A stretch of 35,660 bases of DNA. Origin: a virus. Location: the IMG/VR virus record IMGVR_UViG_3300036850_000068, positions 1-35,660 of that record; one strand, given 5' to 3'. Positions 1 to 35,660 of the stretch are shown here, one piece after another (the first letter of the stretch is position 1; every line of letters starts with the position of its first letter). The notes beneath the pieces were generated by a model. That model ran no database searches, had not been told where the DNA came from, and saw only the letters and a program-made list of their open reading frames with translations. Position numbers and translations under genes: made by a program.

Positions 1-2
1 CC

Positions 3-458
3 GGCTGGCACGAGGCGGATCGTGCAGGCCTGTACCGCAACGAGACGGCCGCGCTGTTGGGCTCGGCGCTCGCGCTGCGCGCTGGGGACGCGACGCTGGT
101 TGGGTACGATTTTACTTCTTGGATCGTTCCGTTCCACAAGAGCGATTCGCTGCTGCCGATGATCGGGCGCATTCAGGACGGCCGGGACCCGGGAGGAGGA
201 ACGAACACGTTCGGGGCACTGACTCGTCACTATGACGGCCACGACCGCGTTGTGATCTTGACCGACGAGCAGGCGCACGACTCGGGACGGTACGGCCTTC
301 CGAATGTTTCGATCTATACGTTCAACCTCGCCGGTTACCGGGAGGCGCACCTGCCCAGCTCCGACAACCGGATCACGATCGGAGGTGGCCTGACCGATAG
401 TGCGTTTTCTATGATCGATTCGATCGAAAAGATTCGTCACGGTACGTGGCCGTTCTGA
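3..458 (+). CDS. TROVE/vWA (Ro60-like) RNA-binding protein, C-terminal part
   Basis: The reading frame is open from the left edge, so the 5' end lies outside the window; the in-frame TTG at 57 is not taken as the start. About 151 residues remain. They fit the C-terminal von Willebrand A half of TROVE (Ro60/Rsr) proteins: a GGGTNT motif (MIDAS threonine), the VVILTDEQ strand with the MIDAS aspartate, then YTFNLAGYR, GGLTDSAFSMI and a terminal W-P-F, as in actinobacterial and actinophage TROVE proteins. The family forms a ring that binds misfolded RNAs and Y RNAs; the RNA-binding HEAT-like part is not in the window. The gene ends about 15 bases before the first recognisable element of TIGR array 1. 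No Y RNA was recognised nearby. The family assignment is firm; a role in the phage is unknown. Confidence 0.85.
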   Translation, partial: GWHEADRAGLYRNETAALLGSALALRAGDATLVGYDFTSWIVPFHKSDSLLPMIGRIQDGRDPGGGTNTFGALTRHYDGHDRVVILTDEQAHDSGRYGLPNVSIYTFNLAGYREAHLPSSDNRITIGGGLTDSAFSMIDSIEKIRHGTWPF

Positions 459-474
459 GAAATTAGTCATCAAC

Positions 475-805
475 TGTGTGGCAGACCGTGGTGAGGGTGC
501 GAGTCGCATCGTCCGTTAGAGAACGCAGCCTTAGTGCGAGCCAGGCGTGCCGTTTTGCTCAGATGCCGGAAGGGACATGCGAGCCAAGTCGTGTCGGTTA
601 GAGATCGAGCCAGTAGTGCGAGCCAGATCCTTAGTGGAAACCATGATAGGTATGCGAACCACGCCCCACGTCTAAGGCCAAAGACTATGTGTGAGCCTAG
701 TGGACCGTAAATTTCAAAGGATGGATGCGAACCTCGTTGCCCGTGAAGACCAAAGATGCAGTGTGAGCCAGATACGCCGTTTTGCACGTAGCGGAGATGC
801 GCAAT
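475..805 (+). repeat. TIGR array 1 (tandem interspaced guide RNA array), irregular
   Basis: The edge repeat TGCGAGCC (variants TGCGAGTC, TGCGAACC, TGTGAGCC) starts at 498, 535, 578, 617, 653, 690, 726 and 762, with a decayed terminal copy TGCGCAAT at 798. Spacings are 37, 43, 39, 36, 37, 36, 36 and 36. About 17 nt after each edge repeat comes a second, looser repeat; the best copies are GTGAAGACC at 743 and GTGGAAACC at 634. A lone second-repeat-like stretch at 475-486 may be the remains of an earlier unit. The segments between repeats are variable and about 9 nt long. The array runs directly into the tas leader, which suggests co-transcription with tas. The first half has more indels than array 2 and may be decaying. 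No promoter was recognised. Confidence 0.82.
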
Positions 806-829
806 AAAAGAGAGGGATTGGGAAGAGAA

Positions 830-1837
830 ATGACTGCTCAAACCGTCATTGGGGACGGTAAGCCGGAGACGCTTGATCCGGTTGCACGGCTTGAGAAGAC
901 GATGCGCGAGGTCGCCAAGGGTATGGATCGGCCAACTGGCCGCATTCTGGTTCGTCAGTATTACCAGTACCAGAAGGATCGGATCGCGTTCGGAAACCAG
1001 GTCAGTGCGCTTGCGGCTGCCAACCGCGATACTGCGATCGTGAGCCACTTCTACGAGCAGACCTTTGCCCTTGAAAAGCAGATGGCAGCGATTCTCAAGG
1101 AGTGGGCGAGCAATCACCCGGTTGGTATGTGGGCGATGGAGCAGAAGGGGATCGGGCCGATTCTTTCGTCTGCGTTCCTTGCTTACATCGACATGGATCA
1201 CACTCCACACCAGTCGTCCCTTTGGAGCCTTGCCGGCTACAATCCAGATGTCGTTTGGGTTTCCGGCGCTGACGTTCGAAAGATCGTTCAGGGAATCGAA
1301 GAGAAGTGGGACGTTGAGCACATCGGCCAGGATGATGTGTTGGATCTGCCAACGCTCGCCGGGCTGCTGGCCGAGAAGCTACACCGAAATGCGGCGACAC
1401 TGGCACTGGCCGAGGACCGGGAGGACTTGATCCGCCGCGCGTCGAAGCGGCCGTGGTCCGCACCGTTGAAGATCGCATGCTGGAAGGCGGGCGACTCGTT
1501 CGTCAAGGTCTCTGGCAAGGAGGACGCCTACTACGGTAAGAAGTACAAAGTTCGTAAGGCGTACGAGGTCGCGAGGAACGAGCGGGGCGGCAACGCTGAG
1601 TACGCCGCGAAGGCGCTTGCGACTCGTCCGATCCGTGACAAGAAGCTCCGTGCGACCCTAGAGACCGGCAAGCTGCCGCCCGGCCAGCTTGAGCTTCGTG
1701 CGCGCCGCTGGGCGGTGAAGCTGTTCCTGGCTCACTGGTTCGAGATCGCCTACGAGCACCACTTCGGCGAGCCCGCTCCCATGCCGTACCCGATCGCCTA
1801 CGGTGGCCATGCAGAATGGGAGAAGGCACCGAGGTAA
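830..1837 (+). CDS. tasA: TIGR-associated Nop-domain-like protein (TasA-like, no nuclease domain)
   Basis: 335 residues from ATG 830, preceded by GGGAAGAG. Earlier in-frame starts (TTG 782, ATG 797) lie within the last unit of array 1 and are less likely. The N-terminal ~100 residues look helical and charged. A helix-hairpin-helix-like motif QKGIGP (GIGP at about 107-110) is followed by LWSLAGYNP (131-139); this is the pattern of the IS110 C-terminal (Transposase_20) fold related to Nop domains. Next come a Lys/Tyr-rich conserved part (CWKAGDSFVK, YYGKKYK) and a C-terminal RARRWAVKLFLAHW...PYPIAYGGH block. The DEDD/RuvC N-terminus of IS110 transposases is absent, as are HNH and RuvC motifs. 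The gene is flanked on both sides by 36-nt-period arrays. In described TIGR-Tas systems the Nop-domain protein binds the guide RNA; without a nuclease it could bind or block DNA, which is inference. Databases often label such proteins IS110-family transposases. Confidence 0.82.
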   Translation: MTAQTVIGDGKPETLDPVARLEKTMREVAKGMDRPTGRILVRQYYQYQKDRIAFGNQVSALAAANRDTAIVSHFYEQTFALEKQMAAILKEWASNHPVGMWAMEQKGIGPILSSAFLAYIDMDHTPHQSSLWSLAGYNPDVVWVSGADVRKIVQGIEEKWDVEHIGQDDVLDLPTLAGLLAEKLHRNAATLALAEDREDLIRRASKRPWSAPLKIACWKAGDSFVKVSGKEDAYYGKKYKVRKAYEVARNERGGNAEYAAKALATRPIRDKKLRATLETGKLPPGQLELRARRWAVKLFLAHWFEIAYEHHFGEPAPMPYPIAYGGHAEWEKAPR

Positions 1838-1846
1838 GAACGAAAA

Positions 1847-2325
1847 ACAAAGCCGCCTATGATGTGAAGACCATGCACGAGCTGCGAGCCGTACACCCCG
1901 TAAAGAACGCGACCAAAGTGCGAGTCAATCCAACGGTAAAAGACGTGACGCAAATGCGAGCCAGCTAGGGAATGAAATCCACGTCTAGGGTGCGAGCCGA
2001 TGGTAACGTGAAAGACCTGAGTCTGCGTGCGAGCCACGATCACAATAAACAACGAGAGCCGTATGCGAGCCAACGCACTCGTGAATACCACGTAAGCCAT
2101 GCGAGCCGTCTAAGAAGTGAAGTTCGCGTCTAGGGTGCGAGTCAGGCTACTGTGTGAATACCGCGTGAAGGATGCGAGCCAAGCAGGTGGATGGAGACCA
2201 AGCTACGAATGCGAACCGGAAACTTTGTGTAGACCGAGAGAGTCGTGTGAGCCGTCTACTCTGTGTAGACTGTGAGAGTGGTGCGAACCGCTATGGTGAT
2301 TTATACCGAGGCTGATGTGTGAGCC
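1847..2325 (+). repeat. TIGR array 2 (tandem interspaced guide RNA array), regular
   Basis: Thirteen units begin at 1847 (degenerate edge), 1883, 1919, 1955, 1991, 2028, 2064, 2100, 2136, 2173, 2210, 2246 and 2282, with a terminal edge repeat at 2318. Steps are 36 nt, apart from 37 at 1991, 2136 and 2173. Layout of a unit: edge repeat TGCGAGCC (1-8), spacer A (9-17), second repeat about RTGAAGACCR (18-27), spacer B (28-36). Spacer A examples: GTACACCCC, AATCCAACG, AACGCACTC, GGAAACTTT. Spacer B examples: CGACCAAAG, TGACGCAAA, CGTAAGCCA, AGAGAGTCG. Spacer B CGTCTAGGG occurs twice (1982-1990 and 2127-2135). The array starts 10 nt after the tas stop codon and is probably on the same transcript. 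Each unit could give one ~36-nt guide RNA with two 9-nt guides. Confidence 0.9.
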
Positions 2326-2374
2326 AAAAACAGTAATTGAAGCTACATTGGCGGGGAGGAAGAAAAGGGGAGAA

Positions 2375-2650
2375 GTGGAAACACTGACCACAAAAGAAGT
2401 TGCAGAACGGCTTGGAATCAGTCCCTCAACCGTCATCCGGTGGGCGAGCAGCGGTAATCTGCCACATTTCAGGCAGTTTGGGAATCAACGTCGCTATTAC
2501 GGACCAGTCATTGATCATCTAAAGCGGCGGTGGCAGGAAGGCGTTACGGACCTCGAAGTTCTCAAGGTCGAGCTGTTCCAGGTGCGGGACTCGCTCGTTG
2601 ACGCTCAGCCGGATAACGACAAAGCCGCAACCGGAACCTCAGACCCATGA
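2375..2650 (+). CDS. Excisionase/MerR-type helix-turn-helix DNA-binding protein
   Basis: 91 residues from GTG 2375, behind the purine-rich AAAAGGGGAGAA. The frame also has an ATG at 2315, but that codon overlaps the terminal TIGR edge repeat and would add 20 unrelated residues before the domain. The N-terminus is a textbook HTH_17 fold: L-T-T-K-E-V-A-E-R-L-G-I-S-P-S-T-V-I-R-W, then a wing-like segment (NLPHFRQFGNQRRY). The C-terminus is acidic. Such proteins act as small DNA-bending excisionases or transcription regulators. Its position directly behind the array suggests a regulator of this region, which is inference. The stop overlaps the next start (ATGA). Confidence 0.72.
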   Translation: METLTTKEVAERLGISPSTVIRWASSGNLPHFRQFGNQRRYYGPVIDHLKRRWQEGVTDLEVLKVELFQVRDSLVDAQPDNDKAATGTSDP

Positions 2651-2835
2651 GGAAGGTCCCCCGCCCGCCGACCTGGCTTGTCGTCGCCGGCTGGGCGCTT
2701 ATGGGCCTGGGCTGGCTCAGCGACGCCAAGGCGTTCATCTTCCTCTCCTTCAGCGTGTTCGCCGCCCTGATACTGTGGCTGGCACTGTGGCTCGGACAGC
2801 GGGGTCGCCATGAGAAAAGTCACCATCCCCGTTGA
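2647..2835 (+). CDS. Small membrane protein, two transmembrane segments
   Basis: 62 residues; ATG overlaps the stop of the HTH gene (ATGA), so the two are translationally coupled. Hydrophobic stretches at about residues 9-24 (WLVVAGWALMGLGWL) and 29-49 (FIFLSFSVFAALILWLALWL) predict a membrane hairpin with a short basic tail. No family was recognised. Confidence 0.6.
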   Translation: MRKVPRPPTWLVVAGWALMGLGWLSDAKAFIFLSFSVFAALILWLALWLGQRGRHEKSHHPR

Positions 2836-3085
2836 GGTTGAGATCGGAACAGTCTATGAGATCGGCATATCCCTCGGAATAGAATGGATCAATGCCACAA
2901 AGGACAAGCGCGAGTACACCTTGACGTGCGGTGCCGGCGTGGGCAACGCAAGATTGCAGGCGAGCGCCGTTGAGGCGGGCAGGCCGGAGGGCGCCTACGC
3001 CAAGGCGAGCATCGCTGAATTCGCCAAGGCGGTCTTCGCCGCACTAGACGAAGAACTTGACAAAAAGGAAGGATCGAAAGAATGA
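2810..3085 (+). CDS. Hypothetical protein
   Basis: 91 residues. It overlaps the preceding membrane-protein gene by 26 nt and the next gene by an ATGA junction. The N-terminal half is rich in beta-type residues (VTIPVEVEIGTVYEIGI), the C-terminal half is a charged Ala-rich helix ending in an acidic/lysine tail. No domain was recognised. Confidence 0.6.
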   Translation: MRKVTIPVEVEIGTVYEIGISLGIEWINATKDKREYTLTCGAGVGNARLQASAVEAGRPEGAYAKASIAEFAKAVFAALDEELDKKEGSKE

Positions 3086-3297
3086 CTGATTCGGCCCAGC
3101 CCAAGCCTCAGATGATCGTCCGCCTGTACCGCAGCAACGTGGAGGTTGGTACGTGGGTGCTCCCGTGGGGGAGCCAACTGCACGCGCAGACCGAGGACGC
3201 GCTTGACACCTACGAGATCAAGATCAGCCGGTTCGATCCATCAGAGGACGGCACTTGGGCACGGGTCGAGCGTGAGCGGGCTCGCGTCGCGCGATGA
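3082..3297 (+). CDS. Hypothetical protein
   Basis: 71 residues; start overlaps the previous stop (ATGA), with GGAAGGA about 10 nt upstream. It contains RLYRSNVEVGTWVLPWGS and an Arg-rich C-terminus (RVERERARVAR). Function unknown; last gene of the small operon that begins with the HTH gene. Confidence 0.58.
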   Translation: MTDSAQPKPQMIVRLYRSNVEVGTWVLPWGSQLHAQTEDALDTYEIKISRFDPSEDGTWARVERERARVAR

Positions 3298-3306
3298 AAT
3301 TGGCAC

Positions 3307-3335
3307 TTGCGTTTGCGAGGGAATGGTGGTAGCTT
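3307..3335 (+). promoter_or_regulatory. Possible promoter upstream of 3375
   Basis: TTGCGT, a 17-nt spacer and TAGCTT (3330-3335) fit a relaxed sigma70 pattern of the TAnnnT type. It lies 40 nt before a gene with a strong ribosome site. The -35 box is weak, so this is tentative. Confidence 0.35.
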
Positions 3336-3374
3336 TGGCTTGGCACTCAAAGGGACAAGCACAGGAGGTGCGAA

Positions 3375-3740
3375 GTGCCAGTCGAGTTCATCGCAGTGGA
3401 GGACGTTGCGGAGGCCGAGCGGATCGCCTCGCAGGAGCGTCGGAGCTACTCAGAGGCGTGGAAGGAGATCGCCAACGCCTTCGTGGGGAGCGGCGAGCGG
3501 TTCGTTCGCTTCAACCCCGAGTCGGACGAGCGGCTGATCAAGAGCGGCGAGAACGGCGAGACTGTGGCGCTGACGGCGGGCGCCGTGGCGTCCAGCCTCA
3601 ACAGCTACGCCAAGAACCGCAACCTGCCGCTCAAGGCCAACGCCACCGGCGAGGGGCTGGTGCAGCTCTCGCGGCGCGAGGTCGAGGGCGAGCCCGTCGA
3701 GCCCGGCAAGCCGGGTCGCAAGTCGCGCGCCGCCAGCTAG
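3375..3740 (+). CDS. Hypothetical protein with a basic C-terminal tail
   Basis: 121 residues from GTG 3375, placed 6 nt after the near-perfect ribosome site AGGAGGTG. The middle part (SLNSYAKNRNLPLKAN, QLSRREVEGEPVEPGKPGRKSRAAS) resembles small nucleic-acid-binding or nucleoid-like phage proteins in composition, but no family was recognised. It has higher GC than its neighbours and is a single-gene unit ending at a hairpin. Confidence 0.65.
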   Translation: MPVEFIAVEDVAEAERIASQERRSYSEAWKEIANAFVGSGERFVRFNPESDERLIKSGENGETVALTAGAVASSLNSYAKNRNLPLKANATGEGLVQLSRREVEGEPVEPGKPGRKSRAAS

Positions 3741-3755
3741 TACCAGAGCCAGATA

Positions 3756-3784
3756 ACGGCGGGGGTCCACGCGGCCCCCGTCGT
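3756..3784 (+). terminator. GC-rich hairpin, probable terminator after 3740
   Basis: Ten-bp stem (ACGGCGGGGG at 3756-3765 paired with CCCCCGTCGT at 3775-3784, one G-U pair) and a 9-nt loop, 16 nt after the stop codon. No clear U-tract follows, so termination would be of the U-poor kind. Confidence 0.55.
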
Positions 3785-3809
3785 TGTCGTGCCCAAGGGA
3801 AAGACGTAA

Positions 3810-4022
3810 ATGGACCTTGACATCGATATCGATGAAGAGAACGGCGGACTTTATATCACGCATTATGGCCCGAATCCGATTAAGGTTCGTGTTACCGCAA
3901 CCGATGCGAAGGGGCTGAGATGGGAGGAGACCGTCGTGGCGCCCCCAAACGTCCTCACGAGTTTGACGAGCCTTGGCCCGCATCCTGGTATACGGGCTGG
4001 TGAGGACGAGCCAACGAGATGA
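3810..4022 (+). CDS. Hypothetical acidic protein
   Basis: 70 residues with an Asp/Glu-rich N-terminus (DLDIDIDEENGG) and a beta-rich middle (IKVRVTATDAKGLRWEETVVAPPNV). AAGGGAAAG precedes the ATG. Its stop overlaps the next start. Unknown function. Confidence 0.58.
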   Translation: MDLDIDIDEENGGLYITHYGPNPIKVRVTATDAKGLRWEETVVAPPNVLTSLTSLGPHPGIRAGEDEPTR

Positions 4023-4480
4023 GTATCCAGCCAATCTTCGAATCAAAGTCATTCGAGCTGATCGTCACCATGTACGCGCTCATGGAGCGCGAAGCGTACG
4101 AGGGCGACGGCGAAGACTTCCCTATGCCGTACGGAGATCCGAACATCAAGGTCTGGGAAGGATTCCAGTCCGATCTTGGGAAGCGGATTGATATCAGTGC
4201 GCCGTATACCAGTCGGCTCGTTCGCGACATGGAGAAGATGGGTTGCATTGAGATCGTTGAACGTGGCTTCCGTGGTACGAGATCGAAGTACGTACTCCGA
4301 AAAGATCCAACGCAACAGGATTTCATCAATCGAAACGTCGTCGCCGAACGAGAGGCCGTGAAGCGGGCACGAGAACTGGCTAGTGTGGTTGATCACGAGC
4401 AGCGAATCAAGGCTCTTGAGCAAATGGTCTCGGAGATATGGATCGCACTCAAGGAGAGGGGGATAATAGGTGAGGATTGA
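4019..4480 (+). CDS. Winged-helix DNA-binding protein
   Basis: 153 residues, ATG overlapping the preceding stop. The segment DISAPYTSRLVRDMEKMGCIEIVERGFRGTRSKYVL (about residues 58-93) has the recognition-helix and wing layout of winged-helix regulators (MarR/PadR/Rrf2 type): helix, then a beta-wing with R-G-T-R. The C-terminal ~45 residues look like a dimerising coiled coil (heptad-like REAVKRARELASVVDHEQ). Likely a phage transcription regulator; the exact family is uncertain. Confidence 0.6.
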   Translation: MSIQPIFESKSFELIVTMYALMEREAYEGDGEDFPMPYGDPNIKVWEGFQSDLGKRIDISAPYTSRLVRDMEKMGCIEIVERGFRGTRSKYVLRKDPTQQDFINRNVVAEREAVKRARELASVVDHEQRIKALEQMVSEIWIALKERGIIGED

Positions 4481-4838
4481 GCCGCCCAAGGCGCAGCTCC
4501 AAACCGGAGATTGGGGTACGGCCTCTCGGTGTTATTACTGTGAGGAGCCGATGACGGTCATCAGCAAGAGTCGTGTTCCGTTGCGGCTGACCGCAACCTC
4601 ACATACGTTGGAATGTCGCAACGATCGTTGCAAGTATTTCGTTCAGCTTCGAGGTGGGGATCGGTGGCGTCGGGTCGTGGAAGTAAACGCGGACGGTACC
4701 ATCCCTGTTCGCATGGCATACCAGAAGGAACTTACAATGCCAAACCTAACTCCTGAGCAACAGCAGGAGCTGGACGAAGCTCAGCAGTGGCTATACACAC
4801 GTACCATCAAGAAGGACGAAATTCACCGGGGAGAATAG
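4470..4838 (+). CDS. Hypothetical zinc-ribbon-like protein
   Basis: 122 residues from GTG 4470 behind GAGAGGGGGAT, overlapping the winged-helix gene by 11 nt. Two cysteine pairs, CYYC (about 21-24) and CRNDRC (about 49-54), fit a small zinc ribbon. The C-terminus (MPNLTPEQQQELDEAQQWLY) is helical and begins at an internal ATG at 4737 that could be a second start. Function unknown. Confidence 0.6.
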   Translation: MRIEPPKAQLQTGDWGTASRCYYCEEPMTVISKSRVPLRLTATSHTLECRNDRCKYFVQLRGGDRWRRVVEVNADGTIPVRMAYQKELTMPNLTPEQQQELDEAQQWLYTRTIKKDEIHRGE

Positions 4839-4851
4839 CGGACCCGCGAGG

Positions 4852-4880
4852 TTGACAGCTCTGACCTGACCTGATAGGCT
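4852..4880 (+). promoter_or_regulatory. Strong sigma70-type promoter
   Basis: Perfect -35 TTGACA (4852-4857), exact 17-nt spacer, -10 TAGGCT (4875-4880, TAnnnT). It lies 45 nt before the small gene at 4925 and would drive the SNF2 operon. Confidence 0.75.
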
Positions 4881-4924
4881 ACGCCTGACGAGACAAAGAC
4901 AGCCAGAAAACTGGAGATGAAAAA

Positions 4925-5074
4925 ATGTGGCGAATTTCACGACGCTCGGGTCCACGCGAGGTGTGGTCGCGAGTTGCAGAGGGTGACTACAAAACGTTGA
5001 AACCGAAGTTCGACGCGATGAAGGAAACACTCGACCTTGACGAGCAGATCCAGCTTACAAAGGCTGGTTTCTGA
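4925..5074 (+). CDS. Small basic protein, 49 aa
   Basis: ATG 4925 is 8 nt after GGAG (4913-4916), itself downstream of the promoter at 4852. The protein begins MWRISRRSGPREVW and ends KAGF; the N-terminus is strongly basic. Its stop overlaps the next ATG (TGATG). Unknown function. Confidence 0.55.
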   Translation: MWRISRRSGPREVWSRVAEGDYKTLKPKFDAMKETLDLDEQIQLTKAGF

Positions 5075-5307
5075 TGGATGTTGATTGGGTCTGCTTCGAT
5101 GGCGGGTATGTTCTGCTGTATTCTGATGAGAGTCTTGTTGCGTTGGATGAGCCTTCGGGAGGGTATCCGTACAAGGCTCACAGCCTATCCCGAGTCAAAG
5201 TCTGGCAGGAAAGAGCCGAGGCAGAAAGATATATGCGGATGTTCTCCTCAGAGGATTTCCTTATGATGGAGGTAGTTGGTCTCGGCTTGAAGCGAATCGA
5301 TGGCTAA
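5074..5307 (+). CDS. Hypothetical protein
   Basis: 77 residues, start overlapping the previous stop. Aromatic-rich N-terminal beta strands (VDWVCFDGGYVLLYSDE) are followed by a helical region. It immediately precedes the helicase gene by 5 nt and is probably co-transcribed. No family recognised. Confidence 0.55.
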   Translation: MDVDWVCFDGGYVLLYSDESLVALDEPSGGYPYKAHSLSRVKVWQERAEAERYMRMFSSEDFLMMEVVGLGLKRIDG

Positions 5308-5312
5308 TTAAC

Positions 5313-6929
5313 ATGAAGCTCTATCCGTATCAAGATGAGGACATCGCGGCGCTCGAAGAGCAGCGTTCGGCGCTCCTCCGGTGGGACCTTGGGCTGGGCA
5401 AGTCGATCGGCGCGCTTGAGCGCGATAGGCGGGCTCGTTCGTTGGTCAGTTGGGGCTTGATGGATCACCGCTCACAACCAACGCTCATCGTCGCGCCGAA
5501 GACGACCCATGAACAGTGGGAGAATTTCGTTCGGATTGTCTACCCGACGCCACAAGTCTTCCAGGTCCACAATGACCGCGATCTCTTCCTGGCGAGACTC
5601 AAGGCCGGCGTCCCGGGGTTCTACATCCTCAATTGGGAGCTGCTACGGCTTGCGTCGCACCACCGACCAACGAAGGGCAAGGGACGGTGCGAGCATTGCA
5701 ACGAGATCATCGTTCGAGAAAAGGAAAGCGATCTTTGGATTCACCGAGATGGGGAGTACGGAGGAAGCCCCTGGTGCGATCTTGAGTTTGAAGAGTATGA
5801 AACGCCGACGACAGCGTTCCCCAAAGAACGTGAGAATTGGGCCGGTAACGAACTGTTCCCCGTTCTTGAGAAAACCCGATTCTTCCATGTTATTGCTGAT
5901 GAGGCGCACCGCGCCAAGAGCCGATCAGCTATCCAGTCGAAAGTCCTGAAGAAGATCAATAGAAACTCTCAGGATCCGATGGGATTCGATGGCTACCGCA
6001 CAGCGTTGACGGGCCATCCGATCACCAACGAACCGCCCGACCTCTGGTCGATCCTCAACTGGCTACGGCCGAAAGACTTCACGAGCTACTGGCGGTTCTT
6101 TAATCAGTTCGCGAATTGGGTTCCAGCGGTGCGGGCAGGTGGCGGCGCAACTTCTGTCCAGTACAGGACGTACCTCGGGCCAAAAAATTCGAATGTGCTG
6201 AGGGAGCGTATTCGTCCTTTCGTCGTCCAGCGGAAGAAGGAAGATGTTCTCCCAGAACTACCAGATCGCTACTACACGACAATTCGGGTTGACCTGGACC
6301 CGAAGCAGCGCCGGGCGTACGATTCTATGCGGCGTGATCTTGTGGCATGGCTCGGAGCTGACGAAGATGCACCATTGGCTGCGACTTCTACCGTTGCCAA
6401 GCTACAACGGCTGCAACAGTTCGCTGTTGCGCATGCCGAGATCGACCCGAGAGGTTCTGTTTGCCTGTCAGAACCTTCATCCAAACTAGACGCGCTGATG
6501 CAGCTCGTGGAGGATAATCCAAATGAGCAATTCGTTGTCTTCTCCCAATTCAAGGGAGCCGTTTACCTTGCCGCTGCCCGACTTTCCAACGCCGGAATCC
6601 CAGGCGTCGTATTTACTGGCGACGTTAACCAGGACGCACGAAGAGCTGCACTTGATTTATTCATCGCTGGCGAAGCTCGGGTTTTCGTCGCAACCATCGG
6701 CGCCGGAGGCGAGGGCATTGATGGGCTCCAACGGGCAAGCAATGTTGCTTTCCTTGACCGATCTTGGAGCCCGGCTGCAAACGATCAGGCGGAATCTCGA
6801 CTCCATCGAATCGGACAGAGCAGCGCCGTTCATGTGATCGATATCGTTGCAAGAAATAGTGTCGATCAGCCAAAGGGGAGGAAACTCGAACTGAAGAAGC
6901 AATGGATTCGAGAAGTTCTAGGACAATAG
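5313..6929 (+). CDS. SNF2-family DNA helicase/translocase
   Basis: 538 residues. N-terminal RecA-like domain: LYPYQ Q-like motif, Walker A GLGKS at 27-31, motif Ia VAPKTTHEQW, motif II DEAH at about 195-198, motif III-like TALTGHPITN. C-terminal RecA-like domain: VVFSQF (motif IV), FTGDVNQDARRAALDLF, and motifs V-VI GAGGEGIDGLQRA and QAESRLHRIGQ, which is diagnostic for SNF2 ATPases. An insertion between motifs Ia and II carries CEHC and a downstream Cys (GSPWC), perhaps a zinc knuckle. Such phage proteins are usually taken to remodel DNA-protein complexes during replication or recombination. Complete, with no frameshift. Confidence 0.93.
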   Translation: MKLYPYQDEDIAALEEQRSALLRWDLGLGKSIGALERDRRARSLVSWGLMDHRSQPTLIVAPKTTHEQWENFVRIVYPTPQVFQVHNDRDLFLARLKAGVPGFYILNWELLRLASHHRPTKGKGRCEHCNEIIVREKESDLWIHRDGEYGGSPWCDLEFEEYETPTTAFPKERENWAGNELFPVLEKTRFFHVIADEAHRAKSRSAIQSKVLKKINRNSQDPMGFDGYRTALTGHPITNEPPDLWSILNWLRPKDFTSYWRFFNQFANWVPAVRAGGGATSVQYRTYLGPKNSNVLRERIRPFVVQRKKEDVLPELPDRYYTTIRVDLDPKQRRAYDSMRRDLVAWLGADEDAPLAATSTVAKLQRLQQFAVAHAEIDPRGSVCLSEPSSKLDALMQLVEDNPNEQFVVFSQFKGAVYLAAARLSNAGIPGVVFTGDVNQDARRAALDLFIAGEARVFVATIGAGGEGIDGLQRASNVAFLDRSWSPAANDQAESRLHRIGQSSAVHVIDIVARNSVDQPKGRKLELKKQWIREVLGQ

Positions 6930-6937
6930 GATACAGC

Positions 6938-7114
6938 ATGGATGACGGAGACAAGTACCCAGGCCACGAACCACTTTGTTGGGTCAGGATGCGTGACCCT
7001 GAAGACTTTCAGCTTTTAAATCCATATTCCAAGCAGCACTGTATCCAATGTCACTGCGATTGCGATCCCGACGGGCCGAGATGCGGCCACTCCGCTGGGT
7101 GTCCTGGTTGCTAG
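6938..7114 (+). CDS. Small cysteine-rich protein
   Basis: 58 residues from ATG 6938 (AGGA 8 nt upstream); the frame also starts at 6902 inside the helicase end, which is less likely. The last 25 residues hold seven cysteines and a histidine (HCIQCHCDCDPDGPRCGHS, then CPGC), a probable metal-binding knuckle. Function unknown. Confidence 0.5.
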   Translation: MDDGDKYPGHEPLCWVRMRDPEDFQLLNPYSKQHCIQCHCDCDPDGPRCGHSAGCPGC

Positions 7115-7127
7115 AGAGGAGAAGAAA

Positions 7128-7457
7128 ATGAAAAGGGCAGTTCTGGCGTTCAGCGTGATAATCGTCCTTGCCGGCTGTGGCGCGAAGGAAAACCTCGATG
7201 AGCGCCGAGGCCGATCTGATGCGCCCGTCGCAAACGTTGACGACACGCCAAAGGATGTCATTCAGGCTCCCGACCGCTTCAGCAACGTAACAAGTATGTG
7301 TGACGGTCATGGCTTCCGAATCTTCGTGACGACGAAGTCGGACGCTTCACGCTCACTCTTCGTTGTCGAAGACGAGAACTGCACCAGGCCCGACCACTCA
7401 GGCCACGTCATTCACAACTCGGACGATTCAGTTCAGTCGAATACGAACAGCAATTGA
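7128..7457 (+). CDS. Predicted lipoprotein
   Basis: 109 residues behind GAGAGGAGAAG. The signal sequence MKRAVLAFSVIIVLAGC has a lipobox LAGC with the acylated Cys at 17. The mature part is polar, with two further cysteines and a Ser/Asn-rich tail. Phage lipoproteins of this size often act at the host membrane, for example in superinfection exclusion; this is inference from context only. Confidence 0.72.
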   Translation: MKRAVLAFSVIIVLAGCGAKENLDERRGRSDAPVANVDDTPKDVIQAPDRFSNVTSMCDGHGFRIFVTTKSDASRSLFVVEDENCTRPDHSGHVIHNSDDSVQSNTNSN

Positions 7458-7463
7458 GAGCAC

Positions 7464-7661
7464 ATGGACGTTGACACTTCCACCTGTACAATCGAAAGTT
7501 CCATGATCCCACACGATGGAGAGCCCAAGCTGAGCTATTACCGAGACCACAACAAATCAGTTCACGTCCAAGTCCTTTGCAAAGCACATCGCGGTAACCA
7601 CTGGGAGGTAGTGGGAGATTCCGATAAGGTCTTCGCTGGGTCGCCCAAAAAGAGCAACTAG
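7464..7661 (+). CDS. Hypothetical protein
   Basis: 65 residues, 6 nt after the lipoprotein gene. It holds two Cys and several His (STCTIESS, VQVLCKAHRGNHWEVVGDS). No signal peptide. It could work together with the lipoprotein, but nothing in the sequence proves it. Confidence 0.5.
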   Translation: MDVDTSTCTIESSMIPHDGEPKLSYYRDHNKSVHVQVLCKAHRGNHWEVVGDSDKVFAGSPKKSN

Positions 7662-7703
7662 AGCGAGGTGAGATATACCAACTACCTGGTTGTAGGGGGC
7701 GGA

Positions 7704-7811
7704 ATGAGGCAGAAGCGTTGGAAATTTCGTGAGTGGTTCTGGCTCGCCCTACCAGTCCTGCTCGTCATCGTGGGTTTCCTACTTGCGGTCTACCTAAACG
7801 CAGTGAAGTAG
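7704..7811 (+). CDS. Small single-pass membrane protein, 35 aa
   Basis: ATG 7704 follows TAGGGGGCGG. A basic N-terminus (RQKRWKFREW) precedes one long hydrophobic helix (FWLALPVLLVIVGFLLAVYL), giving an N-in single-span protein. Unknown function. Confidence 0.55.
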   Translation: MRQKRWKFREWFWLALPVLLVIVGFLLAVYLNAVK

Positions 7812-7825
7812 AAGAGGGAGATGAA

Positions 7826-8368
7826 GTGAAGAGACTGTTTGCAAGTGCCGCCATCGTCGCGGCTGCCGCCGTTGCCCTTGTCGTCGCTCCACAGGTACAG
7901 CGTCCGGCCGAGGCCACCACGCAGGTCAACTGCAATCCGGGACTGGGCTCTGGGCCGGTCGTCATCAACACCAACGGCCAGCGCCGGACCAAAGCTCGTG
8001 TCTGCGTCAACGTCTCAGACGATCACCAGAGTGATCGTGCCTACGTCGGCTATGCCTGCGAGGGACTGGACGGGGACGGGGTTTGGCGGGCGCACAACTA
8101 CTGCCGGTGGAACCCTGACCCGTTGCAGTTCTTCTACGGGACCGATACAACGCCCGAGAAGAGCGAGTCAACCGTGGTGCCGGCGACCGGCTTCACCAGC
8201 AATGCCACCTGGACGACGACCTGGTACAACCCTCCTGGCTGTGGTCAGGATGCCATTGTTCAGTCGGTATTGACTGGCACAAGCAAGGTCCGCTACGACA
8301 CGGGAGCCAACCCCTACACGAGTCAGCTCGTCAGCCTCGCCAACCGCTATACCTTCGAGGGCTGCTAG
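7826..8368 (+). CDS. Secreted protein of unknown function
   Basis: 180 residues from GTG 7826 behind AGAGGGAGATGAA; a longer in-frame ORF upstream overlaps the previous gene and lacks a signal. The start gives a classical signal peptide (VKRLFASAAIVAAAAVALVVAP, cleavage near A-E-A). The mature part has several cysteines (NCNPG, VCVNVS, YACEG, YCRWN, PGCGQ, EGC) consistent with disulfides outside the cell, and an aromatic-rich beta-type composition. No enzyme motif was seen. Confidence 0.65.
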   Translation: MKRLFASAAIVAAAAVALVVAPQVQRPAEATTQVNCNPGLGSGPVVINTNGQRRTKARVCVNVSDDHQSDRAYVGYACEGLDGDGVWRAHNYCRWNPDPLQFFYGTDTTPEKSESTVVPATGFTSNATWTTTWYNPPGCGQDAIVQSVLTGTSKVRYDTGANPYTSQLVSLANRYTFEGC

Positions 8369-8499
8369 GGAGATAGGCGAAGAAAAGCTTCGCAAATAAA
8401 AGTCTTCCAGCGAAGAGCCTGCGGAGTGGGAGCGGTCGCTGTTGCAGCGGGGGAAGCTCGCGGCAGGCACCACCAGAGCAGAATGTGGAGGCTCGGATA
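8369..8499 (+). other. Intergenic stretch with a small hairpin
   Basis: Contains a 6-bp hairpin (GCGAAG 8377-8382 with CTTCGC 8388-8393, loop AAAAG) just after the secreted-protein stop. It also holds an open frame ending at 8500 without a convincing start. No clear gene or promoter was seen. Confidence 0.3.
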
Positions 8500-8664
8500 A
8501 TGAAACTGACCAAGACCATTACTTTCACGTTAGAGATCCCCGACGGTCTGGAACCAGAGCTTATTTGGGAAGAGTTCATGGATGAGTTTGACTTTTCAGG
8601 TGGGACCTTTTATCCGGAAGCAGACCAGGAGAGGGAAATAGAGTACACCGTCACTATCACCTAA
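8500..8664 (+). CDS. Small acidic hypothetical protein, 54 aa
   Basis: ATG 8500 is preceded by TGGAGG (8485-8490). The protein alternates beta-type residues (KLTKTITFTLEIP, EYTVTIT) around an acidic helix (LIWEEFMDEFDF). It resembles many small phage ORFs of unknown function. Confidence 0.5.
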   Translation: MKLTKTITFTLEIPDGLEPELIWEEFMDEFDFSGGTFYPEADQEREIEYTVTIT

Positions 8665-8681
8665 TCCCAAGGTGGAGAGAA

Positions 8682-8840
8682 ATGCAGTATATCGTAACAA
8701 TTGGGTTCGGAACCGACGAAGACCTTGGCGACAATAGAGATCCCGTAGAGATGAAGAAACGGGTCAGGAAGTTCCTTCTGCGTCGGCTCACCGACGTTGA
8801 CGACCTGGACGTGCTCGGCGATGCCGAGGCAGTTGGCTGA
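8682..8840 (+). CDS. Small hypothetical protein, 52 aa
   Basis: ATG 8682 follows GGTGGAGAGA. N-terminal strand MQYIVTIGFG, then a mixed-charge helix (MKKRVRKFLLRRL) and an acidic end. It has a beta-alpha layout similar in style to the neighbour at 8500. Unknown. Confidence 0.5.
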   Translation: MQYIVTIGFGTDEDLGDNRDPVEMKKRVRKFLLRRLTDVDDLDVLGDAEAVG

Positions 8841-8853
8841 GGGGACCGTTCTG

Positions 8854-9036
8854 ATGAGCAAGAAGCGAACCTGTCCAATCTGCGGGCTGCCCGAGCGCGC
8901 CCATCTCTTTGATGGTACATGCCCGGGCAGTATCTTCGAGCCCATCCCAACGAAGGGAATGCCGCCCGCGCTAAGCCGGTTCCGCCGCCCCAATAGGCAA
9001 CACCCCATAGGGGGCCTGTGTGGAACAGATCCTTGA
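8854..9036 (+). CDS. Small zinc-knuckle-like protein
   Basis: 60 residues from ATG 8854 (GAGGGG about 10 nt upstream). CPICGLPERAHLFDGTCPG gives a CxxC plus His and Cys, a likely zinc-binding site. The C-terminus is Pro/Arg-rich and overlaps the next gene by 17 nt. The CCCCATAGGGG element at 9003-9013 lies inside this gene. Confidence 0.5.
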   Translation: MSKKRTCPICGLPERAHLFDGTCPGSIFEPIPTKGMPPALSRFRRPNRQHPIGGLCGTDP

Positions 9037-9220
9037 GCTACTGAAGGACATTCAGGCCAGATTAACAAAGATAGAGCTTGATCTCATCGAGATGAAAGGG
9101 AATCTCGATAAAACTCGGGATGATCACTACGTTGACTTTGACGCAGATGGCCTTCGCGAAATAGTTCAAGACAGCATCAAGGAAATCCTCGAAGCTGCCG
9201 ACGACCACACCGATACCTGA
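9020..9220 (+). CDS. Small coiled-coil protein
   Basis: 66 residues from GTG 9020, behind ATAGGGGG. The N-terminal 30 residues form regular heptads (MEQILELLKDIQARLTKIEL), the rest is acidic. Possibly an oligomerising or scaffold-like small protein; function unknown. Confidence 0.5.
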   Translation: MEQILELLKDIQARLTKIELDLIEMKGNLDKTRDDHYVDFDADGLREIVQDSIKEILEAADDHTDT

Positions 9221-9258
9221 CGCCCCTGTGGTGCTCTCCCAGAAGGCACAGGCGCATG

Positions 9259-9287
9259 TTGACGGCCCTGGTGGGGGGCGGTAGACT
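9259..9287 (+). promoter_or_regulatory. Promoter of the replication/recombination block
   Basis: -35 TTGACG (9259-9264), exact 17-nt spacer, -10 TAGACT (9282-9287). It sits in the longest gene-free gap of the + strand half and is followed by a ~130-nt leader, in which CGGCAC and GTGCCG could pair. First gene downstream starts at 9417. Confidence 0.7.
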
Positions 9288-9416
9288 AGGGGCACGGCAC
9301 CTTGACCGGGAGCCCCCGAGGAGTGCCGGGCCGGATCGACCTAGCCTTCCCCGCCGTCCGGCTCGGCCTCCCAAACCCTTCGCCTCGATGCGTATAGGCA
9401 GGACGGAGGAGTTATC

Positions 9417-9575
9417 TTGAACGAAGGTTTCTCTCTGCTCATTGCGGTTCTTGCCGTGGGCTGGTTCGGTGGCAATCTGGCCGGTTGGCTCGTTGTCGGT
9501 CACATGCATGGTCCATTCAACTGGCGAATTTGGCTGGGGCCTTGGAAGTACATCAACTGGGCAGATCCAGAGTGA
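9417..9575 (+). CDS. Small membrane protein, 52 aa
   Basis: TTG 9417 is supported by GGACGGAGGAG 6 nt upstream. A hydrophobic segment LLIAVLAVGWFGGNLAGWLVVG spans about residues 6-27, followed by a Trp-rich tail (FNWRIWLGPWKYINW). Its stop overlaps the GTG of the nuclease gene (GTGA). Confidence 0.6.
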   Translation: MNEGFSLLIAVLAVGWFGGNLAGWLVVGHMHGPFNWRIWLGPWKYINWADPE

Positions 9576-10693
9576 CTGACAAGCTCATCATCCGAACGTC
9601 CGATCGCGGTACGTTCCATCGTTGCCGACAACTGTGGGATTTCGGATCGAAGATCCGGATGAACTACGAGCCGATGCGTCCGAAAGACTACTACGAATTC
9701 GGTACGGCCTGGCACGCCGCGATGGAAGCTTGGTACAACCCAAAGCTTTGGGATGTAAAAGACGGCGGGCCTGAGCAAGAAGCTCGGCACGCATTCCATG
9801 CTACCAATGCCTCGCAACAGAAACAGCTTGAAGAGTTTGGCTACGGCGGCCCGGATCTGGACGAGGAGTTCAACCAACGTCACGATCTCGGACAGGGAAT
9901 GCTGAACTATTTCTTCGGCTGGTCCCGTCTGCACGACGATTTCGAGCCGATTACTGTTGAGCACGAGTTTGAGGTTCCAATTCTGGTTCCCAAGGATTAC
10001 GTTGCCCTTGATCCGTTCCTCGTAAACGATGTCGGACAGCTCTGGTGGTACGACGGGACCGGACACACCATTCAGGTTTTTTACCAGGGCCGCATCGACG
10101 GGCTTGTTCGGGACTTCGGTGGTAACTACTGGATTCTTGAGCACAAGACGGCTTCGAAAGAGGGCGGAACCAACTGGCTCGCGATGGAACCGCAGACCGG
10201 GAGCTACATTCATTCGTTCCAAAAGATGCTTGACGTGCCGATCCTCGGCGTGATCCGGACGGTCGCGTACAAGCGAGTCGCCGGACGGCCAAGGGCCCTC
10301 AAGGACGGATCAGTCTCGACCGACAAGCGCCAGAGCACAACGGCCGGTTTGTTCCTTGAGGCTGTTCAAGAGGCATATCCATTTCAGCCCGCGCACCAAA
10401 CGATCGCGGATACTCCGAAGTACCTCGATTACCACTCGTTCCTTGCCAATCCCGACGTGGCGCCGAAGTTCGTTGAACGGCAGCAGCTTCAGCGCAATGA
10501 GGACGAGATCGAGAACATCGGACGCGAGATCGCGATGGACGCAGAGGACATGCTGTCCAATCCGAACATCACCCGAAGCGTCTCACCGATGAATTGCAAC
10601 CCATGTCCGTTCTACGGGCCGTGTCTCGCCAAGTGGGAAAACAAGGATTGGAAGATCATCATCGAATCGGAGTTCGTGAAGCGTGATGGCTAG
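9572..10693 (+). CDS. PD-(D/E)XK nuclease, Cas4/RecB-like
   Basis: 373 residues from GTG 9572, coupled to the upstream stop. The N-terminal RTSDRGTFHRCRQLW carries a Cys and helix typical of the Cas4/RecB-like clade. GTAWHAAMEAWY is the conserved His motif. GRIDGLVRD and WILEHKTA supply the catalytic D and E-x-K. Four cysteines (FHRC and CNPCPFYGPC near the C-terminus) fit an iron-sulfur cluster. Located next to a Sak4-like ATPase and an ssDNA-binding candidate, it is probably the exonuclease of the phage recombination system. Confidence 0.85.
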   Translation: MTDKLIIRTSDRGTFHRCRQLWDFGSKIRMNYEPMRPKDYYEFGTAWHAAMEAWYNPKLWDVKDGGPEQEARHAFHATNASQQKQLEEFGYGGPDLDEEFNQRHDLGQGMLNYFFGWSRLHDDFEPITVEHEFEVPILVPKDYVALDPFLVNDVGQLWWYDGTGHTIQVFYQGRIDGLVRDFGGNYWILEHKTASKEGGTNWLAMEPQTGSYIHSFQKMLDVPILGVIRTVAYKRVAGRPRALKDGSVSTDKRQSTTAGLFLEAVQEAYPFQPAHQTIADTPKYLDYHSFLANPDVAPKFVERQQLQRNEDEIENIGREIAMDAEDMLSNPNITRSVSPMNCNPCPFYGPCLAKWENKDWKIIIESEFVKRDG

Positions 10694-10871
10694 ACCCACT
10701 GTCACCGAAGCGCTGTTTGTCGAGTTGGCGGAAGCAGCCGGCTTAGAGCCAAACAACGTGAACAGAGTATCGATCGTTTGGGACGCGGATGATCATACTA
10801 AAATCGCCTTCACGGTCTATCCGAATGAGAAGATGACGGAGATACTAGATAGGGGCGCTGCCCTTGAGTGA
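10686..10871 (+). CDS. Hypothetical protein
   Basis: 61 residues from ATG 10686; a GTG at 10683 is equally placed. It overlaps the nuclease gene by 8 nt. Helix (TEALFVELAEAAGL) followed by beta strands (NRVSIVWDADDHTKIAFTVYP). Unknown. Confidence 0.55.
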   Translation: MARPTVTEALFVELAEAAGLEPNNVNRVSIVWDADDHTKIAFTVYPNEKMTEILDRGAALE

Positions 10872-11067
10872 TACCTACATCATCACGTTCGGATCGGGAG
10901 CCGTCGCGAAGGTTACCGAAGCAGAATCATTGATCGATGCGGTCTTCGAGGCGAGCTTCGAGCGGGATGATGTTCTCCTCAAGGAAGCGAAGGCAAAGAA
11001 TCCGAGCACAAAAGAGAAGCCGCACGATCGCGTGGTCCAAGCCGTACTCGACAAGAGTGGATCATGA
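10864..11067 (+). CDS. Hypothetical protein
   Basis: 67 residues from TTG 10864, overlapping its neighbours at both ends. Beta strands (YIITFGSGAVAKVTEA) then a Lys-rich helix. Part of a tightly packed run of small genes; unknown function. Confidence 0.5.
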   Translation: MSDTYIITFGSGAVAKVTEAESLIDAVFEASFERDDVLLKEAKAKNPSTKEKPHDRVVQAVLDKSGS

Positions 11068-11342
11068 ATTGGGTACCGCTTACCCTAAAAATCGAGGTCA
11101 CTGATGAAGAGATCGAAATTTCTGAGGGTATGGCCTTTCGAGACGCGATCCAACTTCTTACCGAGCAGTGGTTTCAGGACGCAAAGGGCCATCGTCGTCT
11201 CGACCCCGTAGGACTCGTAGAGCGACGTGTTGCGAAGCCGCCAGCGATCATCTGGAAGAGGGATGAGACAGCAAGGCGGTATACAGCGATTGCGGATGGC
11301 GAATATGTTGAGATACGTCGACAAGTAGGAGTTTACGAGTGA
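11064..11342 (+). CDS. Hypothetical protein
   Basis: 92 residues; ATGA overlap with the preceding gene and GTGA overlap with the next. Mixed alpha/beta composition with ISEGMAFRDAIQLLTEQWF in the first half. No domain recognised. Confidence 0.52.
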   Translation: MNWVPLTLKIEVTDEEIEISEGMAFRDAIQLLTEQWFQDAKGHRRLDPVGLVERRVAKPPAIIWKRDETARRYTAIADGEYVEIRRQVGVYE

Positions 11343-11518
11343 CCGATACGGAATTCCGAGGCTGGTTCGAGATCACGATCGAGAAAATGGCTCCGAGTAG
11401 CCTGCCGGCTCACGAGCGGGCTGTCTGTACTTGCGGCGTCATTGTCTCTTACGTGGATAAGCACATCGATTTCCACCGTATGCTAGGCCACATCTGCGTC
11501 GATAACCGGGGAGAGTAA
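11339..11518 (+). CDS. Small Cys/His protein, possible zinc finger
   Basis: 59 residues from GTG 11339 in a GTGA overlap. HERAVCTCGVIVSYVDKHIDFHRMLGHIC holds Cys-x-Cys, spaced His and a final Cys, which resembles a C2H2-like finger. Function unknown. Confidence 0.52.
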   Translation: MTDTEFRGWFEITIEKMAPSSLPAHERAVCTCGVIVSYVDKHIDFHRMLGHICVDNRGE

Positions 11519-11593
11519 AAAAGCTAGGTGGGACCAAAGGGAATGGAGCGGAGCGGAGTGGCCGGGATCGGATGAGAATGGAAGGGACCTAAC

Positions 11594-12397
11594 TTGTCAC
11601 TAGGCAATCAGACTTTAACCCCCGACACCATTGGTGGCCTCGTCCCCGTCCGGGCGAGCGATTACGCCCACGAGCGGAAGCTGAACATCCTCGTCTATGG
11701 TGATCCCGGAGTCGGAAAGACGACGTTTGCCGCGTCTGCCGACGAGATTCCATCATTCCGAAAAACACTACATATCGACATCGAGGGTGGATCGATGTCA
11801 TTTGAACATCGCTACCCAAAGGTCGAGATCATCCACCTCGACGAGTACGACCAAAAAGATCAATGGCAAAAGCTCTACGACATCTACGAACATCTCCGCG
11901 ATAATCGTGGAGCCGGATACGGCACGGTTATCATCGACAACCTCTCCGAAGCGCAGAAGATCGCGATGATCAAGGTCATGGAGGATGCAAAATTACGAGC
12001 AGACGATCCAGACAAAATCGAGCCCGAAGTCCCCCGCCAACGTGATTGGGGCGTCAATCTCGAACGAATGCGCATGATGGTTCGCTCGTTTCGGGACCTT
12101 CCCGTGCATACAATCATCACTGCGCACGAGAAAGAGGCAACGAACCCCAGAACGGGGGCGATCAAGAAGGCTCCATCACTATCAGGAAAGCTCACCAACG
12201 AAGTTGCCGGATTCTTTGATATCGTCCTACGAATGTACGTCGTTGAGATCGATGGCGTCGATACTCGCGTTATCGCAACGGCCGCATCCGAAGACTACAT
12301 TGCAAAGGATCGATCGGATAGACTTCCTAAGTACGTCCAAGACCCCACGATGGCAGAGATTTATAAGCTTATGAGAAAGGAACACGTCGATGGCTGA
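11594..12397 (+). CDS. RecA-like ATPase, Sak4-type single-strand annealing protein
   Basis: 267 residues from TTG 11594 (GAAGGGACC upstream). Walker A GDPGVGKTT at about residues 36-44, a DIEGG motif after the next strand, Walker B TVIIDNLSE, and the VHTIITAHEKE sensor strand give the compact RecA fold of the phage AAA_24/Sak4 family. Sak4 proteins promote strand annealing together with a phage SSB, and the next gene is a good candidate partner. A putative exonuclease is encoded upstream, completing a recombination cassette. The ATPase fold is firm; the Sak4 role is inferred from length and context. Confidence 0.8.
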   Translation: MSLGNQTLTPDTIGGLVPVRASDYAHERKLNILVYGDPGVGKTTFAASADEIPSFRKTLHIDIEGGSMSFEHRYPKVEIIHLDEYDQKDQWQKLYDIYEHLRDNRGAGYGTVIIDNLSEAQKIAMIKVMEDAKLRADDPDKIEPEVPRQRDWGVNLERMRMMVRSFRDLPVHTIITAHEKEATNPRTGAIKKAPSLSGKLTNEVAGFFDIVLRMYVVEIDGVDTRVIATAASEDYIAKDRSDRLPKYVQDPTMAEIYKLMRKEHVDG

Positions 12398-12890
12398 CGC
12401 AGGATGGGCAGCAAGTTTCGCGGGCGTCCAGCCCGCCGCGAACAAGACAATTCCAAGCGGCCCCTACCTGATGCGCATCACTGAGCTGGAATGGGGACAG
12501 GTCCAGAGCGGTGACAACGAGGGTGCCGAAAAGCTGACGGTCACGTTCAAGGTCACCGAAGGCGAGCACACCAGCCGCGAGCAGCGCCGGGTCTATACCT
12601 TCAGTGAGAAGGCCCTGCCATTCTTCCTTCAGCTTTGCACTGCAAGCGGAAAGATCCCCACCGAGGTGTTGGAGGGGAAGGTCAAGGTCACGCCGAAGCA
12701 TGTCGCGGAGATGCGCAATGCCGTGGTGGTCGTACAGATCAGGCAGTCAACGGCGATCAAGGAGCAGGACAAGGAGTACGCCGACGACGACGGAAAGATC
12801 AATCGAATCACCGGCATCTACGCCCTCGATTCCACACGTGGGAAGATGGCGAAGGCCGCACTCAAGAAAGATCCCCTCGCTCCTCGTTAG
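12390..12890 (+). CDS. Probable ssDNA-binding/recombination partner (DUF669-like)
   Basis: 166 residues overlapping the Sak4 gene by 8 nt. The N-terminus (WAASFAGVQPAANKTIPSGPYLMRITELEW, read as a bipartite stretch) and the beta-rich core (EKLTVTFKVTEGEHTSREQRRVYTF) are like phage proteins that accompany Sak4 or RecA-like ATPases and bind ssDNA through an OB-like fold. A conserved-looking VVVVQIRQST strand follows. There is no acidic SSB tail. Assignment rests on context and general resemblance. Confidence 0.55.
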   Translation: MADAGWAASFAGVQPAANKTIPSGPYLMRITELEWGQVQSGDNEGAEKLTVTFKVTEGEHTSREQRRVYTFSEKALPFFLQLCTASGKIPTEVLEGKVKVTPKHVAEMRNAVVVVQIRQSTAIKEQDKEYADDDGKINRITGIYALDSTRGKMAKAALKKDPLAPR

Positions 12891-12911
12891 AAATTAGCAA
12901 CTGAAGTATTC

Positions 12912-12943
12912 GCAAACGGGAATCATCTATGGTTCCCGTTTGC
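12912..12943 (+). terminator. Perfect 11-bp hairpin, probable terminator
   Basis: GCAAACGGGAA (12912-12922) and TTCCCGTTTGC (12933-12943) are perfect inverted repeats with a 10-nt loop, followed by ATTCTCTC. It lies 21 nt after the stop at 12890 and separates the recombination genes from the primase gene. The ATG at 12929 is in its loop, an argument against using that start. Confidence 0.65.
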
Positions 12944-12970
12944 ATTCTCTCGGTCAAGGGGGGAGGGTTT

Positions 12971-15160
12971 TTGGATTTTGAGACAATTCTAGCCCTTCCC
13001 GCAGCGGAAAAGCGTCGGTCGTTTATAACGACAATCTTTGGAAATCTCGAAGGGTACCTTTCTGTTGCGCGGAAGGACCATCAGGGTAAGTGGGGCGAGA
13101 AATTTTTCAAGTACCCAGACCAACTAAATCAATCCATCGAGTACGTGCAGTCGGCGCTTCCAGCAAATAACTTGTACTTTTGTCCGCAGTTGTTCTCCCG
13201 ACCGGAAAGGAAAAAGCAAAGCGTCCTCGCGGTCTCGTGCTTGTGGGCGGACCTTGATGAGTGCGATCCCAAGAAACTCCTTGTCCCACCGACAATTCTC
13301 GTCCAGTCGAGCCCCAATCGTCATCAGGGTTTTTGGCTCCTTGACGAGCTGATCGACCCGTACGACGCCGAAGAACTGTCGAGGCGAATCGCTTACCACC
13401 ATCGAAACGACGGGGCGGATGTAAGCGGTTGGGACCTCACACAGCAGCTCAGGATTCCATACACGATCAACTTCAAGTATTCTGAGCCGATTATCGTTAC
13501 CATAAAAAACATTAATAAGACACGTTATCGGATCGAGGACTTTGACGAGTATCAACCAACGATCCCTGAACTAGGACCTAATCCTATCCCAGAGGACTTA
13601 CCGGACGCAGAGACCGTACTCAGCAGGTGTCAGAGTCGCCTCAGTGACGGTGCGCTTTTCCTTTATAACCACGAACCGGAAAAAGGCAAGCGGTCAGAAG
13701 CCCTCTGGAAATTCGAAGTAATGCTTGCCGAGGCTGGGCTTTCGATCGAGGAGACCTACGTCCTCGCGGAAGCTTCGGCGTGTAACAAATATCAGCTCGA
13801 CGGCCGACCGAAAGAGGCGCTGTGGGCCGAAGTTAAAAAGGCACACTCACATGTCATCCATCAGATCGAGGCAAGAAAGCTTCGGTTCCAAAAGCTTGCG
13901 GAATTATCGTCACTCAAAGAGGTTCCCAACGAAACGTTTATCGAGCGGTATATCGATTGGGCGAAAGACCAAACTGACGCTTCCAGATCCTACCATGAGG
14001 CGAGTGCGTTCATGGCCCTTTCGGGTCTCCTAGCCGGCCGCATCGTTGTGCCGACAAGTTACAATCCGCAAGGAATGCAACTAAATCTTTGGTTCATGGT
14101 ACTTGGCGATACCACGCTCACGAGGAAAACAACCGCAATGAATATGGGAGTTGACCTTCTCCAAGAGATCAACGAAGACATCGTCATTGCAACGGAATCA
14201 ACGATCGAGGGGCTTCTCGGCGCAATGTCGCTTCGAGACGGGAAGCCATCGATCTTCCTTCGGGACGAGTTCTCCGGAATGCTCGAACAGATGCAGAAGA
14301 AGGATTACTACGCGGGGATGGCTGAATTGCTGACGAAGCTCTACGATGGTCGGGCGTTGAAGCGGGTCCTCGCGAGATCAGTTATCTCTATCAGAAGACC
14401 AATTCTCATCATGTTCACCGGAGGAATTCGGAACCGAATCCTTGAGTTGATGACTGAGGATTACATCAGATCGGGATTCATTCCGCGATTTGTCTTTTTC
14501 TCTGGCACTTCCGATCTGACGAAGTACCGCCCACTTGGCCCGCCAACTGAGATCGCCGATGCAAGACGGGCATCACTTGTTGCCGAGTTACAAGAGATAG
14601 ATAACAAATTCGAAGTTGGTACAGGAGGCTTCGGACTTACAGGAGGAGCCTCTATGGCAGTTCCAAAAGCGTGGGTTGGCGAACTCACAGATGGCGCCTG
14701 GAAGCGACAAGAGGAATTGGAAATGGGCCTCGTAAAGAACGGAACTGAATCACGAGACCCCGAACTTTTCGTTCCAGTGTATCAACGGCTAAGCACTTCG
14801 ATACTGAGGGCTGCAACGCTTCTTGCTGCGACAAGAAAAGACAATCCGATATCAAATACGACGATTTCAGTGACAGCCGACGACATCGAACATGCAGCGT
14901 TCTACGGGCACGCTTGGCAGGACTCGGCATTTGAGGTCGTCAGTTCAGCCGGCACGAATGCACTCGAAGCAAAGACGAAGCGGATCTTCCGATATATCGA
15001 TGAACGCAAGAAGTTTGGTGCCCCACGGCAAGCGATTTCGAGAACGTTCAAGTTGACTAAACGTGAAGCCGATGCGCTATTTGAAACACTCATCGATCGG
15101 GGACTCATCAGAAAGGTGACACAAGGCAACGAAGTCGTCTACTACCCGGTGGAGGGATAA
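12971..15160 (+). CDS. Primase-helicase (AEP-type primase plus DUF3987-like helicase)
   Basis: 729 residues from TTG 12971, chosen because AGGGGGGAGG ends 5 nt upstream; the ATG at 12929 lies in a hairpin. The N-terminal third has archaeo-eukaryotic primase motifs: LWADLDE (D-x-D), SSPNRHQGFWLL (motif II His) and LTQQLRIPYTINFKY (motif III region). The middle carries a DUF3987-like ATPase: an LAGRIVVPTS strand, then GDTTLTRKTT as a non-canonical P-loop (R-K-T in place of G-K-T), IFLRDEFSG as Walker B and ILIMFTGG. A C-terminal winged-helix (ISRTFKLTKREADALFETL) ends the protein. It should make primers and unwind at the phage fork. Motif assignments were made by eye. Confidence 0.78.
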   Translation: MDFETILALPAAEKRRSFITTIFGNLEGYLSVARKDHQGKWGEKFFKYPDQLNQSIEYVQSALPANNLYFCPQLFSRPERKKQSVLAVSCLWADLDECDPKKLLVPPTILVQSSPNRHQGFWLLDELIDPYDAEELSRRIAYHHRNDGADVSGWDLTQQLRIPYTINFKYSEPIIVTIKNINKTRYRIEDFDEYQPTIPELGPNPIPEDLPDAETVLSRCQSRLSDGALFLYNHEPEKGKRSEALWKFEVMLAEAGLSIEETYVLAEASACNKYQLDGRPKEALWAEVKKAHSHVIHQIEARKLRFQKLAELSSLKEVPNETFIERYIDWAKDQTDASRSYHEASAFMALSGLLAGRIVVPTSYNPQGMQLNLWFMVLGDTTLTRKTTAMNMGVDLLQEINEDIVIATESTIEGLLGAMSLRDGKPSIFLRDEFSGMLEQMQKKDYYAGMAELLTKLYDGRALKRVLARSVISIRRPILIMFTGGIRNRILELMTEDYIRSGFIPRFVFFSGTSDLTKYRPLGPPTEIADARRASLVAELQEIDNKFEVGTGGFGLTGGASMAVPKAWVGELTDGAWKRQEELEMGLVKNGTESRDPELFVPVYQRLSTSILRAATLLAATRKDNPISNTTISVTADDIEHAAFYGHAWQDSAFEVVSSAGTNALEAKTKRIFRYIDERKKFGAPRQAISRTFKLTKREADALFETLIDRGLIRKVTQGNEVVYYPVEG

Positions 15161-15300
15161 TGGGATTTCTAATCGCCAACTTACTGGTACTAGCGATCAA
15201 TCTCGGCGTGCTCGGAATCAGTATCAAAATCTACTCCGAATATCTTAAGGACAAGCAGTTCGAGAGCCGAGCCCAACGTCCTGGTGGCCCAAAGGTTTAG
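15160..15300 (+). CDS. Small single-pass membrane protein, 46 aa
   Basis: ATG overlaps the primase stop (TAATG) with GGAGG just upstream. The hydrophobic helix FLIANLLVLAINLGVLGISIKIY is followed by a polar tail. A related small protein occurs at 22508 (LGINVKIYTDL against LGISIKIYSEY). Confidence 0.55.
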   Translation: MGFLIANLLVLAINLGVLGISIKIYSEYLKDKQFESRAQRPGGPKV

Positions 15301-15302
15301 AC

Positions 15303-15575
15303 ATGCCGGCCTACCTGCGAATTGACACGGCACGGCTCGCGCTCTTCGCCCAACAGACCTGCACACACTGCTACTGCGAATGGTACGACCACGCGGTTGT
15401 AAACTTTATCGACACTGGTAACGGCTGTAAGATCGAGCTTATTTGTCCAAAGCTCTTGCCGACGTACATCGTCACGAGGGGAGAGGCGCAGCTTCCGAGG
15501 CCCCCGCCGAAGCAGCTTGAATCGTTCCGATACCAGAGGATGTTGCCGGCACCGCCGAGGAAGGAGGCAGAGTGA
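15303..15575 (+). CDS. Hypothetical protein with a Cys cluster
   Basis: 90 residues, ATG 15303 behind AAAGG. CTHCYC at about 20-25 and two later cysteines suggest metal binding. The C-terminus is Pro-rich (QLPRPPPKQ). Unknown function. Confidence 0.55.
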   Translation: MPAYLRIDTARLALFAQQTCTHCYCEWYDHAVVNFIDTGNGCKIELICPKLLPTYIVTRGEAQLPRPPPKQLESFRYQRMLPAPPRKEAE

Positions 15576-15731
15576 ATGGATGAAGTTGTGACGCCACTCC
15601 GACAGCTCGCGGGTGCGATGAAGGAAATGTACGACAGCCTCAGAGAGGCTGGCTTCGCGTCCGACGACGCAATCAAGTTGACTGCTATCTACCTTGCAAG
15701 TCTTCAAGGAGAGTCGGAGAAGGATGGGTGA
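15576..15731 (+). CDS. Small helical protein, 51 aa
   Basis: ATG 15576, with AAGGAGG 7 nt upstream. Predicted all-helical: LRQLAGAMKEMYDSLREAGF and DAIKLTAIYLASLQGE. This pattern is frequent in phage small ORFs. It overlaps the next start by 8 nt. Confidence 0.55.
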   Translation: MDEVVTPLRQLAGAMKEMYDSLREAGFASDDAIKLTAIYLASLQGESEKDG

Positions 15732-15984
15732 CGATTTGAAGATCGAGGCGACCGATGAGCCGGGCGAGTTTACGTTCGACGCGATCACGTTCGGTGACGG
15801 TCGGGTCGCTGTCCACTATCGGTTGCCGAATGGCTTGGCGGCCTCAGTCGCGTGGGCCTGGGATGCTCACGACACTGAGGTACTAAAGCGTCTGGCGGCT
15901 GAGTACGAAGAGAAGGTCAGGGAGAAGGTTGCGGGCCGGGGTCAGAACTTCGAACCGTCCACGCCGAGCTTCGAGGCTGAGTGA
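15724..15984 (+). CDS. Hypothetical protein
   Basis: 86 residues from ATG 15724 with AAGGAGAG upstream; an earlier TTG at 15694 adds a poor extension. Beta-rich N-terminal half (EFTFDAITFGDGRVAVHYRL) followed by a charged helix (LKRLAAEYEEKVREKVAG). Unknown. Confidence 0.55.
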   Translation: MGDDLKIEATDEPGEFTFDAITFGDGRVAVHYRLPNGLAASVAWAWDAHDTEVLKRLAAEYEEKVREKVAGRGQNFEPSTPSFEAE

Positions 15985-15987
15985 GAA

Positions 15988-16284
15988 ATGGGATTCCCCT
16001 TCGTAAAACCAGGCGACGAAGTCACAATCGACCTCATCAGCGGCGCCGGAGTCCACGGGATCTTGCAAGTCGTGGAGTTGGCAAGTGAATTCCAGCTTGG
16101 TTGCATGGTAATTCGCCTGGATAAGCAGTCGGTTGAGCACGGCGACCTTGTGATCGCCGGCAATCAGATCCGCGCATGGCGGACTGGTGGGCCGATCGTG
16201 GAACAAGTTCGGGCCAGCGACAACCGCCTTGCAGTCGGTGTACCAATGCCAGGGATGCCAATGCCGCCGCGTGGGCGAGGATAA
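15988..16284 (+). CDS. Hypothetical beta-rich protein
   Basis: 98 residues. An SH3/barrel-like succession of short strands (PGDEVTIDLISGAGVHGILQVVELA) and a Met/Pro/Gly-rich C-terminal tail (PMPGMPMPPRGRG). Stop overlaps the next start. Confidence 0.55.
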   Translation: MGFPFVKPGDEVTIDLISGAGVHGILQVVELASEFQLGCMVIRLDKQSVEHGDLVIAGNQIRAWRTGGPIVEQVRASDNRLAVGVPMPGMPMPPRGRG

Positions 16285-16427
16285 TGAACTACAAAATTTT
16301 GTTCGGAAGCCCCTCTCTTGTTGAGGAAAAACTGAACGACCTCAATAGACGCCAACCTTACTTTCCCGTGCTCATTACTTCTCTCGGCTCAGCAATCGTC
16401 CTCGTTGTCGAACGTAGGGATGTCTGA
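16284..16427 (+). CDS. Small hypothetical protein, 47 aa
   Basis: ATG 16284 overlaps the preceding TAA. Compact alpha/beta sequence (MNYKILFGSPSLVEEKLNDL ... VLITSLGSAIVLVVE), similar in style to many phage small ORFs. Its stop abuts the next ATG. Confidence 0.52.
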   Translation: MNYKILFGSPSLVEEKLNDLNRRQPYFPVLITSLGSAIVLVVERRDV

Positions 16428-16640
16428 ATGAAACTCGTCATCGCTCCGAATTACAAACGATTCGAGAACTGGTGCTATGACAATCAACTCAGTCCATATG
16501 ATCGCGAGATCAGGTATATCTCTGGCTCGGACAAGCTTCGAGGCTGGCGCAACGTCGAAGTCATCATCCTCGACCATCCGAATTGGTTTACTCCCAAGGA
16601 TCTCGCTTATATTGAAATGATACGGGCGCGAGATGAATAA
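16428..16640 (+). CDS. Hypothetical protein
   Basis: 70 residues directly after the previous stop. The sequence (MKLVIAPNYKRFENWC ... YISGSDKLRGWRNVEVIILD) looks like a single Rossmann-like half: strand, helix, strand, G-W-R-N, strand with D. It overlaps the polymerase start by 8 nt. Unknown function. Confidence 0.55.
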   Translation: MKLVIAPNYKRFENWCYDNQLSPYDREIRYISGSDKLRGWRNVEVIILDHPNWFTPKDLAYIEMIRARDE

Positions 16641-18999
16641 GCACCCACTCGCCGATTGCGATCACTGCCCGCTGAAGAACGGCGCGTATGTGCCTACGAA
16701 ATACCCCACAGGGGGGCGTCAGGCAAAGTACGTCGTTGTCGGTGAGGCTCCTGGCTTTCAGGAGAAGATATGGGGCGAACCGTTCAAGGGTCCCTCGGGG
16801 CAATTGATCAAGGAAGTATTGAAGCGACATGGGATTGATGAAGATGACTGCATTTTCACGAACGTTGTCCTCTGTTACGAGAAAGACAATCCAGATCCGA
16901 GCAAGGACGCAATCAGTGCTTGCCGAGCACGTCTCGATGAGGATCTATCTCAACCGGGAATACAGCGAGCTTTACTTCTCGGTAATTTTGCCGCGAAGTC
17001 TGTTCTATCAACGAAGGATGGAATTCTCAAACTACGAGTCGGGCCGCCCAGGCACACTGAAAAGTACAACGGCTTGGTCGTTGTGCCTACCGTTCACCCG
17101 GCGGCCTGTCTACGAACATCAGACTACTTCCCATTTCTCGTTACGGACGTTGGGAAGCTTGTCAAGGAGTCTCAACAGTGGACCCCGCCAAAGTACAAAG
17201 TCGCAGACACCGAAGCCAAAGCTCTGGCATACCTCCGATTCCTCGAAACTAAGGGATCTATCCCACTGACGGTTGATATCGAGACGGCTGTTGAAAAGGA
17301 TGTTGCATATGAGCACCCACAAGACACGGACATTCTGTGCGTCGGAATCGGATACAGTCCCAGAAGTGCAGTTATTTTCCCATCGAGTGTTCTCGGGATC
17401 TTTCAGGTCCGACGCGATCTCGGAAACCTACTCGCTCGATCTCGTATTATCGCGCAAAATGGCAAGTTTGATGTACCAGTTATTAGACTTTTTGACAACG
17501 GAATTCGACTCTGGTTCGATACCATGCTTGCGAGTTACGCTCTTGACCCAAGACGAGGCATCCACGGACTGAAGGCGATGGCCGCCGAGCACCTTGGCGC
17601 CCCCGATTATGCAGCATCGATCAAGCAGTATACCAAGGGCGGTCGGTCGTTCGGGAATATCCCCCCGGATGTTCTGCATGAGTACAACGCTTACGACTGT
17701 GCGCTCACGTACCAGCTATATGAGCTGTTCTCGAAGCGGCTTGAAGCCGAAGGGACTCGCTCGCTTCACGATTTCCTTGTCCGCGCGGCCAACGCCTTGA
17801 TGGAGGTGGAACACGATGGGGTCTCCATTGATCTGGATCACCTTGATGAATTGGATACACGCTACCAAAATGAACTGGCGACATTGGAGGAACGGCTTCA
17901 GCAATGGGTCGCGAACCCTCGTTCCCCTACTCAGGTTAAATCCGCGCTTCATCAGCTTGGAATTGCTACTGCATCAACAGATGTGCGGCATCTGCAAGAC
18001 ATACGGAAGGGGATGGAACGCTACGGCGACCACCCACAGGCCAAGGAAGTCTCACGTTTCGTAGACGCGCAGCTTGAGTATCGATCTGTTCACAAGCTCT
18101 GGTCAACGTACATTCAGGGACTCAAGAAGCGTCACCGTAACGGCAAGGTCCATACTTCATATCTGTTGCACGTGACATCGACGGGCCGACTATCCTCGCG
18201 CAACCCAAACCTTCAGAACATTCCAATTCGTAGCGAGGCTGGACGCGAGCTACGGCAAGTCTTTGTCCCAACCGACCCAAACTCGGTATTCGTGCAAGCC
18301 GACTATGCCCAAGGCGAGACGCGGATCGTCGCATGCCTCTCCGGCGACGAATATCTACTCAAGCGCTTTCGAGAGGGACGTGATGTCATTGCGGACGTGC
18401 AGGCCGAACTATTCCCCGGCGACACGTCGAAAGCGACAAGGGTTCGCGTCAAGAACATCATGTACGGGTCCTGGTACGGCATGGTGCTCGGAAGTGGCGA
18501 TGAGGGCCGGCACTATGCGAAGTTCATCTTCCCAGACCTCCCGCCAACCGAGGCGTACGAGCGAGCGAACGCCTACCAGCGCCGTCTTTTTGGCCTTGTA
18601 CGTGGCATCCCAACGTGGCAGGAGGCCACCCGCGAAAAGGTCTTGGGTGGCGATTATCTCGAAACGTTTATGGGACGGAAGCGGCGCTTCTGGCTAATCA
18701 CTTCTGTCAACAGGACCGAGATCCTAAACGAGTGTCTCGCATTCGTCCCGCAGAGCACGCTCTCAGACCTGTGCTTACTTGGCCTCTGCGAGCTGGTCGA
18801 ACAGGGCTACAAGGTTCGCCTGACCGTCCACGATAGCGTCGTTGTTGAGTGCCACGAGAGCGAAGTGGAGGCAACATCCGATGCCATTGGGAAGATCCTC
18901 TCCGGCACCGCCGAGCGGTTCACTTCGACCCTGCCCCCAGAACGTAGAATTCCGTTTTCCGTCGAAACCTCCATTGGAAGAACCTGGGCGGATTGCTGA
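16633..18999 (+). CDS. DNA polymerase I with fused N-terminal uracil-DNA glycosylase-like domain
   Basis: 788 residues. Residues ~1-190 look like a family-4 UDG: CDHC, GEAPGFQEKIWGEPFKGPSG (motif 1), TNVVLCY and SAC (remaining Fe-S cysteines), PTVHPAACLR (motif 2). Residues ~210-370 form an intact 3'-5' exonuclease: VDIETA (D-x-E), AQNGKFDVPV, YNAYDCALTY. The polymerase domain follows: GRLSSRNPNLQNIPIR, motif A ADYAQGETR (usual form DYSQIELR), motif B RVRVKNIMYGSWYG, motif C VHDSVVVE, where the usual HDE reads HDS. No 5'-3' exonuclease. It is the replicative polymerase of the phage. The UDG domain could scan for uracil in the template; whether it is active cannot be told. Confidence 0.92.
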   Translation: MNKHPLADCDHCPLKNGAYVPTKYPTGGRQAKYVVVGEAPGFQEKIWGEPFKGPSGQLIKEVLKRHGIDEDDCIFTNVVLCYEKDNPDPSKDAISACRARLDEDLSQPGIQRALLLGNFAAKSVLSTKDGILKLRVGPPRHTEKYNGLVVVPTVHPAACLRTSDYFPFLVTDVGKLVKESQQWTPPKYKVADTEAKALAYLRFLETKGSIPLTVDIETAVEKDVAYEHPQDTDILCVGIGYSPRSAVIFPSSVLGIFQVRRDLGNLLARSRIIAQNGKFDVPVIRLFDNGIRLWFDTMLASYALDPRRGIHGLKAMAAEHLGAPDYAASIKQYTKGGRSFGNIPPDVLHEYNAYDCALTYQLYELFSKRLEAEGTRSLHDFLVRAANALMEVEHDGVSIDLDHLDELDTRYQNELATLEERLQQWVANPRSPTQVKSALHQLGIATASTDVRHLQDIRKGMERYGDHPQAKEVSRFVDAQLEYRSVHKLWSTYIQGLKKRHRNGKVHTSYLLHVTSTGRLSSRNPNLQNIPIRSEAGRELRQVFVPTDPNSVFVQADYAQGETRIVACLSGDEYLLKRFREGRDVIADVQAELFPGDTSKATRVRVKNIMYGSWYGMVLGSGDEGRHYAKFIFPDLPPTEAYERANAYQRRLFGLVRGIPTWQEATREKVLGGDYLETFMGRKRRFWLITSVNRTEILNECLAFVPQSTLSDLCLLGLCELVEQGYKVRLTVHDSVVVECHESEVEATSDAIGKILSGTAERFTSTLPPERRIPFSVETSIGRTWADC

Positions 19000-19174
19000 C
19001 CTGAAAGAAGGTTTGAAACTCCTCACCGAGCAAGCCGAGCAAATCCAGGACCCTGACCTCTTGCACGGTCTCTACATACTCGTGTACTATCTACACAAGG
19101 CGCAGAGTGTGCTCGCAGCATTAGAAAGGAAGAGCAATGACCGTCCCAGGGCCGAACCCTACGGCCCCTCCTAG
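18974..19174 (+). CDS. Small helical protein overlapping the polymerase end
   Basis: About 66 residues from TTG 18974; TTG 19013 is an alternative and neither has a good ribosome site. The core LKEGLKLLTEQAEQIQDPDLLHGLYILVYYLHKAQSVLAAL (read as consecutive helices) looks like a real helical hairpin. The last 38 nt overlap the next gene. Start uncertain. Confidence 0.42.
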   Translation: MEEPGRIADLKEGLKLLTEQAEQIQDPDLLHGLYILVYYLHKAQSVLAALERKSNDRPRAEPYGPS

Positions 19175-19397
19175 CGTTACCATTCCGACCGTGCTCGCCC
19201 CGAACACCGCCATGAATGGGAACTTTACCATCAGCGTCGGCGGCTACCACAGCGCGGGCCTTCTGCTTCACATCCTCGCCACTGTCCTCACTCTTGGTCT
19301 TTGGGCACCGATCTTCGTCATGTATCTGATCGGCTGGCGTAGTCGGATGGTTTCGGTCCATGTCCTCAACGGTGTCGTCGTGGCGAGAGAACTATGA
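19137..19397 (+). CDS. Small membrane protein
   Basis: 86 residues behind AAAGGAAGAG. A Pro/Thr-rich N-terminus precedes one hydrophobic span (AGLLLHILATVLTLGLWAPI, continuing FVMYLIG). It resembles phage proteins with a polar N-terminal region and a C-terminal membrane anchor. Unknown function. Confidence 0.58.
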   Translation: MTVPGPNPTAPPSVTIPTVLAPNTAMNGNFTISVGGYHSAGLLLHILATVLTLGLWAPIFVMYLIGWRSRMVSVHVLNGVVVAREL

Positions 19398-19410
19398 ATG
19401 GAGGTAAGGA

Positions 19411-19497
19411 GTGACAATCTGTCCTGAGTGTGACGACTGCCCAATCAATCACCAGGACCGTCACCTTATGGGGGAAAAGGTTGCCGAGTACGAGTGA
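19411..19497 (+). CDS. Very small Cys-rich protein, 28 aa
   Basis: GTG 19411 has an excellent ribosome site (GGAGGTAAGGA). MTICPECDDCPINHQDRH gives CxxCxxC plus His, a mini metal knuckle. Whether it is a real product or a leader for the next gene, which it overlaps, is open. Confidence 0.45.
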   Translation: MTICPECDDCPINHQDRHLMGEKVAEYE

Positions 19498-19879
19498 CAT
19501 TCGTATTGGAACAGTCAGGAAAACGCCAAACGGATACTTTCGAATCAAACTCGCAAACAGCGATTGGGAATTTGAACATCGACACATAATGCGGCAACAC
19601 TTACTTGCGACCGAAGAGCGAGACCTACGACCAAACGAGCGTGTCGTCTTCAAGGACGGGAAGAAGCCGTTCAAACACCCACAAGTCGAAGACCTTGAAA
19701 TCAGGCTCGTTTCAGAGGTCGGGCGCGGAACTGTAAAGAAGAAGCGATCCTATCTTGCAAGGAGAGTCGTAAATCTTCGCGCCAAGCTCGCTGAAGCCGA
19801 GGAGGAGCTAGCCTATTGGAATACACGCGCTGGCCGTCCGGCAGGCGATGTGAGTCAGCCGGCCAAGGAACGTGAATGA
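19481..19879 (+). CDS. Degenerate HNH_3-like protein
   Basis: About 132 residues from TTG 19481 (GGGGG 6 nt upstream); GTG 19430 is an alternative. GYFRIKL, EHRHIM and LRPNERVVFKDG followed by HPQVEDLEIR follow the layout of phage HNH_3 homing-type endonucleases (EHRxVME ... ExVHHxxG ... NLE). The catalytic His pair is replaced by V-F-K and the Asn region is altered, so cleavage activity is unlikely. The C-terminal half is a basic coiled coil (ARRVVNLRAKLAEAEEELAY). Possibly a domesticated DNA-binding protein. Confidence 0.5.
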   Translation: MPSTSDIRIGTVRKTPNGYFRIKLANSDWEFEHRHIMRQHLLATEERDLRPNERVVFKDGKKPFKHPQVEDLEIRLVSEVGRGTVKKKRSYLARRVVNLRAKLAEAEEELAYWNTRAGRPAGDVSQPAKERE

Positions 19880-19900
19880 TCGTGTGAAAGTGGAGGGGCT

Positions 19901-20239
19901 ATGATCAAGCTACCCTTCGAGATCGATATCTTTGCCCACGGAGAGCACGAGAAGCCGTTCTCAACTACAGTAGCACTGGCCCTGGCTATCGTCGTCATTG
20001 GGCTCCTCACCGTAGCGACCATCCTCACCATGCCGCACGGCGTCGCAAAGCGACCAGTCACGGTTGCGGGCATTGCCGGCCAGTACAGTTTGCCGAATCT
20101 CACTCCGGAGAAGAAACCCAATCCGACAACGACGACCGAACCAGCGACAACCACAATGACAACTGAGACCACGATCAAACCTACCACAACGACTCGACGG
20201 AACGAGACAACTACGACAAATGGGTGTAACCGCCCCTGA
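19901..20239 (+). CDS. Membrane-anchored Thr-rich protein
   Basis: 112 residues after TGGAGGGGCT. A cytoplasmic N-terminus with D and H residues, a transmembrane helix (STTVALALAIVVIGLLTVAT), then an extracellular stalk with long Thr runs (NPTTTTEPATTTMTTETT) typical of surface-exposed stalks in actinobacteria. Likely placed in the host membrane. Function unknown. Confidence 0.6.
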   Translation: MIKLPFEIDIFAHGEHEKPFSTTVALALAIVVIGLLTVATILTMPHGVAKRPVTVAGIAGQYSLPNLTPEKKPNPTTTTEPATTTMTTETTIKPTTTTRRNETTTTNGCNRP

Positions 20240-20297
20240 TCTGCAAACCTCCAACTCTGCAAGAGGCTCTAGGAGCGAGTACAAAGGACATTCAACG

Positions 20298-20813
20298 ATG
20301 CCAGCACACAGAGATACCCTCCCACTACCCGCCTCCTGGCTCTCCGCAGCCGTCCGGGCCGTGTCCCTTGAGCCACCCCCCACAGGGGCGGGAGCCAACG
20401 ACGTAGCGATCGACCCGGGGTTGACGGCCGGGATCGTCATCGCTACACGGAACTCGTGGATCATCATCGAGACGGGCGATCTGCTTGACGTTTGGAATAT
20501 CCTCAATTCTTGGCGGCCCAGGAACATCCTCTTCGAGCGGTTCAATCCGCAAGAGCTGCCAGTCGATCTCTCGGCCCTTGAGGTCCAAGGCATCATCAAG
20601 CTCTATCAACTAACGGCGAAGACCAAGCCCGTCATCTGGTGGCAGCCGCGAGATGTCAAGAGCCTCTGTTCAGATGACTTCCTGCGCGCCAACGGCCTGT
20701 GGGTGAAGTCCATGAGGCACGGGCGGGATGCGATCCGCCACATGTGCTGGCACCTGATCAAACGAGAAGGAAATACGGAGCTGTTGGAATGGACAAAGCC
20801 AGAAGGATCATAA
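20298..20813 (+). CDS. RuvC-like Holliday junction resolvase
   Basis: 171 residues from ATG 20298 (AAAGGA 9 nt upstream). AIDPGLTAGIVIAT (first Asp), NILFERF (Glu) and the C-terminal MRHGRDAIRHMCWHLI (Asp within a helix, then His) match the RuvC-type RNase H fold of phage resolvases. Probably resolves branched replication intermediates before packaging. Its end overlaps the next lipoprotein gene by 25 nt. Confidence 0.75.
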   Translation: MPAHRDTLPLPASWLSAAVRAVSLEPPPTGAGANDVAIDPGLTAGIVIATRNSWIIIETGDLLDVWNILNSWRPRNILFERFNPQELPVDLSALEVQGIIKLYQLTAKTKPVIWWQPRDVKSLCSDDFLRANGLWVKSMRHGRDAIRHMCWHLIKREGNTELLEWTKPEGS

Positions 20814-21499
20814 CTGGGATCTTACTCGTTGTCGCGCTGGCCGGGTGCGGCGAGTATGAAAGCGGCAATCATCCGACCACCGCTACCTTGGCGCCGACAA
20901 CGGTAACGGTGCGACCTGTCGAGTTCTGCCCGCTTGGAAGTGAGCGGTGCCCTGATCCGGAGGTGACGCCGGGCACGCTCGTTTCACTGACTGGTGTCTG
21001 TGAGCCGAGCTACAATCCGCGCGGTGAATTGTCGCGAGATGAGAAGCGCGCGACCCTCAAGGCATACAGGCTTCCTGCTTCCACGAAGGTCGCCGAGTGG
21101 GACCATTTGGTTGCTCGGTGGGCTGGTGGTGCGTCCACCAAGGACAATATCTGGCCGCAGGTCAACGCGGCCGACGTGACGCGGAAAGACAAGCTCGAAG
21201 GTAAGCTCTACAACGCCGTCTGTATAGTCCGTACACTTGAGCTGGCGACTGCCCAGGACCGTATGCGAGAGTTCTGGAAGTATTTGCCGAAAGAGATAAC
21301 GGCTCCGGCCACTACCAAGACAACTAGAAGAATCCCTCCCACCACCAGGGCTCCCAAGCCAGCTCCATTGTTGGATCCTCGATATGGCACTTGTCGGGAA
21401 GCTATCGCGAACGGGTACGGTCCCTACTATCGCGGGCAAGATCCCGAGTACAATTGGTACATAGACCGGGATAGTGACGGGATAGTTTGCGAAAGGTAA
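20789..21499 (+). CDS. Lipoprotein with HNH-type nuclease and excalibur calcium-binding domains
   Basis: 236 residues from ATG 20789. The signal ends in a lipobox (VALAGC), so it is predicted outside the membrane. The middle carries EWDHLVARWAGGASTKDN followed by IWPQ, the DHL...GG...N-x-WPQ signature of secreted HNH nucleases. A Thr/Pro linker leads to the C-terminal excalibur domain (TCREAIANGYGPYY, YIDRDSDGIVCER; DxDxDG calcium loop and paired Cys). Similar nuclease lipoproteins occur in actinobacteria. On a phage it could degrade incoming or competing DNA at the envelope or help exclude superinfection; the latter is inference. Confidence 0.75.
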   Translation: MDKARRIITGILLVVALAGCGEYESGNHPTTATLAPTTVTVRPVEFCPLGSERCPDPEVTPGTLVSLTGVCEPSYNPRGELSRDEKRATLKAYRLPASTKVAEWDHLVARWAGGASTKDNIWPQVNAADVTRKDKLEGKLYNAVCIVRTLELATAQDRMREFWKYLPKEITAPATTKTTRRIPPTTRAPKPAPLLDPRYGTCREAIANGYGPYYRGQDPEYNWYIDRDSDGIVCER

Positions 21500-21517
21500 A
21501 ATATTGGTGAGGAAATC

Positions 21518-21655
21518 ATGAACCGAGAATTGAGAGAAGCCATCTACCGACGCCAGACAGGCGGTAAGATCACGCCTCGCCAGCGTCGCCGGATTCGCCA
21601 TAAGGCAAACCGCACGGTAGCCATTCGACGCGGGACTAAAGGGCAAAGGTCATGA
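21518..21655 (+). CDS. Small very basic protein, 45 aa
   Basis: ATG 21518 follows GTGAGGAAATC. MNRELREAIYRRQTGGKITP and the following Arg/His-rich helix give a highly positive charge, typical of small actinophage DNA/RNA-binding proteins. Overlaps the next ATG (ATGA). Confidence 0.6.
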   Translation: MNRELREAIYRRQTGGKITPRQRRRIRHKANRTVAIRRGTKGQRS

Positions 21656-22497
21656 ACCTGAGACGAGCGATTATCCTAGGCATCGTCCTGTTCGCCACGA
21701 TGGGCCTCGCTCCTGCTGGCCAAATACCAGCGATGGCCGTCGCGTCTGGTTGCACTACTGCCAAACCGACGTGGGTTGGCGGCCACTTCTGGGGCTCGGA
21801 CGGCCGTGCGATCAATGCACACATCGGAGTGGGACTGAAGGATAAGAACGGGATCGATGTTCTAGAAGATGGTAGCCCCCGAGGCCCCGGCGAAGGCTAC
21901 AGCTTCATCGAGCGGCTGAATCCAACGGTGCCGGCGACGGGCACGACTGACCCTAGTGCCGTCCGAGTGTGGGGCCGGTGTGTCGCCGCCAACGTCACGC
22001 GGGCCTTCATCGAAATCTATCCGAAGCGTCCCGCCTCCGATCCCCTCACCGCCCCGACGGACTACAGCCGCTATGGCTTGGGCTCGTACTACTTCCTGCG
22101 GGTCACTGTCGGTGCGCGGCTCGACGTTCTGTTGCGCACGCCGCTCATCTACCAGCTCGGCGGCAACACGGGTGGGGTCCAGGGATACATCACGCGCGGC
22201 GGCCGGCCGGTGCCTCCCGAATACATCACGCGGGTTCGGGCGTTCACGACACAGCCAGGCGCGACCTGCGGCGTCGAGGGCATGGCGGCGATTGCCAATA
22301 AGCTTCTCACGGGACCGAGCGGGCGGACCTATTACCTCGTGGACTTTCTCGCGGCTGGGCAGTGCGGCGTCGCCTACCAGACATACAACCTGCGGGTGAC
22401 GTGTGGGCCACCGGCCTGTGGCTCAGTGCCAGTCCTCGTGATCAAGAAGATCAACGTCGTGCGCGGCAGGTGGCCTCGCGTGGACGTGGCGTTCTGA
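21652..22497 (+). CDS. Secreted protein of unknown function
   Basis: 281 residues, start coupled to the preceding gene. The signal peptide (MNLRRAIILGIVLFATMGLA, cleavage near A-M-A) leads to a beta-rich mature part with four or more cysteines and repeated Gly/Pro turns. No catalytic motif was recognised. It is the second large secreted protein of the + strand half besides the one at 7826. Confidence 0.65.
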   Translation: MNLRRAIILGIVLFATMGLAPAGQIPAMAVASGCTTAKPTWVGGHFWGSDGRAINAHIGVGLKDKNGIDVLEDGSPRGPGEGYSFIERLNPTVPATGTTDPSAVRVWGRCVAANVTRAFIEIYPKRPASDPLTAPTDYSRYGLGSYYFLRVTVGARLDVLLRTPLIYQLGGNTGGVQGYITRGGRPVPPEYITRVRAFTTQPGATCGVEGMAAIANKLLTGPSGRTYYLVDFLAAGQCGVAYQTYNLRVTCGPPACGSVPVLVIKKINVVRGRWPRVDVAF

Positions 22498-22507
22498 GGA
22501 GGAAGTT

Positions 22508-22633
22508 ATGAATCGGGGACTGATGATAATTTTATTGATTCTATTGGTGAATCTAATCATACTTGGGATCAATGTCAAAATCTACACCGATCTCGCATGC
22601 GGTGATCAGGAGGGCCTAGAACATGAGAGGTAA
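22508..22633 (+). CDS. Small membrane protein, 41 aa (paralogue of 15160)
   Basis: ATG 22508 after GAGGAAGTT. The helix LMIILLILLVNLIILGINVKIY is strikingly like the protein at 15160 in position and sequence (LGI-x-x-KIY). Overlaps the next gene by 11 nt. Confidence 0.52.
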   Translation: MNRGLMIILLILLVNLIILGINVKIYTDLACGDQEGLEHER

Positions 22634-22847
22634 GAAAGCGAAGAAGATTCGGTACTTGCAATCTCAGTGGACCGCACCAGATTCGTTACCCAAGAAGGTC
22701 AGACGCTATTACCAGTTCTTTCGGGAGCGTACATGGAAGTCAAACGTCCGAGCTGGCCGCATTCGCCTCGTTCATGGCCAACATACTGGTCCGCTGAAGA
22801 CGTGGCGCGAGCGGCCAAGAATACGAGCCACGAGGTTCCCAAAGTGA
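22623..22847 (+). CDS. Small basic hypothetical protein
   Basis: 74 residues, ATG 22623. Very basic (MRGKKAKKIRYLQSQW). Its 3' half overlaps the gene at 22733 in another frame by 115 nt, so one of the two frames may be spurious or the product may be shorter. Confidence is limited. Confidence 0.35.
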   Translation: MRGKKAKKIRYLQSQWTAPDSLPKKVRRYYQFFRERTWKSNVRAGRIRLVHGQHTGPLKTWRERPRIRATRFPK

Positions 22848-23023
22848 GCATTCGCGGCTACAATATCGTAGTTATATTTCACACCGGATACAAATTGGAA
22901 AAGATCGGATTTTATAGCGTCCGCGATGGTGTCTTGGTTCTCGAAGAATTGAGTGATTATGACAAGACAACGACAAGCATTCCTTTGACGACTATCGCTT
23001 ATTGGACCGCGAAACCGAGATGA
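22733..23023 (+). CDS. Hypothetical protein
   Basis: 96 residues from ATG 22733 (CGGGAGCG upstream). The C-terminal half has convincing beta strands (RGYNIVVIFHTGYKLEKIGF, SVRDGVLVLEEL). Function unknown. The frame is open further upstream, with a GTG/ATG-poor extension. Confidence 0.52.
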   Translation: MEVKRPSWPHSPRSWPTYWSAEDVARAAKNTSHEVPKVSIRGYNIVVIFHTGYKLEKIGFYSVRDGVLVLEELSDYDKTTTSIPLTTIAYWTAKPR

Positions 23024-23059
23024 TAAGACGAGGTTCACCAGGAAGGGAGGTGATCTCTG

Positions 23060-23170
23060 ATGCTAGTGAAGCATTGGCGCCGCCGCGTCTTCGTCGCCGC
23101 GACGCTCACCGCCGGCCTGTCGTTCACTCTGGCTCCAGCCGCACTGGCCGCCGACAAGTGGATTTGGTAA
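23060..23170 (+). CDS. Tiny secreted peptide, 36 aa
   Basis: ATG 23060 has the strongest ribosome site in the region (GGGAGGTGATC). MLVKHWRRRVFVAATLTAGL and SFTLAPAALAADKWIW give a classical signal peptide with an A-L-A cleavage site that would leave only about 5-6 residues (ADKWIW or DKWIW). It is the last + strand gene before the convergent terminator. Either a secreted signal-like peptide or a membrane-retained micropeptide. Confidence 0.55.
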   Translation: MLVKHWRRRVFVAATLTAGLSFTLAPAALAADKWIW

Positions 23171-23186
23171 GTAAGTCCGTTGGCGA

Positions 23187-23255
23187 AGTCCGGCCCCGCC
23201 GGGGAAGGGACAGAAACCCTGGTGGCGTAGGCTTCCCCCCAGCGGGGACCGGACT
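23187..23255. terminator. Long GC-rich hairpin between convergent operons
   Basis: Left arm 23187-23207 and right arm 23232-23255 form an almost perfect ~21-bp stem (AGTCCGG ... CCCCGC ... GGGGAAG with its complement; one bulged A/T and two extra C). The 24-nt loop includes a smaller AGGG...CCCT hairpin. It lies between the last + gene and the holin-like gene on the - strand, so it probably terminates both. Confidence 0.8.
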
Positions 23256-23259
23256 GTTA

Positions 23260-23472
23260 TTAAAGAGCGTTTGGCTTTACTGCGTCGGGATTCGGCAGCG
23301 TTCTCTTCGTGCGGACCATGGCCCGCGCAGCACCAGCTCCGATAACCACGAGGGCGCCCGCGATCTGTATGGCGGTGTCCGCATCAACCTTGAAGCCATA
23401 GCGGGCGGCCAGCCAAACGACCAACGGAACGAGAACCGTTCCGATCGCGACTGGTTCGTTCTTTGGATTCAT
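23260..23472 (-). CDS. Holin-like small membrane protein
   Basis: 70 residues behind AGGGAGCTGCC. Two hydrophobic helices (VAIGTVLVPLVVWLAARYGF and TAIQIAGALVVIGAGAARAMV) separated by a short charged loop, and a basic C-terminus. It follows the endolysin gene, as holins often do. Size and topology fit class II holins; function by position only. Confidence 0.6.
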   Translation of the reverse strand: MNPKNEPVAIGTVLVPLVVWLAARYGFKVDADTAIQIAGALVVIGAGAARAMVRTKRTLPNPDAVKPNAL

Positions 23473-23481
23473 GGCAGCTCC

Positions 23482-24351
23482 CTAGATCCCGAAGTGAGCC
23501 TTGATCGCTTCGATACCCTGCTCGACGGAAGTAAGGCGCTCGGCTAGGTTACCAAGGCGATCATTCGCGGCACGCACGTTGATATCGGCGTGGGTATCGG
23601 TCGCTAGCGTCTCCTGGCGGCCGTCACCCCAACCGAACAAGTCCTGCCATTCGCGAATCTTGCTGAGCGAGGCCGCAACCATATGGGCAGGGAAGGTGCC
23701 ATCGACCTTCTCGCCGCGAGCGAGTCGCATCCAGAAGCGATCGATGATCTTGTCCTGATCGGCGGTGGACAGGTCAAGAAAACTCATGAACTCGTCCTCC
23801 TGCGGCTGAACGCCGCCATAGAAATGTACGATCGTGTCGACAAGCGCGTCGGCAACCGTTCCGTAGTGCGTTGTCAGCCACTCATTGTCGGCCGTGTTGG
23901 TGAGAAACCCGAACTCAACGACGATCGCCCGATTAGCGCCCGCAGCTTTCGCATTGTCGAGCGCGTAGTACCCGGCGAGGCCGGACGTGTAGTTCGTCGG
24001 CTGGTCGCCGCCTGGATAGCCTCGGGCATGGTGCCGCGAGCGCCAGTAGTCGCCCCACGCCTTCGAGGCGGGCGCGTTCGAAAGGTCAGTGCGGAAGCCG
24101 AAGCTGCACCCTCTTGCGCTCATGTTCGTACTGCCATCGCAGTGCATCGCGATGAACGCATTCATCGACGGATAGCTCGATGGATCTGCGAGAATCCGTA
24201 GTGGTGTGTGGCCAGCGGCCTGTACTTTTGGAGCGAGTACGTCGTAAAGATGGCTGACGTATTCCTGCTCCGTCGTACCGCAGCATCCTGGCGTACCAGT
24301 CGCGCCCGTAGTACGGAAGCAGTGACCAAGTTGGAACCCAATGCTAGCCAC
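23482..24351 (-). CDS. Endolysin, N-acetylmuramoyl-L-alanine amidase (Amidase_3)
   Basis: 289 residues from GTG 24351; GAGGAGGAG lies 7 nt upstream and the protein then opens with the MASIGFQLGH strand. A longer frame to 24405 lacks support. The Zn-binding set is visible: QLGHC (His), FIAMHCDGS (His) and IVVEFGFLTN (catalytic Glu). The amidase domain covers about residues 1-190. The C-terminal ~100 residues are helical and not a known cell-wall-binding repeat. It cuts the MurNAc-L-Ala bond in peptidoglycan. The start overlaps the 55-aa gene upstream. Confidence 0.85.
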   Translation of the reverse strand: MASIGFQLGHCFRTTGATGTPGCCGTTEQEYVSHLYDVLAPKVQAAGHTPLRILADPSSYPSMNAFIAMHCDGSTNMSARGCSFGFRTDLSNAPASKAWGDYWRSRHHARGYPGGDQPTNYTSGLAGYYALDNAKAAGANRAIVVEFGFLTNTADNEWLTTHYGTVADALVDTIVHFYGGVQPQEDEFMSFLDLSTADQDKIIDRFWMRLARGEKVDGTFPAHMVAASLSKIREWQDLFGWGDGRQETLATDTHADINVRAANDRLGNLAERLTSVEQGIEAIKAHFGI

Positions 24352-24511
24352 TAGGCTCCTCCTCGTACTTCTCGTATTTCGCTTCCGGATACTCCTCGGA
24401 TTCATCCCCGGGATATTCTTTCAAGTATTCCTCGTGGCTTATCGCCTCGGGTGGATGATTCTTTGCGTCATCCTCCTCGGGCGTCGGCCCGTCGCTCGTC
24501 TCGTGCGTCAC
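24344..24511 (-). CDS. Small acidic protein, 55 aa
   Basis: GTG 24511 follows AAGGGAG. The protein is dominated by Glu, Asp, Tyr and Pro (HEEYLKEYPGDESEEYPEAK, then YEKYEEEPSG). It is read just before and 8 nt into the endolysin gene. Low-complexity; function unknown. Confidence 0.5.
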   Translation of the reverse strand: MTHETSDGPTPEEDDAKNHPPEAISHEEYLKEYPGDESEEYPEAKYEKYEEEPSG

Positions 24512-24581
24512 GACGTACTCCCTTCGTCGTCATGTGACCAAAATCTAATGGTTGCCACCGGCCACCTTCCTCTGGCGTCCC

Positions 24582-25079
24582 TTACGCCGCTCCAACATCC
24601 TCCACGATAATTTGGCATGGATACGTTGCTGCTGCTTGTACGACTTGGTTCCCGGTCCCGGTTGATCGTACACCAGTCATCTTGTACGTGTGGGCGGCTG
24701 CGCTTGGATTCGGGATGTAGTGTTCCATATCGAATCCTGGTGATCCGGTGCCGGAGCTGAGACTCCATACGGTTTCTTCGTTGAGTTGTGTAGCGCCTTC
24801 TTTAATCTTGTAGCTAAATGCATCATTCGCGACGCTACCATTGATCCCTCGTACGTGGATGCTCACCCGAATAAGCCTGGTCGCGGAGATCGGCGTGAAC
24901 GCTGGCGCCGTTATGACATCGGTCTCGGTCGTCGTAACCGTAGGACCGTTTGCCGTAATCTGGCCGTATTTGATCCGTGAATCGTTCAGGTAGACGAGAT
25001 TATCTCGAACATGCGTATTCATGTGCGATTCGTTGACCGTCTCACCCGCTACCCACGTCCGAGGGACTGTCCACGCCAT
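24582..25079 (-). CDS. Minor tail / fibre-associated protein
   Basis: 165 residues. The N-terminus MAWTVPRTWVAGETVNESHM with NTHVRDNL is a motif typical of phage tail-fibre or minor tail proteins (start of a trimeric region). The rest is beta-rich with T/S/G (ISATRLIRVSIHVRGINGSV). Located at the distal end of the tail operon, so probably a host-recognition component. Confidence 0.62.
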   Translation of the reverse strand: MAWTVPRTWVAGETVNESHMNTHVRDNLVYLNDSRIKYGQITANGPTVTTTETDVITAPAFTPISATRLIRVSIHVRGINGSVANDAFSYKIKEGATQLNEETVWSLSSGTGSPGFDMEHYIPNPSAAAHTYKMTGVRSTGTGNQVVQAAATYPCQIIVEDVGAA

Positions 25080-25082
25080 TGG

Positions 25083-25481
25083 CTAGCCCCCCACTCGATG
25101 AGCAGAATTCTCGGCAAGGAGATCGGCAACCATCTCTGGTGGATGCCAGTTCTGGTTTTCGGCGAACGGCCGTACAAGTAGTGCGGTTTCGATCGCTTGT
25201 ATCTCGTTTGGCCAAACGACGGGGCGGTATTGCATACTGTTAGTTGCATTGAGGCAACGCACGCAGTAGAAGCGTCGGTCATCGGGGTCTGCTACCTGAG
25301 CAGATAGGCAAGTTGGACATTCGACAACCCACCGCCCATGATTGACAACGACGTAGAGGGGATCGCCAGCCGCTTCGTCACCGACAGGATTCGCAACCGG
25401 GATTCGTGCCCGCTGCATAAGCTCACGGCAGGCGTCCGCGCCAGGATTGCCATAGAGATCATTAGCCTTCTTAATCGGCAC
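25083..25481 (-). CDS. Tail-module hypothetical protein with zinc ribbon
   Basis: 132 residues from GTG 25481 with AAGGGAGGCACC directly upstream; TTG 25502 is less likely. CPTCLSAQV...FYCVRC gives two CxxC pairs (zinc ribbon). It sits between two tail genes, 10 nt upstream of the minor tail stop region, in one operon. Function unknown. Confidence 0.6.
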   Translation of the reverse strand: MPIKKANDLYGNPGADACRELMQRARIPVANPVGDEAAGDPLYVVVNHGRWVVECPTCLSAQVADPDDRRFYCVRCLNATNSMQYRPVVWPNEIQAIETALLVRPFAENQNWHPPEMVADLLAENSAHRVGG

Positions 25482-25491
25482 GGTGCCTCCC

Positions 25492-28356
25492 TTAATATCC
25501 AAGCCGGGTTGTAACGCCGAGTTCTGACGAGCCGCTTACCCCAAGCAACCAGGCGTCATAGATATTGGCAGGCGAACAGTTGAAAGTAATCTTCCACTCG
25601 TCGAAGCCTAACGTCTCCTGATATCCCTCCGCGAAAAGGTCGATTGTCGTAACCGGAGCCTGAGATGGTAGATTGGTAAGCCGCATCAATGTCGATATGT
25701 CTGTGTTCAAGATGGCCGGAACAAGTGTTGGATTTCGTTCAGCGAGGGTTCTTAGGTCACAAGTCACAGTTGGAAGTCGGACCAATGGTTCACCGTAGAC
25801 GTTAACGGTCCACCGAGCCAAGTTCATTGCGTCGTTATCGAGTTCGTGAATTGTGGAGAATGACTTTCGGTAGTATTCGTACTTCTCGATCGATGCTTCA
25901 TTTACAGCCCGCTGGGAGGAAGCGCGCTCTCGGTCCACGGTCGCATCGTTTACCCGCCCAAAGTCGTCGCCTGGAAATACGATGTCAGTTCCGATCTGAT
26001 CGGCCTGCTGCGCGTCCAGTATTAGGTCTGGTGGGCCGGTGGTTGCAAGCTGTCTTCGATGTCGATCGTGGAATTCCACTCGGTGATCACGAGTGCCAAA
26101 CAAGACTCCCTGTTCAGTTGCCTCGACAGCCCTGAAGGCTTCAAGTGGAGTCTGCCCAGATGTCCCTTGCCATCCAACGGTTGAGACGCCATTGTCGTAC
26201 GAAAGGAAATAATATTGGCCGATCCAATCGGCGATTCTTGCAATGCGTTGGCCGGTGGTCTCACCGGCGATTCCAGTCTTGCCGGCGGCAACTCTAGTTG
26301 CGAGCCTCGCCCCATGCAGCGGAGCTGAGTGCGCAGCGACGTGGCTGATCGTTCCTTTGAAGAGTTGGCCGCTGAGCGCATCCGATCCAACCGTGAGCTT
26401 CGAGTACAGCGACGGAGCAAATCCTGTATACGTGGTGTCAAAGTACGCTACACCATCGATGTACGTCCGATACGTGATCGTCGTCGTCCCAGTTTGAAGC
26501 TCAACAACGGCAAGATGGTGTGTTTGTCCATCATTGTAGTTATTGGTCGTAGCGGCATTATAGACGAATCCGCCTAGTGAAGGTGTAAAGTTGAAGACTT
26601 CGGCCTTCCCCGAGGCGTTGATCCACAACCGCAACTCAGCCCCGCTCGAACTCCGGAGGGATGCGATCGTTCGGCTCGTGAGTCCTGAGTCAATTCGGAA
26701 CCATGCTTCAAATGTCACTGAGACGCCGCCGACTGGCGTTGTGAGATCGACTTCAAGATATCCGCCATCGGTTGATGACGCGGGGTTGAGCATGACTGCC
26801 GATAGCTCGTCGGTGCCAGGACCAGTCCCGGCGCCGAATTGGATCGGGTCCTCGCTACCAGCTCCCAATCCACTACCAAAGCTCTGGACTGTGCCCGCTC
26901 CCTGTTGGTGCTTTGTAATGCTCGAAAAAGTTGTAGACCCCTCTGGCTCGCTGAGTGGAAAGTACGCCGTGCCGAAGGCGGGCGACGTAACAATGAGTTG
27001 GATGTCATCGGCATAGTGAACTTCGCTCACGGCCCCATTAAGTACTTGCAGCTCGACCGCAGCGAATGTTGGCTGGTTAGGCGATGCTCCCGAAACGTTT
27101 GCCCGAACCCAATCATCGGGACCGTCTATCACAAGTGATCCGGTTAGGTCGGACCCTGCGCCAAGGTATGATCCAGAAAGATCGTGGAAGGCAACACGTA
27201 TGCGACACGAACGTGCTTGACTACCAGCCTTGAAGCCAGAAAATACTTTCACAGCCGAATTCGCCGGAATGAACGTTCCTCCCGTACCGGATGGCGTCTG
27301 CGCAAACAGTGTCCCAATGCTCGTCATCTTCGTCATTTGTAGCGCGCGAGCACCACGAAGTGATTTTGTGAGGAACGCATTTGCAATCGTCGTGTTGGAG
27401 CCAGCTATCCAACCAGTCGTCGTGCCATCTTCGAGGCTATGCTGTACGATGCTAAGCTGGTTCGGATTATTTGTGTCGTAGAGGACTTCCTCTTCGAGGA
27501 CCGAACGAAGCTCTCCGATTGATCCGAAGTGTTTGAAGTGATCGGTTGCGGTAATCGGCTGCGGCATGAACGGCGTCCCCCCCGTCACTTCCCACGAGGT
27601 TGGCCATCCGTTCGAGTGGTTCTCGGCTCGGACAAAGGTGACAGCTCCAACCGAGCTGAACGTCGTGGCTGATCCACCAAGTTCAAGCTGAACTTCATCG
27701 ACCCACGCCTGGTTGCCGGACGTGGGCGACGTGGCAGCGAGGACTTGCAGTGTATGCGTCTCGGCTGTCGCAATAAATGTGTAGCTGATCTGTTGGAATG
27801 CGTTGAACGTTGTGGAAGCTGATCCGCTCCCGATGCCCGCAATTCCCAATGCAACTGCTGGACTGCCAGAGGGAATCCAGACCCACGCCGAGATGGTGTA
27901 TTGTCGGCCGGCGATTAGTCCCGTTACGATCGTCTGCGCTTGCGGGAACGTTCCGCCCGTCCCCCACGTAATCAGCATCGCTTGCGATCCATTGTGGACA
28001 TGCGTTGCTGATTGCGAAAGGATCGGAAGGACAGATCCGCCGGCAATCCATCCGTTCAGATTCGTCTCGAAACTCGGGTTGGTGACCCAGTTCTTCGGCG
28101 TGAAGACGACCGATACCCGGATGTGCTTCCCGTCGATAACGTTTGGATAATATGGCGATGCAGCTCGACTAGGCGTGAATCGGCCATCGCTATTATTTAA
28201 CGTGAGTCCGAGTGTCCCCTCCTGAACCTCCGATGATTCATCCGAGCGGCCACGCTGAACTGTAATTGACCCTTGCTCAGCTAAATAGTACGGGGTTATA
28301 TCAGTCCACACGTCCTCCGTAAACTCAACCTCGATCTTCGGCGTGTATGGCATCAT
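25492..28356 (-). CDS. Large minor tail protein with carbohydrate-binding and LamG-like domains
   Basis: 954 residues; start overlaps the tape-measure stop. The N-terminal ~90 residues resemble distal-tail proteins (IEVEFTEDVWTDITPYY, GTLGLTLNNSDGRFTP). CBM_4_9-like beta-sandwich segments occur at about 90-235 (NPSFETNLNGW, YTISAWVW) and about 290-460. A LamG/concanavalin-type domain follows at about 520-690 (VSVTFEAWFRIDSG, HHLAVVELQTG, KLTVGSDALSGQLFKGTISH). The C-terminal ~250 residues look like tail-hub material. Probably the tip/adsorption protein that binds host glycans. Confidence 0.75.
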   Translation of the reverse strand: MMPYTPKIEVEFTEDVWTDITPYYLAEQGSITVQRGRSDESSEVQEGTLGLTLNNSDGRFTPSRAASPYYPNVIDGKHIRVSVVFTPKNWVTNPSFETNLNGWIAGGSVLPILSQSATHVHNGSQAMLITWGTGGTFPQAQTIVTGLIAGRQYTISAWVWIPSGSPAVALGIAGIGSGSASTTFNAFQQISYTFIATAETHTLQVLAATSPTSGNQAWVDEVQLELGGSATTFSSVGAVTFVRAENHSNGWPTSWEVTGGTPFMPQPITATDHFKHFGSIGELRSVLEEEVLYDTNNPNQLSIVQHSLEDGTTTGWIAGSNTTIANAFLTKSLRGARALQMTKMTSIGTLFAQTPSGTGGTFIPANSAVKVFSGFKAGSQARSCRIRVAFHDLSGSYLGAGSDLTGSLVIDGPDDWVRANVSGASPNQPTFAAVELQVLNGAVSEVHYADDIQLIVTSPAFGTAYFPLSEPEGSTTFSSITKHQQGAGTVQSFGSGLGAGSEDPIQFGAGTGPGTDELSAVMLNPASSTDGGYLEVDLTTPVGGVSVTFEAWFRIDSGLTSRTIASLRSSSGAELRLWINASGKAEVFNFTPSLGGFVYNAATTNNYNDGQTHHLAVVELQTGTTTITYRTYIDGVAYFDTTYTGFAPSLYSKLTVGSDALSGQLFKGTISHVAAHSAPLHGARLATRVAAGKTGIAGETTGQRIARIADWIGQYYFLSYDNGVSTVGWQGTSGQTPLEAFRAVEATEQGVLFGTRDHRVEFHDRHRRQLATTGPPDLILDAQQADQIGTDIVFPGDDFGRVNDATVDRERASSQRAVNEASIEKYEYYRKSFSTIHELDNDAMNLARWTVNVYGEPLVRLPTVTCDLRTLAERNPTLVPAILNTDISTLMRLTNLPSQAPVTTIDLFAEGYQETLGFDEWKITFNCSPANIYDAWLLGVSGSSELGVTTRLGY

Positions 28357-31300
28357 GCCATCCGAGTCTGGAGATACGTGCCGATGTTGCGGTGGCCGGC
28401 TCCACGTGCGCTCTTTCCCAACGACGCTTCAACTTGCTGGGCGAGTTGCGTACCATTGGCGCCATAGACCGGGCCGCTGAAATTGACGTTGTAATTGATT
28501 ATCGCAGTGCCGCCCCCACCAGATCCCGACTCGGCGGTCCTGATTGGCGTGACCCGTTCAGGGCCGTGACCGCCGAACCCGTACGTCCGACCCGATCGGA
28601 GTCCCACACCAACAATTGCCTCACGAATCACGCCGCCGAGGTCGTACCAATGGTGGCGGCGCCAGAAAGACCACGCGCCAATTGGGTCACGGTATCGACT
28701 CGCAATGTACCGAAGTCCGGCAACTGTCTGCCGATATGGATCTGAGGTTTTTGCAATTCCTGTTGAAGCCCAAGTTCCGTTTAGGAACTGAAATAACCCA
28801 AAAGCTGTTGATGTTGGGTTTTGGGCGTTGGGGTCAAAGCCGGATTCGTGAGAAATCAACTGAGCCAAGGCGAACCACTCGGAACCATGACCCCACCCAC
28901 GCAGTTTTTCCGCCCAATTCTTGACCGCAGATCGCACACGGCCACCCTGCACGCTATGGACTCCACCGAGGCCGCCAGTACCAATGAATCCGAGAAGTGG
29001 GTCCCACTGACCTGTATTTTTATTCCACGAGCTATAGATCGTATCCCAAATCGAACCCACGATTCCACGGACGTAGCCCAGGGCCCCGCCTGAACCACGA
29101 CGTAGCCCGGTCAGGAAGCCGCCCATGATTGCCTTACCAGCCGGGACAAGAAGTTGCCGGTCAATCGAGAGCGGTCCCTTGTGGTCCTTGATCCACTTTG
29201 GAATCCCAAGGAACCATTTCTTCACGTCCTCCCACTTCAGGTGGAGGCCGTCAAGGAGTCCCTGAAGGACTTGCTTCCCACGACCCACCAACCAGTTCAA
29301 AGCCGACTTGAAGAAGTTCTTGAACCAGTCGTCAATTCCGCCGAACCACTTCTTGACACCCAGCCAGCGGCTCACGAGGCCACTTAGAAGGCCAAGAAGG
29401 ATATTGTTCCCATGTGTAATGAGCCAGGACTTCGCCGTCGTGAAGAAGCTCTTCGTTGCCTTTGGCCGTCCACGGAACCATGCGGCGATTGCCAGCCACG
29501 ATCGAATGAGCCCGAGCGCAAGCCCAACGAGAATGTCGTGACCCGTCTTGACCAACCAGCCAGGCGCAGCCCGCAGGACACGCAATATTCGTCCGGGTAG
29601 CATGATGAAGAAGCGAATGACCGCTCCTACGGAGTAGGCAAATGAATAAAGAAGAATATCAATTGATCTCGTCGCCCACCTGCCAAGTAGCCCAGGCAAC
29701 GCGCGCAATGCGCCCATCACCCGCCCCGGCAATGCGCGGAACCAATTAACAACTGCCATTCCGCGATCAGGAATCTGACTGAACCAGTCAACAATGATGC
29801 CGATCCACCGGCCGATAAACTGAGCCACAACGGCGATGACATGTCGAAGGTCTTCCCAGGCACGTCCCACGCTGCCAAGGACCTTGATCGAAATCGTAAG
29901 TCCCTTGATGAGATAGTTGAGATAGACAATGGCAATCGGAATCGCAATTGCGAACAGTTTGCCGAAGTCGCCAGCGAGAACCTTGATGCCCCCACTGTTT
30001 TCGCGCCACGACTTTACGAGATCGTCAAGTGCGGGCTGAACGTTCCGCGAGATAATTGTGGCGGCGCTCTTAACAGCAGGTATAAGTGTATTTCTGAACC
30101 ACTTAGCAAAGCCCTCGGCCGCGCCCGTAGCTCCGAACATCAACGTAATGAAGCCCTGAAGGGCGGGTTGTAACTCGTCACTGAATGAGTTCCGGATCAG
30201 CTTCCATCGATTCTTCAGAAGCTCGGTCCTCGACGCAACCGTGGTCGCCATCTTGTCATAAGCTTCTCGCGTCGCACCAGAAGCGTTGCCCATATCCCGG
30301 ATAAGTGCATTAAACTCAGGAAATCTCTTAATGACAATATCGAAGAATCGCCGAGCCTGAATCGTACCACCGGCGCCCTTGAACAGTTCCTTAAGAACGG
30401 CCACGCGGGCGACTGGCGGGAGCTTCAGGAGGACCTGACTAAACTCCCGCATGATATCGACCATCGGCCGAAACTTGCCACGTGAGTCCGCAACTCGAAT
30501 CGAAGTGCGGTTAACATCGATACCAAGAGCGCGGAGCTTCCGAGCGCTTAAGCCGGATGCGTCTGCGATGGTCTTCCCGAAATCGCCAAGCCGCTTGACG
30601 ACCGCAGGATTTGAGATCGCGTCGAGCGCGCGACCAGCCGACGCAGCGGCCATCGCGGCGCTCAAACCATTTCGCGTCAGGAACGCGAGCATGCCGCCGA
30701 GCGTCTGGTACGACTGGCCTGCTCGCACGGCAGACGGGACAGATCGGCCGATCGTGCGAGCAAAGTCCGCGAACGTCCCAACGCCCTTTCGGACGAGTTG
30801 GAATTGGAAGTCGAGAACTTCGTTGACCTTCCTGACCGGGATATGGAAGGCATTCATGATCCCGATCGTTGATCGCGCGGCCGTCCGAACATCGACTTGG
30901 CCAGCAACAGCCTCGCGAGCAAATGCTCGCAACAAAACGCCTGACTGTTTGACGCTCACATTCATCGAAGAGAAGATATCGTATAGTGCAGGCTGCAACT
31001 GTTCCAATGGCGCAGCGATCGACTTGGCTACGTCATCGGAAATTCTGCGCAAGTCTCGAACGCTGGTCTTCTCTTTATCAACCTGTGTCAGTGTATACGA
31101 AATCTGTTGGTTGTAATCTTTGGTCACGTTTGCAAGTTTGAATAAACCGAAAACAGCGGCGGCAGCCGTCGCAGCAACTACCGTCGCAACAACCGCAATG
31201 GCGCCGACAGCACGTAGCGTATTCCGCCGAGCAGTAGCCGCAGCAACCGCCATCTCTTTCTGTCTCGCGATGGCAATCGCCTGAGCCTGATTTGCACGTC

Positions 31301-31616
31301 TAATTGCGGCAACGTGCTGAAGCTCACCAGCTTCCATAAGGCGGAGGTTACGGATCGACTGCCGAGCGCCCGCCGCACGCACAGCGTTGCCCTGCATAAT
31401 GGCGCCGTTGAGTACCTTCTGCTGTCGAAGGATCTGCGCGCCATACTTGCCACGGATCGTGTCGGCAAGTAGCGAGGTCTCTTTATTGGCGATTGCAGCG
31501 TGACGTTGAAGATGAGCAAACTCGCTACCAACATTTCTCTGCAATGCCGTAATAACCCGGGTCGCTTGGTCCTTGGCCCGGATCACCATAAAGATGTCTC
31601 GGATGTCGACGCTCAC
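28353..31616 (-). CDS. Tape measure protein with lytic transglycosylase domain
   Basis: 1087 residues from GTG 31616. The N-terminal part is coiled coil (IANKETSLLADTIRGKYG), with a hydrophobic segment near residues 130-160 (AVGAIAVVATVVAATAAAAV). TP901-like tail-length tape regions follow. Repeated W-F-rich helices lie in the middle (WLVGRGKQVLQGLLDG and similar). Near residues 905-995 an SLT-like domain is visible: WFALAQLISHESGFDPNAQN, TAFGLFQFLNGTW, GLRYIASRY. At ~1.5 angstrom per residue the tail would be roughly 160 nm. The domain probably opens peptidoglycan during DNA injection. Confidence 0.9.
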   Translation of the reverse strand: MSVDIRDIFMVIRAKDQATRVITALQRNVGSEFAHLQRHAAIANKETSLLADTIRGKYGAQILRQQKVLNGAIMQGNAVRAAGARQSIRNLRLMEAGELQHVAAIRRANQAQAIAIARQKEMAVAAATARRNTLRAVGAIAVVATVVAATAAAAVFGLFKLANVTKDYNQQISYTLTQVDKEKTSVRDLRRISDDVAKSIAAPLEQLQPALYDIFSSMNVSVKQSGVLLRAFAREAVAGQVDVRTAARSTIGIMNAFHIPVRKVNEVLDFQFQLVRKGVGTFADFARTIGRSVPSAVRAGQSYQTLGGMLAFLTRNGLSAAMAAASAGRALDAISNPAVVKRLGDFGKTIADASGLSARKLRALGIDVNRTSIRVADSRGKFRPMVDIMREFSQVLLKLPPVARVAVLKELFKGAGGTIQARRFFDIVIKRFPEFNALIRDMGNASGATREAYDKMATTVASRTELLKNRWKLIRNSFSDELQPALQGFITLMFGATGAAEGFAKWFRNTLIPAVKSAATIISRNVQPALDDLVKSWRENSGGIKVLAGDFGKLFAIAIPIAIVYLNYLIKGLTISIKVLGSVGRAWEDLRHVIAVVAQFIGRWIGIIVDWFSQIPDRGMAVVNWFRALPGRVMGALRALPGLLGRWATRSIDILLYSFAYSVGAVIRFFIMLPGRILRVLRAAPGWLVKTGHDILVGLALGLIRSWLAIAAWFRGRPKATKSFFTTAKSWLITHGNNILLGLLSGLVSRWLGVKKWFGGIDDWFKNFFKSALNWLVGRGKQVLQGLLDGLHLKWEDVKKWFLGIPKWIKDHKGPLSIDRQLLVPAGKAIMGGFLTGLRRGSGGALGYVRGIVGSIWDTIYSSWNKNTGQWDPLLGFIGTGGLGGVHSVQGGRVRSAVKNWAEKLRGWGHGSEWFALAQLISHESGFDPNAQNPTSTAFGLFQFLNGTWASTGIAKTSDPYRQTVAGLRYIASRYRDPIGAWSFWRRHHWYDLGGVIREAIVGVGLRSGRTYGFGGHGPERVTPIRTAESGSGGGGTAIINYNVNFSGPVYGANGTQLAQQVEASLGKSARGAGHRNIGTYLQTRMA

Positions 31617-31876
31617 CGCGCCTGGTGCTCCTTTGCCTTTCGCTTCATTTCGGCCTTGAGGTCATCGAACTTCGACTTCTTCTCCATCACCTCATCGATG
31701 ACTGTGAACTTATCCATTAGATCAGCGTCCTGATCGAAGAGCCCGCCGCTTTCTGGAAGGCAACGATAACGATTGCAAAAGGAATATGTTTGAAGAACGT
31801 TTATATCGCTTTTTGTGACTTTACTCGTTCGTTCATCATTTGTGAAAATGAATATTTCAATCCGATCTCTGAAATC
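31613..31876 (-). CDS. Frameshift extension of the tail-assembly chaperone (gpT-like part)
   Basis: An open frame without any start codon for its first 63 codons runs from 31876 (just after an in-frame TGA at 31882) to the stop at 31613-31615, which overlaps the tape-measure GTG. It gives 87 residues, acidic/basic helical at the end (DKFTVIDEVMEKKSKFDDLK). This is how the T part of the chaperone appears in most siphoviruses: made only by frameshifting from the upstream gene. See the site at 31871-31874. Confidence 0.7.
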   Translation of the reverse strand, partial: DFRDRIEIFIFTNDERTSKVTKSDINVLQTYSFCNRYRCLPESGGLFDQDADLMDKFTVIDEVMEKKSKFDDLKAEMKRKAKEHQAR

Positions 31877-32261
31877 GACTCAGCTCTTCGTCCCTTGCCG
31901 CTTCATCGAAACGGTTGAACTTCCGGATCTCGTACTCAATCTCTTCGCCAACCTCCGGAAGGAGTAGCTGAAGATCCTTTGGACTACTGAGGTCGAGGGT
32001 CCGGCCGCTTTCGTCCTCAAGATTGTGTTCGACAATCGAGGTCCGAAAATCATATAGGGCCACGTCAGCATTCCTAATGTCCATCTGCATAACATCGGGA
32101 ACGCCCTTACGATCGGCTGCCTGCATCGTAACTCGCGTGACAATATCGTCACGATGCTTGCGCATGCCGAAGGTCTGCTTCCGCAGGATTATGTACGCGC
32201 CCTCAAGCGTCTGTAGATCGACGCGCTTAACACCCGTTCCATCGACGGTTGCATTTGGCAT
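31857..32261 (-). CDS. Tail assembly chaperone (gpG-like)
   Basis: 134 residues behind AGAGGAGGG. Position between major tail and tape-measure genes, acidic composition and a helical C-terminus (EEIEYEIRKFNRFDEAARDE) fit gpG-type chaperones. The end overlaps the frame of the T extension, as expected for a frameshift pair. No conserved sequence motif was used; the call is by synteny. Confidence 0.75.
   Translation of the reverse strand: MPNATVDGTGVKRVDLQTLEGAYIILRKQTFGMRKHRDDIVTRVTMQAADRKGVPDVMQMDIRNADVALYDFRTSIVEHNLEDESGRTLDLSSPKDLQLLLPEVGEEIEYEIRKFNRFDEAARDEELSRFQRSD
31871..31874 (-). other. Probable +1 programmed frameshift site (UUU-C)
   Basis: Reading TTT then C, a Phe-tRNA on UUU can slip forward one base onto UUC, which it pairs with better. 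The shift must happen between the TGA at 31882 of the downstream frame and the zero-frame TGA at 31857-31859, so the window is only about 20 nt. A -2 shift would give the same frame. Confidence 0.5.
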
Positions 32262-32311
32262 TCGAGTGTCCCTCCTCTAGCCAAACAATATGAACTTACG
32301 TACCGCCACCA

Positions 32312-33253
32312 TCACGGAGGAGTAAAGTCTTCACCCGTCTTGACAATGATCTGATACGCACGAGAAGTCGTGTTGTCGAACGTCCCCCTCGTAACGCAGT
32401 GCGCACGGATCAAATCGCCCTGGCTCCCAAGCGCGACCGTGTACTCCTCACGGTACGCACGAGGCATCGTGATCTCAACCGAGCGGTTCACGTTTTCGAC
32501 GGCCCGAACCAAAACCGCGTGACTCGTCAAGGCTTTGTAAAGGTCGTAGTCGGTCTTGTCGAAGAAGTCGGCATCATACGTGAGGGTCGCATCGCGGGCA
32601 CCGTAGTTCGCGTACTGCGCACCACGGCCCGTGTCCTTGAGTCGGTACTGCAACGCACCGTTGTCCTCAACCGAGAAATCGAACGTGTCGACCGTGAAGA
32701 CCTGCGTTGCGGCCGGAATCTCGATGCGGTACATACCCGCGCCGTACGCTGCCTCTTGAAGGAAGGTCGGCACCGGAAGCGTTTGCGTTGCCTCGTCCGT
32801 CCCGAGCATCGAGCACCGCATCATCAGCAACGAGTCGTCGGTTCTCAACGTGAACGAGCTGATGATGCAGCCGACGTACGCAAAGACGATGTTGTTCTTG
32901 ACGACCGTGATGCTGAACGATTTCGCAGGGACCGCGTTCGCGTTTGGAGTGAACGTATAGACGAAGTTCGGGGTAACACCCGACTTTACAGCCGTCAGAC
33001 GAGTACACCGGAGCATGTAGGCGACAACATCTTCCGTCGCCACAAACTCAAGGTCGCCGGAAACGCCGACGTTCCCCGGAACGATGTCGTACGCATCGAC
33101 GTTCTGCCGGATGTCACGACGCCACTGTGGGTTGTTGCTGTGCGTCAGCGTCTCGTTCGTGATCGGGAAGAACTTTAAAGGAGCGACGAACGTCCCGGTA
33201 GTCACCTCGGGTGCCACGCCGAGAAAACCACCACCGCCAATTCCAGCCGGCAT
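32312..33253 (-). CDS. Major tail tube protein
   Basis: 313 residues (GGAGGGGAG upstream). Beta-rich throughout, with features of siphovirus tube proteins: N-terminal APEVTTGTFVAPLKFFPITN, a middle GDLEFVATEDVVAYMLRC, and a C-terminal VALGSQGDLIRAHCV region. It lies directly upstream of the chaperone gene. A long + strand frame antisense to it is only a shadow. Confidence 0.82.
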   Translation of the reverse strand: MPAGIGGGGFLGVAPEVTTGTFVAPLKFFPITNETLTHSNNPQWRRDIRQNVDAYDIVPGNVGVSGDLEFVATEDVVAYMLRCTRLTAVKSGVTPNFVYTFTPNANAVPAKSFSITVVKNNIVFAYVGCIISSFTLRTDDSLLMMRCSMLGTDEATQTLPVPTFLQEAAYGAGMYRIEIPAATQVFTVDTFDFSVEDNGALQYRLKDTGRGAQYANYGARDATLTYDADFFDKTDYDLYKALTSHAVLVRAVENVNRSVEITMPRAYREEYTVALGSQGDLIRAHCVTRGTFDNTTSRAYQIIVKTGEDFTPP

Positions 33254-33586
33254 TTACTTCTCCCCTCCGCTCTTGGCGGCAGCCGGCTTGGCGGTCTCGA
33301 CCTTCTCAACCTTAACGGTCGGATGGTCTTTGAACGCTTCCACCACACTAGGCCCCCGACGTAGCTCCACATCGGCCGCCCCAGAGAACACCGGGCGGTC
33401 ATCCGATTCGACATCGACCATCTGCGACGTGAGATCGCTGTACGCCTCTGCCTGCTCGTCCGAAATCTCGGTCGTCGTTCCATTCTCAAACGCGCCCAGG
33501 CCGGGAACCACAATGAGCTTATCGTTCAGCTCAGCCTTGTCGCCCTTCGGACGAGACGGATCGTTTACCTTAACCTTGTACGGCAT
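33254..33586 (-). CDS. Hypothetical tail-module protein
   Basis: 110 residues; strong ribosome site GGAGGTGTAGGGG. N-terminal beta part (KVKVNDPSRPKGDKAELNDK) and a C-terminal charged tail (VEKVETAKPAAAKSGGEK). Located immediately upstream of the tube gene. Possibly a small structural or tail-decorating protein; unknown. Confidence 0.6.
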   Translation of the reverse strand: MPYKVKVNDPSRPKGDKAELNDKLIVVPGLGAFENGTTTEISDEQAEAYSDLTSQMVDVESDDRPVFSGAADVELRRGPSVVEAFKDHPTVKVEKVETAKPAAAKSGGEK

Positions 33587-33592
33587 TCGCCC

Positions 33593-33685
33593 CTACACCT
33601 CCCCTCCGCGCCCGTGCCCCTGGGCACTGCCCCACAGGGGCCGCTGGGTGGCCGGAGGTTTCATCAGCGCGCCATTCGCAAGCAA
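33593..33685 (-). CDS. Possible 30-aa peptide
   Basis: TTG 33685 to the stop at 33593: MLANGALMKPPATQRPLWGS then AQGHGRGGEV. No clear ribosome site; ATG 33664 is an alternative. It fills most of the 138-nt gap and contains one CCCCACAGGGG element (33630-33640) and a GTGCCC/GGGCAC inverted repeat. Weakly supported. Confidence 0.25.
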   Translation of the reverse strand: MLANGALMKPPATQRPLWGSAQGHGRGGEV

Positions 33686-33724
33686 CCCTAACCCGGCTCT
33701 TATGTGGTTCGCTTCACCCAGCAA

Positions 33725-34219
33725 TTAGATAAACGTCTTGCTTGAGTACACAGCGGTTAGACGGTGAGCACGAAGCTTCGCGCCAGCACGTCTCGCCACC
33801 CCAGGTTCGATCTGCCTAACCCAACTCTGCCACGCGAGTCCATTCAGCGTCTTATTTGAATGGAGCGTATTCCTAACTTGCTCGGCGTACCTGTTTGAAT
33901 CCTGCTCTAGTACCTCATTGTCAGATGTGATTTTGGCGTAGAAGACCATGACATAAATAGTGAATTCGAAGTTCGTGTAGTAATTGAGGCTCATTCCGGC
34001 GCCGGTCGGTGAGCCGCCACCGATTATGGTCGGGCCGGTAACGACGGCGGCGCTTGGCGTAATTGGAACCCGTACGGGGTCGCCAAGCCAGGTCTTCCTA
34101 AGTGAAAGATTCGAGTCAGCGTCAAGCAGGGTCTTGACCGCATCAGCAATAACGCTGGCGTCGCCGGTATTGCCGAGCTGGACGACGCTCAAACGAACCT
34201 CCGAATCCGGCGCCACCAA
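33725..34219 (-). CDS. Tail terminator-like protein
   Basis: 164 residues from TTG 34219 or GTG 34216, overlapping the upstream gene by about 30 nt. The length, the alpha/beta layout (ADAVKTLLDADSNLSLRKTW, NYYTNFEFTIYVMVFYA) and a position between tail-completion and tube genes fit siphovirus tail terminators (gpU-like). Synteny-based call. Confidence 0.62.
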   Translation of the reverse strand: MVAPDSEVRLSVVQLGNTGDASVIADAVKTLLDADSNLSLRKTWLGDPVRVPITPSAAVVTGPTIIGGGSPTGAGMSLNYYTNFEFTIYVMVFYAKITSDNEVLEQDSNRYAEQVRNTLHSNKTLNGLAWQSWVRQIEPGVARRAGAKLRAHRLTAVYSSKTFI

Positions 34220-34692
34220 TTCATGATGATAACGCCATCACGCCACTTCTGGAAGATATCCTGGATATTGTCAACGTCTTCGGTCGTCAGGCTTGCCCAC
34301 GGCCGAGCCGGCATATGGCCCGTCCCTGTCTGATGGAATCGGCCGTACGCGGCGTCGGTCGGAAGGTTTGAGATGTAGGCTTCAGTGCCGCTGATCGACC
34401 AGCGGGCTAGTCTCGTTGCGGCTCCAAGCAGGCGGCCGGTCTCCACAAGGATATCCTGTGGTTCCCCTCCAAGCGTACCTTCCCGCTCTCGACGCTCCAC
34501 CGTCGCTTCGGCATGGGGTTCCCACGGAGGCCGACCGCCGACTTCGAAATTCTCTTGAATAGCTGGCATCGCGACGTGTCGAACAGATGCTTCAAGTGGG
34601 CGACGATACGTTCTGAACCCACGTGCGACCGCGCCAAATGATGCACCCATAACCCGTGGGGACGGATGGAGATCAATATCGACGCGGTACAT
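34189..34692 (-). CDS. Phage virion morphogenesis / tail completion protein
   Basis: 167 residues. PAIQENFEVGGRPPWEPHA followed by ILVETGRLLGA and YGRFHQTGTGHMPARPW is the signature of the phage virion morphogenesis family (Mu gpG-like; F-x-x-G-x-P-W, T-G-x-L, H-x-x-G, P-A-R-P). These proteins act in the head-tail neck. It overlaps the tail terminator gene. Confidence 0.8.
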   Translation of the reverse strand: MYRVDIDLHPSPRVMGASFGAVARGFRTYRRPLEASVRHVAMPAIQENFEVGGRPPWEPHAEATVERREREGTLGGEPQDILVETGRLLGAATRLARWSISGTEAYISNLPTDAAYGRFHQTGTGHMPARPWASLTTEDVDNIQDIFQKWRDGVIIMNWWRRIRRFV

Positions 34693-34760
34693 TTCAGAAA
34701 GCCACCCCGACCTCCGCTGCTAGTTGTACTGCCGCTGCCTGGAAGGCGTTCACACGTCGG

Positions 34761-34928
34761 TCAGGGGCCGCAGCTAGCGGGTCGGCCGTCTGGGTTTCCT
34801 GTACATTGGCCACTTTGGCCACCGCCGTTGCCGCCGTTGGTCGGGGGTGGGGCGTTGCCGAACGCGGCCAGGCCGGAGCCGAGGGTGAGCAGAGCAGCGA
34901 GGGCAAGGCTGGTGAGGATGCGCTTCAT
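34761..34928 (-). CDS. Small secreted Gly-rich peptide, 55 aa
   Basis: ATG 34928 with AAGGA 6 nt upstream. Signal peptide (MKRILTSLALAALLTLGSGL) up to about residue 24, mature part FGNAPPPTNGGNGGGQSGQC then TGNPDGRPASCGP with two cysteines. Paralogue of the next gene in layout. Its place among head-tail genes is unusual. Confidence 0.62.
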   Translation of the reverse strand: MKRILTSLALAALLTLGSGLAAFGNAPPPTNGGNGGGQSGQCTGNPDGRPASCGP

Positions 34929-34969
34929 GCTTAATCCTTCTCTTGGTTAGGCGGATGGCGCGCGGGGGG

Positions 34970-35134
34970 CTACTTGTTGTCGCAGCTTCCCGGCTTGAAG
35001 GCGGGGTCCTGGTTCCCCTGCTGCCCTGGCGCGCACTGGTTGGAGTTGCCAGGACCCGGATTGGCGAACGCAGAGGCCGCCGAGCCAACGATCAGGGCGG
35101 CGGTCAGTGCGAGAATAGCGACGAGCTTCTTCAT
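34970..35134 (-). CDS. Small secreted peptide, 54 aa
   Basis: ATG 35134; the ribosome site AGGGGAGA is supplied by a 17-bp tandem duplication. Signal peptide MKKLVAILALTAALIVGSAA with A-S-A cleavage, mature NPGPGNSNQCAPGQQGNQDP then AFKPGSCDNK with two cysteines, probably one disulfide. Function unknown. Confidence 0.65.
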   Translation of the reverse strand: MKKLVAILALTAALIVGSAASAFANPGPGNSNQCAPGQQGNQDPAFKPGSCDNK

Positions 35135-35135
35135 A

Positions 35136-35169
35136 TCTCCCCTTAGAACGTCTCTCCCCTTAGAACGTC
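35136..35169. repeat. Exact 17-bp tandem duplication
   Basis: TCTCCCCTTAGAACGTC occurs twice in direct succession (35136-35152, 35153-35169). On the - strand each copy holds the last codons ACG TTC TAA plus AGGGGAGA. The duplication therefore copied the end of the connector gene and made a ribosome site for the secreted-peptide gene. Confidence 0.85.
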
Positions 35170-35639
35170 ATGCTCATACGAACTTTGATGTCGTCCTCGC
35201 CAGCTTGGGCGATGATCTGGCCGAGCGCATTCATTACTTCTGAGGCACTCGACGCATCGTTGGGCCAGAACTTCGGATCGGCGGTTTCAGCAAGTGGATT
35301 CATCGAAGAGTCGAGGACGGACGCTTGGCCCGAAATGATCATGTCAATCAGGCCATACGCCCGCGCCTCAAGTTTTCCCGCATAGCGGTTGCCCGCATCA
35401 TCTTCTTCAGAATAAATCTTGTTGTAACGAGAGGCCGCGATCAGCATCGCGATAATTCGTTTGATAAGACTGGGAGTCGTCGTCGCATCGGTCCAACCGC
35501 TCACGCTGTACAGGTTGCTAACGCGGCTGAAGGCAATATCGACGTATGTTGTCTCATCTTCGAGTTGATCGTTCTCGTCAATTTCCAGCTTGTTCTTGTC
35601 CAGATAAAACTGGACATCTGCGATACTAACGTGAGCCAT
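35160..35639 (-). CDS. Head-tail connector protein
   Basis: 159 residues; AAGAGGTAA precedes the ATG. Predominantly helical: ADVQFYLDKNKLEIDENDQL, then TPSLIKRIIAMLIAASRYNK and ARAYGLIDMIISGQ, the pattern of gp6/gp15-like adaptors that join portal and neck. Upstream, a frame ending K-K-P-stop at 35647-35649 may be the end of the next (capsid?) gene, too short to call. Confidence 0.68.
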   Translation of the reverse strand: MAHVSIADVQFYLDKNKLEIDENDQLEDETTYVDIAFSRVSNLYSVSGWTDATTTPSLIKRIIAMLIAASRYNKIYSEEDDAGNRYAGKLEARAYGLIDMIISGQASVLDSSMNPLAETADPKFWPNDASSASEVMNALGQIIAQAGEDDIKVRMSMTF

Positions 35640-35660
35640 TTACCTCTTACGGCTTCTTGG

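What the first reader, a model, noticed from the sequence alone, without database searches (positions are those of the whole stretch)
475..2330. A phage TIGR-Tas locus: Nop-like Tas gene between two 36-nt-period guide arrays
Seen: a repeat of TGCGAGCC every 36 (sometimes 37) nt over 13 units downstream of 830-1837 and about 8 units upstream. Inside each period is a second repeat about RTGAAGACCR, leaving two 9-nt variable segments. Known: TIGR-Tas systems have arrays with this dual-repeat, dual 9-nt-spacer design, ~36-nt tigRNAs and a Nop-domain Tas protein; some Tas proteins lack a nuclease. Inference: this is a nuclease-free (TasA-type) phage system that may bind or silence DNA of competing phages or the host.
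Basis: partly seen in the sequence, partly recalled or inferred. Interest (0 to 1): 0.96.

Follow-up and report, generated by a model that had tools for sequence, protein, structure and literature searches.

The report
Phage TIGR-TasA RNA-guided DNA-binding system
This piece of phage genome carries a genuine TIGR-Tas system, a recently described family in which a phage protein uses short two-part guide RNAs to find DNA, here in the form without a cutting enzyme; it is a divergent new member of a known and, in viral metagenomes, common family whose natural targets remain unknown.

Summary
Window 465-2326 is a dual-repeat TIGR locus: nine units upstream (465-801; the first ones irregular) and 13 downstream (1851-2326) of a 335-aa gene (830-1837). 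Unit = edge TGYGARYCR (9) + spacer A (9) + loop ~TGAAGACCR (9) + spacer B (9) = 36 nt. Both arrays begin with the 5'-truncated edge repeat described for TIGR arrays. The protein passes NCBIfam's TIGR-Tas model (151 bits, cut-off 100). Its family profile hits solved TasR (6e-70) and TasH (1e-35). Its AlphaFold2 model (pLDDT 87) is all-helical, and the eleven best PDB folds are all TasH or TasR. There is no RuvC or HNH domain, so it is TasA-type. It carries a ~55-residue helical insert; 23 of 148 homologues have one there. At least 327 relatives turned up in IMG/VR, so this is a new member of a known kind. Spacers show no targets above chance in this contig, in ~2.8 Mb of phage loci, or near 122 arrays, which argues against self-regulation. 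Competition with other phages or host silencing is unproven. By-products: arrays appear to grow by duplication of whole 36-nt units, and the last spacer base is G-biased.

The parts
465..801 (+). Upstream TIGR array: 9 units, starting with 5'-truncated edge AGTCA (465-469), ending with 3'-truncated edge TGCG (798-801). Units at 498-616 irregular (37, 43, 39 nt) with decayed loop repeats.
830..1837 (+). tasA-type gene, 335 aa, Nop-domain Tas protein without nuclease domain
   Evidence: NCBIfam NF052498 151 bits over cut-off 100; PHROG 4285 E 7e-30; phmmer to TasR 9mty E 6e-9; family profile to TasR E 6e-70; AF2 pLDDT 87, no strands; Foldseek top 11 = TasH/TasR
1259..1423 (+). Codons ~144-198: helical insert in the Tas protein, absent from most relatives
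   Evidence: alignments; 23 of 148 homologues carry one here; helices 146-163, 173-184, 188-191, 197-204, pLDDT 74-88
1851..2326 (+). Downstream TIGR array: 13 units, starting with 5'-truncated edge AGCCG (1851-1855), last full edge 2318-2326. Spacer B position 2 is G in 13 of 13.
2375..2650 (+). Neighbouring small HTH protein (BldC/excisionase-like, HTH_17); a neighbour, not shown to be part of the system
   Evidence: only 1 relative in the other loci held

Best explanation
A phage-encoded TIGR-TasA system (identity: shown). The two arrays are transcribed on the + strand and cut in the edge repeats into ~36-nt tigRNAs (inferred from the family). A TasA dimer binds one tigRNA, one subunit on the edge repeat and the other on the loop repeat. 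Spacers A and B pair with opposite strands of adjacent 9-bp half-sites, so each target strand reads 5'-B-revcomp(A)-3' or the equivalent on the other strand, and the DNA is opened and bent (inferred from TasR and TasH). With no RuvC or HNH domain it does not cut by itself. It acts as a multi-guide RNA-directed DNA-binding roadblock that represses transcription or replication of non-self DNA, a competing phage, plasmid or host gene (inferred; target unknown). Identity ~0.97; roadblock on non-self DNA ~0.5.
For: Curated TIGR-Tas model passed. Profile match to TasR 6e-70, TasH 1e-35, IS621 6e-6. All-helical model whose best structural matches are TasH/TasR complexes. Array register, truncated 5' edges and 9-nt spacers as published (PMC12045711). 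All 40 family members found by HMM in contigs fetched by the edge repeat alone lie beside arrays, and 122 of 148 unique Tas loci have a parsable array. No self-target excess over 122 arrays and none in this contig, which fits non-self targets.
Against: No target found anywhere above chance, so the direction of action is unproven. No terminator-like site lies after either array. The upstream array is partly decayed. Published TasR did not protect E. coli against phage or conjugation, although it did cause plasmid loss (PMC12045711). PADLOC has no model for it.
Confidence: 0.72

Rival explanations
1. Auto-regulation: the tigRNAs direct TasA to sites in the phage's own genome, timing its early and late genes.
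For: The locus lies beside the early replication genes (helicase, exonuclease, Sak4, primase, polymerase).
Against: No composite target in the window beyond mispaired controls (best is 3 mismatches: 3 units observed, 2 in the control). Over 122 arrays, self-matches equal the controls. Caveat: the contig may be a fragment, and relatives were scanned only within the stretches held, about 8 kb to each side at most.
Confidence: 0.1
2. RNA-guided aid to integration or recombination: TasA bends DNA at a target site (suggested for TasA in PMC12045711), with the downstream HTH (excisionase-like) protein as partner.
For: The HTH_17/excisionase-like gene is directly downstream; relatedness to IS110 recombinases; the published ~180 degree bend.
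Against: No integrase was identified among the window proteins searched; more than 20 different guides are more than an att site needs; the HTH neighbour is not conserved beside Tas.
Confidence: 0.08
3. An IS110-family transposase remnant with unrelated tandem repeats.
For: Pfam's only hit is Transposase_20 (0.009, below cut-off); PHROG 4285 is labelled transposase.
Against: IS110 NCBIfam score 23 against cut-off 140, TIGR-Tas 151 against 100; no DEDD domain; Foldseek ranks TasH/TasR far above IS621/ISCro4; arrays accompany relatives universally.
Confidence: 0.01
4. A decaying, no longer functional TIGR locus.
For: Irregular spacings and lost loop boxes in the upstream array.
Against: Intact 335-codon gene with conserved core, and a downstream array with an almost invariant edge repeat.
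Confidence: 0.08

Closest known systems
TIGR-TasA systems, dual-repeat type (e.g. Flavonifractor plautii FpTIGR; Faure et al. 2025, PMC12045711)
   Same: Solo Nop-domain effector; alternating edge and loop repeats; 9-nt spacers; 36-nt period; 5'-truncated first edge repeat; arrays upstream and/or downstream; phage-borne.
   Different: A ~55-residue helical insert in the C-terminal part of the Nop region; at most 44% identity to any relative found; degenerate loop repeats; invariant G at spacer B position 2 downstream.
TIGR-TasR (PDB 9mty) and TIGR-TasH (PDB 21kl, 9w04 and others)
   Same: Homologous Nop/coiled-coil core; same array logic, UG...CCR box D / box C repeats.
   Different: No RuvC or HNH nuclease domain; insert absent from TasR, which has only a short basic segment there.
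IS110-family RNA-guided recombinases (IS621, ISCro4)
   Same: Distant homology of the RNA-binding domain (profile E 6e-6 and 2e-5).
   Different: No DEDD catalytic domain, no bridge-RNA element; guide array instead.

Membership tests
TIGR-Tas | Nop-domain Tas protein | tested here: met
   NCBIfam NF052498 151 bits over cut-off 100; profile to TasR 6e-70; Foldseek top 11 TasH/TasR
TIGR-Tas | Adjacent array of two alternating 8-12-nt repeats with 9-nt spacers, ~36-nt unit | tested here: met
TIGR-Tas | Box D (UG) and box C (CCA) motifs shared by edge and loop repeats | tested here: met
   Edge TG...YCR nearly invariant; loop TG in 9/13 downstream units, mostly CCR or variants; weak in the upstream array
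TIGR-Tas | Array starts with 5'-truncated edge repeat (typical) | tested here: met
   AGTCA at 465 and AGCCG at 1851
TIGR-Tas | Array ends in 3'-truncated edge and rho-independent terminator (typical) | tested here: not met
   Upstream array ends in TGCG (truncated edge, met); downstream ends in a full edge; no terminator-like site after either array. Described as typical in the founding paper, not as defining.
TIGR-Tas | 36-nt tigRNAs bound to Tas | not testable with these tools
   needs small-RNA sequencing
TIGR-Tas | Tandem-spacer DNA targeting | tested here: inconclusive
   No target found above chance; biochemistry needed
TasA (nuclease-free class of TIGR-Tas) | No RuvC or HNH domain | tested here: met
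   All-helical model, no beta strand; only ~33 residues, the first 14 disordered, before the coiled coil; no Pfam nuclease
IS110 transposase | DEDD catalytic domain and passing family score | tested here: not met
   23 bits against cut-off 140; no DEDD domain in the model

The most novel reading that the evidence does not exclude
An insert-bearing TasA subfamily reads its guide asymmetrically (one fixed base in spacer B) and uses the helical insert to recruit or block a specific host factor at the target, a TIGR effector activity other than cleavage or plain binding.
Probability: 0.12. Interest if true: 0.75.

Novelty: new member of a known kind. Interest (0 to 1): 0.45.

Why it matters
It shows that TIGR-Tas loci can be recognised from raw sequence, adds a divergent, insert-bearing TasA from an unclassified phage, and gives a test system with more than 20 guides flanking one effector. 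The comparison made on the way addresses two open questions named in the founding paper. Spacer similarity is concentrated at whole-unit lags (2 and 4 half-units), which points to duplication of whole 36-nt units as the route of array growth. The absence of self-targets around 122 arrays points outward to non-self DNA.

Tried and rejected
Single-protein searches for relatives in IMG/VR and GTDB genomes and among phage records found none; the edge-repeat DNA pattern and profile searches did. Own-genome targets: none. Targets in ~2.8 Mb of related and other phage loci, with 9- or 8-nt half-sites and gaps 0-3: same as mispaired controls. Self-targets around 122 arrays: same as control. Two guides of the KBS 96 Acidobacteriaceae locus (L160) against its own host genome: none. 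Three exact composite guides of the window in IMG/VR: one matched a single phage lineage in a tail-assembly-chaperone-like gene, two matched nothing; about one random match per guide is expected (my own estimate of the collection's size), so nothing is claimed. Codon periodicity of differences between homologous spacers: 110 of 383 position pairs in phase (28.7%), 29.4% expected. Rfam: nothing. TROVE/Ro protein as a conserved partner: 2 of 50 Tas contigs, 0 of 32 other contigs, not a general partner. Relatives of the phage by its primase: none.

Full report
Observation. The edge repeat TGYGARYC stands at 498, 535, 578, 617, 653, 690, 726, 762 and at thirteen places from 1883 to 2318; 17 successive pairs are 36 or 37 nt apart and 200 shuffles of the window produced none. 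Read in register, each unit is edge TGYGARYCR (9), spacer A (9), loop close to TGAAGACCR (9), spacer B (9). In the downstream array the information per column is 1.70 bits for the edge, 1.06 for the loop, 0.10 for A1-8 and 0.36 for B1-8, with 0.23 expected by chance. [quoted passage not shown] AGCCG at 1851), giving nine and thirteen units. The first units upstream are irregular (37, 43, 39 nt) and most upstream loops have lost box D (3 of 9 keep TG, against 9 of 13 downstream; counted).

The protein. ORF 830-1837 (335 aa) passes NCBI's curated TIGR-Tas model (NF052498, 151 bits, cut-off 100) and fails the IS110 model (23 bits, cut-off 140). phmmer finds the solved TasR 9mty at 6e-9. A profile of the protein with 31 relatives finds TasR at 6e-70, TasH at 1e-35 and the IS621 and ISCro4 recombinases at 6e-6 and 2e-5. 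AlphaFold2 with that alignment gives pLDDT 87 and an all-helical fold; the eleven best Foldseek matches among solved structures are all TasH or TasR, and IS110-family recombinases follow weakly. There is no beta strand, hence no RuvC or HNH fold; the ~33 residues ahead of the coiled coil are partly disordered. NCBI's family name says 'endonuclease', but this member belongs to the nuclease-free TasA class.

Relatives. Single-protein searches found nothing. Searching IMG/VR for the edge repeat alone at 36-nt period fetched 120 contig stretches; 40 of them encode Tas homologues by an HMM begun from the window protein, and all 40 are beside arrays (some loci are near-copies of one another). Profile searches then gave 40 and at least 327 in viral contigs and 15 in bacterial or archaeal genomes. 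Of 148 unique Tas proteins, 122 have an array that a simple parser recognises, 24 of them on both sides as here. The window protein is on a long branch, at most 44% identical to any of these. It carries an insert of about 55 residues (144-198; helices, pLDDT 74-88) at a place where TasR has a short basic segment. Inserts at this place occur in 23 of 148 proteins; the label needs 12 changes on a quick tree, at least 5 forced by supported branches, so this is a recurrent module, not a unique one. I did not find it described in the main text of the founding paper (supplements not read).

Mechanism. By homology the arrays should give 36-nt tigRNAs which a Tas dimer holds by the edge and the loop repeat, each spacer pairing with a different DNA strand (PMC12045711). 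The published 8-nt 3' overhangs imply, by my geometry, that a target strand reads 5'-B-revcomp(A)-3'. Without a nuclease the likeliest action is a sequence-directed block to transcription or replication. None of this is shown for this locus.

Targets. I searched all 22 guides of the window in the window itself and about 1,540 guides from 122 loci in about 2.8 Mb of phage and prophage DNA, with gaps of 0-3 and with mispaired A and B spacers as the control; an earlier search with 473 guides gave the same. Matches equal the control. Matches of guides to their own flanking genome also equal the control. So self-regulation is disfavoured, and the natural targets remain unknown. One guide has an exact composite match in one IMG/VR phage lineage, which is about what chance gives; two other guides have none.

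Array growth. In 148 non-redundant arrays, near-identical spacers (at most one difference in the first eight bases) are found 19 times in 2,727 pairs at a lag of two half-units and 18 in 2,458 at a lag of four, but 1 in 2,754 and 2 in 2,480 at lags of one and three. Some arrays have exact tandem copies of a unit (L121, three copies) or neighbours in which one spacer is kept and the other differs (L043). This fits duplication of whole 36-nt units followed by divergence, and no adaptation module is needed. In the window, spacer B CGTCTAGGG occurs in units 1955 and 2100, and units 2210 and 2246 are alike (TRF: 75% matches). The last base of each spacer is G in about 72% for A and B alike over these arrays, so the ninth base may belong to the box D side of the repeat rather than to the target match.

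Context. The contig is an IMG/VR virus record of 35,660 bases with helicase, exonuclease, Sak4, primase, DNA polymerase, amidase, tape measure and neck/tail genes, no tRNA and no near relative among 50,697 phage records, as judged from its first 12 kb. The BldC-like HTH and the tape-measure domain make an actinobacterial host possible; this is weak.

Verdict. It is a divergent member of a known kind, with an insert and a guide constraint worth a bench test.

Noticed in passing
window 1851-2326: Position 2 of spacer B is G in 13 of 13 downstream units (purine in 9 of 9 upstream units); among 200 spacer sets tested none other is as constrained. Unexplained: guide B may have only about 7 free positions.
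   Followed up: partly
window 3-455: Truncated ORF at the contig start resembles the C-terminal part of TROVE/Ro60-like RNA-binding proteins (PHROG 850 E 9e-5; PDB 9l5y E 0.003), just upstream of the first array. TROVE is in 2 of 50 Tas contigs and 0 of 32 others, so not a general partner.
   Followed up: yes
148 arrays in related loci (e.g. L121, L092, L043): Spacer similarity peaks at whole-unit lags: evidence for tandem duplication of 36-nt units as the mode of TIGR array growth.
   Followed up: yes
L221 and L228 (downstream of Tas): Two closely related arrays differ by in-place replacement of both spacers of an interior unit while its neighbours are identical, unlike leader-end acquisition in CRISPR.
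   Followed up: no
L046, L122, L090, L104: Other Tas proteins carry cysteine-rich (zinc-ribbon-like) inserts near the same loop.
   Followed up: no
L257:126-143 (also L255, L256): Exact 18-nt composite match to the first guide of the downstream array, in a tail-assembly-chaperone-like gene of one phage lineage; chance level.
   Followed up: partly
window 35136-35169: Perfect 17-bp tandem duplication TCTCCCCTTAGAACGTC.
   Followed up: no
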